Shown: positions 1 through 64,000 of the stretch, in pieces
Layout: each line of letters starts with the position of its first letter
Numbering within the stretch: position 1 is the stretch's first letter
Assembly: GCF_000519045.1 (NCBI RefSeq)
Contig: NZ_KI912532.1
Span: forward strand, 3,277,867 to 3,341,866
Source: Dechloromonas agitata is5
GTDB taxonomy: Bacteria; Pseudomonadota; Gammaproteobacteria; Burkholderiales; Rhodocyclaceae
DNA: 64,000 nt
Direction: 5' to 3'
Made by a program: the position numbers and the translations under genes
Notes under the pieces: model-generated
Database searches by the model: none
What the model was told of the DNA's origin: nothing
What the model saw: the letters and a program-made list of their open reading frames with translations, nothing else

Positions 1-179
1 TTGAGCAGCTTGAGGCACGGGCGCTGGCGGAAGGTGCGCAGCTCGTGGATCATCGGGTTGCTGCTCGCCTGTGGCAGGCGGGCGTCGAGCACCTCGACCA
101 CGACGTCGGCCACGGCCAGCGTTTCGGCGGCCTTCTTGCGGGCCGAGGTCATGTGGCCGGGATACCATTGGATGGACAT
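1..179 (-). CDS. rbgA: Ribosome biogenesis GTPase RbgA/YlqF, N-terminal fragment
   Basis: Translating the minus strand from the ATG at 179 gives 59 residues beginning MSIQWYPGHMTSARKK and continuing with a VLDARLP stretch and SNPMI. This is the characteristic N-terminus of the circularly permuted GTPase RbgA (YlqF), which helps mature the large ribosomal subunit. The window ends just before the NKxD (G4) motif expected next, so nucleotide-binding motifs cannot be checked. The start lies 13 bp after the moaD stop, so it probably belongs to the same minus-strand transcript. The call rests on the N-terminal signature only. Confidence 0.85.
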   Translation of the reverse strand, partial: MSIQWYPGHMTSARKKAAETLAVADVVVEVLDARLPQASSNPMIHELRTFRQRPCLKLL

Positions 180-192
180 GCGTTTTCCTTGT

Positions 193-441
193 TTAGCCGC
201 CCGTGACGGGCGGGAAGAAGGCGATTTCGTCGCCATCCTGGATGGGTGCGTCGAGCTTCGCCATATCCTGATTGACGGCACAGCGCAGGTTCTTGGCGGT
301 CGCCAGGGCGTCTCTGCCCTGCCCGACCAGCCAGTCGCGCAGACCGCCGACGGTTCGGATGTCAGCCGGCAGATCGATGCTTTCGCCCGGCATGCCGAGG
401 CGTTCCTTGAGGCCAGCGAAGTAGAGAATCTTGACGCTCAT
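193..441 (-). CDS. moaD: Molybdopterin synthase small subunit MoaD
   Basis: This is an 82-residue ubiquitin-fold protein ending in PPVTGG. The C-terminal Gly-Gly is the thiocarboxylated tail that delivers sulfur to precursor Z in molybdopterin synthesis. Length and the FFPPVTGG tail are typical of MoaD. Its start overlaps the moeA stop by 4 bp (ATGA), so translation is coupled to moeA. The partner large subunit MoaE is not next to it in this window, where rbgA follows instead, so moaE must lie elsewhere. In the cell it acts in the cytoplasm with MoaE, and is recharged by MoeB. Confidence 0.95.
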   Translation of the reverse strand: MSVKILYFAGLKERLGMPGESIDLPADIRTVGGLRDWLVGQGRDALATAKNLRCAVNQDMAKLDAPIQDGDEIAFFPPVTGG

Positions 442-1646
442 GCCAGCAACTCCGCGAAAGACACAAAACGCACCGTATCGCCCGCTGCGATGCAGTTGCC
501 CGGCGGGTTAAGGATGAGGCCATCGCTCCAGCACAGCGACGTGGCGACGGCCGAGCCCTGATTGCCGTACAGCTCGATTGCCCCCACTTCGTTGATGCGG
601 CCGCGCAGGAATTCGAGGCGGGCGCCGTCCGGCTTGTTCCAGGCCGAGGCAGACGGCAGGTTCAGGATGCGCGGCGCAACCTGGGCGATACCTTGCAGGC
701 GCATGACGAAGGGGCGGACCATCATCAGGCAGGTGACAAAAGCCGCCACCGGATTGCCCGGCAGGCCGATGAACCAGGCGTTGCCATCAGCCTTGCGAAC
801 CGTGCCGAAGGCCAGCGGCTTGCCCGGCTTGATGGCGATCTTCCATAGATCGAGCGAACCTTCGGCCTCGACGGCCGGCTTGACGTGGTCTTCCTCGCCG
901 ACCGACACGCCGCCGCTGGTGATGACCAGATCGTTATCGGCGGCAGCACGGCGCAGCGCGTCGCGGGTCGCGTCGAGCGTGTCACCGATCGCGCCCAGGT
1001 CGCGCACCTCGCAGCCCATGCCTTCGAGCAGCGTACGCAGCGCGTAGCGGTTGGAGTTGTAGATGGCGCCCGGGGGCAACGGCTCGCCCGGTTGCACCAG
1101 TTCGTCGCCGGTGAAGAACATGCCGACGCGCACACGACGATAGACCGGCAGTTCAGGCAGGCCGGCCGCGGCGGCGAGGGCGATTTCCTGCGGGCGGAGC
1201 TTGACACCCGCGGGCAGGATTTCGGCGCCGGCCGCGATGTCTTCGCCGGCCCGGCGGATGTTCTCGCCCAATTTCGGGACATGATTGATCACCACGCCGC
1301 CCTCGCCATGCTCACAGCGTTCCTGCATGACCACGGCATCGGCTCCGGCGGGAATCGGCGCGCCGGTGAAGATGCGGGCGGCGCTCCCCGGCTGTAGCGT
1401 AACGCCGACCGTGCCGGCCGGGATGCGCTGGCTGACTGGCAGGCAGACACCGGCAGCGGCGACGTCGGCAGTGCGCACGGCGTAACCGTCCATCGCCGAG
1501 TTATCGAGCGGCGGAACGGAGACGCCCGATTTTTGTGCAACAGCCAGCACGCGGCCAGTGGCGGCGAGCAGCGGCACGCTGCGGATTTCCTCGACAGGCT
1601 GGGCGGCGGCCAGCAGTTTTTCCAGGGCTTGTTCGTAGGTCAGCAT
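438..1646 (-). CDS. moeA: Molybdopterin molybdenumtransferase MoeA
   Basis: This 402-residue protein inserts molybdate into adenylylated molybdopterin to form the molybdenum cofactor. Family motifs are visible: [11 protein letters not shown] near residue 100, the [14 protein letters not shown] motif of the MPT-binding domain near 245, KPGKPLAFG, and [10 protein letters not shown]. Length matches MoeA (about 400). It overlaps mobB upstream by 7 bp and moaD downstream by 4 bp, making a compact molybdenum cofactor operon mobB-moeA-moaD. Nitrate reductase-type enzymes are obvious clients, but none is encoded in this window. Confidence 0.96.
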
Positions 1647-2146
1647 GGGCGTTCCTGCAGTTGCATGGTGTGCATGACAAAATCGGCGATGGCCACGTAG
1701 TCGTTCAGCGGCAGCTGGGGGAGGTCCGTGGCGAGATCGACATCGGTGGCGATGGCGACGATGTCCGAACGCTCGGGGAAGAGCGGCGGTTTGCCGTTTT
1801 CCGGGCGATAGACTTCCAGCTTGGGCACCGGTTCCTGCTTGAAGCCCTCGATCAGCACGAGGTCGCAGGGCGACAGGTGACGCAGCAGTTCGTCGAGGGT
1901 CGGTTCCGGCTCCTCGCGCCGCTCGTGCATCAATGCCCAGCGGTCGCCGCAGGAGAGGAGCACCTCGGTGGCGCCGGCCTCGCGGTGGCGATAGGAATCC
2001 TTGCCCGGGCGGTCGATGTCAAAACCGTGGTGGGCGTGCTTGATGACCGAGACCTTGAGGCCACGGGCGGTGAGCTGGGGTATGAGTTTTTCCAGCAAGG
2101 TGGTCTTGCCGGAGCCGGAATAACCGGCGATGCCAAAAACTTTCAT
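1640..2146 (-). CDS. mobB: Molybdopterin-guanine dinucleotide biosynthesis adaptor MobB
   Basis: This 168-residue P-loop GTP-binding protein begins [21 protein letters not shown], with the Walker A motif GYSGSGKTT at residues 8-16. The later motif [18 protein letters not shown], roughly residues 115-130, is typical of MobB. MobB assists MobA in attaching GMP to molybdopterin to form the MGD cofactor of DMSO-reductase-family enzymes. It starts 9 bp after the unassigned ATP-grasp-like gene and overlaps moeA. MobA itself is absent from the window. Confidence 0.94.
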
Positions 2147-2155
2147 GGCGGGATT

Positions 2156-3280
2156 TTACTCGGCAACGAACACCGGGGCGAAACCGCCGCCCGGCGTCCG
2201 GAAATTGGTAGTCTGCCCCTGGTAAAGGCGAGCGGCAACCAGCTGGATATGGCCGTTATAGACATAGCAGCGGATGTCGGCCTTCATGGTCTGCTCACCG
2301 ACGGCGTGTTCCGACGGCGGCGCGATTTCCTGCGCGATGTAGCCGCCGTGCAGGATTTCCTCGAACACGCGCTTGGTCAGCTTGTCGCCGCGATAGGCGG
2401 CGCGGCTGCCGAAACCGGCCGGCGGCTTGAAGAACCAGCGTTTGCGATCGGCCCAGAAGGTTTCCGCCTGCTCGGGCGTAACGGCGACGGTTTGCGGGAT
2501 GCCGGCGAGCAGGGTCTGCCGGGTGGCCGCATCAACGCCGAGACCATTCAAGGCAGCCGCATCGGACAACTGCATCAGGTTGCGCTTGTCGGCATAGAGG
2601 GCGTGGGCCCGCGGATTGGGGGTCAGGACGACCTTGCCCTGCTCGAAGGCCGTCCGAATGGCGGTGCTGGCCGTCGTGTCGAGGGCGAAGTCAGTCAGGC
2701 GCTTGTAGACCAGGTCGACTGGCTGGCCGGCATGGCGCAGCGCCTCGCCGTCGAAGCTCAGTTCGCTCGGGTCGCAGACGACGGCGGCGATGCCGTACTC
2801 TTCGAACAGTGCCCGGAACAGCGTGAATTCGGGCGCCAGGAACTGTTCCGCCGGGTTTTCATCGACGATGGCGATGCGCCGCAAGAGGGTATCACCCCGC
2901 TCCAGACGCCATTCCTCGCGAAACATGGCGACGAATTCATCACGGATGCGCGCCCCCTCGGCTGCCCGGCCGTGCTCGGCCAGCAGGTAGGCATTGAGCA
3001 GGCCACCGCCGGCATTGGTGTTGATTTCGATGAGCTTCGGGCCGGCGGCCGTCAGGTGGAAATCGTAGCCCATGAAGGCACCGCGCGCCGCGCACGGCAG
3101 GCGGGCGATGGCTGGCGCCTGGGCCAGGGCATGCGCCTGGTAGGCCGGCAGCGCGATGACCGATTCGATGGCGGCGACCAGGTCGGCCATCGCCTGCAGC
3201 GACGCGGCCGGAATCGTGAGGGCGGCGGCCGAGAAAAATTGCGGCTGGGTGTCGCGCAGTTGGTCGAAAGTGGTTTTCAT
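2156..3280 (-). CDS. ATP-grasp-like protein of unknown function
   Basis: This is a 374-residue soluble protein that I cannot assign to a characterised enzyme. An N-terminal segment GYDFHLTAAGPKLIEINT (about residues 70-87) followed by NAGGG resembles the metal-binding strand of ATP-grasp ligases. A C-terminal half with KRWFFKPPAGFGSRAAYRG and KADIRCYVYNG resembles nucleotide-binding strands. The order, with the acidic IEIN motif ahead of the FKP segment, suggests a circularly permuted ATP-grasp of the glutathionylspermidine-synthetase kind, but this is inference. It sits 4 bp after dinG and 9 bp before mobB, so it is co-transcribed with helicase and cofactor genes without an obvious shared role. 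Confidence 0.6.
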   Translation of the reverse strand: MKTTFDQLRDTQPQFFSAAALTIPAASLQAMADLVAAIESVIALPAYQAHALAQAPAIARLPCAARGAFMGYDFHLTAAGPKLIEINTNAGGGLLNAYLLAEHGRAAEGARIRDEFVAMFREEWRLERGDTLLRRIAIVDENPAEQFLAPEFTLFRALFEEYGIAAVVCDPSELSFDGEALRHAGQPVDLVYKRLTDFALDTTASTAIRTAFEQGKVVLTPNPRAHALYADKRNLMQLSDAAALNGLGVDAATRQTLLAGIPQTVAVTPEQAETFWADRKRWFFKPPAGFGSRAAYRGDKLTKRVFEEILHGGYIAQEIAPPSEHAVGEQTMKADIRCYVYNGHIQLVAARLYQGQTTNFRTPGGGFAPVFVAE

Positions 3281-3284
3281 GGCC

Positions 3285-5210
3285 TCAGCGTTTGGCGAAG
3301 AAATCGAGCACGACCTGCAATTCGCGGGTGCGCTTCATCGGCGGCAGGCTTTGCCAGATCTTGCGGCCGTAGGGCTTGGAAATCAGTCGCGGGTCGCAGA
3401 TCATCAGCACACCCTTGTCGTTCTCGTCGCGGATCAGACGGCCGGCCCCCTGCTTGACGTTGATGACGGAGCGCGGCAACTGGTACTCGATGAAGGCGTT
3501 GCGGCCCTCACGTTTCATCTGCTCGATACGGGCCGACAAGACCGGATCGTCGGGCGGCGCGAAGGGGATCTTGTCGATGACGACCAGCGACAAGGCTTCG
3601 CCGCGCACGTCAACGCCTTCCCAGAAGCTCTGGCTGCCGACCAGGATGGACGCGCCGTGGTTGCGGAAGCGTTGCAGCAGGTCGTTCTTGCTGCCCTCAC
3701 CCTGCACCAGTAACGGGATATCCAGGCCTTCGTCCTCGATCTTCGCTTTCAGGAGTTCGTGCGTGCGGCGCATGGCGCGCAGGCTGGTGCACAGGAAGAA
3801 AGCGCCGCCCTTGGCCGCCTTGACGGCCGGCCAGGCAGCTTCAACCACCGTGTCGGTGTAATTCCAGGCATTCGGGTCGGGCATGCCGAGCGGCGCGTAG
3901 AGAACGGCCTGCTCGCCGTAGTCGAAGGGGCTGTGCCAGCAGGCGGAATCGGGGTCGCCGAGGCCGAGTTCGGCGCAGTAATGGTGGAACTTGCCCTGCA
4001 CGGCGAGCGTCGCCGAGGTGAAGATCCAGGCCCGCGGATGGCCGCCCATCTGCTTGCGGAAAATGTCGGCAACCTTGAGCGGCGTCGAGTTCAACTGCAG
4101 CGACTGGGTAAAGGCCTCGCCCCAGCGTACGTAGCCGAGATCGGCCAGGTTCTGCCATTGGGCGAACGCCTGCTGCAGTTCGAGGGCACGCTGCCAGCAC
4201 TTCTCGATGCCCTCGGCGCGCTGGGCCTGAGTTTCGAGGATGGCGGCGAATTTGGCGACTTCCTCCTCAAGCGTTTTCAGGGCCGGGACGAATTCCGGCC
4301 GCTCCTGCAACTGCTCGTAGGAGAAACGCCCGGCATCGACACCCACCGACAGGCGCAGGTCGCGCGCCGCCTTTTCCATGGCCTTGGCGCCGCTCTGGAT
4401 ATCGAGGCAGTCGCGGGCGCTGGTCAGGCCCTCCGCCTTGGCGTCGCGCGCCAGATCGACCACCTGCGCCGTCGACACGCTGTCGCCGAAGAACAGGGTG
4501 GCCACTTCCGGCAACTGGTGGGCCTCGTCGAAGATCACCGTGTTGCAGGCCGGGAGCAGCTCGGCCATGCCCTCGTCGCGCAGCATCACGTCGGCGAAGA
4601 ACAAGTGGTGATTGACCACGACCAGATCGGCCGCCATCGCCTCCTTGCGGGCCTGCATGACGAAACATTCCTTGTAGTCCGGGCAGTCCTGGCCCAGGCA
4701 GTTGTCGCGCGTCGAGGTCACGCTGTTCCAGACCGGGGAATTTTCGTTCACCTCAAGGCACTCGGCCTTGTCACCGGTCTGCGTGGTCTTGGCGAAGACC
4801 GAGATGCGACGGGCATCGGCGGCATCTTCCTTGGTCAGGAAACGGCCGTCGGCCAGCGAGCGCTGCAGGTGGTAGGGGCAGACGTAATTGGCGCGCCCCT
4901 TGAGCAGCGCGATCTTGACCGGCGCCTTCAGGATGTCGCGCACCATCGGCAGGTCCTTGTTGAACAGCTGATCCTGCAGGGTCTTGGTGCCGGTGGAGAC
5001 GATCACCTTGCCGTTCGACTGCAGCGCCGGCACCAGGTAGGCGAAAGTCTTGCCCGTACCGGTCCCCGCCTCGGCGATGAATACCGAATTGTTCTGGATG
5101 GCGGCGGCGATGCGCTCGGCCATCTCGACCTGCTGCTGGCGCACGCGATAGCCGCCAATGGCACGCGCCAATGGCCCGTCGGGCGAGAAGATTTCGGGGA
5201 GTGAAGGCAA
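3285..5210 (-). CDS. dinG: ATP-dependent DNA helicase, DinG/YoaA family
   Basis: This 641-residue superfamily 2 (XPD-like) helicase has Walker A GTGTGKT at residues 50-56, DEAH at 228-231, and the C-terminal helicase motifs SQSFWEGVDVRGEAL and GAGRLIRDENDKG. Four cysteines at about 111, 171, 176 and 182 lie between motifs I and II, where XPD/DinG enzymes hold a [4Fe-4S] cluster. Such helicases unwind 5' overhang duplexes, D-loops and R-loops during repair. YoaA and DinG are hard to separate from sequence alone. The start is a TTG at 5210 without a clear Shine-Dalgarno; the family N-terminus LPEIFSPDGPLARAI supports it. It is the first gene of a run to rbgA. Confidence 0.92.
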   Translation of the reverse strand: MPSLPEIFSPDGPLARAIGGYRVRQQQVEMAERIAAAIQNNSVFIAEAGTGTGKTFAYLVPALQSNGKVIVSTGTKTLQDQLFNKDLPMVRDILKAPVKIALLKGRANYVCPYHLQRSLADGRFLTKEDAADARRISVFAKTTQTGDKAECLEVNENSPVWNSVTSTRDNCLGQDCPDYKECFVMQARKEAMAADLVVVNHHLFFADVMLRDEGMAELLPACNTVIFDEAHQLPEVATLFFGDSVSTAQVVDLARDAKAEGLTSARDCLDIQSGAKAMEKAARDLRLSVGVDAGRFSYEQLQERPEFVPALKTLEEEVAKFAAILETQAQRAEGIEKCWQRALELQQAFAQWQNLADLGYVRWGEAFTQSLQLNSTPLKVADIFRKQMGGHPRAWIFTSATLAVQGKFHHYCAELGLGDPDSACWHSPFDYGEQAVLYAPLGMPDPNAWNYTDTVVEAAWPAVKAAKGGAFFLCTSLRAMRRTHELLKAKIEDEGLDIPLLVQGEGSKNDLLQRFRNHGASILVGSQSFWEGVDVRGEALSLVVIDKIPFAPPDDPVLSARIEQMKREGRNAFIEYQLPRSVINVKQGAGRLIRDENDKGVLMICDPRLISKPYGRKIWQSLPPMKRTRELQVVLDFFAKR

Positions 5211-5418
5211 GGGGAAGCGATCCGGAAAACCGGGGCGAATCTTAACAGATCGCTACCCGCGCTTGCTTCCGGCTGCGCTGTTGCGCCCCGGGCACAGACC
5301 CATTGGTGAATTTTGCTGCTGCGCAACAATTTCACATTCCGGCTGCATCCCGCTGTGCTAGAGTGGGTCAAAACAAGAGGTGGAGACGACATGCCGGCCA
5401 ACGGTAGAGGACGAAACC
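5211..5418. other. Divergent intergenic region between dinG and frdC
   Basis: This stretch of about 200 bp must hold the promoters of both the dinG operon and frdCAB. I see no match to a canonical FNR site (TTGAT-N4-ATCAA), although frd operons are commonly controlled by oxygen. A short inverted repeat TTGC-N6-GCAA lies near 5313-5326. A possible extended -10-like TGTGCTAGAGT lies near 5354-5364, without a convincing -35. The ribosome-binding site of frdC (GAGG at 5407-5410) is at its end. Confidence 0.4.
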
Positions 5419-6255
5419 ATGACCCCCCTGAACCCATCCCCCGAGCGCCATGATTTGCTGGCTGCCAGCACGGCCGAGACAACGCCCCTGGCTGTCGCCT
5501 CCGTCGCATCACGGGCAAAACCCGGCAAGAGCCGCTGGCCGGCCCGTCTCGATCTGTTGCAAAGCCTCTCCGGCCTGCTGCTCGCCCTGTTCCTGATGGC
5601 CCACATGGCCTTCGTGTCGTCCATCCTGATCAGCCACGACGCTTTCTACACCGTCGCCCGCTTCTTCGAAGGCGCCTACTTCCTCGGCAAGCCCTACCCG
5701 ATCCTGGTTTCCGGCGTCGTCGCCGGCGTCCTGGCCCTGTTCGTCGGCCACGCCTGGCTGGCGCTGCGCAAATTCCCGGCCGGCTTCCGCCAGTACCGTG
5801 CCTTCGTGGCACACAAGAACCGCCTGCGCCACGGCGACACCTCGATGTGGTGGCTGCAGGTGTGGACGGGCTTTGCGCTGTTCTTCATGGCCACCATCCA
5901 CCTCTACCAGATGCTGATGAACCCGTCGCTGATCGGCCCCTACGAGTCGGCCGACCGGGTGTGGACCGGCAACCTGTGGCCGCTCTACCTGTTGCTGCTG
6001 TTCGCCGCCGAGCTGCACGCCAGCATCGGTCTCTACCGCCTGGCGCTGAAATGGGGCTGGTTCGATGCCAGCGATCCGAACCGCAGCCGACGCCGGCTGC
6101 GTTGGGTCAAGCACGGCCTGAGCGCCTTCTTCATTACCCTCGGCCTGGTGACGCTCGGCGCCTACATCGACCTCGGCCGGGCCCATGCCGAGCATGCCGG
6201 CGAGCGTTACGTGCCGGCCAGCCAGAGCGCCCCGGCCGCCAGCGGAAGGCACTGA
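5419..6255 (+). CDS. frdC: Fumarate reductase diheme cytochrome b subunit FrdC (Wolinella type)
   Basis: This 278-residue membrane anchor of quinol:fumarate reductase has five hydrophobic helices. Axial heme ligands are H62, H111, H161 and H200. Each equals the Wolinella succinogenes FrdC ligand (44, 93, 143, 182) plus 18. The two functional glutamates of that enzyme, E66 (quinol site) and E180 (proton E-pathway), align with E84 and E198 at the same offset. The start was placed at ATG 5419, with GAGG 8 bp upstream, rather than at an in-frame GTG at 5380. The N-terminal 40 residues extend beyond the Wolinella protein. It is followed by frdA after 1 bp. Confidence 0.93.
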
Positions 6256-6256
6256 C

Positions 6257-8236
6257 ATGGAAACCATCCACACCGATGTCCTGGTCATCGGCGGTGGCCT
6301 GGCCGGTTTGCGGGCCGGGCTGGCGGCCCGCAAGCGCGGCCAACAGGTCATCATCCTCAGCCTGGTGCCGCCCAAGCGCTCGCATTCCGCCGCCGCGCAA
6401 GGCGGCATGCAGGCCAGCCTGGGCAATGCGGCACGCGGCGGCGGCGACAACGAGGATGTGCATTTCGAGGACACCGTGCGCGGCAGCGACTGGGGCAACG
6501 ACCAGGAAGTCGCCCGCATGTTCGTGCATACCGCACCGAAAGCAGTACGCGAACTGGCCGCCTGGGGCGTGCCGTGGAACCGCGTGCAGCAAGGGCCGCA
6601 TGCGGTGGTGATGGACGGCCAGCGCGTCACGCTGACTGAAAGCGCCGCAGCGCATGGCCTGATCACCGCCCGCGATTTCGGCGGCACCAAGAAATGGCGG
6701 ACCTGCTACGTCTCGGACGGCACCGGCCACGCCATGCTCTACGCCGTCAGCGACCAGACCATCGCCGCCGGCATCCCGGTGCATGAGCGCATGGAAGCGG
6801 TGGCGCTGATCCACGACGGCGGGCGCTGCTATGGCGCCATCGTCCGCAACCTGATCGACGGCCGCCTGCTGGCCTATGTCGCCCGTGCCACCTGCATCGC
6901 CACCGGCGGTTTCGGACGCATCTACCAATCGACCACCAATGCGGTGATCAACGAGGGCATCGGCGCCGCCATCGCGCTGGAAACCGGCGTCGTGCCGCTC
7001 GGCAACATGGAGGCGGTGCAGTTCCACCCGACGGCCATCTTCCCGGCCGGCATCCTGGTCACTGAAGGTTGTCGCGGCGATGGCGGCCTGCTGCGCGATG
7101 TGGACGGCCACCGCTTCATGCCGGACTACGAGCCGGAGAAGAAGGAACTCGCCTCACGCGACGTCGTGTCGCGGCGCATGGAGGCCCACATCCGCAGTGG
7201 CAAGGGCGTCGCCTCGCGCTACGGCCCGCACCTGTGGCTGGACATCACCCTGCTCGGCGCCGCGCATATCGAACACAAGCTGCGCGAGGTGAAGGAAATC
7301 TGCCACTACTTCCTCGGCATCGACCCGGCCAGGCAGTGGATACCGGTGCGCCCGGCCCAGCATTACTCGATGGGCGGCATCCGTACCGACGCCCACGGCC
7401 AGGCCTACGGCCTGCGCGGCCTGTTCGCCTGCGGCGAGGCGGCGTGCTGGGATCTGCACGGCTTCAACCGACTGGGCGGCAACTCGGTGGCTGAAACCGT
7501 GGTCGCCGGCATGATCGTCGGCGAGGCCATCGCCGATTTCTGCGCTTCGCCGGACGGCGACATGCAGGTATCGACCGCCCTGGTGCGCGAAACCTGGGCA
7601 AAAGCCAGCGCCGAATTTTCCGCCATCGCCGACAACCGTTCGAGCGAGGACGCCAACCAGTTGCTGCGGCGCATGCAAACCCTGATGAGCGAACAGGTCG
7701 GCATCGTGCGCCAGGGGGACCAACTGGCCGCCGCCGTCGCCGAACTGGAACAGTTGATCCAGCGCTGCCGGCAGGTTGGCCTGCGCACCACGCGGGCAGG
7801 TGCCAATCCGGAACTGACCACTGCCTGGCGCCTGCAGCGCATGCTCAAGCTGGCGCAATGCGTGGCCTACGGCGCACTGCAACGGACCGAAAGCCGCGGG
7901 GCCCATTTCCGCGAGGATTACCCGCGGCGCAACGACGCCGAGTGGCTGAAGCGCACGCTGGCCACTTGGCCGGATGGCGAGCCGACCCGCCCCCGCCTCG
8001 ACTACGAGGCACTCGACGTGGCGCGTATGGAATTGCCGCCCGGCTGGCGCGGCTATGGCGCGCGCGACGCCATCGAGCACCCGGCCACCGCCCTCCGCCA
8101 GGCCGAAATCGAGGCCATCCGCGCCAGCCTGGGCAACGCCGACCGCCATGCCGTGCAGCAGGCACTGATGCCCTACCGCCATTTGCTGCCCCCGCACCTG
8201 CGCGGCCTCAATGCCCGCATCGGAGAAGAAAGATGA
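6257..8236 (+). CDS. frdA: Fumarate reductase flavoprotein subunit FrdA
   Basis: This 659-residue flavoprotein catalyses fumarate reduction, or succinate oxidation in reverse. The dinucleotide-binding motif [13 protein letters not shown] is at residues 12-24. The covalent FAD histidine lies in [10 protein letters not shown] at H43, the same number as in the Wolinella enzyme. Active-site segments include HPTAI and [11 protein letters not shown]. The ATG at 6257 is preceded by GGAAGG with 7-bp spacing and begins 1 bp after the frdC stop. The gene overlaps frdB by 4 bp (ATGA). It is soluble, bound to the membrane through FrdB and FrdC. Gene order C-A-B is that of epsilonproteobacterial operons. 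Confidence 0.96.
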
Positions 8237-8991
8237 TTCCCCTGCTCCGTCGCCGGCCGACTGCCGGCCAGCCCCGCCGCCTGACCCTCAGCATCCTGCG
8301 CTGCAACCCGGCCGACCCGGCCAGCGTGCCGCACCTACAGGACTACGAACTCGACGAGGCGGACGGCATGACGCTGTTCATCGCCCTCAACGACATCCGG
8401 GCACACCAGGACGGCTCGCTGCAGTTCGACTTCGTCTGCCGTGCCGGCATCTGCGGCAGTTGCGCCATGCTGATCAACGGCCGCCCCGGGCTGGCCTGCC
8501 GCACGCTGACCCGCGACCTCGGCGACCACATCACCCTGGCTCCGCTGCCCTATTTCGAGTTGATCGGCGACCTGTCGGTGAATACCGGGAAATGGATGCG
8601 CGGCACCAGCGAGCGGCTGCAAACCTGGATCCACAGCACTACGCCGGTCGATCTCGATGCCCTGGAAGCCCGCATGGAGCCGGCCGAGGCCGAGGCCATC
8701 TACGAACTCGACCGCTGCATCGAATGCGGCTGCTGTATCGCCGGCTGCGGCACGGCGCAGATGCGCGAAGGCTTCGTCGGCGCCGTCGGCCTCAACAAGA
8801 TCGCCCGCTTCCGGCTCGACCCGCGCGACCAGCGCAGCGATGCCGATTTCTACGAACTGATCGGCGACGACGACGGCGTGTTCGGCTGCATGTCACTGCT
8901 CGGCTGCCACGACCTGTGCCCCAAGCAACTGCCGCTGCAGACGCAGATCGCCTTCCTGCGCCGCAAGATGGCCGCCCTCGGCCTGCGCTAA
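8233..8991 (+). CDS. frdB: Fumarate reductase iron-sulfur subunit FrdB
   Basis: This 252-residue protein carries electrons from the FrdC hemes to the FrdA flavin. Ligands for the [2Fe-2S] cluster are C69, C74, C77 and C89. Those for the [4Fe-4S] cluster are C162, C165, C168 and C229. Those for the [3Fe-4S] cluster are C172, C219 and C225. Their spacing matches the Wolinella FrdB cysteines throughout. The start at 8233 overlaps the frdA stop, indicating coupling. The N-terminus carries a short basic extension ([13 protein letters not shown]) before the ferredoxin domain. It converges on the malonyl-CoA decarboxylase gene with only 3 bp between stops, so no private terminator is visible. Confidence 0.96.
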
Positions 8992-8994
8992 ACG

Positions 8995-10323
8995 CTACGC
9001 CTTCCTGGCCAGCCGCCTGACCGTCGCCGACATGGCGATACTGCCCTGGCTGGCGAAGGCTTCCAGATTGGCCTCGATATCGTCCGGGCTGTACAGGTAA
9101 TTGACCATCAGCCCGAAGGACTGGCGGAAACCCTTGGCCGACGTGTCGCCCAGGTAATTCAACCGCTCGACACGCGCGCCGTTGCCGAGGTGGAAGCGCG
9201 ACACGGGATCGGCTGGCGGCCCGCTCTCCCCACCGCCCTGCTTGGCGCTGGCCAGGTAGCGTGCGGCGAGGCGGGACAAGGGTTCACGCAGGGCACGCAC
9301 CTGTTTCTTGTCAGCCGACCAGGCGCCGGTCGATAGGTCTTCCAGCGACAGCTCGATGCCGGCTTCGCCCAGCACCGCCGGGTTCTTGCGCACCCAGGAT
9401 GCCAGGCCGGGCATCGGCGACAAGGTGGCGAAATGGGCCAGCTTGGGGAAATCCCGCTGCAGATCATCAATCACCCGCTTGAGCAGGAAGTTGCCGAAGG
9501 ACACGCCACGCAGGCCGACCTGGGTATTGGAGATGGAATAGAAAATCGCCGTGTCCGCCTTGCGGTTGTCGAAAACCGGCGCGTGTTCGTCGAGCAGGGC
9601 CTGCACGTTGTCGGCCAGATGGTCGGTCAGCGCCACCTCGACGAAGATCAGCGGCTCGGCCGGCATGCGCGGGTGGAAGAAGGCATAGAGACGGCGGTCG
9701 GAATCGAGGCGGTTCTTGAGGTCGGCCCAGGAACGGATTTCATGCACCGCCTCGTATTCGATCAGCTTTTCGAGCAACGCGGCCGGCGACTGCCAGGTGA
9801 TGCGCTGCAACTCCAGAAAGCCGACATCGAACCAGGCGCTCAGGCGCGACTCCAGTTCGCGGTCAAGCACGGCCAGTTCCTTGTCCTGCTCCAGATAGCG
9901 CAACAGGTCGGCGCGCAGATCGACCAGGAACTTGACGCCCTGCGGGATGGCGTTGAACTGGGTCAGGATGCGGATGCGCGACGAGCGCATGGCGCCGCGC
10001 AGGGCGGCCTCGGCCTTCCATTGATCAGCGGTACCGACGGCCTTCTGGTAGGCGGCATGGGCCTTTTCGACCTTCTTCGGATCGGGGCCGAACTCCAGCG
10101 CGATCAGCTTCAGGAAGCGCTGCCGCCCCTCGTCGTTCAGGCGCAGATAGGTTTCCGCCAGCCGCGCCGCCCGACCGCGGGCCGACACCTCGCCGCCCAG
10201 TCCCTCGGCACACTCGCGCAACTGGCCGCGCAATTGTTCGACTCCCCTTGCCGTCAGCGCGACGCGTTCGGCGTTGCCGCCCATCAGGGACCGCAGTTTA
10301 TGAACCAGATTTCCTGCCACCAT
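8995..10323 (-). CDS. Malonyl-CoA decarboxylase
   Basis: This 442-residue enzyme converts malonyl-CoA to acetyl-CoA and CO2. Recognisable family segments are FFHPRMPAEPLIFVEVAL and FYSISNTQVGLRGVSFG in the C-terminal catalytic (GNAT-fold) half, which follow an all-helical N-terminal half. The ATG at 10323 was chosen over an upstream start at 10344 because AAAGGAGG lies 6 bp ahead of it. No matB (malonyl-CoA synthetase) or malonate transporter adjoins it, so it stands as a single gene, probably balancing malonyl-CoA rather than degrading malonate. Length is slightly below the eukaryotic enzymes and usual for bacterial MCD. Confidence 0.92.
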   Translation of the reverse strand: MVAGNLVHKLRSLMGGNAERVALTARGVEQLRGQLRECAEGLGGEVSARGRAARLAETYLRLNDEGRQRFLKLIALEFGPDPKKVEKAHAAYQKAVGTADQWKAEAALRGAMRSSRIRILTQFNAIPQGVKFLVDLRADLLRYLEQDKELAVLDRELESRLSAWFDVGFLELQRITWQSPAALLEKLIEYEAVHEIRSWADLKNRLDSDRRLYAFFHPRMPAEPLIFVEVALTDHLADNVQALLDEHAPVFDNRKADTAIFYSISNTQVGLRGVSFGNFLLKRVIDDLQRDFPKLAHFATLSPMPGLASWVRKNPAVLGEAGIELSLEDLSTGAWSADKKQVRALREPLSRLAARYLASAKQGGGESGPPADPVSRFHLGNGARVERLNYLGDTSAKGFRQSFGLMVNYLYSPDDIEANLEAFASQGSIAMSATVRRLARKA

Positions 10324-10389
10324 GACTCGCCTCCTTTCAGCCATTGTGCATCAAGAAAAGAGGCTGGAGAACCGCTCCCTGGCGCTCGA

Positions 10390-11160
10390 TCAGAAGGAAT
10401 TCGACCAGACCAGCTTGACGATCGTCCGTTCCGGGGTCCCCTTGTAGCCGCGGCCGATACCGAGATGCAGCGAGCCAAGCGCCGTTTCGGTCTCGCTCAC
10501 CAGATACAGCGTGCGGTCACCCTGGCCGGGGTGCAAATGCCCGGCCTTGCCCCAGTCGGTGTACAGCTCGGCACCCCAGGCAAAGTCAGCGCTCGCCTTT
10601 TGCAGCACCTTCCAGTCGATGTTGAGATCCGGCGCATGATCGCCACCGCTCCGCCCGAAACCCCAGATCAGGTGCGGGTTGGCGGTCACCCGGAAATGCT
10701 CGGCGTCGAAGCCGACAATGCCGCGAAACTCGATGCTGCGCGGGTCGGCGACATAGCGCTTGGCATTGATGTCGTACTCGGCATTGAAGCCGTAGAACAC
10801 CCCGCTGTCCTGCCGCCGGATATGCTTGAGGCGGAACATGACGGCCGAGGCGCCCCAGTCGCCGCGCTGCGACGTGTCGCTGTCGATGCCGGCACGCATG
10901 AAGGGCAGATGGATGCCCGCCTCCCAGCCCGGCGCCAGGCCGGTGGCAAACTCCGCCATCAGCGAAGTCAGGCGGTGCGTCGGCCAGGTGCCGTCGTCGC
11001 GCCGGCGGTCGCCCTTCGGCGTGTAGTTGCCGTGCAGCGTGGCAAGCAGTTCGCCGCGCTCGGCGAGATCGCCCTCATGCACCATGATTTCCGGATCAGC
11101 CAGGCAGCCGCCTGCCACGCCCAGACCGATAAACAGCGCCCACCCCTGACGAAAACTCAC
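10390..11160 (-). CDS. Predicted outer-membrane/periplasmic protein of unknown function
   Basis: Beginning at the GTG at 11160, the 256-residue product has a signal-peptide-like start (SFRQGWALFIGLGVAGGCLA, then DPE). Alternating hydrophobic and aromatic segments follow, and the protein ends in a hydrophobic residue plus Phe (VKLVWSNSF), as beta-barrel outer membrane proteins do. A TTG start at 11184 would also be possible, with 14 bp of overlap to the upstream gene; GAGGCAA precedes the GTG. I do not recognise a specific family. The downstream malonyl-CoA decarboxylase is 66 bp away and has its own strong ribosome-binding site, so a functional link is not implied. Confidence 0.6.
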   Translation of the reverse strand: MSFRQGWALFIGLGVAGGCLADPEIMVHEGDLAERGELLATLHGNYTPKGDRRRDDGTWPTHRLTSLMAEFATGLAPGWEAGIHLPFMRAGIDSDTSQRGDWGASAVMFRLKHIRRQDSGVFYGFNAEYDINAKRYVADPRSIEFRGIVGFDAEHFRVTANPHLIWGFGRSGGDHAPDLNIDWKVLQKASADFAWGAELYTDWGKAGHLHPGQGDRTLYLVSETETALGSLHLGIGRGYKGTPERTIVKLVWSNSF

Positions 11161-11170
11161 CTTGCCTCGC

Positions 11171-11857
11171 TTACTCGGTTGCAAGCTGCCCCAGCCCGAG
11201 CTGCGAAAATGCCGGACGCCAGTGCATGCGGCGCGTATTGAGCCAGAAATCGCCCAGAATCTGCAAGCGGCCGGCGATTGTGGCCGGCTCGTAGCTCATC
11301 AGGCTGACCCGCTCGATCCGCACACGGATCGCAGGAGCGTCCGACAAATGACGGAAGCGGCTGAGCACCTCGCCGGTCGGCCACTCGGCACCGTACAGTC
11401 CGACCGTGCAATGCGGCACATAGTCGCCGAACAAGCGGTTGCTGCCGGATTCGGCCAGTGCGGCGCGCAGGGTGGCCAGCCGGTCAGCCGGATCATCGAC
11501 GTCAAGATAGGCCGCCGACAGGAAACTGTTCAGGCCGCCGATGACGATCTCGAAGGGGGCCAGACCGGCCGCCGACAACCGCGCAATCTGCCCTTCCAGC
11601 AGACCAGCCCCGAATTCATCGTCGCCAGCCGGCCGAGGCTGGGGAAAGCCGCACAGGTCGAGCGTGACGTGGGGCTGCCGCTGATACTCGTCGAGCAGCA
11701 ACCCGCCCAGGCCAGCCGCGACCCGCGCCAGTTCGGCGCGCACGGCGGGAAGATCGACATCGAGCGCCCAGAAGACGTAGGGCGAACGGCCGCGATGCCA
11801 CTCGGCAAAATCGCGCCGCTCGGTCTTCATCGTCCGTGATGCAGTTTCAAGTTCCAT
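11171..11857 (-). CDS. 2H phosphoesterase superfamily protein (2'-5' RNA ligase-like)
   Basis: The product of about 228 residues contains two HxT signatures, PHVTLDL and PHCTVGL, about 85 residues apart. These are the paired catalytic motifs of the 2H phosphoesterase fold (LigT/ThpR, CPDase). Members act on 2',3'-cyclic or 2'-5' phosphodiester bonds of RNA or nucleotides; the substrate here is unknown. Start choice is uncertain: ATG 11857 has a G-rich stretch (GGGGG) 5 bp upstream, while ATG 11830 (MKTERRDF) would remove nine residues with no good site. The 5' end faces the NTF2-like gene on the other strand, so the two are divergent with almost no spacer. Confidence 0.75.
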   Translation of the reverse strand: MELETASRTMKTERRDFAEWHRGRSPYVFWALDVDLPAVRAELARVAAGLGGLLLDEYQRQPHVTLDLCGFPQPRPAGDDEFGAGLLEGQIARLSAAGLAPFEIVIGGLNSFLSAAYLDVDDPADRLATLRAALAESGSNRLFGDYVPHCTVGLYGAEWPTGEVLSRFRHLSDAPAIRVRIERVSLMSYEPATIAGRLQILGDFWLNTRRMHWRPAFSQLGLGQLATE

Positions 11858-11907
11858 AATTGCCCCCATGCTATCCATTGGCGCCGCCCAAACCTCCGAA
11901 ATCCGGC

Positions 11908-12336
11908 ATGCCCGATCAGCCGACAACCCGATTTAACCCGGAAGCGCAATCGCTCTGGGATCACGTCACACACCGCTGGAATCTGGCGCGCGATCACGAT
12001 GCCGCCGCGATACGGCCCCTGCTTCACCCGGCCTCCGTCGGCTGGGACATGAACAGCCCGCTGCCGCACGACCGGGAGGCAGCCGTCCAGTCGGTAGCCG
12101 GCGATTCGCCCCGTGTCATCGAGCATGCGCTCAAGCCGCTCAGCGTCAGGGTTTACGACCACAGTGTGGGCGTTGCGCTTGACACCTACACGGCAACGCG
12201 GGCGGCGGAAGGCTCAGGAACCCGCCGGATTACCGGCAAATGGTCGGCGGTTTACCTCGGACGGAACGGAACCTGGCTGATGATCAGCGTCAGCGGCAAG
12301 CCGGATGTTGACGCCGACCAAGAGCGAAATTCCTGA
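11908..12336 (+). CDS. NTF2-like/SnoaL-like small protein
   Basis: This 142-residue protein has the pattern of the nuclear-transport-factor-2 fold. It has an initial helix (LWDHVTHRWNLARDHDAAAI), then LLHPASVGWDMN, and two terminal strands (RITGKWSAVYLGRNGTWLMISVSG) as in DUF4440/ketosteroid isomerase-like proteins. The function is unknown; such proteins bind small molecules or act as isomerases. ATG 11908 was chosen, since the upstream in-frame ATG at 11860 would add a proline-rich stretch and overlap the divergent 2H phosphoesterase start. It converges with lolA, whose stop is 11 bp away. Confidence 0.6.
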   Translation: MPDQPTTRFNPEAQSLWDHVTHRWNLARDHDAAAIRPLLHPASVGWDMNSPLPHDREAAVQSVAGDSPRVIEHALKPLSVRVYDHSVGVALDTYTATRAAEGSGTRRITGKWSAVYLGRNGTWLMISVSGKPDVDADQERNS

Positions 12337-12347
12337 CCGGTCGGCAC

Positions 12348-12971
12348 CTATTCGCCGATGACGTCCGCCCCGGCCGGCGGAGTGAATTTGAAGGTTGCGG
12401 CCGGCAGATTCGGGTTGCGTTCGATGCGGCTGAAGCGGACCAGCGTCGTCTGGCCAAAGCTGTCGAATAACTCCATGGCCTGCAGGTCCGCACCGGAGAA
12501 GCCCAGGCGCACCCGTTCGAAACCGCTGTCGCCGGTCTTCGGCGTCGCCTCGACCCAGGCCAGGCCGTCTGCCTCACCGGCTTCCCGCAGATTGAAATTC
12601 CTTTCCAGGTCGTTGCTGCCGGACAGCAGGGCGGCGGGCGACGCACCGAGGGCCTTGTCGGCCTTGCGGACAGTCACCTGCTGCAATTCCGGGTCATGTA
12701 TCCAGAACCGCTCGCCATCACCAACCACCAGTTGCGGATAGGGCTTGGCGATTTCCCAGCGCAGCTTGCCGGGCCGGGCAACGGCCACCGTGCCGGAAGA
12801 TTGCTGCGGTTTGCGCCCGTTTTTGGCCAGCAGCGCCTGCGAGAAATCCGCCTTGAAACTGCGGGTGTTCTTCAGGAAATCATGCAACTGGTCGATGGCA
12901 CCGGCCTGGGCGAGCGCCGGCAGCAGCGACAGGGCAAGGAGGGAAGCGAATTGGCTGAGCGTCTTTTTCAT
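12348..12971 (-). CDS. lolA: Outer membrane lipoprotein chaperone LolA
   Basis: This 207-residue periplasmic chaperone carries lipoproteins from LolCDE to LolB. A cleavable signal peptide is visible (MKKTLSQFASLLALSLLPAL, cut after AQA). The mature part contains the LolA features FKADFSQ, SSGTVAVARPGKLRWE and FWIHDPELQQVTVRK. It lies 60 bp downstream of ftsK on the same strand, the usual ftsK-lolA order in Gram-negative bacteria, and is probably the last gene of the crp-ftsK-lolA run. Confidence 0.93.
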   Translation of the reverse strand: MKKTLSQFASLLALSLLPALAQAGAIDQLHDFLKNTRSFKADFSQALLAKNGRKPQQSSGTVAVARPGKLRWEIAKPYPQLVVGDGERFWIHDPELQQVTVRKADKALGASPAALLSGSNDLERNFNLREAGEADGLAWVEATPKTGDSGFERVRLGFSGADLQAMELFDSFGQTTLVRFSRIERNPNLPAATFKFTPPAGADVIGE

Positions 12972-13031
12972 GCAGCAAGCTTAGCGCGCCGTGGCCGGCC
13001 GCGCTGTTTCAGGGTGTAACAACGGAACCGC

Positions 13032-15335
13032 TTATTCGGCCGGCTTCTTCATCAGCACTTCGCGCCCGCCGCGGCCATCCATGGCGGAAACGAGGCCGGC
13101 CTTTTCCATCGCCTCGATCAGGCGGGCCGAGCGGTTGTAGCCGATGCGCAGGTGGCGCTGAACGAGCGAAATCGACGCCCGCTGGTTCTTCAGCACGATG
13201 TCGACCGCCTGATCGTAGAGCGGGTCGTTCTCGGCATCGCCGCTGTCGCCCCCCTCGCCACCGCCCTCCTCGTCGTCACCGGCAGCACCGCTCAGGATGT
13301 CCTCGACGTATTCCGGCGCACCGGTCGTCTTGAGATGCTCGACAACACGATGCACTTCATCATCGGACACGAAGGCGCCATGGACGCGGGTCGGATAGCC
13401 GGTACCTGGCGCCAGGTAGAGCATGTCGCCCTGGCCGAGCAGCGCCTCGGCGCCCATCTGGTCGAGGATGGTGCGCGAATCGATCTTGCTCGACACCTGG
13501 AAGGCGATGCGGGTCGGGATGTTGGCCTTGATCAGGCCGGTGATCACATCGACCGACGGCCGCTGCGTCGCCAGCACGAGGTGGATGCCAGCCGCCCGCG
13601 CCTTCTGCGCCAGGCGGGCGATCTGCTCCTCGACCTTCTTGCCGACCACCATCATCAGGTCGGCCAGCTCGTCGATGATGACCACGATGTACGGCATCGC
13701 CTTCAAGGGCTCGGGCGTTTCCGGCGTCAGGGACAACGGATTGGGAATGTGCTCGCCTTTCTTCTCGGCGTCCTTGATCTTGGTATTGAGGCCGGCGATG
13801 TTGCGGACGCCCATCGCCGACATCAGCTTGTAGCGCTTTTCCATCTCGGTCACGCACCAGTGCAGCGCGTTGGCCGCCTGCTTCATGTCGGTGACGACCG
13901 GCGCCAGCAGGTGCGGAATACCCTCGTAGATCGACAGTTCGAGCATCTTCGGGTCGACCATGATCAGGCGGACATGCTCCGGCTCCGACTTGTAGAGCAT
14001 CGACAGGATCATCGCATTGACCCCGACCGACTTGCCGGAACCGGTCGTACCGGCGACCAGCAGGTGCGGCGTCTTGGCCAGGTCGGCGACCACCGGCTGG
14101 CCGCCGATGTCCTTGCCGAGGCAAACGGTGAGCGGGCTGCTCATGTCGTTGTAGGGCTTGCTGGCGATGATCTCGGAGAGCTTGACCATCTGCCGCTTCG
14201 GATTGGGTAGTTCGAGTGCCATGCACGACTTGCCGGGCACTGTCTCGACGACGCGGATCGACACCATGGCCAGCGCCCGCGCCAGATCGCGCGCCAGATT
14301 GACGATCTGGGCGCCCTTGACGCCAACCGCCGGCTCGATTTCGTAACGGGTGATGACCGGCCCGGGCATCGCCGCCAGCACTTTCACCTGCACGCCGAAG
14401 TCGGCCAGCTTGCGCTCGATCAGGCGCGAGGTGTATTCGAGGGTATCGGCACCGACCGTCTCGGTCGCCGGCGGCGCCGGGTCGAGCAGGTGCAGCGGCG
14501 GCAACTGGCCGCCGACGATCGCCTCGGGGAAGAGCATCTGCTGCTTCTCGCGCTCCAGGCGCGCCTCGGCCTTCTTCGACACCGGCACCTCGGGCGGCGG
14601 CGTTTCGATGACAATCGGCTCATGCAGTTCGACGCGGCGCTTTTCCTCTTCGACCACGACTTCGCGTTGCTGCGCCACTTCCTTGCCGATCTGCCGGTCG
14701 CGCCAGGCATCGACCCGCCCGTAGAAGAAACCGACGAAAGCTTCGAGGATCAAGCCCAGTTTTTCAAAGGCCCACAGCCAGGACATGCCGGAAAAGATGC
14801 TCCACCCAACCGCCATCGCCGCCAGCAGAAAAAGCGTCGAGCCTGTATAGCCCAACTGCTTGGCCAGCACCCCGCCCAATTCGATGCCCAGCATGCCGCC
14901 CGGTGCGAGCGGCAATTCGGCCTGCATGGAGTAGAACCGCAGGGCCTCGAGCGAGCAACTGGCCAGCAACAGGAACAGGAAGCCGCCCAGGGCGATCAAC
15001 AGGGGGTGCTGCCGGTGCGCTTCCGGCGCATTGAACTTGCGAACGCCCCACCACACGAACATGCCGAGCAGCACGACCCACCACCAGGCCGACAGGCCGA
15101 ACACATAGAGCATCAGGTCGGCAATCCACGCCCCGGCCCGTCCGGTCGGGTTGTGCAGCGACGAGGAAACGACGGCATGCGACCAGCCCGGATCTTCCTT
15201 GTCGAAGCCCCAGAGGGCGAGGATCAGGAAGAGCGCGACGGCGCCAACGCCCAGCCAGCGCGACTCCTGCAGCAGGTTGCCGATCTTCTCGGGCAGCGGG
15301 CTGGGTGCCGTCGCTGCCTTCGCCATACGGGCCAT
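13032..15335 (-). CDS. ftsK: DNA translocase FtsK
   Basis: This 767-residue protein has an N-terminal membrane region of about four helices (residues 25-200), a short linker, and a RecA-like motor. Walker [17 protein letters not shown] lies near residue 430 and Walker [14 protein letters not shown] near 550. The C-terminal winged-helix gamma domain ([20 protein letters not shown] onward) reads KOPS sequences. It pumps DNA at the septum and activates XerCD at dif. The linker is short compared with E. coli FtsK (1,329 aa), like SpoIIIE-sized orthologues of other betaproteobacteria. The start is 2 bp after the Crp/Fnr stop, so the two are tightly linked. Confidence 0.96.
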
Positions 15336-15337
15336 GC

Positions 15338-16000
15338 TCAGGCCCCCGGGATGACCAGCAGGTCACCCTCGTAGCAGATGTAACCGCTCAACTCCAGGTC
15401 ACGCATGACCTTGCTGACCATTTCGCGCGACGCACCGATCATTTTCGCCATATCCTGTTTCGACATCTTCTTCCTGATCACCCGCCGCCCATCGGCGATT
15501 TCCGACATGTCGAGCAGCAGGCGGGCAACCCGGCCATAGACATCGAGCAGCGCCAGGCTCTCGATCTTGCGGTCGGCTTCGCGCAAGCGCATGACCAGGG
15601 TTTTCATCAATTTCTGCGCGACCTGGAAATTGTCCTGCAAGCAGCGCTGGAAGGATTCCTTGCTCAGGAACAACAACTCGCAGGCTTCGGCGGCGACGAC
15701 ATTGGCCGAACGCGGACTGCCGTCGATCAGGCCCATTTCACCAAAGAACTCGCCCGGCCCGAGCCAGGCCAGGATGATCTCCCGCCCTTCCTCATCGACA
15801 TTGGTTACCTTGGCCCGCCCGACGAGCAGGAAGTAAAGCGAATCGGTGCTTTCGCCGGAACGGACGATGAAGGCGCCACGCTCCACCCGCTTCCGCCCGG
15901 ATACCTTGGACAGCTTTTCCAGTTCGAGGTCGTCAAGCCCGGAAAACAGCGGGACATTGCGCAGGACAACCGGACTATAACCAACAGGAGTGGTTGCCAT
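15338..16000 (-). CDS. Crp/Fnr-family transcriptional regulator
   Basis: This 220-residue regulator has a cyclic-nucleotide-binding fold (residues 15-135), with the phosphate-cassette-like [20 protein letters not shown], and a C-terminal helix-turn-helix ([30 protein letters not shown]). It lacks the N-terminal cysteine cluster of FNR, so it is not a direct [4Fe-4S] oxygen sensor. The GE-x-GL and RSA residues fit a cAMP- or c-di-GMP-responsive Crp/Clp-like protein, but the ligand cannot be decided here. It is the first gene before ftsK and diverges from trxB; a TATAAT lies 33 bp upstream of its start. Confidence 0.88.
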
Positions 16001-16032
16001 AAATCAGTTTCCGTTCATAGAGTTACGCGATA

Positions 16033-16038
16033 ATTATA
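16033..16038 (-). promoter_or_regulatory. Putative -10 element of the crp/fnr-ftsK-lolA run
   Basis: The minus strand carries a perfect TATAAT here, 32-33 bp ahead of the Crp/Fnr start codon, in an AT-rich patch within otherwise GC-rich DNA. No good -35 hexamer lies 16-18 bp upstream, so strength or activator dependence is open. The surrounding divergent spacer, 16001-16186, holds nothing else that I recognise besides the trxB signals. Confidence 0.4.
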
Positions 16039-16151
16039 AACTCATTTCCCATCTTTCATAGGGCTTTGCGGAAATTCACTCCCGGCCTCGCCGACGCCCC
16101 TGCGCACAGCCTCTCCGGCCGGGCAATCTGGGTGGCCAGCGCAGACAACGC

Positions 16152-18008
<1,857 letters not shown>

Positions 18009-18017
<9 letters not shown>

Positions 18018-18038
18018 AGGGCAGCCAAGCGGCTGCCC
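18009..18038 (-). terminator. Intrinsic terminator of the ppa-nadE-glnB run
   Basis: On the minus strand GGGCAGCC-GCTT-GGCTGCCC (18019-18038) forms an 8-bp GC-rich stem with a 4-nt loop and is followed by TTTATTTTTT. It lies 53 bp past the glnB stop. On the plus strand no T-run follows, so it is directional. The T-tract is antisense to the last lysine codons of the Smr gene. Confidence 0.8.
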
Positions 18039-18090
18039 CGGTGTGCTTCCTGGCGCCCGGTTACCGGGCCGCCTGCCGCAACAGCAACAT

Positions 18091-18441
<351 letters not shown>

Positions 18442-18452
18442 CTATCAGGTTC

Positions 18453-20069
18453 TTAAAATTCGTCGACGTAACGGTTGGTAATAGGATACCGCCAATCCTT
18501 GCCGAAACCGCGCGGCGTGATGCGGATACCGACCGGTGCCTGGCGCCGCTTGTACTCGGCGATGCGCAGCAGGCGCACGACGCGGCGCACATCGGCTTCC
18601 GGCAAGCCGGCCGCGATGATTTCGCGCGGACTGCGGTCCTCTTCCATGTAGGCCTTGACGATGGCGTCCAGCACCTCGTATTCGGGCAGCGAATCCTGGT
18701 CCTTCTGATCCGGCTTCAACTCGGCCGAGGGCGGCCGGACAATGATGTTTTCCGGAATCACCGGGTCGCCCTGGCACAACGAGTTGCGATAACGCGACAG
18801 GCGATAGACCAGGGTCTTGTAAACGTCCTTGATTACCGCGAAGCCGCCGGCCATATCACCGTACAGCGTGCAGTAACCCACCGCCATTTCGGATTTGTTG
18901 CCAGTGGTCAGCACCAACTTGCCGGTTTTGTTCGACAAGGCCATCAGGATGTTGCCGCGGATGCGGGCCTGGATGTTCTCTTCCGTCGTATCGGCCGGCA
19001 GGCCGACGAACAGCGGATCGAGCATCGCCGCGTAGGTCGCCATCGCGGGCGCAATGGAAATTTCGTCGTAGGAGCAGCCAAGCTGGCGAATCATTTCGCG
19101 CGAATCGTCGAGGCTCATCTGCGCGGTGTAGGGCGACGGCATCATGACCGCATGCACCTTGTCGGCCCCCAGCGCGTCGACTGCGATGCACAGGGTCAGC
19201 GCCGAATCGATGCCACCGGAGAGGCCGATGATGGCGCCCTTGAAGCCGGTCTTGCCAATGTAGTCGCGCACGCCGAGGACCAGCGCGTTGTAGGCCTCGG
19301 CCTCGAGGGGGAGTTCGTCGCACAGATCACGCGACGTCAGACGGCCGGCCTCGAAATCGACGACACCCAGCGCCTCCTCGAATTGCGGCAAGCGCATGCA
19401 GACGCTGCAATCGGCGTCGAGGGCGAAGGAATCGCCATCGAACACCAGTTCATCCTGGCCGCCGACCAGATTGCAATAGACTGCCGGAATGCCCATTGCC
19501 GTCACGCGGTCGGCCAGCACCTGGACCCGCTCGCGGGTCTTGTCGAGGTGGCAGGGCGAGGCATTGAGGACGAGCAGCAGTTCGGCGCCGGCCTGGCGGG
19601 CCAACTCGGCCGCGCCCTCTTCCCAGATGTCGGCGCAGATGTTGATGCCGCAGCACACGCCATTCAGCGTGACGACGCAGGGGGCGCTGCCCTGTTCGAA
19701 ATAGCGCTTCTCGTCGAAGACTTCATAGTTCGGCAGGCGCATCTTGCGATAGGTCGCGGTGCGCTGGCCATTGTCGATAACCGTGGCAGCATTGAAGCAG
19801 GCGCCTTCGCTTTCTTCCGGATGCCCGACAATGACGGCGATGCCGTCGAGCCGGGCGGCCAGGTCATCAAGCGCCCGGTTGCAGGCCCGGTAGAAGTCCG
19901 GGCGCAGCAGCAGATCTTCCGGCGGATAGCCGCACAACGCCAGTTCCGGCGTGAGCAGCACGTGGGCGCCGCGGGCCTTGGCCTCGGCGGCGCACTGGAT
20001 GATGCGTTCGACGTTGCCCGTCAGGTCACCGACGGTGGCGTTGAACTGGGCAACGGCGATTCGCAGCAT
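18453..20069 (-). CDS. nadE: Glutamine-dependent NAD+ synthetase
   Basis: This 538-residue two-domain enzyme makes NAD+ from deamido-NAD+, ATP and glutamine. The N-terminal nitrilase-like glutaminase domain (about 1-250) shows the catalytic cysteine in GINICADIWEEGA. The C-terminal synthetase domain shows the P-loop GLSGGIDSALT near residue 280 and the TGNKSEMAVGYCTLYGD motif. The size fits the shorter bacterial NadE2 type rather than the mycobacterial 680-residue form. It lies 6 bp from ppa and 23 bp from glnB. Pyrophosphate released in the reaction is cleaved by Ppa, a sensible pairing. Confidence 0.95.
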   Translation of the reverse strand: MLRIAVAQFNATVGDLTGNVERIIQCAAEAKARGAHVLLTPELALCGYPPEDLLLRPDFYRACNRALDDLAARLDGIAVIVGHPEESEGACFNAATVIDNGQRTATYRKMRLPNYEVFDEKRYFEQGSAPCVVTLNGVCCGINICADIWEEGAAELARQAGAELLLVLNASPCHLDKTRERVQVLADRVTAMGIPAVYCNLVGGQDELVFDGDSFALDADCSVCMRLPQFEEALGVVDFEAGRLTSRDLCDELPLEAEAYNALVLGVRDYIGKTGFKGAIIGLSGGIDSALTLCIAVDALGADKVHAVMMPSPYTAQMSLDDSREMIRQLGCSYDEISIAPAMATYAAMLDPLFVGLPADTTEENIQARIRGNILMALSNKTGKLVLTTGNKSEMAVGYCTLYGDMAGGFAVIKDVYKTLVYRLSRYRNSLCQGDPVIPENIIVRPPSAELKPDQKDQDSLPEYEVLDAIVKAYMEEDRSPREIIAAGLPEADVRRVVRLLRIAEYKRRQAPVGIRITPRGFGKDWRYPITNRYVDEF

Positions 20070-20075
20070 GGGAAC

Positions 20076-20624
20076 TTAGTAGTTCGGCTTGTCCTTGGCG
20101 TCGTTGAAACGCTGGATGCCATCCATGATTTCCTGACGGGCTTCCTCGATGCCCTGCCAGCCGTTGACCTTGACCCACTTGCCCGGCTCGAGATCCTTGT
20201 AACGCTCGAAGAAGTGGGCAATCTGCTTGCGCAGCAGTTCCGGCAGATCCTCGATGGTCTTGACGTCGTTGTACAGCGGCGTCAGCTTGGAAACCGGCAC
20301 AGCCAGCAGCTTGGCGTCATCGCCACCTTCGTCGGTCATGGACAGCTGGCCCAGCGGGCGGCAGCGGACAACGACACCCGGCGGCAGGGAGAACGGGGCG
20401 ACGACCAGTACGTCGACCGGGTCGCCGTCGCCAGCGATGGTGTGCGGGATGTAACCGTAGTTGCAGGGATAGTGCATGGACGTGGACATGAAGCGATCGA
20501 CGAAAATCGCGCCGCTGTCCTTGTCAACTTCGTACTTGACCGGCTCGGAGTGAGCGGAAATCTCGATGATGACGTTGAAATCGTCGGGAAGGGACTTGCC
20601 GGAAGGAACGTTGTTCAGTGCCAT
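20076..20624 (-). CDS. ppa: Inorganic pyrophosphatase
   Basis: This 182-residue family I soluble pyrophosphatase hydrolyses PPi to drive biosynthesis forward. Signature residues are visible in [11 protein letters not shown] and [10 protein letters not shown], which supply the Mg-binding aspartates, and in the [12 protein letters not shown] segment near the C-terminus. The start has a weak GAGAGAAACC upstream. It is the first gene before nadE and glnB. Confidence 0.96.
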
Positions 20625-20687
20625 GAGGTTTCTCTCTGCGTGTAGATGTTTGAGAACTTGCGATTATAACGCCGCCCCGGCTGGTGT

Positions 20688-21473
20688 TCAGCCCCAGGCG
20701 GCGAGAAACTCCTGCCAGTGCGGCGCACCGATCCTGGCCAGCTGTGCCTTGACGAATTCGACCTCCGCCACTTCCTCCGCGGCCGTCAATTCACCACGCA
20801 TGCGGCGAAAGCGGTTGTAGACCAGATAGGTATTGACCACGTCGGTCTCGCAATAATCGCGGATCTCGGCAATCTGGCCATCCTGCCAGGCCGACCACAC
20901 CTTGCCGCCATCCATGCCCAGCTTGCCGGGGAAACCGAACAGCTTGGCCAATTCATCGAGCGGGGCATTGGCCCGGCCGTTGTAGAGCGCGAGCAGGTCC
21001 ATCAGGTCAAGGTGGCGCGTGTGGTAACGGCTGATGTAGTTGTTCCACTTGAAATCACGGGAATCCGCGTAGTCACCGTCGCCCATGTCCCAGTAGCGCG
21101 GCGCCACGACACCATGCAGCATGCCGCGGTAGTGCAGCACCGGCAGGTCGAAACCGCCCCCGTTCCAGGAGACGATCTGCGGTGTGAATTTTTCGATGCC
21201 GTCAAAGAAGCGCTGGATGATGGCGCCTTCGTTCAGGTCCGGCTCGGACAGCGACCAGACCTTGAAACCCTCGCTGGTACGCAGCACGCAGGAAATGGTG
21301 ACGATGCGCTGCAGGTGCAAGGGCAGGAAATCGTTGCCGCTCTTCGCTCGCCGCTGCTGGAAGGCGAGTTCCGCCACCTCCTCGTCGGAGAGTTCGGCCG
21401 GCAGCTCGTTGAGCCGACGCAAGCCGGCGACATCGGGAATGGTCTCGATATCGAAGACGAGGACCGGTTTCAT
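20688..21473 (-). CDS. Predicted DEDDy 3'-5' exonuclease (PolB exonuclease-like)
   Basis: This 261-residue stand-alone exonuclease domain is of the family annotated as related to the DNA polymerase B proofreading domain. Catalytic positions are visible: the DIE pair in VLFDIETIPD-like context (VFDIETIPD, residues 6-14), the aspartate in SWNGGGFDLPVLHYRG near 108, and the tyrosine/aspartate motif YCETDVVNTYLVY near 210. It is probably involved in DNA repair or RNA trimming, but the substrate is not known. The start overlaps the cysM stop by 4 bp, so it is translated with cysM. Confidence 0.85.
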   Translation of the reverse strand: MKPVLVFDIETIPDVAGLRRLNELPAELSDEEVAELAFQQRRAKSGNDFLPLHLQRIVTISCVLRTSEGFKVWSLSEPDLNEGAIIQRFFDGIEKFTPQIVSWNGGGFDLPVLHYRGMLHGVVAPRYWDMGDGDYADSRDFKWNNYISRYHTRHLDLMDLLALYNGRANAPLDELAKLFGFPGKLGMDGGKVWSAWQDGQIAEIRDYCETDVVNTYLVYNRFRRMRGELTAAEEVAEVEFVKAQLARIGAPHWQEFLAAWG

Positions 21474-22375
21474 GCCGGGAAGACACCCGTCGACAGGTAG
21501 CGGTCGCCCCGGTCGCAGACGATGGTGGCGATGACCGCATTCTCCAGCTCATGCGACAGACGCAGCGCAACAGCCAGCGCGCCGCCCGAGGAAATACCGG
21601 CGAAAATGCCCTCCTCCATGGCCAGGCGCCGCGTCATTGCCTCGGCATCGGCCTGGCTGACGTTCTCCACCCGATCGATCCGGCTGCGGTCGAAAATTCT
21701 CGGCAGGTAGGCTTCCGGCCACTTGCGGATACCGGGAATCTGGCTCCCCTCGTCCGGCTGGCAACCAACGACCTGGATGGCCGGGTTCTTTTCCTTCAGG
21801 AAGCGGCTGGTGCCCATGATGGTACCGGTCGTGCCCATGCTCGACACGAAATGCGTCACCTTGCCACCCGTATCGCGCCAGATTTCGGGGCCGGTTCCCT
21901 CGTAGTGGGCCAACGGATTGTCCGGATTGGCAAACTGATCGAGGATGATACCCTGCCCGGCATCGCGCATTTTCTCGGCGACGTCGCGCGCCAGTTCCAT
22001 GCCGCCATCGCGCGGCGTCAGCACCAGTTCTGCGCCGAAGGCACGCATGCTCTGCCGGCGTTCGATGCTCTGGTTTTCCGGCATGACGAGGATCATGCGG
22101 TAGCCCTTCATCGCCGCGGCCATGGCCAGCGCGATGCCGGTATTGCCGGAAGTCGCCTCGATCAGCGTATCGCCCGGCTTGATGTCGCCGCGTGCCTCGG
22201 CCCGCACGATCATCGACAGCGCCGGCCGGTCCTTCACGGAACCCGCCGGGTTGTTGCCCTCCAGCTTGGCCAGGATGACATTCCCCCGCCGTTCGTTATC
22301 CAGCCCGGGGATGCGCACCAAGCGCACCAGCGGCGTATTGCCGACGAAATCCTGCAGGGTTTTATACATGGTCAT
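21470..22375 (-). CDS. cysM: Cysteine synthase B
   Basis: This 301-residue PLP enzyme condenses O-acetylserine with sulfide or thiosulfate. The PLP lysine lies in [15 protein letters not shown] (about residue 46), the phosphate-binding loop in [15 protein letters not shown], and the C-terminal ISSGGA motif is present. Sequence features and length (about 300, with a short beta8-beta9 region) favour CysM over CysK. The start lies 14 bp inside hldD, and it is followed by the exonuclease in overlap. Confidence 0.94.
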
Positions 22376-23360
22376 GCAGCCAGTCGATATATTGGGCGAC
22401 GCCTTCCTCGACCGTGGCCATTGGTGCCTCGTAGCCAGCCTCGCGCAGCCGGGTCAGGTCCGCCTGGGTGAAGGCCTGGTACTTGCCTTTCAAGGCCTCC
22501 GGGAAGGCGACGTATTCAAGCAGGCCCTGCGTCTGCAGCTCAGTCAGCGACAGAGCGGCTTCTCCCCTCGCCTTGCGGCAGCCGTTGACGGCCGCGACGG
22601 CGACATCGTTGAAGGCCTGCGCCCGACCGGAACCAAGGTTGAAGATGCCGGATTTTTCCGGATGATCGAGGAAGAACAGATTAACCTTGGCGACGTCGCC
22701 AACAAACACGAAATCGCGCTTCTGGTCGCCGTTCTCGTAGCCGTGCGAGCCTTCGAACAACTTGACCTTGCCCTCGGCCTTGAACTGGTTGTAGTTGTGG
22801 AAAGCGACCGAAGCCATGCGCCCCTTGTGCGTTTCGCGCGGGCCATAGACGTTGAAGTAGCGGAAGCCGACGATCTGCGACGACGGGTTCTTCGCCAACC
22901 GCTGACGGACGATCTGGTCGAAGAGGAACTTCGAATAGCCGTAAACGTTCAGCGGCCCCTCGTACTGACGCTCTTCCCTGAACACGCTGCTTCCGCCGTA
23001 GGTCGCGGCCGACGAGGCGTAGAGGAACTGCACGTCCTGATCCTGGCACCAGTCGAGCAGGATCAACGAGTAGCGGTAGTTGTTCTCCATCATGTAGCGG
23101 CCATCCGTCTCCATGGTGTCGGAGCAGGCGCCTTCATGCAGGATGGCCTCGATCTCGCCGTCGTAATGGCCGGCCTGGATGCGCTCGATGAAATCGTGCT
23201 TGTCGAGGTAGTCGGCAATCTCACAGTCGATCAGGTTCTTGAACTTGTCGGCCTTGGTCAGGTTGTCGACCGCGATGATGTTGGTGATGCCGCGCTCGTT
23301 CAGCGCCTTGACGATATTAGAGCCGATGAAGCCGGCGGCGCCGGTGACGACGTAATACAT
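22362..23360 (-). CDS. hldD: ADP-L-glycero-D-manno-heptose-6-epimerase
   Basis: This 332-residue SDR epimerase performs the last step of heptose synthesis for the LPS inner core. It has the NADP-binding motif [16 protein letters not shown] at residues 5-20 and the catalytic Y-x3-K in [26 protein letters not shown] and the HPEKSG...NLGSGRAQ region also match RfaD/HldD. The ATG at 23360, preceded by AAGGAG with 6-bp spacing, was chosen over the longer frame. It lies 10 bp from hldE and overlaps cysM. Confidence 0.96.
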
Positions 23361-23370
23361 GGAATTCTCC

Positions 23371-24294
23371 TTACAGGGCGGCGAGCAGTTCCTGGCGGGT
23401 AACGACCGCCGTGCCGAGCTTGCCGACGACAATGCCGGCGGCGATGTTGGCGACGCGAATGGCTTCATCCCAAGCGGCACCGGCCGCTAGCATGACAGCC
23501 AGGGTGGCGATGACGGTATCGCCAGCGCCCGACACGTCGAACACTTCACGTGCCTTGGCCGGCTGGTGATGGACTTCATCAGCGAAGAGGGTCATCCCCT
23601 CCTCGCTACGGGTGACGAGCAAGGCCTCGAGGCCGAGCTCGCCGCGCAATTTGCTGGCCTTGGCGACCAGTTCCGCCTCGGTTTTCCAGCTGCCGACGAC
23701 TTGTTTCAGCTCAGAGCGGTTCGGTGTGATCACCGTCGCCCCAGCGTATTTGCCCCACTCGTCGCCCTTCGGGTCGACCAGCACCGGCTTGTCGGCCGCA
23801 CGGGCGATGCGGATCATCTCCGCGATATGGGTCAGCCCTCCCTTGCCGTAATCCGACAGGATGACCACGTCAGCATCGGCTACCCGACGCTCGAAATCGG
23901 CCAGCTTGGCCTGCAGGATCTCGTGCGACGGCGGCGTTTCAAAGTCGATGCGCAGCAACTGCTGCTGACGTCCAATGACGCGCAGTTTGACGATGGTGTC
24001 GATCTCTGGGTCGACATGCAACCCGGCATCGATCAACCCCTCCTCGAGCAGACGGCCCAGCGAGCGGCCAGCATCATCGTCGCCGACAACCGACAGCAGC
24101 GCCGTCGTGGCACCCAGCGAGGCGGCGTTGCGCGCCACGTTGGCGGCGCCCCCGAGGCGCTCTTCCTGCCGCTCGACCTTGACCACCGGCACCGGCGCTT
24201 CCGGCGAAATCCGGCTGACGTCGCCGAACCAGTAGCGGTCCAGCATCACGTCACCGACGACCAGCAGGCGAACCTGCGAAACCTTGTCCAGCAT
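23371..24294 (-). CDS. hldA: D-glycero-beta-D-manno-heptose-7-phosphate kinase (HldE domain I type)
   Basis: This 307-residue PfkB/ribokinase-family kinase corresponds to the N-terminal half of E. coli HldE. It has [21 protein letters not shown] near the N-terminus and the C-terminal PfkB signature [14 protein letters not shown] with the catalytic aspartate. The adenylyltransferase half (HldC) is absent, so a separate hldC gene is expected elsewhere in the genome. Split kinase and transferase are common in betaproteobacteria, so this is not a truncation. It lies in ugd-hldA-hldD order with short spacers. Confidence 0.92.
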
Positions 24295-24306
24295 GTTGCG
24301 AATCTC

Positions 24307-25626
24307 TCAGCGCCCGATGGCGAAATACTCGATACCCGAATTGCGCACGAACTTCGGGTCATACAGGTTGCGGCCATCGAAGATAACCGGGTTCTTCAAC
24401 GTACCCTTGATGACCTCGAAATCCGGGCTGCGGAATTCCTTCCACTCGGTCACGATGACCAGAGCGTCAGCCCCTTCCAGCGCACCCATCGGGCTCTCGG
24501 CATATTTCAGTCGCGCCTCGTTGCCGAAAATACGCTGCGTCTCATGCATGGCGACCGGGTCGTAAGCCGTGACGGTGGCGCCGGCCTCGAACAGGTCGGC
24601 AATCAGCTCCCGGCTCGGTGCTTCGCGCATGTCGTCGGTATTCGGCTTGAAGGCCAGGCCCCACAGGGCGAAATGCTTGCCCTTGAGATCGCCGAAACGG
24701 CGTTTGATCTTGCCAGTCAGCACATGCTTCTGCGCGTCGTTGGCTTCCTCGACGGCGGTCAACACCTTGAGATTGATATGGGCGTCATCCTGCGCCGTCT
24801 TGATCAGTGCCTTGACATCCTTCGGGAAGCAGGAACCGCCATAGCCGCAGCCCGGGTAGAGGAAGTGGTAGCCAATGCGCGGATCGGAGCCGATACCCTG
24901 GCGGACCATTTCGATGTCGGCCCCGAGCACCTCGGCCAGGTTGGCCAGTTCGTTCATGAAGCTGATACGGGTGGCCAGCATGGCGTTGGCGGCGTACTTG
25001 ATCAGTTCAGCGCTCTTGATGTCGGTGACGATCAGACGTTCGTGGTTGCGCTGGAACGGTGCATAGAGGGCACGCATCAGATGGATGGCTTGATCGTCCT
25101 CGGCGCCGACGACGATGCGGTCGGGACGCATGAAGTCTTCGACGGCGGCACCTTCCTTGAGGAACTCCGGGTTGGAAACGACGCTGTACGGCGTATTGAT
25201 GCCACGTTTCTGCAGTTCTTCCGCAATCGCGGCATGAACCTTGGCACCGGTGCCGACCGGCACGGTGCTCTTGTCGACGACGACCTTGTAATCGGTCATC
25301 AGGCGGCCGATATTGCGGGCGGCGCCGAGGACATACTGCAGGTCAGCCGAGCCGTCCTCATCGGGTGGCGTACCGACCGCGATGAACTGGACGGTACCGT
25401 GCTGGACAGCCTTTTCGATATCAGTCGTGAAGTGCAGGCGACCAGCCGCCACATTGCGGCGAACCATGTCCTGCAGGCCCGGTTCGTAGATCGGAATACC
25501 GCCTTCCTCAAGGATGCGAATCTTTTCCGGATCGACGTCCAGACACAGGACGTCATTGCCGACCTCGGCCAGACAGGTACCACTGACCAGACCGACATAG
25601 CCGGTCCCGACGACGGTGATTTTCAT
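24307..25626 (-). CDS. ugd: UDP-glucose 6-dehydrogenase
   Basis: This 439-residue NAD-dependent enzyme oxidises UDP-glucose to UDP-glucuronate for polysaccharide or lipid A modification. The N-terminal Rossmann motif is [19 protein letters not shown], the catalytic cysteine is in [14 protein letters not shown] near residue 264, and the C-terminal part has [18 protein letters not shown]. The ATG at 25626 (MKITVVGTG) is the family start. It is located between lapB and the heptose genes, a common envelope-gene neighbourhood in betaproteobacteria. Confidence 0.96.
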
Positions 25627-25634
25627 AGAGCTTC

Positions 25635-26807
25635 CTACAAGGATTGATCGAATTCTTCGCTGCGCCGCGGCGGGTAAGTCTCCCAGCCGCCGCAGGCCGG
25701 GCAGCGCCAGTAGAACTGGCGGGCCTTGAAGCCGCAATTATCGCACCGATAGCGCGACAGGCGCTTGGTATAGCCCTGGATGATGGTCTTGGCCAGTTCG
25801 ACGTCCGGCCTGACCTCGGGCGAGACCAGTGGCAAGCGCGCACTCATCAGTTTTTCCAGGCCCAGCAGGGTCGGATTACGCTGCAATTCGCCACGCACCA
25901 GCCGATACGCGGCCTCGGTGCCTTCGCTCTCAAGCACCAGTTGATAAACCACTTCGAGCAAGTCGAGCGAGGGATAGCGCTCGAGATAACCGCTGAGCAG
26001 CGCAATACCCTCGGCCAGCCGCTCCTGCTTGCGGTAAGCCTCCAGCAGGCGTTGCGCGACAAGGGCCAGGTAGGCCGGATCCTGCTGCTCGATGCGCTGC
26101 CAGGCCTCGATGGCCGCCTGCGGCTTGCCCTCCTGGAGCAGCAGATCCCCCTGCAGCAGGCTGGCCCGGACGCATTTGCGGTTTTCCTGCATGGCGACGT
26201 CGAGATACTGGCGCGCCTCGTCGGGTCGCGAACGCATGATTTCGTTAGCCGCCAACTCGCAGTAGTACTCGGCAATTTCGCGATGGGATGCGACATCCGG
26301 CAATTCGCGGGCGATAGTGACCGCCTTCAGCCATTCCTTCTCAAGTTGATAGATTTCCAGCAGATTGCGCTTGGCTTCCTCCTCGAGAGCGGTTCCAAGC
26401 AGCTTGTTGAACATTTCCTCGGCCCGATCGAGCAGGCCGGCCTTGAGGTAGTCCTGACCCAGTTCGGAGAGGGCTTGCAGGCGGATACGCTCTTCCACCT
26501 CCGGCAAGTCGATCAGGTTCTGGTGCATGCGGATGGCCCGCTCGGTTTCGCCACGTCGACGAAACAGGTTGCCCAGGGCGAAATGCAGTTCAACGGTCTG
26601 CGAATCGACCTTGGCCACTTCGAGGAAGGAGTCGATGGCCTTGTCCGGCTGCTCGTTGAGCAGGAAATTCAGGCCCTGAAAATAGGAGCGCGGCAAGGCG
26701 CGGGATTCATGTACCACCTGCCGCATATCGACCCGCGCCGCAGCCCAGCCCAGACCGAAAAAAACGGGAATGAGCAGGAGTTGCCAGTATTCGATCAGCT
26801 CGTTCAT
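25635..26807 (-). CDS. lapB: Lipopolysaccharide assembly protein B (LapB/YciM)
   Basis: This 390-residue protein has an N-terminal membrane anchor (residues 7-25), a long array of TPR repeats, and a C-terminal rubredoxin-like zinc ribbon. The ribbon reads [22 protein letters not shown], with four cysteines as CxxC pairs. In E. coli LapB presents LpxC to FtsH and so limits lipid A synthesis. Length matches E. coli LapB (389). It overlaps lapA by 4 bp, and the ugd start follows after 8 bp. All signature parts are intact. Confidence 0.95.
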
Positions 26808-27085
26808 ACAGCCGGAGGAACCACGACATCCACCGCTTCCGGCTTGCGCGGCGCGGCGCGCTTCAGGCGGGCGATTTCGCGCCGCTGGCGGAAGATCACG
26901 CCGAGCAGGGACAAGGCGCCCAGTATCACGCCACCGACGAAAAAGGCCAGCAGCACCAGGACCAGCGGCGCCTGCCAGATTTGCCCGGTAAAGAAACGCA
27001 GGCTGACCGGGTCGGTGTTCTGGGTCGCGAAAACGAGAAGGGCGACGAAGATGATGAGCCGGATGGCCCAGGTCAATGCTGTCAT
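26804..27085 (-). CDS. lapA: Lipopolysaccharide assembly protein A-like (LapA/YciS)
   Basis: This 93-residue inner membrane protein has two hydrophobic helices around FATQNTDPVSLRFF, the diagnostic LapA segment, and a basic cytoplasmic tail rich in R and K. It is coupled to lapB by a 4-bp overlap, as in other Gram-negative bacteria. The ATG at 27085 has no recognisable ribosome-binding site: the region just upstream is the T-tract and stem of an intrinsic terminator. Expression may rely on read-through or on leaderless-like initiation. Confidence 0.85.
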   Translation of the reverse strand: MTALTWAIRLIIFVALLVFATQNTDPVSLRFFTGQIWQAPLVLVLLAFFVGGVILGALSLLGVIFRQRREIARLKRAAPRKPEAVDVVVPPAV

Positions 27086-27094
27086 GACATTCAA

Positions 27095-27123
27095 TAAAAA
27101 AGGGCAGTGAAAACTCACTGCCC
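27095..27123 (-). terminator. Intrinsic terminator between ihfB and lapA
   Basis: On the minus strand GGGCAGTGA-GTTT-TCACTGCCC (27102-27123) makes a perfect 9-bp stem with a 4-nt loop and is followed by seven T residues. It lies 31 bp after the ihfB stop and ends the rpsA-ihfB transcript. The lapA start codon lies only 9 bp beyond the T-tract. Confidence 0.9.
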
Positions 27124-27153
27124 CGAATCTACCACATTGGGCCAAGTCCGGCT

Positions 27154-27438
27154 TTAGATCGCCTGATCGACCCGTTCGCGCAATTCTTTTCCGGCCTTGA
27201 AATGGGGAACCCATTTGGCCGGGACGCTGACCTTCTCCCCCGATTTGGGATTGCGTCCAATGCGCGGGGGACGGTAGTTGAGCGCAAAGCTGCCGAATCC
27301 GCGGATCTCGATGCGATCCCCGCGCACCAGCGCTTCGGACATCGCATCGAGAATCATCTTGACCGCAAAATCGGCATCCTTCGCCACCAACTGCGGAAAC
27401 CGCTCCGCCAGCCGGGCGATGAGCTCGGATTTGGTCAT
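27154..27438 (-). CDS. ihfB: Integration host factor subunit beta
   Basis: This 94-residue DNA-bending protein has the family motif [20 protein letters not shown] around the proline at the tip of the beta-arm and begins [17 protein letters not shown] as in E. coli IhfB. It pairs with IhfA to bend DNA in recombination and transcription. It lies 12 bp after rpsA, the standard rpsA-ihfB order in proteobacteria, and is followed by a strong terminator. Confidence 0.96.
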
Positions 27439-27450
27439 GCTTTTTGCCTA

Positions 27451-29127
27451 TCAGCCTTGCTGGTTGAGCTTGGCCTTCAGCAGGGCACCCAGGTTGGTCG
27501 TACCGGAAGCGGCGGAGGATTCAGAAGCCAGCTTCTGCATCGCTTCGTGCTGCTCGGCATTGTCCTTGGCCTTGATCGACAGGTTGATGCCGCGGGTCTT
27601 GCGATCCACGTTCACAATCATCGCCTCGACTTCGTCGCCGACCTTCAGGTGCTGCGACAGATCGTCGACACGGTCGCGCGAGAACTCGGAAGCACGCAGA
27701 TAGCCTTCGTTGTCACCGTCGAGGGCAACCACGGCACCACGTGCATCGACCGACTTCACGGTGCCGCGCACGATGCTGTTCTTCTCGTGGGTGGCGATGA
27801 AGTTGGTGTACGGGTCCCCTTCCATCTGCTTGATACCCAGGGAGATGCGCTCCTTCTCGACATCGATGCCGAGCACGATGGCTTCGACTTCGTCGCCCTT
27901 CTTGAAGTTGCGGATCGCTTCTTCGCCGGAGGTGCTCCACGACAGGTCGGACAGATGAACCAGGCCATCGATGCCGCCCGGCAGGCCAATGAAGATACCG
28001 AAATCAGTGATCGACTTGATGGCACCGCGGACCTTGTCGCCCTTCTTGTGGTTCATGGCGAAGTCATCCCACGGATTCGGCTTGCACTGCTTCATACCGA
28101 GGGAGATACGGCGACGCTCTTCGTCGATCTCGAGGATCATGACTTCGACTTCGTCGCCGAGCTGGACAACCTTGGACGGGTGAACGTTCTTGTTGGTCCA
28201 GTCCATTTCGGAGACGTGCACCAGACCCTCGATACCCTGTTCGATTTCAACGAAGGAACCGTAGTCGGTCAGGTTGGTGACCTTGCCGAACAGGCGGGTA
28301 CCAGCCGGGTAGCGGCGGGCGATGCCGACCCACGGATCGTCGCCCAGCTGCTTCATGCCCAGGGAGACGCGGTTCTTTTCGGCGTCGAACTTGAGGATCT
28401 TGGCGGTGACTTCGTCGCCCACGGCCAGCACTTCGGACGGGTGACGGACACGGCGCCAGGCCAGGTCGGTGATGTGCAGCAGGCCATCGATGCCGCCCAG
28501 GTCGACGAACGCACCGTAGTCGGTGATGTTCTTGACGATACCCTTGACGGTGGTGCCTTCCTTGAGGTTCTCGAGCAGCTTTTCGCGATCCTTGTCAGCG
28601 GTGGCTTCGAGCACGGCACGGCGGGACATCACAACGTTGTTGCGCTTGCGGTCCAGCTTGATGACCTTGAATTCCAGGGTCTTGCCCTCGTACGGCGTGG
28701 TGTCCTTGACCGGACGCATGTCAACCAGGGAACCCGGCAGGAAGGCGCGCACGCCATTCGACATGACGGTCAGGCCGCCCTTGACCTTGCCGGTGATGGT
28801 GCCGGTGACCAGGGTGTTGTTGTTCAGGGCTTCTTCCAGGAAGTTCCAGGCAGCGATGCGCTTGGCGCGATCGCGCGACAGGCGCGTGGCGCCATAGCCG
28901 TCTTCCAGCATTTCGATGGCGACCTGGACGAAGTCGCCTTCCTTGACTTCGACTTCACCCTGATCGTTCAGGAATTCTTCGAGCGGAACATAGGATTCCG
29001 ATTTCAGGCCGGCATTGACCACGACGAAATTGTGATCGATGGCCACCACCTCGGCGGTGATGACTTCGCCTTGACGCATTTCCTGGCGAGCCAGGGATTC
29101 TTCAAATAGTTGAGCAAAAGATTCCAT
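27451..29127 (-). CDS. rpsA: 30S ribosomal protein S1
   Basis: This protein of about 558 residues consists of six S1 (OB-fold) repeats. The first two bind the ribosome ([14 protein letters not shown] at the start) and the last four bind mRNA. Length and the N-terminus [16 protein letters not shown] match E. coli S1. The ATG at 29127 was chosen by that homology, although an in-frame ATG lies 18 bp upstream at 29145. Neither has a good Shine-Dalgarno, which is common for autoregulated rpsA. It lies between the aroA-cmk fusion and ihfB. Confidence 0.97.
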
Positions 29128-29219
29128 TACGGAGAGAACTTTCATGCCACGAATCGCGAGACCCGCAGCGGGTTAAGGTTGAACGACAGGCAACCGGCCA
29201 TTGCAGCCGGTCGCACCCA
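29128..29219 (-). other. Structured leader between aroA-cmk and rpsA
   Basis: The 92-bp spacer contains two inverted repeats. One is a 9-bp stem (29190-29198 with 29206-29214, one G-T pair), the other a short ACCCGC-AGC-GGGT stem near 29160. Neither is followed by a T-run, so they are not intrinsic terminators. In other bacteria S1 represses its own translation through hairpins in the rpsA leader; these could play that part, but no function is shown here. Confidence 0.4.
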
Positions 29220-31172
29220 CTACTTCGATACTTCGCCGAACCACGCCAGCACTTGGTTCACCGCCTGTTCGATGGTGAGATGCGTGGTGTCGAGCAGCTT
29301 GGCATCAGCTTCCTGCCGGAGTGGAGCCACGCTGCGTTGCGAATCGCGTTCGTCGCGCTGCTTCAGGTCTGACAGAAGGTCCGCGAGATTAGCAGAGAAT
29401 CCTTTTTCGATCAACTGCTTATAGCGACGCTCGGCGCGCGCTTCCGCACTTGCCGTCAGGAAGACCTTGAGTGACGCTTTCGGGAAGATTACCGAGCCCA
29501 TGTCGCGCCCATCGCCAACCAGCCCGGGCGCAGTACTGAAGGCGCGCTGGCGGAACAGCAAAGCCTCGCGGACAGCCGGCAGTGCGGCAACTTGCGAAGC
29601 CCCGGAAGACATCTCCTCGCTGCGGATGGCGTCGCCGACCACCACTCCGTTGAGGCGAATATCACCGGCCACGAACTCGACATCCAGCGTTGCCGCAATG
29701 GCCGCCACACCCGCCTCGTTTGCCCAGTCCACCCCAGCCTGCCGGGCAGCCAGCGCGGTCAACCGGTACAGTGCGCCAGAATCCAGGTAGGCAAAACCCA
29801 GCGCCTCAGCTACCCGTGCGGCAACCGTGCCCTTGCCCGAGGCCGACGGCCCGTCAATGGCAATCACCGGCGCCGCTGTCGTGACGGCGGCAAATCGCTC
29901 GAAATAGTCCGGGAAGGTCTTGGCGACGCACTTCGGATCGTTGATCCGCAAGGGCGTGCCGAAAGCCGCCAGCGAGAGGCACATCGCCATGCGATGGTCG
30001 TCGTAAGTGTCGATGGTGGCTGGCTTCAACCTGGCGACCGGCGTGACGCGAATGAAATCCGCTCCCTCTTCAACGGCGGCACCGAGCTTTCGCAATTCAG
30101 TCGCCATCGCCGCGATGCGATCGGTTTCCTTGACCCGCCAGCTGGCAATATTCCGCAGGGTCGTCGGGCCTTGTGCGAACAAGGCCGTCGTCGCCAGCGT
30201 CATCGCAGCATCGGGAATGTGGTTGCAATCGAGATCGATCCCCCTTAGCCCCCCTTCCGGCGCCCGAGCCTCCATCCAGTTAGGTCCCATCTCAATCACC
30301 GCCCCCATGCCGGCCAGCGCCTCGGCGAACCGAACGTCGCCCTGGATAGAGTCGCGCCCCACGCCCTCGACCCGCACCGGCCCACCACCGATGGCACCCA
30401 GCGCAAGGAAATAGGAGGCTGAAGAGGCATCGCCTTCGACATAGATTATCCCCGGCGAGACATAACGGCTACCCGCCTTGACCGTGAAGCGCTGCCAGCC
30501 ATCACGATCGACCACGACGCCAAAGCGGGCCATGGTCGCCAGTGTGATTTCGATATAGGGCTTGGAAATCAGCTCGCCGAGCACCTCGACCACGACGGTT
30601 TCCCCGGTCAACGGCAAGGCCATCAGCAAGCCGGTCAGGAACTGGCTGGAAACATCACCGCGCACCTTGACCACGCCTCCGGGCTGGATGTTGGCTGGCT
30701 TCAAGTGCAGTGGTGGATAGCCCTCGTTACCCAGATAGGTGATGTCGGCACCCAACTGACGCAGGCCATCGACCAGATCGCCAATCGGCCGCTCATGCAT
30801 GCGGGCGACACCCTTCAAGACATAGTCGCCGCCAGCCAATGCCAGTGCGGCCGCCAAGGGACGGAAAGCCGTGCCAGCGTTGCCGAGAAAGAGCTCAGCC
30901 TGCTTGATCGGAAAGCTCCCACCGCAACCAGTAACCTTCCAACTTTCCTTACCAAGCGGAGTAACACCTACACCTAGTCTTTGTAACGCTTCGAGCATGC
31001 GCGCCGTGTCGTCGGAGGCGAGAAGATCGCGAACCTCGGTTTCGCCTTCAGCCAACGCAGCAAGGAGCAAGACACGATTGGAAATACTTTTGGAGCCAGG
31101 CAGGCAAATTGTTCCGGTTGCCGCCGATAGTTGGGGAAGATCAATAAATGCGGTGCTCAATTCAAACTCCAT
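29220..31172 (-). CDS. aroA-cmk: Bifunctional AroA-Cmk fusion: EPSP synthase / cytidylate kinase
   Basis: This is a single 650-codon frame. Residues 1 to about 430 are 5-enolpyruvylshikimate-3-phosphate synthase, with [19 protein letters not shown] near residue 27 and the C-terminal [14 protein letters not shown] and YDDHRMAM motifs. From about 434 it continues without a stop into CMP/dCMP kinase, with the P-loop [20 protein letters not shown] and the [13 protein letters not shown] motif. In most proteobacteria aroA and cmk are adjacent separate genes. The fusion has no frameshift and both halves look complete. ATG 31172 lies only 15 bp after the upstream polysaccharide dehydratase gene; rpsA follows. 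Confidence 0.94.
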
Positions 31173-31187
31173 CAGCAAACAAAACTG

Positions 31188-33002
31188 TCATTGAATGACG
31201 TATTCGGGAACAAAGCGCTTCAAACCTTCCTTGACCGAATCCGCACTGCGAACACTTGGCATCAGCCACGCGAGCAACTCATGCCGCTCGGCTTCGCTCA
31301 TGTCATCGACCAGGCGGGCGATGCGCAGCTTCGGGTGCGGCGTAGGCAAAGTCGCCTCATCGTCAGCCAGGAGTTCCTCGTAGAGCTTCTCGCCAGGGCG
31401 CAAGCCGGTGAACTCGAGGTGTATGTCCTCTTCGGAAAACCCAGACAAACGAATCATGTCGCGCGCCAAGTCCACAATCTTTACCGGCTCACCCATATCG
31501 AGAACGAAGATCTCACCGCCCTGCCCCATCCAGCCCGCCTGCAACACCAGTTGCGCGGCCTCGGGAATGGTCATGAAATAGCGCACGATATCTGGATGCG
31601 TCACTGTCACCGGCCCGCCCCGCGCAATCTGCTCACGGAATTTGGGAATGACGCTGCCGTTACTACCGAGCACATTGCCGAAACGAACGGTGACGAAACG
31701 TGTTCCCCCAGCAGACTGGTGAGCTCGGCACAAACGCTCCGCCAGACGCTTGCTGGCGCCCATCACATTGGTCGGGTTGACCGCCTTGTCCGTCGAAATC
31801 AGAACAAATTTATCGACTCCTGCCGCCTGCGCCGCCTGAGCCAGGGTGAGTGTGCCAAGTGCATTTGTGCGCACCGCCTGCCAGGCGTTGCCGTGCTCCA
31901 TCAGCGGTACGTGCTTGTAAGCCGCTGCATGGAAGATCACTGCCGGTTTTTCGGCCGTCAAAACCTCTTCCACCCGCTCAGCATCACGCACATCGCCAGC
32001 CCAGGCAGCAATGACCACGCCAGGGAAGGACTGCGCCAATTCCTCGTCAATTCGGTAAAGTGAAAACTCAGAGGCTTCGAAGAGAACCAAACGGGAAGGT
32101 GCGAATTTGGCGATCTGCCGACAAAGCTCGGAACCAATTGACCCCCCCGCACCGCTCACCATCACCACCCGCCCGGTCAACAGTTCATGCAAACCAGCAT
32201 CGTCGAGCGAGACCGACTCCCGACCCAGCAGATCTTCCAGTTCAACCCGACGAATGTTGGAAACCGAGAGCCGGCCCGCCAGCAGATCATCATAAGACGG
32301 CATGGTCATCACCGTTAGACCAGCTGCCGCCGCATGCTCAGCCGCACTTCGCCGCTCAAAAGACTTGGCGCCCGGCAAGGCCATGATGACGTGCTTGACC
32401 CCATATTTTTCAGCCACCTCACCCACCCTGGCCAGCGGACCAAATACCGGCAACCCCCGCAAGCGACGACCAACCTTGCTGGGATTGTCATCGACCAACG
32501 CAACGGCATACCATAGGCCGCTTCGGTTCATCTCCCGCAATAGCGAGTCGGCAGCCTCGCCGGCACCAAGCACCAGCACAGGCTGGCCCCGCATTTTGGT
32601 CGGGCCGTACAGGCGATGCTCCTTCCAGCTCCGATAAGCAAAGCGGCTTCCCCCCATTGCCAGCGCCAACAACAATGGGTACAGAACCAAAACGGAACGT
32701 GGAATCGGCCCGAGGCCAATAAAGACAACAGCAGCCGTGGTCAGCAACGCCCCCGTCAGCACAGCCGCCACCAAGTGTTGCAAATCCGATAGACTGGCAA
32801 AACGCCACAAGCCGCGATACAGGCCGAAAGCAAAAAACAGCGCACCGAACAGAGGCAGAACCCAAAACAAGGACTGCCAAGCCGCGGCATAAAACTCGGG
32901 CGGAATATCGAAATTGAAGCGTAGCGCGAAGGCCAGCATCCAGGCCAATACAGCTGCCACCAGATCGTGAGCAAAGGCGGCCAAAGTACGCGGATTGGTC
33001 AT
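31188..33002 (-). CDS. Membrane UDP-sugar 4,6-dehydratase (WbpM/PglF/CapD family)
   Basis: This 604-residue protein has four or five N-terminal membrane helices (residues 10-120), a first Rossmann-like domain (VLVLGAGEAADSLLREM), and a C-terminal SDR domain with VSGAGGSIGSELCRQIAKF near residue 283. The catalytic motif ISTDKAVNPTNVMGASKR has Met in place of the usual Tyr (SMK triad), typical of WbpM/PglF enzymes that make UDP-4-keto-6-deoxy-HexNAc. It is last in the polysaccharide cluster, following the reductase and phosphoglycosyl transferase, an arrangement like wbpV-wbpL-wbpM of Pseudomonas O-antigen loci. Membrane topology and length agree with WbpM (665 aa). Confidence 0.93.
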   Translation of the reverse strand: MTNPRTLAAFAHDLVAAVLAWMLAFALRFNFDIPPEFYAAAWQSLFWVLPLFGALFFAFGLYRGLWRFASLSDLQHLVAAVLTGALLTTAAVVFIGLGPIPRSVLVLYPLLLALAMGGSRFAYRSWKEHRLYGPTKMRGQPVLVLGAGEAADSLLREMNRSGLWYAVALVDDNPSKVGRRLRGLPVFGPLARVGEVAEKYGVKHVIMALPGAKSFERRSAAEHAAAAGLTVMTMPSYDDLLAGRLSVSNIRRVELEDLLGRESVSLDDAGLHELLTGRVVMVSGAGGSIGSELCRQIAKFAPSRLVLFEASEFSLYRIDEELAQSFPGVVIAAWAGDVRDAERVEEVLTAEKPAVIFHAAAYKHVPLMEHGNAWQAVRTNALGTLTLAQAAQAAGVDKFVLISTDKAVNPTNVMGASKRLAERLCRAHQSAGGTRFVTVRFGNVLGSNGSVIPKFREQIARGGPVTVTHPDIVRYFMTIPEAAQLVLQAGWMGQGGEIFVLDMGEPVKIVDLARDMIRLSGFSEEDIHLEFTGLRPGEKLYEELLADDEATLPTPHPKLRIARLVDDMSEAERHELLAWLMPSVRSADSVKEGLKRFVPEYVIQ

Positions 33003-33086
33003 GCAACGGCTTCCAGAAAAAGTCAGGGCGCCCTATTCAGGACGAAACCGGTGATTTTACCCCGCCCGCGAAGCCCCGGCTTGCGC

Positions 33087-33647
33087 TTAATGCGAAACGC
33101 CGTCGCGCCGAATCACCTTGACGAAGGTTAGCCACAATATCCGGATATCGAACCAGAAAGACTGGCGACGCAAATACTCAACATCCAGCTTGACCTTCTC
33201 GGGGATCGGCAACTCGTCCCGACCATTGATCTGCGCCCAACCGGTCAGCCCCGGCACCAACTCATGCACGCCGCACTCAGTCCGCAAAGCAACCAGATCA
33301 TCCTGGTTGAATAGCGCCGGACGCGGCCCGACAAAGCTCATGTCGCCAACCAAAATACTCCACAACTGAGGCAATTCATCCAGGCTCGACTTACGCAAAA
33401 ATGAACCAATCGGTGTCAGATAAACCTTGGGATCCTGGAGTAGATGCGTCGCAACAGCCGGCGTTCCAATACGCATGCTTCGGAACTTCGGCATCTTGAA
33501 AATTCGATTATGACGTCCAACACGATCCGACCAGTACAGCGCAGGCCCCGGCGAAGTCAGCCTGACCATCAACGCAGCCAAGGCGATCGGTAGCGCTAGA
33601 ACTACGGCAGCAGCAATCGCCAGCAATAAATCAAAAAAACGCTTCAT
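33087..33647 (-). CDS. Undecaprenyl-phosphate sugar phosphotransferase (PglC/WcaJ C-terminal type)
   Basis: This 186-residue monotopic enzyme starts glycan assembly by moving a sugar-1-phosphate onto undecaprenyl phosphate. It begins with a re-entrant membrane helix (residues 1-30: MKRFFDLLLAIAAAVVLALP). It then carries the family motifs SPGPALYWSDRVGRHNRIF, KFRSM, and SLDELPQLWSILVGDMSFVG with PRP. Small size and lack of extra transmembrane helices fit the PglC class. Its start overlaps the stop of the upstream reductase gene by 4 bp. The 84 bp before the dehydratase contain no clear signal. Confidence 0.94.
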   Translation of the reverse strand: MKRFFDLLLAIAAAVVLALPIALAALMVRLTSPGPALYWSDRVGRHNRIFKMPKFRSMRIGTPAVATHLLQDPKVYLTPIGSFLRKSSLDELPQLWSILVGDMSFVGPRPALFNQDDLVALRTECGVHELVPGLTGWAQINGRDELPIPEKVKLDVEYLRRQSFWFDIRILWLTFVKVIRRDGVSH

Positions 33648-34609
33648 GAATTCAACATTTCCGACAAGCCATCGACAAGCGAAACTTGCGCCCGCCATCC
33701 CAACTCACGCTCAATCCGCGCCGGTGAATACCAGGCCGAGTTGAGCAAGCGATCGACCACTTCGCTATCCAGCGGCAAGCGACGCCCAGCAAGCTTCTCC
33801 AGCCAGTCACCGACTTTGGCCCCTCCCCAAAGCAACGAAGCCGGTACCGACAAATGGCAAGGTGGCAAGCCCTGCGCCTGACGCAAGGCGTCAAACAAGG
33901 CACGCCCCGAGGGGGCATGCTGGCTGGCAACAATGTAAGTTCGCCCGTTGGCACGCCCATCACCGGCAACCAAGCGCATCGCCGAAACTACATCATCAAC
34001 GTGAATCAGGGAACGATGATTACCCGTCTCAGGCAAAGGGGGAAACAATCTGCGCTTTACCAGACGCCCCATACGCTCCAAATTACCCCTCCCGCCCGAA
34101 CCATAGACCATGGCCAGACGGAGATTGACAACATGCATCCCGTAACGCCGCCCTGCTTCAAGCACAGCTTGCTCAGCAGCCAACTTGGACTGACCGTAGG
34201 CTGTTTTGGGATCACCAAGAAAGCTCTCGTCCACACACTGCTCGCCTGGTTCCGCCATGGCCTTGACGCTGGACAAAAAAATAAAAGACCTAACGCCAGC
34301 GAGGCCCGCTGCCTCCACAAAATTGCGGGTACCTTCAAAATTCACAGCCCAATGCTTGGCTGAATCCTCTTCGGACAACGTCGAAAAAGCATGGGCATAT
34401 CCAGCACAGTGAAAAACGCTCGTAACTTGAGAGCAAGCTTGAACTAGGCTATTCGCGCCCGCCAAGTCTGCAAACACATCCGCAAAACCAACACCCAGCC
34501 GGTGCGCAAGTTGACGGAACGCAACCCCTTCAGCCGACAATCGGGATACAAGACGTCGCCCAATAAAACCCGAAGCACCAGAAACGAGAATCACAGTACG
34601 GGGCAACAA
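33644..34609 (-). CDS. NAD-dependent epimerase/dehydratase family protein (WbpV-like sugar reductase/epimerase)
   Basis: This 321-residue extended SDR protein has the Rossmann motif VSGASGFIGRRLVSRL near the N-terminus and the catalytic Y-x3-K in TAYGQSKLAAEQAV. It resembles the C4-epimerase/reductase proteins that sit next to the initiating transferase and WbpM in O-antigen loci, where they reduce UDP-4-keto-QuiNAc to UDP-D-QuiNAc or FucNAc. The exact product is inferred from context, not shown by sequence. The start is a TTG at 34609, 3 bp after the upstream glycosyltransferase; a GTG at 34594 is possible. Confidence 0.85.
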   Translation of the reverse strand: MLPRTVILVSGASGFIGRRLVSRLSAEGVAFRQLAHRLGVGFADVFADLAGANSLVQACSQVTSVFHCAGYAHAFSTLSEEDSAKHWAVNFEGTRNFVEAAGLAGVRSFIFLSSVKAMAEPGEQCVDESFLGDPKTAYGQSKLAAEQAVLEAGRRYGMHVVNLRLAMVYGSGGRGNLERMGRLVKRRLFPPLPETGNHRSLIHVDDVVSAMRLVAGDGRANGRTYIVASQHAPSGRALFDALRQAQGLPPCHLSVPASLLWGGAKVGDWLEKLAGRRLPLDSEVVDRLLNSAWYSPARIERELGWRAQVSLVDGLSEMLNS

Positions 34610-34612
34610 AAA

Positions 34613-35344
34613 TCAGTTTTTACCACGCGGCAACCGCCCCCAATGCTTCAAGAAATAGCGTCCCATGCTCGCCAAATGCCAGCGCAAATGACGCAAGCTG
34701 CGGTGACTATCACGGCGCGCATCGTGGATAACAGCTACCGACGGGCAAACGATGAGTCCCAACCCAACCTTTCTCGCGCGCACACAAATATCGACATCCT
34801 CGTAGTACAAGAAAAATTTCGGGTCGAAACCACCCAATCTTGCATAATCCGCACTACGAAACAGCATGAACATCCCTGCAACCCAATCCGGATGAAAAAC
34901 AGGAGCGTTCAATTTCAGCTTGTAACGGCCATCCTGCCCCCCACACGCCTTCTGCAACAGCGAAGCCACCGTCGGAAACCGCCTAACGCTATCCTCCACC
35001 GCTCCACCGGGAGCAAGCACCAACGGTGCTGCAATAACTGCCCCTGATTTCTCCAACTCGGTCAGCAAAGTTCCGAAAGGGTTACCTTGCAAAGAAATAT
35101 CCGGGTTCAACGGGCAGAAAAATGGCTGGGTGCAATGCTCAAATGCCGCATTGTGATTTTCCCCAAAACCTTTGGGTTGAGGGTTATCGAGCACGACAAT
35201 GCGGTCACTTTCCGGCATCTGTATCGCCTCGGGAATATTTCGTGTGACGATGATCTGCGCCACTTCCCCACACATCAATAGCGACTCGATCAAGCGCACG
35301 ACCATTACGCCATGGCCATGACTGACGATGGATACGGCGATCAA
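34613..35344 (-). CDS. Glycosyltransferase family 2
   Basis: This 243-residue GT-A transferase has an N-terminal strand MIAVSIVSHGHG, a sugar-nucleotide loop NPQPKGFGENHNAAF, and a metal-binding region FFCPLNPDIS (NPD in place of DxD, as in WbbL-like rhamnosyltransferases). FDPKFFLYYEDVDICVRARK lies near residue 180. The TTG at 35344 is proposed as the start: it overlaps the preceding stop (TTGA) and has GGAAG upstream, whereas longer starts would intrude on the neighbour. It is likely one of the enzymes adding rhamnose to the repeat unit. Confidence 0.82.
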   Translation of the reverse strand: MIAVSIVSHGHGVMVVRLIESLLMCGEVAQIIVTRNIPEAIQMPESDRIVVLDNPQPKGFGENHNAAFEHCTQPFFCPLNPDISLQGNPFGTLLTELEKSGAVIAAPLVLAPGGAVEDSVRRFPTVASLLQKACGGQDGRYKLKLNAPVFHPDWVAGMFMLFRSADYARLGGFDPKFFLYYEDVDICVRARKVGLGLIVCPSVAVIHDARRDSHRSLRHLRWHLASMGRYFLKHWGRLPRGKN

Positions 35345-36252
35345 TTCAATCTTCCCATTCGCCCTGTCAAACCATGCCACCCCCCCTTTGTCATCATCCA
35401 CCAATGCTTATGTCGGGGTTTGGCAAAAAGAGTGTAGAACCCGTACTTGAGAAACAACCTCCACCCATCAGCCAGCTTCCAATGCAACGGTGGCCAATCC
35501 TGACAATACATCCAGATTGCATTACGAAAATGGTAATAGTGGCGTAGCGCGCTGTGATGCGGAAATTTATTCCCGAAGAACACAAACGGCTCATCACCAA
35601 GATCATGACTCATCAGCGCCGCACATGCTCCAAATGACTGAAAACCCTTGGCTTTCGCCCGCAACCCCCACTCGATATCGACATAGTCAATGAACATTTC
35701 TTCGTTCATGCCGCCAACCAAAGTTAATGTTTGCGTTGGAATCAAGCAACCTGAAGCAATAAGATAATCAACCTCCACAACAGAATTGCAACTTCTACAA
35801 GGCTGACGCTCCACCTTCAGGCCCCGCACTTGAATAAATGGCGGAGGATTGTCATGCCTCTCGTCAAAATAACGCGGCCCAACTGCAGCAAGTTTCACAC
35901 CGGCTGCCAGCTTGACCTCGGCCACCTCCTTCAGTTTGGCAACCATGCTGCCTTCCGGATGGCTATCGTGATCGAAGAGAATCACGTAATCTGCCTTTTG
36001 GTGTATTGCATATTGGATCCCAATATTTTGCGCAGCGGCAATTCCTTTGTTATCCCCTAAAGCAACCAGTTGTAGCGGTACGGAATATTGATACTCACCC
36101 AACCAAGACAGGACAGCTTCCGATGAACCGTTGTCCACGACCACGACGCCGTTGACCTGAGATGCCAACGAATTCAACAGCATCCCCAGCTTATTAAGCT
36201 CAGGCCTATAAGTCACCACAACAGCCCAAACGCCCCCTTTATTTATTGTCAT
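35341..36252 (-). CDS. Glycosyltransferase family 2, rhamnosyltransferase type
   Basis: This 303-residue GT-A protein begins GVWAVVVTYRPELNKL. It has VVVVDNGSSE, the loop LGDNKGIAAAQNIGIQYA, and FDHDSHP as the metal-binding motif. FIDYVDIEWGLRAKAKGF is the typical acceptor-side signature of dTDP-rhamnosyltransferases (RfbN/RfbF-like). dTDP-L-rhamnose would come from rmlBDAC in the same cluster. Both ends overlap neighbours (14 bp with the methyltransferase, 4 bp with the next transferase), so it lies inside a coupled run. Confidence 0.87.
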   Translation of the reverse strand: MTINKGGVWAVVVTYRPELNKLGMLLNSLASQVNGVVVVDNGSSEAVLSWLGEYQYSVPLQLVALGDNKGIAAAQNIGIQYAIHQKADYVILFDHDSHPEGSMVAKLKEVAEVKLAAGVKLAAVGPRYFDERHDNPPPFIQVRGLKVERQPCRSCNSVVEVDYLIASGCLIPTQTLTLVGGMNEEMFIDYVDIEWGLRAKAKGFQSFGACAALMSHDLGDEPFVFFGNKFPHHSALRHYYHFRNAIWMYCQDWPPLHWKLADGWRLFLKYGFYTLFAKPRHKHWWMMTKGGWHGLTGRMGRLN

Positions 36253-37291
36253 TCTGTTTTACACATACCAAAGTGATAAACTCCCGCGTATCCGGAGAAA
36301 AACGAGCCTGAATTTCAGCCAGAAACTGCCCCAACAACGAATAGCGGAAGCGCCGTTTTCCCGATGCCTTGGCGACAATCAACCGACTCTCTCGCCACAT
36401 GGCAGCAGTAGCAAAACAACTGAAGCAATCCTGAACATTTGAAAACCCGATTTCTGTCAATTTCTCCCGCAGTGATTTTCTGGAAAAAATGTGCAAATGA
36501 CGCGGCGGTTCGAGGCCACGCCAATATGGTCCGAATACAGATTGGCCGTTGCTGCCTATGTTGGGTGTCTCAAGCCATAAGACTCCACCAGGTTTGAGTA
36601 GTCGATAACAATCGGCCAGAAGATCCCAAGGGTCGAAGACATGCTCCAAGATATGGCTAAGAGTGATACGGTCATAACACGCACGCTCGGAAGCAAGAAG
36701 GTGGATCGTACCCTCAAAAACATCCAGCCCACGCGCCCGCGCAGCTGCAACTGCCCGGGGATCGAAATCAACTCCTTGCACCTGCCACCCGGCGCGTCGA
36801 GCAAACTCGAGATAATTTCCGTTACCGCACCCGACATCCAGCAACCTGGCTTGGGAATGAGGCAACGGCTCCAAATTCCGCGCAAGTGCCGCATCGACTC
36901 CCTGACGCCCGGTGGAAAACAACCTTAGCAACCACCGACCTGGCCAAAGCGCAAAATCAGAACGAACACCAAATTTGGCAAGCAAATAATCATCTCTCAG
37001 GCCATGCCAAATTCGACGTGACAGCCCTGACGCCACATCATAAGAACGATGGGTGTAATAGCTCCTATAGGCGAGTGAAATAGTCTGCTGATTGGGCCGC
37101 GGGTCAAGAAATGCACTGCCGCAGTGCTGGCACTCGAATAACGACCACTCTCCTGGTGCGCACTTGAAGAAAAAATCCTTTAAACCGTCGTGCAAGAGCG
37201 CCCGTTCGTTTCCACCACACAAAGGGCAAACGGGAACAGGTTCCAACCCGTCGGTTGGCCATATGGCCTGCGCAGAAGCTTTGGATTGCAT
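36239..37291 (-). CDS. SAM-dependent methyltransferase with N-terminal zinc-ribbon-like motif
   Basis: This 350-residue protein opens with a CPLCGG ... CQHCG pair (residues 22-62) resembling a zinc ribbon. A class I methyltransferase domain follows, with LLDVGCGNGNYLEFARRAG, the acidic motif GVDFDP and LSHILEHVFDPWDLL. Such proteins occur in O-antigen clusters and probably methylate the sugar chain or a precursor; the position is not predictable. The ATG at 37291 overlaps the flippase stop by 1 bp (TAATG). The region upstream of residue 1 in the same frame belongs to antisense of the flippase gene and was left out. Confidence 0.85.
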   Translation of the reverse strand: MQSKASAQAIWPTDGLEPVPVCPLCGGNERALLHDGLKDFFFKCAPGEWSLFECQHCGSAFLDPRPNQQTISLAYRSYYTHRSYDVASGLSRRIWHGLRDDYLLAKFGVRSDFALWPGRWLLRLFSTGRQGVDAALARNLEPLPHSQARLLDVGCGNGNYLEFARRAGWQVQGVDFDPRAVAAARARGLDVFEGTIHLLASERACYDRITLSHILEHVFDPWDLLADCYRLLKPGGVLWLETPNIGSNGQSVFGPYWRGLEPPRHLHIFSRKSLREKLTEIGFSNVQDCFSCFATAAMWRESRLIVAKASGKRRFRYSLLGQFLAEIQARFSPDTREFITLVCVKQNDNK

Positions 37292-38769
37292 TATTGACCT
37301 TGAAGGTTTTTTACCGGCCTGCTTGCCGCACGGCCTAGCTGACGTAGCTGACCGGGCAAGAAAATACCACAAGCCAAAAGTATTAGACACAGCAAGCCCA
37401 AACGCCACCAACCACTTTCCAGAAAATCCACCATCCAGAGCAGACTCATCACACAAATTGACGCCACAATCAATTGAATAACGAATCCATCTCTCGCCAA
37501 CAGCAAACGTTCGGCCAACACTGTCATCACGATCATGTCGAACAGAACACGCAACATCCACACTATTGCGACCCCTTCTATGCCATAACGCTCCGCGGCA
37601 AACACCAAGGCCACAAGATAAAACGGCAACTCGAACAAATGTAACTTCGCCGCCCAATCGGCACGACCTGCCCCATGAAGAACAGTGATAGACACCTGCC
37701 CCAGAGCATTGATAAATACACCCACTAATAAAATACGCGCAGCTCCCGCTCCTTGCCGAGCAAAATCGCCCCCCAGCCACCAAGCAAGGCCTTCATCAGC
37801 AAAAACATAAAGTATGGCTACAGCAGGTAACATCAGCCCGAAAACTGACCTCATTGCATAACGATAGACAAGCCTAACAGCACCAAAATCGCTCACCAAA
37901 CGCGCAGCGACAATGGGAAATAACACGCCAGTCAACGCTCCGGAAACAATCCACAAACGCGTAACGATCTCATACGGCGTTGCGTAATAGGCAACAGCCA
38001 CAGCCGAAAGCAAACCACCAATCAGAAATCGATCCGCATAAACCATTAACGGCCCAACCACATTTGAAATCGTCATCCATCCGCCAAAAGCAACAAGCGG
38101 CCGAACCATAGTCTTTTTGAATCTCAGCCCTGCGCTCAGGTCAGGGCACATACGCAAACACATCCTTCTCGACACCCACCAACCAGCAATTCTGGTAACA
38201 GCTAGCGAGATCATGACCGGAATTAATCCGTCAGCGAAAAGCAAGCTCAGCAACGGTGCCACAAAAAGCGCAACCCCAAGCGGGATCCGGACCCAATTCA
38301 CCAAATCGAAGCGACCATAGGCTTCTAGCACCCCTCGCCATCCAGCCGACAAGAGTACAAACGGCAGCGCAAGTGAAAGTATCCATAAGCTAGTCAGCGT
38401 CTCCTCCTTCAAAGCGACGGAGATCGAAAGCCAATCAACCAGCCACGGAGCCATACAAGCCACAGAAGTACCAGCGATTACACCAAACCAACGAATCACA
38501 GCAATGGCAGTACCTGTCAAGTCACCAATTTCCTCGACCAGCCCTGAGCCAAGCTTTTCGGCAACCAAGCGGGTCAGCGCCCGTCCGAGGCCAAAATCGA
38601 AGAGACTGAAGTAACCGACCAGTAACCACGCAAGATTCAATATCCCGAAGCGCTCGATCCCTAGTTTGGATACAAGCACCGGCATCGTTGCCAACCCAAC
38701 CCCCAACGGCAAAATGGAACCCCAAAGGCTCCAGAGCGCATTACGAAAGAAGCCCGCACCACTATTCAC
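37291..38769 (-). CDS. Wzx-type polysaccharide flippase (MOP superfamily)
   Basis: This polytopic membrane protein of about 492 residues has 12-14 hydrophobic segments. Near the N-terminus it carries KLGIERFGILNLAWLLVGYFSLFDFGLG and GRALTRLVAEKL, characteristic of PST/Wzx exporters that flip lipid-linked oligosaccharides. A GTG at 38769, with AAGGGGGG just upstream, is preferred; a TTG at 38811 would add 14 residues. It is the first intact gene after the IS3-family remnant. No Wzy polymerase or Wzz regulator accompanies it, while an ABC exporter is encoded on the other side of the remnant. Confidence 0.88.
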   Translation of the reverse strand: MNSGAGFFRNALWSLWGSILPLGVGLATMPVLVSKLGIERFGILNLAWLLVGYFSLFDFGLGRALTRLVAEKLGSGLVEEIGDLTGTAIAVIRWFGVIAGTSVACMAPWLVDWLSISVALKEETLTSLWILSLALPFVLLSAGWRGVLEAYGRFDLVNWVRIPLGVALFVAPLLSLLFADGLIPVMISLAVTRIAGWWVSRRMCLRMCPDLSAGLRFKKTMVRPLVAFGGWMTISNVVGPLMVYADRFLIGGLLSAVAVAYYATPYEIVTRLWIVSGALTGVLFPIVAARLVSDFGAVRLVYRYAMRSVFGLMLPAVAILYVFADEGLAWWLGGDFARQGAGAARILLVGVFINALGQVSITVLHGAGRADWAAKLHLFELPFYLVALVFAAERYGIEGVAIVWMLRVLFDMIVMTVLAERLLLARDGFVIQLIVASICVMSLLWMVDFLESGWWRLGLLCLILLACGIFLPGQLRQLGRAASRPVKNLQGQ

Positions 38770-38881
38770 AGCCCCCCCTTGTTTATTCGGCACTACAAAA
38801 TTTATTTTCAAACCACAGCTGCTAGGTGAACGACAGTCACTGGCTTGGCGGTAATCTGATCACTCCAACGGCACCGAAGCA

Positions 38882-39175
38882 GTTCTGGACGCGGACATCA
38901 CCCACCAGTAGCCGGATGAAGGCTGGCTGTGCCTAGCCATTGTGATCGACCCGATCAACCGTGAGCTCGTCAGCAGGTCGCTGAAACCGCTTGTGACGGT
39001 AGCCGTCCTGAAGAATGCGCAACCATGGCTGCTGCACAACGCCGACCGGGGTAGCCAGTACTTCAGTCATGCATTTCAGGGAAAGCTTGATGGTTACGGA
39101 ATGACCTGTTCGGCGAGCCGAAAGAGGACCTGCAAGAATAAGGCGCCGAGGGAGAGTGGGTTTAACACACTGTAA
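38882..39175 (+). pseudogene. IS3-family transposase (OrfB) remnant
   Basis: The plus-strand frame reads DADITHQ, a stop (TAG at 38909), then PDEGWLCLAIVID, later LLHNADRGSQYFSHAFQGKL, DGYGMTCSASRK and RESGFNTL. These match in order the catalytic core of IS3-group transposases (DITYxxTDEGWLYLA, HSDRGSQY, ESF). The first part of orfB, orfA and inverted repeats are missing, and one stop interrupts the frame, so it is dead. It fills most of the 432-bp gap between the flippase and the next glycosyltransferase; the flanks 38812-38881 and 39176-39243 show nothing recognisable. The orientation is opposite to the surrounding genes. Confidence 0.85.
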
Positions 39176-39243
39176 TCCGTTCTACGACCAGCAAGCATGA
39201 TGCTTCAAGTGATTTCGCAGGATTGATAAAGAGGCTATTCACA

Positions 39244-40923
39244 TCAGAATCGGCGAAAACCAAATCGCAACTTCATCCACATCAAAACGGATTCAAAGCG
39301 CCCCTTCCAGAGCGCATAACGATCACCAATCACATGCGCAACAGCACTCAACCGTAAATGATGACCTAACCTTATTTCATGCTGACCTAAATGTATATAG
39401 CGCTCAACCAGTTCGAGATAGGCTGCCGGGTAACCCTCCAACGAAAATTCCTGCGCGATTGGTGAAAACCTATTCGCAACTAATACGCAATCCTGCACAG
39501 TCGCAATTGCAGATGCCTTGGTGTGCTCATGAGTAACCAGAAAAGTCATTGGCACACCTGAGGCCACTTCACGCAAATAACTAACCGCACACCCCACGTC
39601 GTCACCATAAGTGGTCAAATCTACGATTGCTCCAAAAGATTGGAGGGGTAGTAATACGGACAGTGGCTCAAGTTCCTTTTTATTAGAAATGATAAAGATG
39701 CTGGCAGCGAGAAAAGGGCGAACTGGTGACTTTAAATATTCCGAAGCACTGTTAAAGTGTAGAAGGGTAGCCATGGGTAAAGCACCAATGGAAAGCTTCA
39801 AGTATTCATATCGATGGTCAACCTCGTTTGAGGACCGCAAGTGCACTTGAGCATATAAAGGCCATTGTTTCGATAAGGGAATCCATTCCGGCACCTCTGA
39901 CTTAAATTCTTTCAGCAGCCTTAGGCACTCACGCCAACTCTCGACCGCGGACTCAAAACTATAGTTACTCCTTACATCGTAGGCTGCATTTTTAACAATC
40001 CAGGCTCGCAGTTTGACGTCTAACATCAGTCGCTCGATAGCGGCAACCCATTCCTCAGTGGAGCCTCCCACCAGTAGTCCTGAATACTCATGAGTCACGG
40101 AGTTGGTGTAAGGAGGGAAGTTGCTATAAATCCCAGCAACACCACACCCACCAAACTCTCGGTATTTGTTGTTTGTCTTGGAATGAAAGAACGGTGTATC
40201 AACTCCGGGCGCAAGGCCTATGTCAAAACCAGCCTGAAAAAACGATTGTATAAATTTTTCATAGCTCCTTACCCCCTTGTTCAACACAACCCCACTAACA
40301 CCAGAAAGTTGCCGGGGCACAGAACTGCGCCAAAGGTGAAACTCGATCTTTCCAGCATGTTTTTCAAGGATAACCCGCACCGCTGAAAAAACTGTCTCCT
40401 CCAACTTGTCATCATCAATACGACCGGTTGGATAGGCAATCCTGGTCACCCCATCCGGTGTTCGCCTAGACAGTCCATTAACAATGGATCTATCGAAATA
40501 ACTACGTATTACCTGAGGGTGGCCACCATGAGAAACAACGCGCTGAAATATGCGATCAGAATAGACCCGCGTAACCTCACTGAGGGAAAAAAAACGCTTT
40601 AAAACGTGGAGCCTAAAAAAGGCTCTGTGGTGGAGCCCGATATACGTTGTAAGCGGTATTTCCTCAAAGTTATCGTCTATTTCATAAACTATTTTTTTCC
40701 CTTTGCGCTTCAGTTCGTAGAGAACTGACAGGTCCTTAATCTCGCAGTTTCGACAAAAAACAGCAACATCGCACCAATTAATATCATGAGAAATAAGAAT
40801 AGTAAGGCTGGAAAGCCGCACACGTAGCTTGATTTCACCCTGCCGCTCCAGATCGGCGAGAGGCCGAAGGACACCAATGATCGTGCTTGGGATAAACCCT
40901 GGCAGGACAGCTAACACATTCAT
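39244..40923 (-). CDS. Glycosyltransferase (GT4/GT1-like) with unassigned C-terminal extension
   Basis: This protein of 559 residues has a first half like large O-antigen GT-B transferases: CDVAVFCRNCEIKDLSVL, then KKIVYEIDDNFEEIPLTTY near residue 78, and a donor-site region FDIGLAPGVDTPFFHSKTN followed by KYREFGGCGVAGIYSNFPPY near residue 255. From about residue 370 a further 190 residues have no motif that I recognise. It overlaps the upstream methyltransferase stop by 4 bp. Base composition is visibly more AT-rich than the housekeeping flanks, consistent with horizontal origin of the cluster. The sugar specificity is unknown. Confidence 0.75.
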   Translation of the reverse strand: MNVLAVLPGFIPSTIIGVLRPLADLERQGEIKLRVRLSSLTILISHDINWCDVAVFCRNCEIKDLSVLYELKRKGKKIVYEIDDNFEEIPLTTYIGLHHRAFFRLHVLKRFFSLSEVTRVYSDRIFQRVVSHGGHPQVIRSYFDRSIVNGLSRRTPDGVTRIAYPTGRIDDDKLEETVFSAVRVILEKHAGKIEFHLWRSSVPRQLSGVSGVVLNKGVRSYEKFIQSFFQAGFDIGLAPGVDTPFFHSKTNNKYREFGGCGVAGIYSNFPPYTNSVTHEYSGLLVGGSTEEWVAAIERLMLDVKLRAWIVKNAAYDVRSNYSFESAVESWRECLRLLKEFKSEVPEWIPLSKQWPLYAQVHLRSSNEVDHRYEYLKLSIGALPMATLLHFNSASEYLKSPVRPFLAASIFIISNKKELEPLSVLLPLQSFGAIVDLTTYGDDVGCAVSYLREVASGVPMTFLVTHEHTKASAIATVQDCVLVANRFSPIAQEFSLEGYPAAYLELVERYIHLGQHEIRLGHHLRLSAVAHVIGDRYALWKGRFESVLMWMKLRFGFRRF

Positions 40924-41807
40924 CGGTTAGCACTCCCGGAAATGATATTTGTTTGGTGCCTGTCTATAAGACGTCGAAGGGCTTGAATAACATCATCCAG
41001 CTCAAAAACCAGGAAATTTACAGGAGTCAGAATCTTATCTATACAGTACAGAGCCCCTCCCTCCACTCTCCGGCTTCCAACGAGAAGGCGGCCTCTTTCA
41101 ATTTCTGACGACGAGCAAATGCCCTGATCTTGCAGGTAGGTCAGTTGCTCTGACAGAAAAGACAGCTGCCGTTCAACAAAAAGATACGGATCGTCGGGTG
41201 GCGAAATAGGGCCGGTTTCTGGCCTGACAGGGCATGGCTTGACTGCCTGGAGTGAATAGATGATCTGTTCTGCCACATTCAGTTTCGACGAGCAAGCAAC
41301 TACTCTATCCGGCCCACTCTGTTGCGCATACTGAGGAAAGTAGAACTTATCGATACGTAGCGTCTTGAACTCGAGATCAATTTCGCTATTCGCGGAATAA
41401 CGAAGCCCCCAGTGCGGACAGCTCGGCGTCTGGTATTCGAGCTTTGGAATCGCCTCACATTCGAGATCGGAGGAGAAAAATCTGAACGTGTGCTCATTAA
41501 AGCAAATGTTATTGTTATGAAAAGGATTGGCGAGATTAACCGAGGTAGTGAAATAAGGCACAACGATCTTGAACTGCGCTTCAGGTCGGAGCACACGGTA
41601 AGCTTCCCTCATTACATGGAAAAAACCATCCAGACTAAGGTGTTCCAGCGTATGCGACGAGTAAATAAAGTCAACACTACTGTCGTCGAATGGCAAAGGT
41701 TCATAGTTTAAATCGATGACGACATCGGCATCGCTCATTGGTGAGAAATCAATTCCAACTGCGCCCGCTATCTTCTTTCTACCACATCCAATATCGAGAA
41801 TAAGCAT
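40920..41807 (-). CDS. SAM-dependent methyltransferase-like protein with C-terminal extension
   Basis: From ATG 41807 the product has 295 residues. An N-terminal class I methyltransferase core starts at once with MLILDIGCGRKKIAGAVGID and continues with ADVVIDLNYEPLPF and IYSSHTLEHLSLDG. Residues after about 165 form an unassigned extension, partly helical (FVERQLSFLSEQLTYLQDQG). AGAGG lies 7 bp upstream of this ATG. An alternative ATG at 41837 overlaps the wzt stop by 4 bp, which would suit coupling. It probably modifies the glycan or acts with the adjacent glycosyltransferase; in ABC-type O-antigen systems methyltransferases can cap the chain. Confidence 0.78.
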   Translation of the reverse strand: MLILDIGCGRKKIAGAVGIDFSPMSDADVVIDLNYEPLPFDDSSVDFIYSSHTLEHLSLDGFFHVMREAYRVLRPEAQFKIVVPYFTTSVNLANPFHNNNICFNEHTFRFFSSDLECEAIPKLEYQTPSCPHWGLRYSANSEIDLEFKTLRIDKFYFPQYAQQSGPDRVVACSSKLNVAEQIIYSLQAVKPCPVRPETGPISPPDDPYLFVERQLSFLSEQLTYLQDQGICSSSEIERGRLLVGSRRVEGGALYCIDKILTPVNFLVFELDDVIQALRRLIDRHQTNIISGSANR

Positions 41808-41833
41808 TTCTCCACCTCTATTCACTCTCAACC

Positions 41834-42577
41834 TCATCGTTCCATCAGGGGGGCACGCGCTTCGTAATCCTTAATGACCGCATCACTGTCCCCATCAGCA
41901 ATGATTCTCCCATGATGCAACCAGACAACCCGATGGCAGAACCTGCGAATAAGGTCCATTGAGTGAGAACTCAACACGGTTGTACGCTCACCGGATAGCA
42001 GTTCTTCGATGCGTTGCCTGGCCTTCTCAGCGAACTGAGCATCCCCTGCGCCGACCACCTCGTCTGCTATTAATATCTCTGGATTAATCGCTGTGGATGT
42101 TGCAAATGCAAGACGCATGAACATCCCCGTTGAATACGTTCTTGCAGGCAAATGGATGAATTCACCTAGTTCTGAGAACTCGGCAATGTCCCCAATCTTG
42201 CGTTCAATGGACGCTGGTGACTCACCAAGAAACATCAGACGAATGCGAATATTTTCTAGGCCAGTATGGTGCAACTCTAGGCCAGTCGCAAAATCAAGTA
42301 GCGGCGATACGCGCCCGACAATCTGAACCGAGCCATGGCTTGGTTGGAATATTCCTGACATGACACGCAGGATTGTGCTTTTTCCCGCCCCATTCAGACC
42401 GATCAAGCCCACTCGCTCGCCTTTGTTAATTCTCAGAGAGACATCATCGAGAGCTCGATAATGAGATTTTGGCTGCTTGCGATTCCTATTAAAGACATTC
42501 AGCAAAGCACTTTTCAGACTAGCCCCGTCTGCGGGGTCAAGTGGGTAATCAATTGAAACGTTTTTTAATTCGATCAT
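41834..42577 (-). CDS. wzt: Polysaccharide ABC transporter ATP-binding protein (Wzt-like, short form)
   Basis: This 247-residue ABC ATPase has Walker A GLNGAGKST near residue 60, the signature YSTGMFMRLAFATSTAINPE, and Walker B ILIADEVVGAGD. The sequence matches exporters of O-polysaccharide and teichoic acid. It ends shortly after the nucleotide-binding domain, so the C-terminal carbohydrate-binding domain that recognises a chain terminator in some Wzt proteins is missing. Such short forms export without terminal-residue recognition. It overlaps wzm by 4 bp. Confidence 0.93.
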   Translation of the reverse strand: MIELKNVSIDYPLDPADGASLKSALLNVFNRNRKQPKSHYRALDDVSLRINKGERVGLIGLNGAGKSTILRVMSGIFQPSHGSVQIVGRVSPLLDFATGLELHHTGLENIRIRLMFLGESPASIERKIGDIAEFSELGEFIHLPARTYSTGMFMRLAFATSTAINPEILIADEVVGAGDAQFAEKARQRIEELLSGERTTVLSSHSMDLIRRFCHRVVWLHHGRIIADGDSDAVIKDYEARAPLMER

Positions 42578-43362
42578 GACCAGAATGGTACGAAGCGGCT
42601 CCAACGGAAGCCCAGTTGGAAGCGGAGAGCAACGAACGCCAGAGCAAAAACCGAAGACGCCAGGTAATGGAGCGGTTCAGCAAGTTCGCCGTTCAGAATT
42701 GGATACCGAACCACCTCGATCAACGAAGCGAAAGGATTAGCGTAAATTGCAGCAGCAAATCCTTTTTTGATCAAAACTTCGGCAGGATAAATAACGGGCG
42801 TAACAACGAAAAGCAGGCTAAAGATTCCAGCTAGGCCGTGCTGCAGGTCCCGATAACGAAGACCCAAGTAGGCCAACGACCCAATAGCCCCATAAGCATA
42901 GACGATCAGGATCAAAATTCCGGGTATGCCAAGAACGAGACCAAGCAGCGTTAGCTTGCCAAAATAGAGCAGGACACCCAAGGCGGTCGCCAAACCGATA
43001 GCTAGAAAAATCAATTGTGTGAGAACTGTCCTAAAAATAAATATCGACTGTGGCAAAGGCAGTTGCTTAAGGTAACCGTGTGCAATGACAAAAGCCGAAC
43101 AACCTTCCGTCATAGCGGCAGCAATGAAAGCCCATATCGCAAAACCAAGTGTTAAGAAGGGGATAAAGTCATCTGGCTTCAAATGAAAGACCGCGGCCCA
43201 GATGAAACCTGCACCCAGTGAAAATGCCAACTGGTGCAAAACTGGCCACACAATTCCTAATTTGGAGCGCCTGAATCTGCTTTTTACATCTGAGCCCGAA
43301 AGATAAGTCCAAATTTGGAAGTTATTTATCGCGAGCTTGAACTCCCGGAGTAATGGTGTCAT
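42574..43362 (-). CDS. wzm: Polysaccharide ABC transporter permease (Wzm-like)
   Basis: This 262-residue inner membrane protein has six hydrophobic helices of the ABC-2 type. Its N-terminus DVKSRFRRSKLGIVWPVLHQLAF is the conserved entry segment of KpsM/Wzm/TagG permeases. It forms the export channel with the ATPase encoded by the overlapping downstream gene. The start overlaps the GNAT acyltransferase stop by 4 bp. The pair would flip or extrude the finished, lipid-linked chain across the inner membrane. Confidence 0.93.
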   Translation of the reverse strand: MTPLLREFKLAINNFQIWTYLSGSDVKSRFRRSKLGIVWPVLHQLAFSLGAGFIWAAVFHLKPDDFIPFLTLGFAIWAFIAAAMTEGCSAFVIAHGYLKQLPLPQSIFIFRTVLTQLIFLAIGLATALGVLLYFGKLTLLGLVLGIPGILILIVYAYGAIGSLAYLGLRYRDLQHGLAGIFSLLFVVTPVIYPAEVLIKKGFAAAIYANPFASLIEVVRYPILNGELAEPLHYLASSVFALAFVALRFQLGFRWSRFVPFWS

Positions 43363-43868
43363 TTCAAAGTCTTGGTTAATTCGCTAAGGCCCATGCGGAC
43401 CAATCCGCTATAACGTTGCTCTTCCAAAAAGCCAAGTCGCTTATATAGGCGAATTGCGCGATCATTCGTTTCGATGACCTCAAGAAACAGGTACTGAAGG
43501 TTGAGCACATTAGTACATAAGCAAATCAGTGCTTTGCATGCCGCCATCATGTAACCCTTGCCACTACTATCCGGTGCGACCAGGAAACGACCGATTTCGG
43601 CGCACCCCTTGTCCCACTGGACCTCGTAGACCGATACCTGCCCGACCATTTTTCCCTCAGCTTCTATAACAAACAGAAAATCATCATCCTTATTGAGATA
43701 GCGATGAAACCATGCCTGATGCTGCTCAAGAGTAAGCAGATTGGAAGTCTTAAACCAGACACGGGCATCATCACGATTTCTCCAGTCCAGAGTTTTTTCC
43801 AAATCTGACTCTTCAATCAATCTCAGACTAATGATTTCGTTGCCAAATGGTGCGATGCTTCTCTTCAT
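43359..43868 (-). CDS. GNAT-family N-acetyltransferase (nucleotide-amino-sugar type)
   Basis: This 169-residue acyltransferase begins IISLRLIEESDLEKTLDWRN. It has the acetyl-CoA loop region FLVAPDSSGKGYMMAACKAL and the C-terminal VIETNDRAIRLYKRLGFLEE. It resembles PseH/WecD-like enzymes that acetylate the 4-amino group of nucleotide-linked dideoxyhexoses. Its start overlaps the stop of the PLP aminotransferase by 4 bp, which fits consecutive steps: amination, then acylation. The precise sugar is unknown. Confidence 0.82.
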   Translation of the reverse strand: MKRSIAPFGNEIISLRLIEESDLEKTLDWRNRDDARVWFKTSNLLTLEQHQAWFHRYLNKDDDFLFVIEAEGKMVGQVSVYEVQWDKGCAEIGRFLVAPDSSGKGYMMAACKALICLCTNVLNLQYLFLEVIETNDRAIRLYKRLGFLEEQRYSGLVRMGLSELTKTLK

Positions 43869-44992
43869 TTTGTGTATCGAATGATAAGCTCTGAAACCAA
43901 ATCAACATCTGCTTTAGTCAGTCCCATGTGCATCGGCAAGGAGAGAATCTCTTGGCTAGCCTTGGCCGAGTTTGGACATGATCCTTGGGCGTACGAATAC
44001 ATACAGTATTCAGTATTGTCCCGATAATGTACGCCGGGATAAATTTGGTGTTCATTGAGTGCAAGCATCAGTGCGTCGCGGTTTTGCACACGTATCTGAA
44101 TAAGGTGTGTTGATGACTCACAGCCAGAAGCAACAGGAACCACCTTGATATGCTCATGCCCATCTAAATTCTCGCGGTACCATTTTGCGAGCTGGCGACG
44201 ATAGGCGTTATCCTGATCTAGATATTTCAAAGAAACCAAACCAATCCCCGCCATGATGGAATTGCCGTGATATTTGTAGCCGACCTCTTCAATGTCGTAC
44301 ATCCATTTATAGGCCCCCTGCGCTGCCGTACGCGCGTAGGTATCTTTGTTGATCCCTAACCATGCCAGCTTGCGCGCACGCACATCACGCGCCTCATCCG
44401 TGAAGCAGATCATCCCGGAATCAGCTGTGGCGAGATTTTTTACCGCTTGGAAACTGAAGACAGTGCAATCGGCATCGTATCCGACATGCTTGCCATTTAG
44501 ACGCGTACCCGCCATATGGGCTGCATCCAAGATGAGGATCAGACCCCGATCCCTGCAAAGCTTAAGGACCTCTTCATAGCGTCCGGTATTACCACCAATT
44601 CCCACAAAGATGACGGCACGAGTACGTGGTGTAATTTTTCGCTCTATATCCTCGGGCGACAGACATAGATATTCATCAACGTCAGCAAAGACAGGTTGCA
44701 GGTTGGTATAAACAATTGCGTGGTTGGAAGATACAAATGTGAGTGATGTAGAAATGACTTCATCACCGTCTGCCCAACCAAACTCTGTCTTGAACATGTG
44801 TAGAGCCAGATGCAGACCGACAGTGTTTGAACTCAGAAAATGTGCATAGGGCAGCCCCGTGTACTCTTTCCATTTGTTTTCCATCTCGACTGTTTTGAAG
44901 CCCAGTCCAGTCCAGCCTTTTTCCAGACATTCGCGAATTTGGGCAAGGCACTCGTCAACACGAAAATTTGGTACAAATAATTGAATAGCCAT
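43865..44992 (-). CDS. DegT/DnrJ/EryC1-family sugar aminotransferase
   Basis: This 375-residue PLP enzyme transaminates nucleotide-linked keto sugars. It has LSSNTVGLHLAL (phosphate pocket) near residue 52, VIFVGIGGNTG, LILDAAHMAGTRL, and the PLP lysine in SFQAVKNLATADSGM near residue 184. The 4-keto substrate could be dTDP-4-keto-6-deoxyglucose from RmlB in the same operon, or UDP-4-keto-6-deoxy-HexNAc from the WbpM-like dehydratase at the other end of the cluster. It overlaps the GNAT gene and lies 19 bp after rmlC. Confidence 0.9.
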   Translation of the reverse strand: MAIQLFVPNFRVDECLAQIRECLEKGWTGLGFKTVEMENKWKEYTGLPYAHFLSSNTVGLHLALHMFKTEFGWADGDEVISTSLTFVSSNHAIVYTNLQPVFADVDEYLCLSPEDIERKITPRTRAVIFVGIGGNTGRYEEVLKLCRDRGLILILDAAHMAGTRLNGKHVGYDADCTVFSFQAVKNLATADSGMICFTDEARDVRARKLAWLGINKDTYARTAAQGAYKWMYDIEEVGYKYHGNSIMAGIGLVSLKYLDQDNAYRRQLAKWYRENLDGHEHIKVVPVASGCESSTHLIQIRVQNRDALMLALNEHQIYPGVHYRDNTEYCMYSYAQGSCPNSAKASQEILSLPMHMGLTKADVDLVSELIIRYTK

Positions 44993-45011
44993 CTCTTATA
45001 TTCCTTAAAAG

Positions 45012-45575
45012 TTAATATTTTTCTGCGTTTTTAAAGTCAAGACCTTGCTTATCTTTATCGGATAACATTGGGTCAAGCGCAATTGGAAATCCGCAGGGCA
45101 CGACTGGCCAATGAATGTTGATATCTGGGTCGTCAAACCGGATGCAGCGCTCGTGCTCCGGATACCAGTAGTCGGTAACTTTGTAGTGAAATCTCGCCAC
45201 TTCTGAAAGAACGAGAAAGCCATGAGCAAAACCCTCAGGTACCCAGAGTTGTTTTTTATTTTTAGCAGATAGTGTTTCACCCACCCATTGGCCAAACGTG
45301 GGAGAGTTACTACGGATATCAACGGCAACGTCAAAAACTTCACCTTCAGAGACTCGCACTAATTTGCCTTGTGGTTTCACCACCTGATAGTGGAGTCCAC
45401 GAAGCACGGCCTGCTTGGACATCGATTCATTATCTTGAACAAAACAGATGTCACGTCCCACGGCTTCATTGAAGCGTTGCTGGTTGTAACTTTCGAAAAA
45501 GAAACCGCGATCGTCACCGTAAAATTTAGGCTCCAACACCAGAACATCAGGGATGCGTGTGGGTGTAATTTTCAA
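45012..45575 (-). CDS. rfbC: dTDP-4-dehydrorhamnose 3,5-epimerase
   Basis: This 187-residue cupin-fold enzyme (RmlC) isomerises dTDP-4-keto-6-deoxyglucose at C3 and C5. Family segments are visible: [25 protein letters not shown] near the N-terminus, [12 protein letters not shown] with the catalytic histidine, and [14 protein letters not shown]. It overlaps rfbA by 4 bp. The rml genes here run B-D-A-C, the order found in many O-antigen loci. Confidence 0.96.
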
Positions 45576-46456
45576 AATGAACCTCCCTCTTTTAGCAAAC
45601 GCAGCAGGTACTGCCCATAGCCATTTTTAGCGAGTGGTTGCGCAAGCCTTTCAAGCTGACAGTCATCGATAAAACCCTTTCGGAAAGCAATTTCTTCTGG
45701 GCAAGCAACCTTCAGGCCTTGGCGGTGTTCAATAGTTTCGATGAAGTTACTGGCTTCAATCAGACTCTCGTGAGTACCTGTGTCAAGCCACGCGTAGCCG
45801 CGCCCCATAATCTCCACGCGAAGCTGGTTACGTTCGAGGTAAATGCGATTCAAGTCAGTGATCTCCAGCTCGCCCCGCGCCGATGGTTTAAGGCTGGCGG
45901 CAATTTCTGCAACCTGTTTGTCATAAAAATACAGGCCAGTAACCGCGAAATTGCTCTTGGGTTTTTTAGGCTTCTCTTCCAAGCTGGTAGCACGACCTTG
46001 GGCATCAAAAGCAACCACGCCATAACGTTCTGGGTCGTTCACATGATAGGCGAATACCGTTGCACCTTGTTCGCATACCGTAGCTTTTTCAAGTTGCGCA
46101 TTAAGGTCGTGACCATAAAAGATGTTATCCCCCAACACTAGAGCACTCGGGGCATCACCGATGAAATCCTTTCCAATAATGAAAGCCTGAGCTAGACCGT
46201 CCGGACTCGGTTGAACAGCGTAGCGCAGATTAAGTCCCCAGTCTCCGCCGTCGCCAAGTAGTTGCTCAAAGCGCGGAGTATCTTGTGGAGTAGAAATGAT
46301 TAGGATGTCACGTATTCCAGCAAGCATTAGAGTGCTAAGGGGATAGTAGATCATCGGCTTGTCGTAGATCGGCAGTAACTGTTTGGATACTGCCTTTGTG
46401 ACCGGGTAGAGTCGGGTTCCGGAGCCACCGGCCAGGATAATACCTTTACGTTTCAT
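45572..46456 (-). CDS. rfbA: Glucose-1-phosphate thymidylyltransferase
   Basis: This 294-residue RmlA activates glucose-1-phosphate with dTTP, the first step to dTDP-rhamnose. It begins [20 protein letters not shown], the nucleotide-binding signature, and has [32 protein letters not shown] and the C-terminal [11 protein letters not shown]. It overlaps rfbD upstream and rfbC downstream, each by 4 bp. Confidence 0.97.
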
Positions 46457-47358
46457 AATGGTTTTGGCATCACAAGTTCGTTAACAAATCTCTCAACATC
46501 AATTTTCCATTCAGGCAAAACAAAACCGAATTCAGAGCATAGTTTTTTGCTATCTAGCATGGAGTTTTTGGGTCGTACAGCACCTGTTTTGTAGGTATCG
46601 GCACTGACAGGGAATATCTTGTTTGATGCAACCTTGACCGGAAGACCTTTTTTCTTGGCTAAACCAACAAGGTATTTTGCATATTCATACCAAGATGTTC
46701 TACCTGTAGCAACCAAATGGTAAATGCCACTTGCAGATTCTTTCAACAACTGATCCCACGTAACTCGATAAAGCATCTGAGCTGTAATGTCTGCAATTAG
46801 GCTTGCACTGGTTGGCGCACCAAAACTGTCAGAGACTACGTCGATCTGATCCATTTCGATAGCGCGCCGAAGTATCGCGAGAGGAAAATTAGCGCCATGT
46901 ATGGAATAAACCCAGCTACTACGAAGGATTAAATGTTTGCATCCACTATGTCTAATAGCATTTTCACCATCTAGCTTTGTCAGCCCGTAAATACTAAGCG
47001 GTAGGGCTTGGTCGCTCTCAACATATGCTGCCTGTTTTCGTCCATCGAAAACATAGTCCGTTGAATAATGAACCAACCATGCATCAAGCTTTAGCGCCTC
47101 TTCGGCTAGTACCTGAACAGCAAGTTCATTAACTAAGCGAGCTTTATCGGGCTCAATTTCAGCCTTGTCAACGGCAGTATAGGCTGCAGAATTCACAATA
47201 ACGTTTGGACGATACAGCCTGACACAACTACGAACTGCCTCCAGTTCGGTCAAATCGACCTCTTGGCGTCCAAGAGACAACAACTTCCCCAGTGGCGAAA
47301 GGGTTCTTTGTAGTTCCCATCCAACTTGTCCATCTTTACCGATCAGTAAAATTCTCAC
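46453..47358 (-). CDS. rfbD: dTDP-4-dehydrorhamnose reductase
   Basis: This 301-residue SDR enzyme (RmlD) makes dTDP-L-rhamnose. It has the nucleotide-binding motif [37 protein letters not shown] and the catalytic Y-x3-K in [14 protein letters not shown]. The start is the GTG at 47358, 1 bp after the rfbB stop, with GGAG 6 bp upstream. A longer frame in the same register runs antisense through rfbB and is not real. Codons here are more AT-rich than those of rfbB just upstream. Confidence 0.96.
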
Positions 47359-47359
47359 G

Positions 47360-48421
47360 TTAAGCTCCGTATTGCTTGCCCACCCACTGCTTGTAGGCGC
47401 CACTGGTGACATTGGCCACCCAAGCCTGGTTGTCGAGATACCACTGGACGGTCTTGCGGATGCCGGTCTCGAAGGTTTCGGCCGGCTTCCAGCCGAGTTC
47501 GCGTTCAATCTTGCTGGCGTCGATGGCGTAGCGGCGATCGTGACCGGGGCGATCCTGGACGTAGGTGATCTGTGCCCGGTAGGGCTGGCCATCGGCCCGT
47601 GGCTGCAGTTCGTCGAGGATGGCACAGAGGGTATGCACAACATCGAGGTTGGGCTTTTCGTTCCAGCCGCCGATGTTGTAGGTCTCGCCCAGGCGGCCGG
47701 CTTCGAGCACGCGGCGGATGGCGCTGCAGTGGTCCTTGACGTAGAGCCAGTCGCGGATTTGCTGGCCGTCACCGTAGATAGGCAGCGGCTTGCCGGCCAG
47801 GGCGTTATGGATGACCAGCGGGACGAGCTTTTCCGGGAAGTGGTAGGGACCGTAGTTGTTGGAACAATTGGTGGTCAGGACCGGCAAGCCGTAGGTGTGG
47901 TGATAGGCGCGGACCAGGTGATCGCTTGCCGCCTTGCTTGCCGAGTACGGACTGTTCGGTTCGTAGCGGTTGGTTTCGCGGAAGGCCGGATCGTCCTGGC
48001 CGAGCGAGCCATAGACTTCGTCGGTGGACACATGCAGGAAGCGGAACTGGCTCTTGGCCGGTTGCGCCAGGCCGCCCCAGTAGGCACGCACCGCTTCGAG
48101 CAGGCGGAAGCTGCCGACGATGTTGGTCTGGATGAAGTCTTCCGGGCCGTGGATGCTGCGGTCGACGTGCGATTCGGCGGCGAAATTGACCACGGCGCGC
48201 GGCTGGTGTTCGGCCAGGAGCTTGCTGACCAGCGCGAAGTCGCCGATGTCGCCATGGACGAAGACGTGGCGCGCATCGCCCTCAAGACTGGCGAGGTTCT
48301 CCAGGTTGCCGGCGTAGGTCAGCGCATCGAGGTTGATGACTCTTTCATCAGACTGGGCCAGCCAGTCCAGTACGAAATTGCTGCCGATGAAGCCGGCGGC
48401 ACCGGTCACGAAAATGCTCAT
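47360..48421 (-). CDS. rfbB: dTDP-glucose 4,6-dehydratase
   Basis: This 353-residue RmlB is the first intact gene of the polysaccharide run. It has [16 protein letters not shown] at the N-terminus, [14 protein letters not shown], the catalytic [20 protein letters not shown] and [14 protein letters not shown]. Its product feeds both rhamnose (rmlC, rmlD) and possibly a 4-amino sugar (adjacent aminotransferase). Its GC content is high, like the core genome, in contrast to rfbDAC downstream. Only 60 bp separate its start from an IS5-family insertion. Confidence 0.97.
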
Positions 48422-48481
48422 ATAGTTCTCTCACTTAAATCAAACGTCTGGCGCTAAGCCATAGAAACGACGGCGAACTAA

Positions 48482-48497
48482 CAGGCTGCTGAAATAC
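48482..48497 (+). repeat. Left terminal inverted repeat of the IS5-family element
   Basis: Reads CAGGCTGCTGAAATAC, preceded directly by the CTAA target duplication. Confidence 0.93.
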
Positions 48498-48605
48498 CGC
48501 CCTGCAAATGCAGACGGTGGCATGGAACGGAGTCGTTTTTCGTAAGGCGAAGCGGATTTTCGGTCGTTCGCACGTGTTTTACAGGGATTCCGAGGTGTTT
48601 TCCTA

Positions 48606-49700
48606 TCATATTGCCCCCAGCGGACGGATTGCTCCCAAGGAGCGCATGCGCGTCAGGTTGTAGGCGGCCATGGTCAGCACGAACAACTGATCGACCTTCT
48701 CCAGTCCGCGCACCATCACCTGGCGTATCGGCCCAATGAACTTGGCCCAGCCGAATCCCTGTTCGATGAGTTTGCGCTTTTGCTGGGAGATCGCGTAACC
48801 GTCACTGCCGGCAATGTCGTCCGGCACGGCAGAACGGCGATGGCTGGTGTTCTGCGCCACATGGGGAATGACATTCAGTTCGATGAGTGCCGCAATGAAT
48901 TCCTGGGCATCGTAGCCCTTGTCCGCGCCAAGGGTGATTTCAGCCGTTTCGCCGGCGACTTGGCGGGCATCGGCGATCAGGGCCTTGGCAACTTCCCGCT
49001 CGGCATAGCCATCGGCCGTGGTCACGACCGCACTGGCAATGAGTCCGTGGCGGTTGTCGCTCAAGGTGTGTCCCATGTAGCGCAACTCACTGGCGGTATT
49101 GCCCTTGCGGTACAGTCGGGCATCCGGGTCGGTACGCGAGGCGTGGGTGTCATTGCTGCGTGACTGGCCCTTGAAATTGCCGCCGCCTTCATCATCTCCG
49201 CCGTCTTTGCGCAGGAAACTCTTGTGTCCCGCCCAAGCCTGGATGAGCGTGCCGTCGATACTGAAATGTTCGCCTGATAGCCAGTTCTGCTTCTCGGCAA
49301 TGGCCAGTACCGCATTGAAGAGTTCGATCACGGCATCGTGGGCAATCAGGCGTTCGCGATTCTTGGTGAAGACGGTGGGCACCCAGACTGCATCGTCCAT
49401 CGATAGGCCGATGAACCAGCGAAAGAGCAGGTTGTACTGGGTCTGCTCCATCAATTGCCGTTCCGAGCGAATGCTGTAGAAGATTTGCAGCAGCATGGCA
49501 CGCAGGAGTTTCTCCGGGGCAATGCTGGGGCGACCGCCTTTGACGTCGGCGGCATACATGCCGCTGAGCAGGGGCTCGATATCCTTGAGCGCCAGGTTCA
49601 CCATCGCCCGGATCGGCCGCAACGGGTGCTGCGCCGGCACAAAGTCGTCCAGGCGACGCATCGTAAACAAACTCTCGGTGAAGGTGTCGGCTCCGCGCAT
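48606..49700 (-). CDS. IS5-family transposase
   Basis: This 364-residue DDE transposase of the IS4/IS5 superfamily has an N-terminal DUF772-like helical domain (FVPAQHPLRPIRAMVN; ALLQIFYSIRSERQLMEQ-like region near residue 75). The catalytic aspartates are in FSIDGTLIQAWAGHKS (near 147) and TLGADKGYDAQEF (near 258). The glutamate region is QKRKLIEQGFGWAKFIG near 320. The frame is intact, so the element may still be active. It is oriented with the rml operon, so transcription could read outward into rfbB. Confidence 0.93.
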   Translation of the reverse strand: MRGADTFTESLFTMRRLDDFVPAQHPLRPIRAMVNLALKDIEPLLSGMYAADVKGGRPSIAPEKLLRAMLLQIFYSIRSERQLMEQTQYNLLFRWFIGLSMDDAVWVPTVFTKNRERLIAHDAVIELFNAVLAIAEKQNWLSGEHFSIDGTLIQAWAGHKSFLRKDGGDDEGGGNFKGQSRSNDTHASRTDPDARLYRKGNTASELRYMGHTLSDNRHGLIASAVVTTADGYAEREVAKALIADARQVAGETAEITLGADKGYDAQEFIAALIELNVIPHVAQNTSHRRSAVPDDIAGSDGYAISQQKRKLIEQGFGWAKFIGPIRQVMVRGLEKVDQLFVLTMAAYNLTRMRSLGAIRPLGAI

Positions 49701-49778
49701 GATCCGCTTTGTGCTCTCGGTAATCTCGGTGAATCTCTATAACAATCAAACCCGCTGTTTCGTCGACAGGATGCGGAA

Positions 49779-49794
49779 GTATTTCAGCAGCCTG
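49779..49794 (-). repeat. Right terminal inverted repeat of the IS5-family element
   Basis: The complement reads CAGGCTGCTGAAATAC, identical over 16 bases to the left end, and is followed directly by CTAA on the plus strand. Confidence 0.93.
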
Positions 49795-49798
49795 CTAA

Positions 49799-49930
49799 GC
49801 TAAAAGTTAAAAACCAGTAATTATACAAAGCAAACAGGGAGACGTCGTTATGACCAAGGTAATACCCCCCAACTAACACTACTTACTTCCTGCGAGCCTG
49901 AAGAAAACAACTCGAAACTTCCGGTTAGCT
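49799..49930. other. Spacer between the IS element and the galE pseudogene
   Basis: This AT-rich spacer has no coding potential that I can see. On the minus strand a TATAAT lies at 49820-49825, without a clear -35. Before the IS arrived this would have been about 80 bp from the rfbB start and could have been its promoter. Confidence 0.35.
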
Positions 49931-50927
49931 CTATGCGCACAGAAAGCAAGTTGGATTGTCACGCTGCCAGTAACACGCATCTATGCACATTGCGCTCAAC
50001 TCCCTATTTGCTTTCCAACCAAGTAAACTGTCCTCGAGAGTAGATCGTGATGGTAGGCTGCCACATCACTAGGGTGACGACGGGGAAGCTGATAAGGAGC
50101 ATGGCGGTTACTGGCTGTGGCAAAAGCATTGATCGCATCAAGAACACTGTAGCCATAACCTGTTCACAAATTAACAGCAATGCACTACAGCTCCCATAAC
50201 CGTGCCAAAGCTTTCAGGTGCCCGGCAACAAGGTAACTACGTGAATATTCACCCCACTATCCGGCGCTGGGTAATCGTTGCCCCTGACTTTCAGGCATTC
50301 ACATCGCCCAACCGCCGCCTGGGCGACGAAAGGCATCCGGTTCTTCGGAAGATCCTGCGAACCTTCGCCGATCAGTCCACGGTCACGCGCCCCAGCGGAT
50401 TGAAACAGCGCAGGATGCCGATGCGCCAGGAGGAGCCGGAAGATGCAGATCACACAATACTCCTCGATAATCGATTTGGTGCCTCCATACGGATTGGTTG
50501 CCGATAGCGGGTGTTGCTCGGTCAAAGTCCAAAACTGCGGTTTGCCAATAGACCGTTGCCGAGGAACTGAAGACCAACATTTTGACGCCACATTTGGCCA
50601 TGGCCAGGAGCGGGTGATACGTACCGATTACGTTGTTGTCGTGGTAGCTGAGCGGCTTTTCGAGTGATTCAACGACTTCTTTCAGAGCATCACAGTACAT
50701 GATCGCCATGCAGCTGTAGCGGGGATCACCTCCTCTAGGGCATTTTGGTCAGAAATATCGCCTTTGACGACATTGAGCTTGCGGCCGGAAATTTTTTCAC
50801 TCAGGCCAACGCCTCGGGCGTGGCTGATGCAAGAATAGTCGAACACCGCCAATTCATGCCCTGTGTTGAGTAGTTCGACACACGTATGCGAGCCGATGTA
50901 GCCGGCCCCGCCTGTCACCAGGATCAT
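49931..50927 (-). pseudogene. galE: Frameshifted UDP-glucose 4-epimerase (galE)
   Basis: The whole length of a GalE can be traced on the minus strand, but in changing frames. The start reads MILVTGGAGYIGSHTCVELL (from 50927). Then come EKPLSYHDNNVIGTYHPLLA and VFSSSATVYW, then EQHPLSATNPYGGTKSIIEE, NRMPFVAQAAVGR with GNDYPAPD, and GHLKALARLWEL after a shift. Next are GYGYSVLDAINAFATAS with PRRHPSDVAAY, and last LGWKANRELSAMCIDA. At least four frame changes separate these pieces, and the catalytic tyrosine motif region is split. Total span (997 bp) is close to an intact gene of about 1,015 bp, so decay was by small indels rather than large deletion. Confidence 0.92.
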
Positions 50928-50936
50928 GCGTTCTCC

Positions 50937-51776
50937 TCAGTACTCCCTAACGCGTAAAAAACTGGCGAATCTCGGCAGCCCTGTGCGTGTAAGTTCCCGA
51001 TAGCGATAAGTTACTCTCGCCCCGATCGGTGGCGGGTTTTGCCGCTGGGCATCCGAGAAACCGGTGCCCAGCAGAAAGGTCTTTCCCTCTGGCGTCCGTA
51101 CCTGGAGCGCGCCCAACCGGCCAGTGTGACGCCCTTTGCCCGCACGGTGACCGATGACTTCGGCCTCGGCATCGAGCCAGGGTTTCAGTTTGAGCAGGGT
51201 ATCGCTACGCCCGGTTTCATAGACGGCATCGGCACGGTGCAGCATCAGCCCTTCGCCACCAGCGTCGAGAATTGTAGCAAGCCATTGTTGCAACTCGTTG
51301 AGATCACTTACCGTAGACTGATCGATTCGCTGCAGCCAGGGCACATTGGCCTGGTGAACCAGTTGGCCGATCTGATCGACACGCTGGCGAAATGATCCCG
51401 GCGCCCCAGGCAGTTCAAAAATCATGTAGCGCACGTGGCGCCATTCGGCATCGACGGGAATTTCCTTGCGGACGATGCCTGATACGCGCTCGAAGCTGCC
51501 ACGGCCAATCCATAGCTCGCCGTCCAGCGGCTGCGCTGGCAATGCATCGACAAACCACGCAGGGGCATGAATGGGCTTGCCACTGCGAAAGCGCAAACTC
51601 CGCCCATCCCAAACCGCCCGCACACCGTCCAGCTTCTCGCTGACCAGGTATTGGGTTACATCAACCTGATTGCGGTAAACGTTGGCCAACAGAATGGCTG
51701 GCTCTTCGTCGGCATTGGCAGTGAATGAAATGCTCATCAGCACCCCGATCCACAGCGCCAGCAGCCAGCGCAACAT
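50937..51776 (-). CDS. Secreted ATP-dependent DNA ligase (Lig E type)
   Basis: This 279-residue minimal ligase has a signal peptide (hydrophobic residues 4-18, cut after TANA). The nucleotidyltransferase motif I SEKLDGVRAVWDG has adenylation lysine K48. Motifs LDGELWIGRG, EGLMLHRADA and KLKPWLDAEAEVIG follow, and an OB-fold ends at GLPRFASFLRVREY. There is no extra DNA-binding domain. Periplasmic Lig E proteins occur in Neisseria, Haemophilus and other proteobacteria, often competent ones. Its ATG overlaps the tyrA stop by 1 bp (TGATG), so it is translated with the aromatic amino acid operon. Confidence 0.92.
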   Translation of the reverse strand: MLRWLLALWIGVLMSISFTANADEEPAILLANVYRNQVDVTQYLVSEKLDGVRAVWDGRSLRFRSGKPIHAPAWFVDALPAQPLDGELWIGRGSFERVSGIVRKEIPVDAEWRHVRYMIFELPGAPGSFRQRVDQIGQLVHQANVPWLQRIDQSTVSDLNELQQWLATILDAGGEGLMLHRADAVYETGRSDTLLKLKPWLDAEAEVIGHRAGKGRHTGRLGALQVRTPEGKTFLLGTGFSDAQRQNPPPIGARVTYRYRELTRTGLPRFASFLRVREY

Positions 51777-52657
51777 CAGCCCTCGCCTGCCCAGCTGCGC
51801 CGCGCCTGACGGGCGATACCGAAGATTTCCTCAAGGCGTGCCCCATCGTTTTGTGACAGGGCGACATGCAATTCGTCGAGCTGCGCACGATAGCTCTCCA
51901 GCTCACCGAGCAGGGCCACGCGATTGGCTAGACAAATGTCACGCCACATTTCGGGATGGCTGGCGGCAATGCGCGTGAAATCCCGGAAACCGGAGGCGGC
52001 AAACGTGAAGAACAAGTCGGCGTCGTCACGCACGGCGAGGTCATGAACCAGCGCAAATGACAGCAAATGGGGCAGGTGGCTGACGGCAGCGAAGACGCGG
52101 TCGTGCATTTCCGGCGTCAGTTCATAGATGTCGGCACCACACAGCGACCAGGCGCGCTTGATGCGATCGAGACGTTCGTCTTTGTTTTCCGGTAGCGGCG
52201 TAACGACGACCTTCTTGCCTTGATACAAATCCCAGCGTGCCGCTGCCGGACCACTATTCTCGGCGCCGGCTATCGGGTGTGCCGGAACGAATTTGCCGAT
52301 ATGCCCCTTGAAGGCTGCCCGCGCGGCGGCAACGACATCGCCCTTGGTTGAACCGCCATCGGTGACGATGGTGTTCGGGCCGAGATAGGGAGCGATGCGT
52401 TCGAAAATTTCCGGCATCTGCGCCACTGGAGTTGCCACCAGAACGATGTCGGCGTCGCCGATCTCATGCGCCGGGTTGATGCCGGCCCGGTCGATCACGC
52501 CGAGTTCCTGGGCCTTGCGCAGCGTTGCTGGCGTGCGGCCAAAACCGACAACTTCCTCGACGGCTCCCGCTTCTTTGAGGCCGAGCGCAAACGAGCCGCC
52601 GATCAGGCCGGTGCCGAAGATGACGACCTTGCCGAACTCGGGCAGACCGGCGTCCAT
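51776..52657 (-). CDS. tyrA: Prephenate/arogenate dehydrogenase
   Basis: This 293-residue NAD(P)-dependent enzyme makes 4-hydroxyphenylpyruvate (or tyrosine from arogenate). The Rossmann motif GTGLIGGSFALGLKEAG is near residue 15. TDGGSTKGDVV and FVPAHPIAGAENSG lie mid-protein, and HLPHLLSFALVHDLA near 200. No chorismate mutase or ACT domain is attached. In related bacteria aroA follows tyrA; here the ligase and then the polysaccharide cluster take that place. hisC precedes it with no spacer. Confidence 0.95.
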   Translation of the reverse strand: MDAGLPEFGKVVIFGTGLIGGSFALGLKEAGAVEEVVGFGRTPATLRKAQELGVIDRAGINPAHEIGDADIVLVATPVAQMPEIFERIAPYLGPNTIVTDGGSTKGDVVAAARAAFKGHIGKFVPAHPIAGAENSGPAAARWDLYQGKKVVVTPLPENKDERLDRIKRAWSLCGADIYELTPEMHDRVFAAVSHLPHLLSFALVHDLAVRDDADLFFTFAASGFRDFTRIAASHPEMWRDICLANRVALLGELESYRAQLDELHVALSQNDGARLEEIFGIARQARRSWAGEG

Positions 52658-53752
52658 TTAGCGGGCCTTTTCCAGCGCCTCGATGAAGCGGGCATTTTCT
52701 GCCTCGGTGCCGATCGTGACGCGCAACCATTCAGGCAAACCATAGCCAGCGATCGGACGAACGATGACACCTTGCTTGAGCAGCTTTTGATTAACCGTCG
52801 CGGCATCGCCGGCGCGAAAGGTCACGAAATTGCCGCAGGACGGGATGTATTCCAGCCCCAGGCGATCGAAGGCAGCGACCAGTTGCGCCATGCCGCGACG
52901 ATTCAATTCATAGCTGGCGGAGAGAAATTCGTGATCGTCCAGGGCAGCCAGCGCCCCAGCCAATGCCAGGTTGTTGACGTTGAATGGCTGACGCACGCGG
53001 TTCATCAGATCGGCCACTTCGGGCGAGGCCAGGCCGTAGCCAACACGCAAGCCGGCCAGGCCGTAAATCTTGGAGAAGGTACGGCAGATGAGCAGGTTCG
53101 GGAAATCCTTGAGCCAGGTCGCCGTATCGATGCGCTCGTCAGCCGGGATGTACTCGTTATAGGCCTCATCGAGGACGACGACGACATCCTTGGGGACACT
53201 TTCGAGGAAGGCACGCACCTCGGCATAAGGCAGGAAATTGCCGGTCGGGTTGTTCGGATTGGCGATCCAGACGATGCGCGTATCCGGGCGGATGGCCGCA
53301 CGCATGGCGTCGAGGTCATGGCCATAGTTCTTGGCTGGCGTAGCGATCAGTTCGGCACCGGTGGACAGCGTAGCCAGCGGATAGACGGCGAAAGCATGCT
53401 GGGCGAAGACAGCAGAACGACCGGGGGCCAGGAAAACGCGGGCGACCAGGTCGAGGACATCATTCGAGCCGTTACCGAGAACGACCTGATTCTGGGCAAC
53501 GCCGCACCGTTCGGCGATCTTGGCGATGAGGTCGAACTGGTCCGGGTAGCGCTCGACCCCGCCAATCGCGCTCTCAACCGCCTGGCGGGCCTTCGGGCTC
53601 ATGCCCAACGGGTTTTCGTTGGAAGCCAGCTTGACGATGCTGTCAACTGGAATGCCCATCTCGCGGGCCAGTTCGGTGATCGGCTTGCCCGGCTGATAGG
53701 GGGAAATGGCACGGACGTAGGACAGGGCTTGCTCGGCAAGGCTCATGGACAA
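52658..53752 (-). CDS. hisC: Histidinol-phosphate/aromatic aminotransferase
   Basis: This 364-residue fold-type I PLP enzyme has LASNENPLGMSPKARQAV near the N-terminus, WIANPNNPTGNFLPY, VVVLDEAYNEYIP and the PLP lysine motif CRTFSKIYGLAGLRVGYG. Its place between pheA and tyrA suggests that it serves in phenylalanine/tyrosine transamination (HisHb type) rather than in histidine synthesis. It lies 3 bp from pheA and abuts tyrA. Confidence 0.95.
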   Translation of the reverse strand: MSMSLAEQALSYVRAISPYQPGKPITELAREMGIPVDSIVKLASNENPLGMSPKARQAVESAIGGVERYPDQFDLIAKIAERCGVAQNQVVLGNGSNDVLDLVARVFLAPGRSAVFAQHAFAVYPLATLSTGAELIATPAKNYGHDLDAMRAAIRPDTRIVWIANPNNPTGNFLPYAEVRAFLESVPKDVVVVLDEAYNEYIPADERIDTATWLKDFPNLLICRTFSKIYGLAGLRVGYGLASPEVADLMNRVRQPFNVNNLALAGALAALDDHEFLSASYELNRRGMAQLVAAFDRLGLEYIPSCGNFVTFRAGDAATVNQKLLKQGVIVRPIAGYGLPEWLRVTIGTEAENARFIEALEKAR

Positions 53753-53755
53753 TCC

Positions 53756-54847
53756 TCAGTAAACGGCGACCGGGTAGGACCCGAGAGTTTTCAGATAAGC
53801 AGCGGAGGCAGCCAGCTTGTCGAGTGCTGCCTTGATTGCCGGCTCATCACGATGGCCTTCGATATCGACATAAAACACGTACTCCCACAACGCATTGCGG
53901 GCTGGGCGGGACTCCAGGCGGCACATCGAGACGCCGGCGGCGGAAAGCGGCTGCAACAGTTCATGCAGCGCACCGGTGCGGTTGGGCGCGGACATGATCA
54001 ACGACGTCTTGTCACGCCCCGAGGGGCCGGCATCGTGCTTGCCGAGGACGAGGAAGCGCGTGGTGTTGTTCGGCTCGTCCTCGATGTTCTCGACCAGCTT
54101 GGGCAGCTCGTAGCGGGCGGCGGCGGCCTCGCCGGCAATGGCCGCCGTGCCCGGCTCCTCGGCGGCCTTCTGGGCAGCTTGGGCATTACTGCCGACCGAG
54201 ATACGCTGGGCATTGGGCAGCATGCGATTCAGCCATTCGTGGCACTGGGCCAGCGACTGGGCATGCGAGTAGACCTTGGCAATCTGGCTGAAATCGGTTT
54301 CGCGGGACAGCAGGTTCTGGTGGATACGCAGCACGACCTCGCCACAAATCCTGAGCGGCGTGGATAGCAGCAGGTCCATCGTCCGCCCAACCGCCCCTTC
54401 GGTCGAATTCTCGACCGGTACCACGGCGTAATGGGCATGCCCCGCCTCGACCTCACGGAATACGTCGTCGATCGACGTCTGCGGCAGCAGGCGGGCGGCG
54501 TGGCCGAAATGCTTGGTCGCCGCCGATTCGGAAAAAGTACCGAGCGGGCCGAGGAAGGCAATGCCGAGCGGCTCTTCGAGCGACAGGCAGGCTGACATCA
54601 CCTCGCGGAAGAAGAAGGTGATGTTCTCGTTTGCCAGCGGTCCGGGATTGGTGTCCTGCAAGCGACGCAAGACCTGCGCCTCGCGCTCGGGACGGTAGAT
54701 GTAGCCTGCGTCGCCATGCTCAGCCTTGATCGCGCCGACGCGCTGGGCACAACGGGCCCGTTCGTTGAGCAGCTTGAGCAACTCGCCATCGATGCGATCA
54801 ATGTCGGCACGGACGCCGGCCAGGGCCTTTTGCAGATCGTCGCTCAT
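53756..54847 (-). CDS. pheA: Bifunctional chorismate mutase/prephenate dehydratase
   Basis: This 363-residue P-protein has an N-terminal AroQ chorismate mutase domain (LAGVRADIDRIDGELLKLLNER, residues 9-30). The prephenate dehydratase domain has FLGPLGTFSESAATKHFG near 98 and VPVENSTEGAVGRT. A C-terminal ACT domain with the ESRP phenylalanine-binding motif is near 310. It provides phenylpyruvate and is expected to be feedback-inhibited by phenylalanine. It lies 4 bp after serC. Confidence 0.96.
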   Translation of the reverse strand: MSDDLQKALAGVRADIDRIDGELLKLLNERARCAQRVGAIKAEHGDAGYIYRPEREAQVLRRLQDTNPGPLANENITFFFREVMSACLSLEEPLGIAFLGPLGTFSESAATKHFGHAARLLPQTSIDDVFREVEAGHAHYAVVPVENSTEGAVGRTMDLLLSTPLRICGEVVLRIHQNLLSRETDFSQIAKVYSHAQSLAQCHEWLNRMLPNAQRISVGSNAQAAQKAAEEPGTAAIAGEAAAARYELPKLVENIEDEPNNTTRFLVLGKHDAGPSGRDKTSLIMSAPNRTGALHELLQPLSAAGVSMCRLESRPARNALWEYVFYVDIEGHRDEPAIKAALDKLAASAAYLKTLGSYPVAVY

Positions 54848-54851
54848 GGTC

Positions 54852-55937
54852 TTATCCGTTGCGTTTGGCGAACTCGTTCATAAAAGCGACCAGCGCCTGC
54901 ACCGACTCCAGCGAGACCGCGTTGTAGATCGAGGCGCGCATGCCGCCGACCGATTTGTGCCCCTTCAACGAGGCGAGGCCGGCCGCCTTGGACTCGGCCA
55001 GGAACTTGGCGTCCAGATCCGGATTGGCCAATACGAAAGGCACATTCATTGCCGAACGACAATCCGCATCGACCGGGTTACGGTAGAAGCCGCCGGACTG
55101 GTCGATGCACGCGTACAGGATGCGCGCCTTTTCAGCATTGATCCTGGCCATGCCTTCCAGGCCGCCCTGCCGCTTCAGCCACTGGAAAACCAGGCCGGCG
55201 ATGTAGATGCCGTAGGTCGGCGGCGTGTTCAGCATCGAGCCGTTTTCGGCCATCACCGCGTAATCCATCACAGTCGGGATGGTCAGCGGCGCCATGCCGA
55301 GCAGGTCGCGGTGAATAATGACCAGCGTGACACCGGAAGGGCCGATGTTCTTTTGCGCCCCGGCGTAGATCAGGCCGAACTTCTCGACCGGGACCGGGCG
55401 CGACAGGATGTGCGAGGACATGTCGGCGACCAGTGGCACACCGGTATCGGCGATACGCTCGGCCGGAATCTCCACGCCGTGGATCGTCTCGTTGGTGCAC
55501 ACGTGCAGGTAGGCGGCGAACGGATCGAGTTTGATCTCCTCGGCGACCGGCAGACGGGTGAAATTGCTCGCTTCGGTCGTCGCGGCGCAACGGACATTGC
55601 CAATGCGCTGCGCTTCCTTGAAGGCCTTCTTCGACCACGAGCCGGTCACGATGTAGTCGGCTGAACGGCCGGCCAGCAGGTTCATCGGGATCTGCGCGAA
55701 CTGCTGTGTCGCCCCGCCCTGCAGGAACAGCACCTTGTACTGCTCGGGGATCCCCATCAACTCGCGCAGGTCGGCTTCGGCCTGCTCGATGATGCTAGTG
55801 AACTCCTTGCCGCGATGGCTCATCTCCATCACGCTACAACCGGAACCGTGCCAGTCGAGCAGTTCTTCCTGGGCCTGCTTGAGTACCTCTTCGGGCAAGG
55901 CCGCCGGGCCAGCGCTGAAATTGTGGATGCGAGTCAT
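54852..55937 (-). CDS. serC: Phosphoserine aminotransferase
   Basis: This 361-residue PLP enzyme serves serine and pyridoxal phosphate synthesis. It begins IHNFSAGPAALPEEVLKQAQ. It also has LFLQGGATQQFAQIPMNLL, the PLP lysine in YAGAQKNIGPSGVTLVI near residue 197, and KSVGGMRASIYNAVS near the C-terminus. Its ATG lies directly next to the gyrA stop, with 0 bp between, and pheA follows closely, forming the serC-pheA-hisC-tyrA run. Confidence 0.97.
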   Translation of the reverse strand: MTRIHNFSAGPAALPEEVLKQAQEELLDWHGSGCSVMEMSHRGKEFTSIIEQAEADLRELMGIPEQYKVLFLQGGATQQFAQIPMNLLAGRSADYIVTGSWSKKAFKEAQRIGNVRCAATTEASNFTRLPVAEEIKLDPFAAYLHVCTNETIHGVEIPAERIADTGVPLVADMSSHILSRPVPVEKFGLIYAGAQKNIGPSGVTLVIIHRDLLGMAPLTIPTVMDYAVMAENGSMLNTPPTYGIYIAGLVFQWLKRQGGLEGMARINAEKARILYACIDQSGGFYRNPVDADCRSAMNVPFVLANPDLDAKFLAESKAAGLASLKGHKSVGGMRASIYNAVSLESVQALVAFMNEFAKRNG

Positions 55938-58559
55938 TTAAGCCTCTCCGCCTTCGTTGTCTGCGCCTGCCCCCTCGGCGGGGTTGTCCGCAGTGAGCGG
56001 CGCTTCGCCTTCATTGTCGTTCTCGGCGACCGACTCGGCTACCTTCTCCAGACCGGCCAGCTTCTCGCCGTCGTCCAGCGAAATCAGCGTGACGCCCTGC
56101 GTCGCCCGGCCCATGCCACGGATTTCCGAGACGCGGGTGCGGATCAGCACACCGCCGGTGGTGATCAGCATCACCTCGTCGTTGTCGTCGACCAGCTTGG
56201 CCGCGATCACCACGCCGTTACGCTCGGAATCGGCAATCGCCTTGACGCCCTGGGTGCCCCGACCGGAATGGCGGAAGTCGGCCAGCACGGTGCGCTTGCC
56301 AAAGCCGTTTTCGGTGGCGACCAGAACCGTTTGCTGATCGCTCTCGGCAACCAGCAGCGAGATCACCTTCTGGCCCTCCTGCAGCTTCATGCCGCGCACG
56401 CCACGCGCGCCACGGCCCATCGGGCGGACATCCTCCTCGTCGAACCAGACCGCCTTGCCGGCGTCCGAGACGAGCACGATGTCGCTCTGGCCAGTGGTCA
56501 GCTCGACACCGATCAAGTAGTCGTCATCCAGCAGGTCGACGGCGATGATGCCGGCCTTGCGCGGGTTGGAGAAGTCGGACAGCGGCGTCTTCTTGACCGT
56601 GCCGTCACGGGTAGCCATGAAGATGAACTTGTCGTCGACGAATTCCTTCACCGGCAGCACCGCATTGATCTTCTCACCTTCTTCGAGCGGGAAGAGATTG
56701 ACGATCGGCTTGCCACGGCTGGCCCGGCTACCCTGCGGCGCTTCGTAAACCTTGAGCCAGTAGCAGCGGCCGCGGTTCGAGAAACACAGAATGTAGTCGT
56801 GCGTATTGGCAACGAAGAGATGATCGATGAAATCCTCATCCTTGATCGCCGCCGCCTGCTTGCCGCGCCCGCCGCGCTTCTGGGCGCGGTAGTCGGCCAG
56901 CGGTTGCGCCTTGATGTAGCCGCCATGCGACAGGGTGACCACCATGTCGGTCGGTGTGATCAAATCTTCGATGCCGAGTTCCTGCGTGTGCAGCACGATC
57001 TCGGACTTGCGCTCATCACCGTACTGCTCGCGCACGGCGTTCAGTTCATCGACGATGATCGCCGTGATGCGCTCCGGCTTGGCCAGGATGTCGAGCAGGT
57101 CGACGATCTTGTCCATGACTTCCTTGTACTCGCCGACGATCTTGTCCTGCTCCAGGCCGGTCAGGCGCTGCAAGCGCAGTTCCAAAATCGCCTGGGCCTG
57201 CGTGTCGGACAGGCGATAACCCTGCGCTGACAAGCCGAATTCCGGCAGCAAGCCATCCGGACGCGAAGCATCGGAAGCCGCCCGGGCCAGCATTTCCTCA
57301 ACCACCGGGCTGCGCCAGGTGCGCCCCATCAGCCCTACCTTGGCATCCGGCGGCGTCGGCGCGGCCTTGATCAGGGCGATGATTTCATCGACATTGGACA
57401 GCGCGACGGCCAGGCCTTCCAGGATATGACCGCGTTCGCGCGCCTTGCGCAGTTCGAAGACCGTGCGCCGGGTGACCACCTCGCGGCGGTGCGACAGGAA
57501 GCACTCCAGCGCCTGCTTCAGGTTCAACAGGCGCGGCTGGCCGTCGACCAGCGCGACCATGTTCATGCCGAAGGTGTCCTGCAACTGCGTCTGCTTGTAC
57601 AGGTTGTTGAGGATGACCTCGCCGACCTCGCCGCGCTTCAGTTCGATGACGATGCGCATGCCCGATTTGTCGGACTCGTCGCGGATGTCGGAAATGCCTT
57701 CGATCCGCTTCTCGTTGACCAGCTCGGCGATCTTTTCGATCAGCGACTTCTTGTTCACCTGGTAGGGAATCTCGTCGACGATCAGCGCCTGGCGGTCGCC
57801 CTTGCCGATGTCCTCGAAGTGCGTCCGGGCGCGCATCACGACGCGGCCGCGGCCGGTCTTGTAGCCCTCGCGCACGCCCATCACGCCGTAGATCAGGCCG
57901 GCGGTCGGGAAGTCCGGGGCCGGGATGATGTCGATCAGGTCGTCGATGGTGATTGCCGGGTTTTCCAGCAGCGCCAGGCAGCCGGCAACGACCTCGTTCA
58001 GGTTGTGCGGCGGAATGTTGGTCGCCATGCCGACCGCGATACCGGCCGAGCCGTTGATCAACAGGTTCGGGATGCGCGTCGGCAGGACCGAGGGTTCAAG
58101 TTCCTTGCCGTCGTAGTTCGGTTCGAAATCGACCGTTTCCTTGTCGATGTCGGCCGTCAGGTCGGACGCAATGCGATCAAGGCGGCATTCGGTGTAACGC
58201 ATGGCGGCGGCGTTGTCGCCGTCGATCGAGCCGAAGTTGCCCTGGCCATCGACCAGCGTGTAGCGCAGCGAGAAATCCTGCGCCATGCGAACCAGGGTGT
58301 CGTAAATCGCCGAATCACCGTGCGGGTGGTACTTACCCATGACCTCGCCGACGACGCGGGCACACTTGACGAAGGGACGGTTCCAGACGTTGTTCGTTTC
58401 GTGCATCGCGTACAGCACGCGGCGATGCACCGGCTTCAGGCCGTCACGCGCATCCGGCAACGCCCGGCCGACGATGACGCTCATGGCGTAATCGAGATAG
58501 GAACGCCGCATCTCGTCTTCGAGGCTGATCGGCAATGTTTCTTTGGCGAATTGGTCCAT
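55938..58559 (-). CDS. gyrA: DNA gyrase subunit A
   Basis: This 873-residue type II topoisomerase subunit has the active-site tyrosine at Y122 ([11 protein letters not shown]). The quinolone-resistance region keeps S83 and D87 ([17 protein letters not shown]), so no classic resistance change is seen. The C-terminal domain has the GyrA-box QKRGGRGKQ near residue 565 and ends in a long acidic tail. It is the upstream gene of serC. A GC-rich inverted repeat at 58571-58588 lies in its leader, 12 bp before the ATG. Confidence 0.98.
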
Positions 58560-58645
58560 GTCTCACATCCGCGCCGCCGCGACGGCGCTTTATTGGTTGA
58601 ATCGAGCGTAATTTGTTATTTTAACATGCCGCATTCAACGCACAG

Positions 58646-59992
58646 ATGCCGATTTCCATGACAAACACACCCGAAGTGATCGACCTTCTGATCGAGGCCC
58701 GCTGGGTTGCCACGGTCGAATCCGACACGGTGCTCAAAAACCATGCCGTCGCCATCGACAAGGGCCGGATCAAGGCCATCCTGCCGGCCAGCGAAGCCCG
58801 CCCCCGCTATTCGCCGCGCACCCTGCACGTCCTGCCGGACCACATCCTGATTCCTGGCCTGATCAACCTGCACACCCACGCTGCGATGAGCTTGATGCGC
58901 GGCATCGCCGATGATCTGCCGCTGATGGAATGGCTACAAAAGCACATCTGGCCGACCGAAAGCGCGCACCTGTCGGCACAATTCGTCTATGACGGCACCC
59001 GCCTAGCCTGTGCCGAAATGCTCAAGAGCGGCGTTACCTGCTTCAATGACATGTATTTCTTTCCCGATGCTGCCGCCCGTGCTGCCTCGGAGATGGGCAT
59101 GCGCGCCACACTGGGCATCACCACCCTGGAATTCCCGACGCCGTTTGCCAGCGACGCCGAGGACTACCTAACCAAAGGCCTGGCTGTCCGCGAGAAGTGG
59201 CATGACAACAAGCTGATTCAGTTCTGCCTGGCACCGCATGCCCCTTACACCGTCTCCAACGACACTTTCGAGCACGTCCTGACGCTATCGGAACAACTCA
59301 ACCTGCCGATCCACTGCCACATCCACGAAACGCGACAGGAGATCGAAGACAGCCTGAAACAGCATGGGCGACGCCCGCTGGCCCGCCTGCACGGCCTTGG
59401 CTTGCTTGGCCCCAACTTCATCGGTGTGCACGCCGTACATCTCGACCCAGCCGAAATCGAACTGCTCGCCAGTACCGGCAGCAACATCGCTCATTGCCCG
59501 ACCTCGAACCTGAAACTGGCCAGCGGCTTTGCACCTGTGGCGCAAATGCGACAGGCCGGCATCAATCTCGGCCTCGGCACCGATGGCGCGGCGAGCAACA
59601 ACCGCCTCGACCTGTTCGGCGAAATGCGTCTTGCCGCCCTGCTCGCCAAGGGCACGAGCGGCGACGCCAGTGCCTTGCCAGCGGGCGAAGTGCTGCACAT
59701 GGCGACCCTCGGTGCCGCCAGTGCGCTTGGCTTGGCCAGCGAGATCGGCTCACTCGCCCCGGGCAAGCAGGCCGACCTTTGTGCCGTCAGTCTCGGCGAC
59801 CCGGAAAGCCGCCCCTGCTTCGACCCGCTTGCTCACCTCATCAACGTTGCTGGCCGGGAGAACGTCACCCACGTCTGGGTGGCCGGAAAGTGTTGCGTAG
59901 ACAACAAAACTTTGCGGATCGACAACCAAAATGACTTGGAATCTGCCTTGGCGCTATGGCAGAATGTTTTGGAATTCCGCCACAGGCAGTGA
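58646..59992 (+). CDS. mtaD: TRZ/ATZ-family amidohydrolase, probable 5-methylthioadenosine/S-adenosylhomocysteine deaminase
   Basis: This 448-residue metal-dependent hydrolase has the HxH motif LINLHTHAAMSLMRG near residue 74, APHAPYTVS, HCHIHETRQEIEDS, GVHAVHLDP and the terminal aspartate in LGTDGAASNNRLD. Closest known functions are MTA/SAH deaminase and related nucleobase hydrolases. Its place upstream of ubiG, a SAM-dependent methyltransferase that produces SAH, fits SAH recycling. An in-frame ATG at 58658 (MTNTPEVID) is an equally good start; neither has a clear ribosome-binding site. It diverges from gyrA across 86 bp. Confidence 0.88.
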   Translation: MPISMTNTPEVIDLLIEARWVATVESDTVLKNHAVAIDKGRIKAILPASEARPRYSPRTLHVLPDHILIPGLINLHTHAAMSLMRGIADDLPLMEWLQKHIWPTESAHLSAQFVYDGTRLACAEMLKSGVTCFNDMYFFPDAAARAASEMGMRATLGITTLEFPTPFASDAEDYLTKGLAVREKWHDNKLIQFCLAPHAPYTVSNDTFEHVLTLSEQLNLPIHCHIHETRQEIEDSLKQHGRRPLARLHGLGLLGPNFIGVHAVHLDPAEIELLASTGSNIAHCPTSNLKLASGFAPVAQMRQAGINLGLGTDGAASNNRLDLFGEMRLAALLAKGTSGDASALPAGEVLHMATLGAASALGLASEIGSLAPGKQADLCAVSLGDPESRPCFDPLAHLINVAGRENVTHVWVAGKCCVDNKTLRIDNQNDLESALALWQNVLEFRHRQ

Positions 59993-60048
59993 CTAGGCCT
60001 TGGTACGGGTTAAGAGATTTCCAAAATTTTCTTCAATGAGGGAAAACA

Positions 60049-60708
60049 ATGATCAAAAACATCGCCAAGAAGTCCCTGGTTCTGGCCCTGCTGGCCGGTA
60101 TCGGTTTGTCCGCTGTCGCGCAGGAGCGCGTCTACCTGATCGACCAGCGCGACGTCGTCGCCAAGAGCGGTTTCGGCCTGTGCTGGCGCGATGGCTACTG
60201 GACCCCGGCTGCCGCCGCCCAGGACAAGGCCGGTTGCGAGTGCGACAAGGACCTGCTGCCGAAGGAAGCCTGCGAGCCGAAGTCCGCTCCGGCAGGTGCC
60301 GCCGCCGCCCCGGCCGGCGTCAAGCCGACCGGCGAGAAGATCACCGTCGCCGCTGACGCCCTGTTCGACTTCAACAAGGCTGTCCTGCGTCCGGAAGGCA
60401 AGGCCAAGCTCGACGAGCTGGTTGCCAAGGCCAAGGAAATCAAGCTGGAAGTGATCCTGGCCGTCGGCCACACCGACCGCATCGGTTCCGATTCCTACAA
60501 CCAGAAGCTGTCCGAGAAGCGCGCTGCCGCCGTCAAGGAATACCTGGTTGCCAAGGGCATCGAAGCCAACCGCGTCTACACCGAAGGCAAGGGCGAGAAG
60601 CAGCCGGTCACCGGCAACAAGTGCAAGGGCGACAAGAAGACCAAGGCACTGATCGACTGCCTGCAGCCGGACCGCCGCGTCGACATCGAAGTCATCGGCA
60701 CCAAGTAA
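60049..60708 (+). CDS. OmpA-family outer membrane protein
   Basis: This 219-residue protein has a signal peptide (cut after AVA, before QERVYL) and a short N-terminal segment [11 protein letters not shown] typical of betaproteobacterial OmpA-like proteins. A cysteine-containing, alanine/proline-rich linker follows. The C-terminal OmpA domain (about residues 98-215) has [20 protein letters not shown] and the peptidoglycan-binding [20 protein letters not shown]. No beta-barrel is present, so it tethers to the wall and probably associates with the membrane otherwise. AGGG 7 bp upstream supports the start; a strong terminator follows. Confidence 0.92.
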
Positions 60709-60726
60709 TCCGCCGACGCCGTACCG

Positions 60727-60760
60727 AAAAGCCCTGCCTCGGCAGGGCTTTTTCTTTTCC
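60727..60760 (+). terminator. Intrinsic terminator of the OmpA-family gene
   Basis: GCCCTGCC-TC-GGCAGGGC (60731-60748), flanked by AAAA on the left and TTTTTCTTTT on the right, forms a stable hairpin 22 bp after the stop. It separates the OmpA-family gene from ubiG, whose ATG is 19 bp downstream. Confidence 0.92.
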
Positions 60761-60778
60761 CTGCCATTTGCGAAAACC

Positions 60779-61477
60779 ATGCTCAACGCCGACCAAGCCG
60801 AACTCGACAAATTTGGAGATCTTGCCCACCGCTGGTGGGATCCGAACAGCGAATTCAAGCCGCTGCATGACATCAACCCCCTGCGTCTCGACTGGATTGA
60901 CCAGAGCGTTGGGCTAGCCGGCAAGCGCGTGCTTGACGTTGGTTGCGGTGGCGGCCTGCTGTCCGAGGGAATGGCGGCACGCGGCGCCAATGTGACCGGC
61001 ATCGATCTTTCGGAAAAGCCGCTCGGCATCGCCCGGCTGCATCTGCTGGAAAGTGGCCACAAGGTCGATTACCGCAAGATATCCGCCGAGGCGCTGGCCG
61101 ACGAAATGCCTGGCGCATTCGATGCGGTGACCTGCCTCGAAATGCTGGAACACGTTCCAAATGCTTCCAGCATCATCACCGCCTGCGCGCGCTTGGTCAA
61201 ACCGGGTGGCCAGGTTTTCCTGTCGACGCTGAACCGGACACCCAAGTCCTACCTCTTCGCCGTACTGGGCGCCGAGTACATCCTGAAAATGCTGCCCAAG
61301 GGTACCCACGACTATGCCAAGTTCATCAAGCCTTCGGAACTGGTGCGCTGGGCCAAGCTGGCCAACCTGGAACCGGACGAGCTGGTCGGCATGAGCTACA
61401 ACCCGCTGACCCAGCGTTATTCCCTGAGCCGCGACACCAGCATCAATTACCTGATGCGTGCCACGCGGCATGCTTGA
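60779..61477 (+). CDS. ubiG: 3-demethylubiquinol 3-O-methyltransferase
   Basis: This 232-residue class I methyltransferase carries out both O-methylations in ubiquinone synthesis. It has [20 protein letters not shown]-like N-terminal residues ([20 protein letters not shown]), the SAM motif [16 protein letters not shown] near residue 55, [11 protein letters not shown]-type motif II and [11 protein letters not shown]. Its presence shows that the host makes ubiquinone, although the fumarate reductase in this window is of the menaquinol type. It overlaps gph by 8 bp. Confidence 0.95.
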
Positions 61478-62138
61478 AGCTGTCCTTTTCGATCTTGACG
61501 GCACCCTGGCCGACACGGCGCCCGATCTGGGCGATGCGGCCAATGTGCTGTTGCGCGAGGAAGGGCGAGCGGCAAAGCCCCTCGAATTCCTCCGCCCCTA
61601 TACCTCGCAGGGGGTACGTGGCCTGCTCAAGGCCGCCTTCGACATCGACAGCAGCCATCCGACCTACGCGCCCCGCGCGCAACGCTTTCTCGATCTCTAC
61701 GCCGCACGCCTGTGCCAGGCAACCCGACTGTTCGACGGCATTCCCGAACTGCTCGATGCACTGGAGGCGCATGAACTCGGCTGGGGCATCGTCACCAACA
61801 AGCGGATGCGCTTTACCGATCCCCTGGTCGAGCGCCTCGGGCTAACGCCGCGCACCACCTGCGTGGTCAGTGGCGACACGACGGCCGAGGCCAAGCCCTC
61901 CCCGCTCCCCATCCTGCACGCCTGCCAGTTGCTCGACTGCCATCCGCAGCGCACTTGGTACGTCGGCGATGACCGGCGCGACATCGTCGCCGGCAAGGCG
62001 GCGGGCTGCTTCACCGTGGCCGTCAGCTACGGCTACCTTGGCGACAGTGGCCCGGTACACACCTGGGGCGCCGACCTGATCATCGACCATCCGGCCGAAC
62101 TGACCCTCCATATCGCTAGACGCGTCTCGCCGAAATAA
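61470..62138 (+). CDS. gph: Phosphoglycolate phosphatase (HAD family)
   Basis: This 222-residue HAD hydrolase has motif [17 protein letters not shown] at residues 5-20, motif II in WGIVTNKR, motif III lysine in [11 protein letters not shown], and motif [18 protein letters not shown]. It removes phosphate from 2-phosphoglycolate, formed for example in DNA repair. The pairing ubiG-gph is widespread in proteobacteria. The ATG at 61470 overlaps ubiG. Its 3' end overlaps the converging methyltransferase gene by 23 bp. Confidence 0.92.
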
Positions 62139-63294
62139 GTAGGTTACGCGGCGTCAGCCGGCGTTGGCAGAACGTACCCAGCTCCACGGTGTAGCCGCTG
62201 TTTTCGAGATAAGCGGCGAGGTCGAGTACGAGCCAGACTTCCAGGGCGCGCCGAAAGGCATGGCGCACGATGGACAGGCGCATCACCTCGCGTTGCCGCT
62301 GCCAGCCCTGCCCCTCCAGTCGCCCGGCCAGGCGCCCGGCCACTTCCGGCGACAAGCCTTCGCGACGGGCCATCTGCTGCAGAAATTCAACAAAGCTGCT
62401 GCGGAACCAGGCGGCTGGCACGGGTTTGAAGCTGCGATAGGCGCTCCCGGAAACCTCCCGGCGAAAGAGGTCGAAACCCAGCTTCCAGGCCATCTCGCGA
62501 TCCCGCTGCCGGGCCAGGCGCGGCGAGGCGGTTACCGTTTCGGTAACCGCCAGCCGGGTATCATCCCGGGTCAGGCTAAGGGGCCCGGTTCCGGCCAGCG
62601 GCTGATAGACCTGCTCAACGCCACGGTAATAGCAGCACGGCGCCATGTCGAAATGACGGACCCCGGCCGCACAGCCCTGCGTGATCAATCGACGGTGCAA
62701 TTCGCCACAGGCATGCAACGCGACGGCATGCTGGCCGGTCTGCGGCCAGTCGGTGACGGATAGCGCATCGCGCTGCCAGAAATGCTGTTCGATCGGCAGC
62801 TTGCCGGCCAGCTTGCTCCCCTCCGCACATAGCACCGGGTCGATTTCCAGGGTATGCACCGGCAAACGCCATTCGAGTGCCAGGCGCCGCCCGAGATGTC
62901 CCTTGCCGCCACACCAGTCGAGTAAGCTCGCGCCGGATGGCTGGCAGGCCGCGGCGAAGGCTTCGATCTGCCCTTGCTTGCGCCCGGGAACTTCCCAGGC
63001 CCAGCGCGCCCCTTGGGTGCCAAGCGGGCTTACCGGCCGCGGTGAAATCGAGGTCAGGGCGGGGAGTTCGGCCAGTTCCTGCAGATGGCGGGCCAGGTAG
63101 GCCAAGGCTGCTTCGCAGTCATCGTTGAGGGCGACGACCGTCGCATCCGGCAAAGCCAGCAATTCGTCGGTCAGGGCCGGCCAGGTTTCGCACCAGGCCG
63201 GCCGCAACTCGCGAAAAGGCTGCGCATGCCAGAGCGAGCGACAAGCCAGGAGCAGGGCATCCAGCCGCTGCCGGCGTTCGGCCAAGCGACTCAA
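62116..63294 (-). CDS. Predicted SAM-dependent methyltransferase (APCCY motif family)
   Basis: The product of about 392 residues has a Rossmann methyltransferase core: LLDWCGGKGHLGRRLALEW near residue 140, VHTLEIDP, ALHACGELHRRLI, and the distinctive APCCYYRGV. The last two resemble the group of methyltransferases that includes GSTCD- and METTL25-like proteins (Methyltransf_32), often thought to act on RNA; the substrate is unknown. The TTG at 63294 is proposed as the start because it overlaps the upstream stop (TTGA) and trims a spurious Arg-rich leader. Coupling to the ABC substrate-binding gene is implied, without obvious functional logic. Confidence 0.75.
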   Translation of the reverse strand: MSRLAERRQRLDALLLACRSLWHAQPFRELRPAWCETWPALTDELLALPDATVVALNDDCEAALAYLARHLQELAELPALTSISPRPVSPLGTQGARWAWEVPGRKQGQIEAFAAACQPSGASLLDWCGGKGHLGRRLALEWRLPVHTLEIDPVLCAEGSKLAGKLPIEQHFWQRDALSVTDWPQTGQHAVALHACGELHRRLITQGCAAGVRHFDMAPCCYYRGVEQVYQPLAGTGPLSLTRDDTRLAVTETVTASPRLARQRDREMAWKLGFDLFRREVSGSAYRSFKPVPAAWFRSSFVEFLQQMARREGLSPEVAGRLAGRLEGQGWQRQREVMRLSIVRHAFRRALEVWLVLDLAAYLENSGYTVELGTFCQRRLTPRNLLISARRV

Positions 63295-64000
63295 CGGAGA
63301 GCGGCTCGCCGTTCGCGGCGCCGATAACCGAGCACGGCCGGCACGACCGCCAGCGCGAGAACCACGAAGCCAGCCACCAAGGGCCACAGCACCGGCTGAT
63401 TCCAGGTGCGCCGCGCCGCCCCCCGCTCAGCCGGATCGATCCGCTGGTATTTCAGGATGTTGTTGCCGACATCGTTCGGCTTGCGGTTCTTCAGCCAGCG
63501 ATGGCCGAGGGTGTAGCTCTTCGGGTGCAGGCCGAATACCCAGGGCGCGTCGTGCTGCAGTAGGCGGTTCATCTGGCGGACGATGGCCAGGCGCTCCGGC
63601 GTGTTGTCCATGTTCTTCATCTGCGCGAACAGGCGGTCGAATTCGGGATTGGCGTAGTTCGACGAGTTCTCGCCCCCCTTGCCGACCCGCGCCTCGTCGC
63701 CGTTGAGCAGGAAGAAAAAGTTCTCCGGATCGGGATAGTCGGCATTCCAGCCGAGGTAATAGAGCTGCACGTTGCCCTTGCGCAGCTTGTCCTGGAAACG
63801 GTTGAAATCGGTCGAGCGAATGACGAGCTGGATGTCGATCTTGGCGAACTGGCGGGTCAGCCAGTCGAGGCGGGATTTCTCGCCCATCCCGCCGCCGGTG
63901 GTATCGAGGTTGACGACCAGCGGCTCGCCGGTCTTTGCGTCGCGCCCATTCGGGTAACCTGCCTCGGCCACCAGTTGCCGAGCCACCTCGACCGGCTTGC
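63291..64000 (-). CDS. Peptide-type ABC transporter substrate-binding protein, 3' part
   Basis: The C-terminal 235 residues or so lie in the window; the start is beyond 64000. The segment has features of the SBP_bac_5 (DppA/OppA) family: ARQLVAEAGYPNG, STDFNRFQDKLRKGNVQLYY, LGWNADYPDPENFFFLLNG, NYANPEFDRLFAQMK and ERLAIVRQMNRLLQHDAPWV. Unusually, it ends with a hydrophobic helix (LVAGFVVLALAVVPAVLGY) and a basic tail RRRERRAALR, suggesting a C-terminal membrane anchor in place of a free periplasmic protein. Permease genes may lie downstream of the window edge on another strand or elsewhere; the next gene here is a methyltransferase. Confidence 0.88.
   Translation of the reverse strand, partial: KPVEVARQLVAEAGYPNGRDAKTGEPLVVNLDTTGGGMGEKSRLDWLTRQFAKIDIQLVIRSTDFNRFQDKLRKGNVQLYYLGWNADYPDPENFFFLLNGDEARVGKGGENSSNYANPEFDRLFAQMKNMDNTPERLAIVRQMNRLLQHDAPWVFGLHPKSYTLGHRWLKNRKPNDVGNNILKYQRIDPAERGAARRTWNQPVLWPLVAGFVVLALAVVPAVLGYRRRERRAALR

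Follow-up and report, generated by a model that had tools for sequence, protein, structure and literature searches.

A Wolinella-type diheme quinol:fumarate reductase operon in a betaproteobacterium predicted to make both ubiquinone and menaquinone

We analyzed a stretch of 64,000 nucleotides (the window) and found that its frdCAB operon, by sequence comparison, is confirmed as encoding a Wolinella-type diheme quinol:fumarate reductase (QFR), with an agreement far beyond chance. The host is predicted from its genes to be a dual-quinone organism, with menaquinone in addition to ubiquinone, and frdCAB very probably functions as a menaquinol:fumarate reductase, with ubiquinone used by the succinate dehydrogenase SdhCDAB and Men-pathway menaquinone used by the QFR. 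An earlier note on this DNA, whose interpretation is partly supported overall, had seen a mismatch between a menaquinol-linked QFR and the ubiquinone marker ubiG in the same window. Because a men pathway is encoded in the genome, this mismatch dissolves: neither the enzyme nor its dual-quinone setting is out of the ordinary. The features of the window are as follows (profile scores here and below are bits/curated cut-off).

3285-5210, minus strand: yoaA-type DNA repair helicase (NF053712 891/680), divergent neighbor of frdC and not part of the enzyme
5419-6255, plus strand: frdC, diheme cytochrome b subunit, 278 aa (2bs2_C match, NF010072)
5602-5604, 5749-5751, 5899-5901 and 6016-6018, plus strand: codons of the FrdC heme ligands H62, H111, H161 and H200 (residues read and aligned)
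5668-5670 and 6010-6012, plus strand: codons of the FrdC glutamates E84 and E198 (residues read and aligned)
6257-8236, plus strand: frdA, flavoprotein subunit, 659 aa (2bs2_A match, NF006383)
6383-6385, plus strand: codon of the FrdA FAD histidine H43 (residue read)
8233-8991, plus strand: frdB, iron-sulfur subunit, 252 aa (2bs2_B match, NF010071), its reading frame overlapping that of frdA by 4 bp
48606-49700, minus strand: transposase-like ORF (named from reading), beside nucleotide-sugar and glycosyltransferase-like genes at about 22-48 kb
60779-61477, plus strand: ubiG, ubiquinone O-methyltransferase (TIGR01983 276/103), present as the earlier note had said

Residues 36-255 of FrdC aligned with residues 18-237 of Wolinella succinogenes FrdC (2bs2_C) over 220 residues without a gap (E 7.9e-72), at the constant offset of +18 that had been proposed for its key histidines and glutamates. 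In a multiple alignment, H62, H111, H161, H200, E84 and E198 fell on Wolinella H44, H93, H143, H182, E66 and E180, which we take to be the four axial heme histidines, the quinol-site glutamate (E66) and the proton-path glutamate (E180). These positions read HHHHEE in 27 of 30 aligned relatives; the exceptions were G069 (E180 to L), G078 (E66 to G) and G031 (HQYH, with E66 to H). The closest solved chain to FrdA was Wolinella FrdA (2bs2_A; 929 bits, versus 357 for E. coli SdhA), and H43, previously named as the covalent-FAD histidine, was in register with the Wolinella FAD histidine. Similarly, FrdB matched Wolinella FrdB (2bs2_B) at 349 bits with the [2Fe-2S], [4Fe-4S] and [3Fe-4S] cysteines aligned, although the earlier description of these cysteines as in register needs one small correction: those of the first cluster are shifted by +12 and those past a one-residue gap by +11.

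The subunit assignments agree with these alignments. All three NCBIfam equivalogs of the Wolinella-type QFR scored over cut-off (NF010072 376/187 for FrdC, NF006383 1114/663 for FrdA and NF010071 411/264 for FrdB), bearing out the architecture that had been read from the residues. FrdC is a single anchor of the PRK13553 family; we found no separate SdhC and SdhD anchors at the frd locus, and the SdhC and SdhD models fit another locus (C1:2236 kb). The window shares with the Wolinella FrdCAB structures (2bs2, 1qlb, 1e7p) the C-A-B order, the heme ligands, the E66/E180 equivalents, the FAD histidine at position 43, the cluster cysteines and the gapless FrdC core; it differs in the longer N-terminus of FrdC and in a host that adds ubiquinone and a canonical SDH. 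The Desulfovibrio gigas-type QFR (5xmj), by sequence also of the diheme class, was clearly farther than Wolinella in all three subunits (FrdC 100, FrdA 758 and FrdB 314 bits). Canonical SdhCDAB (E. coli 1nek type) has SdhA and SdhB homologous to FrdA and FrdB but differs in its two single anchors, and the host has its own separate copy. By homology with the Wolinella enzyme, fumarate reduction by frdCAB would be electroneutral. No FNR-like box with two or fewer mismatches was found in the 300 bp upstream of frdC in the window, and no FNR site was common to the 25 relative stretches scanned.

We searched the host genome (3.63 Mb, one contig) for men, futalosine-pathway and rquA genes. MenD (430/244), MenB (404/343), MenA (208/102) and UbiE (424/378) scored over cut-off, the frames of MenD and MenB were intact, and MenF was marginal (225.7 versus 224.75). 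The best name for MenE was o-succinylbenzoate-CoA ligase (TIGR01923; 266 bits, under the cut-off of 330), directly before menF, and that for MenC was o-succinylbenzoate synthase (TIGR01927; 121 bits, under the cut-off of 130.6), directly after menB. These data give gene-level support to the proposal that the host also makes menaquinone. The host men genes lie at at least four separate places (MenD, MenA, menB-menC and menE-menF), whereas PMC11707229 describes one single locus in Pseudomonadota. MqnC was absent from the genome, and on this absence we rejected a futalosine pathway. RquA was likewise absent: the best host match was 9e-9, versus 2e-35 to 3e-90 in 21 genus genomes, and under NF038261 (cut-off 175) host UbiE scored 48 bits and the best host match 47. 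We therefore rejected rhodoquinone in the host, an alternative that the earlier note had offered, and with it a rhodoquinol-linked reductase. The outcome that the same note had set against its own reading, namely no low-potential quinone pathway together with a FrdC placed among SQRs, was not what we found.

The genome also encodes a separate canonical sdhCDAB, with SdhA at 765 bits (FrdA scored 705 in the same search), SdhC at 135/52 (TIGR02970) and SdhD at 123/42 (TIGR02968). The third homologue in the genome, weaker at 388 bits and below its cut-off, is probably L-aspartate oxidase. Pairing ubiquinone with SDH and menaquinone with fumarate reductase has a precedent in E. coli. For D. aromatica, PMC3914697 describes UbiC alongside the classical MK pathway, and its survey lists both quinones.

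From this gene content we propose the following working of the enzyme. Menaquinol would be oxidized in the membrane by FrdC with its two b hemes; the three iron-sulfur clusters of FrdB would relay the electrons to the covalent FAD of FrdA, where fumarate would be reduced to succinate. In this facultative betaproteobacterium of the Azonexus/Dechloromonas group, the classical Men pathway would supply menaquinone to frdCAB, and ubiquinone (ubiG, ubiE) would serve the separate SdhCDAB. We infer that menaquinone is actually made and that frdCAB runs towards fumarate.

We then compared FrdC with quinone genes in 76 genus genomes. FrdC gave 27 matches at E <=0.001, 25 of them strong; the FrdC-positive count drops G031 (degenerate, E 1.8e-22) and G036 (49 residues, E 5.9e-4) and keeps G047 (a stretch with frdC but neither frdA nor frdB), G108 (truncated where its contig ends) and G004 and G050 (distant FrdCAB). 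MenD was over cut-off in 49 genomes, MenB in 48, MenA in 63 and MenF in 48. RquA was found in 21 of the 76 at E 2e-35 or better, the best match elsewhere being no better than about 5e-11, and NF038261 identified it in 13 of the 13 scanned. In a high-quality set of 51 genomes (>=90% complete, <=5% contaminated), the 18 with FrdC comprised 8 with men only, 2 with men and rquA, 3 with rquA only and 5 with neither (G006, G008, G010, G045 and G046); the 33 lacking FrdC comprised 19, 6, 4 and 4, respectively. FrdC showed no association with low-potential quinone genes in this set (13/18 FrdC-positive versus 29/33 FrdC-negative genomes, Fisher p 0.25), nor in all 76 genomes, where the trend was opposite in direction (p 0.056). 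MqnC was absent from all five genomes with neither. MqnC-like matches under cut-off, lying inside long frames in G013 (C42; 320 bits) and G033 (C57/C61; 217 bits), are probably other radical-SAM proteins.

The scores of MenE and MenC under cut-off, the marginal MenF, the scattered men genes, the lack of association between FrdC and quinone genes and the lack of an FNR-like box before frdC count against the menaquinol reading. Could frdCAB instead use ubiquinone, as a second SDH or a ubiquinol-driven fumarate reductase, with menaquinone serving other enzymes? Consistent with this idea, the five genomes named above carry FrdC without MenB/MenD, RquA or MqnC, and dN/dS values of 0.04-0.14 in the three pairs measured show purifying selection on their frdCAB, as in two men-bearing pairs (0.04-0.19). 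However, the host has a separate canonical SdhCDAB together with men genes, and FrdC keeps all six key residues. The potential of ubiquinone is also unfavorable for fumarate reduction; PMC11707229 puts it at about +110 mV. We consider ubiquinone use very unlikely. We give still less credence to the idea that the host men genes do not amount to a functional pathway and that menaquinone comes solely from a salvaged precursor via MenA and UbiE: such salvage would fit the marginal MenF and the scores of MenE and MenC under cut-off, but MenD and MenB are far above cut-off in intact frames, and menB-menC and menE-menF are adjacent pairs.

A recent acquisition of the operon from an epsilonproteobacterium is scarcely credible as well. 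For each of the three subunits the best match among solved structures is a Wolinella chain, but that ranking reflects which structures exist. A scan of genome contigs gave 344 relatives, of which the best 80 were kept, so that most possible epsilonproteobacterial rows lie outside the tree. Among these best 80 of 344, taxon-named records were Beta- or Gammaproteobacteria or just Proteobacteria/Pseudomonadota, and a few were labeled only 'bacterium'. We built a rapid maximum-likelihood tree from 71 selected FrdA rows (SH-aLRT support, midpoint root, an epsilonproteobacterial side of two chains). The window belonged to an Azonexus/Dechloromonas clade of 20 rows (100), whose sister group was formed by 12 rows of Zoogloea type (97); 68 rows, comprising the window and all non-PDB rows and nearly all labeled Pseudomonadota, stood apart from Wolinella and 6n56 (99). 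On this tree, with its few outgroups, we rejected recent epsilonproteobacterial transfer. Of the epsilonproteobacterium-like donor suggested earlier, what is left is that an old transfer between lineages may have occurred. Betaproteobacterial relatives (Zoogloea, Azonexus hydrophilus, Rubrivivax and Thiobacillus records) have all three subunits in common with the window; FrdA identity to the Zoogloea/Azonexus rows is 75-88% (Zoogloea about 75-77%, genus about 78-84%), and the quinone gene background varies between genus species.

The position of the operon is conserved as well, which likewise counts against a recent acquisition. Of 22 stretches fetched from relatives, 18 had yoaA no more than 6.1 kb away from frdC, and this gene marks a conserved genus frd locus; the four stretches with no yoaA nearby were G080 (another family), G004 and G050 (distant FrdCAB) and G105 (contig ending near frdC). 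Together with the FrdA tree, this neighborhood indicates that the operon has for the most part been passed down at a single locus, with some losses. Beside yoaA, it persists whether a relative carries men genes, has rquA alone or lacks both. No methyltransferase conserved beside frd was recognized among the clustered neighbors.

Several loci depart from this pattern. The more distant FrdCAB of G004 (L082) and G050 (L132), genus members, lies away from yoaA and outside the genus FrdA clade and is probably a separate acquisition. G031 retains a degenerate lone frdC by yoaA (L126:8505-9227; NF010072 68 versus 187) carrying the substitutions given above, with frdA and frdB gone; this locus shows what frd decay looks like. 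G047 (L079) has frdC and neither frdA nor frdB in a 19-kb stretch, and its genome has men and rquA genes. G019 has two frdCAB copies in one assembly (L017 and L028; L171, L181), a MAG in which mixing is possible.

The five FrdC-positive, high-quality genomes with neither men nor rquA formed, with G059 (77% complete), one six-row FrdA subclade (98). We found an intact menA over cut-off in four of the five, the exception being G006 (200 contigs). MenA dN/dS was 0.17-0.33 in eight non-independent pairs lacking MenB/D and RquA, versus 0.10-0.24 in six men-bearing pairs; the lone MenA is still selected, perhaps under a somewhat looser constraint. A precursor scavenger would be expected to retain MenA while lacking DHNA synthesis. 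L. plantarum has no other part of the pathway and produces MK-6 and MK-7 on being supplied with DHNA (PMC10746273). The retention of menA in most of these genomes suggests, from gene content, a quinone swap or precursor salvage in genus relatives. Counter to salvage, MenA persists in G022 and G031, neither of which has a working QFR, and G006 lacks MenA but carries a QFR. In G039, G101 and G054, which are FrdC-positive with rquA only, a MenA-like protein (L223, L224, L231) is about 48-53% identical to that of the host, versus 70-89% elsewhere in the set, and is possibly another prenyltransferase.

A broader reading, which we hold tentatively and think rather doubtful, is that within one genus one diheme QFR locus has outlasted a change of quinone: the enzyme would use menaquinol in some species, rhodoquinol where men was lost and rquA is present, and, in the A. 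hydrophilus group, where MenB/MenD, RquA and MqnC are all missing, either menaquinol from scavenged 1,4-dihydroxy-2-naphthoate via the retained, selected MenA or ubiquinol. For Ca. Thiosymbion oneisti, PMC8269255 proposes that rhodoquinone replaces the missing menaquinone for fumarate reduction; a Thiosymbion record occurs among the best 80 of 344 relatives. Our literature search found nothing joining Zoogloea, rhodoquinone and fumarate, nothing joining Azonexus, menaquinone and fumarate reductase, and nothing on the quinone of A. hydrophilus.

For the window itself, these results change little: the enzyme is a known one, and a dual-quinone host has a printed precedent in D. aromatica (PMC3914697). 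The genus-level quinone pattern matters more than the window's enzyme, and raises the modest question of whether diheme QFRs swap one quinone for another. PMC11707229 suggests asking whether the gain of a low-potential quinone accompanied the gain of fumarate reductase. The answer from the genes of this genus is that the reductase is fixed at one locus, while quinone genes come and go, unassociated with it. Culturable Azonexus strains thereby offer a convenient system in which to look for quinone promiscuity, or for salvage of a precursor, with a diheme QFR.
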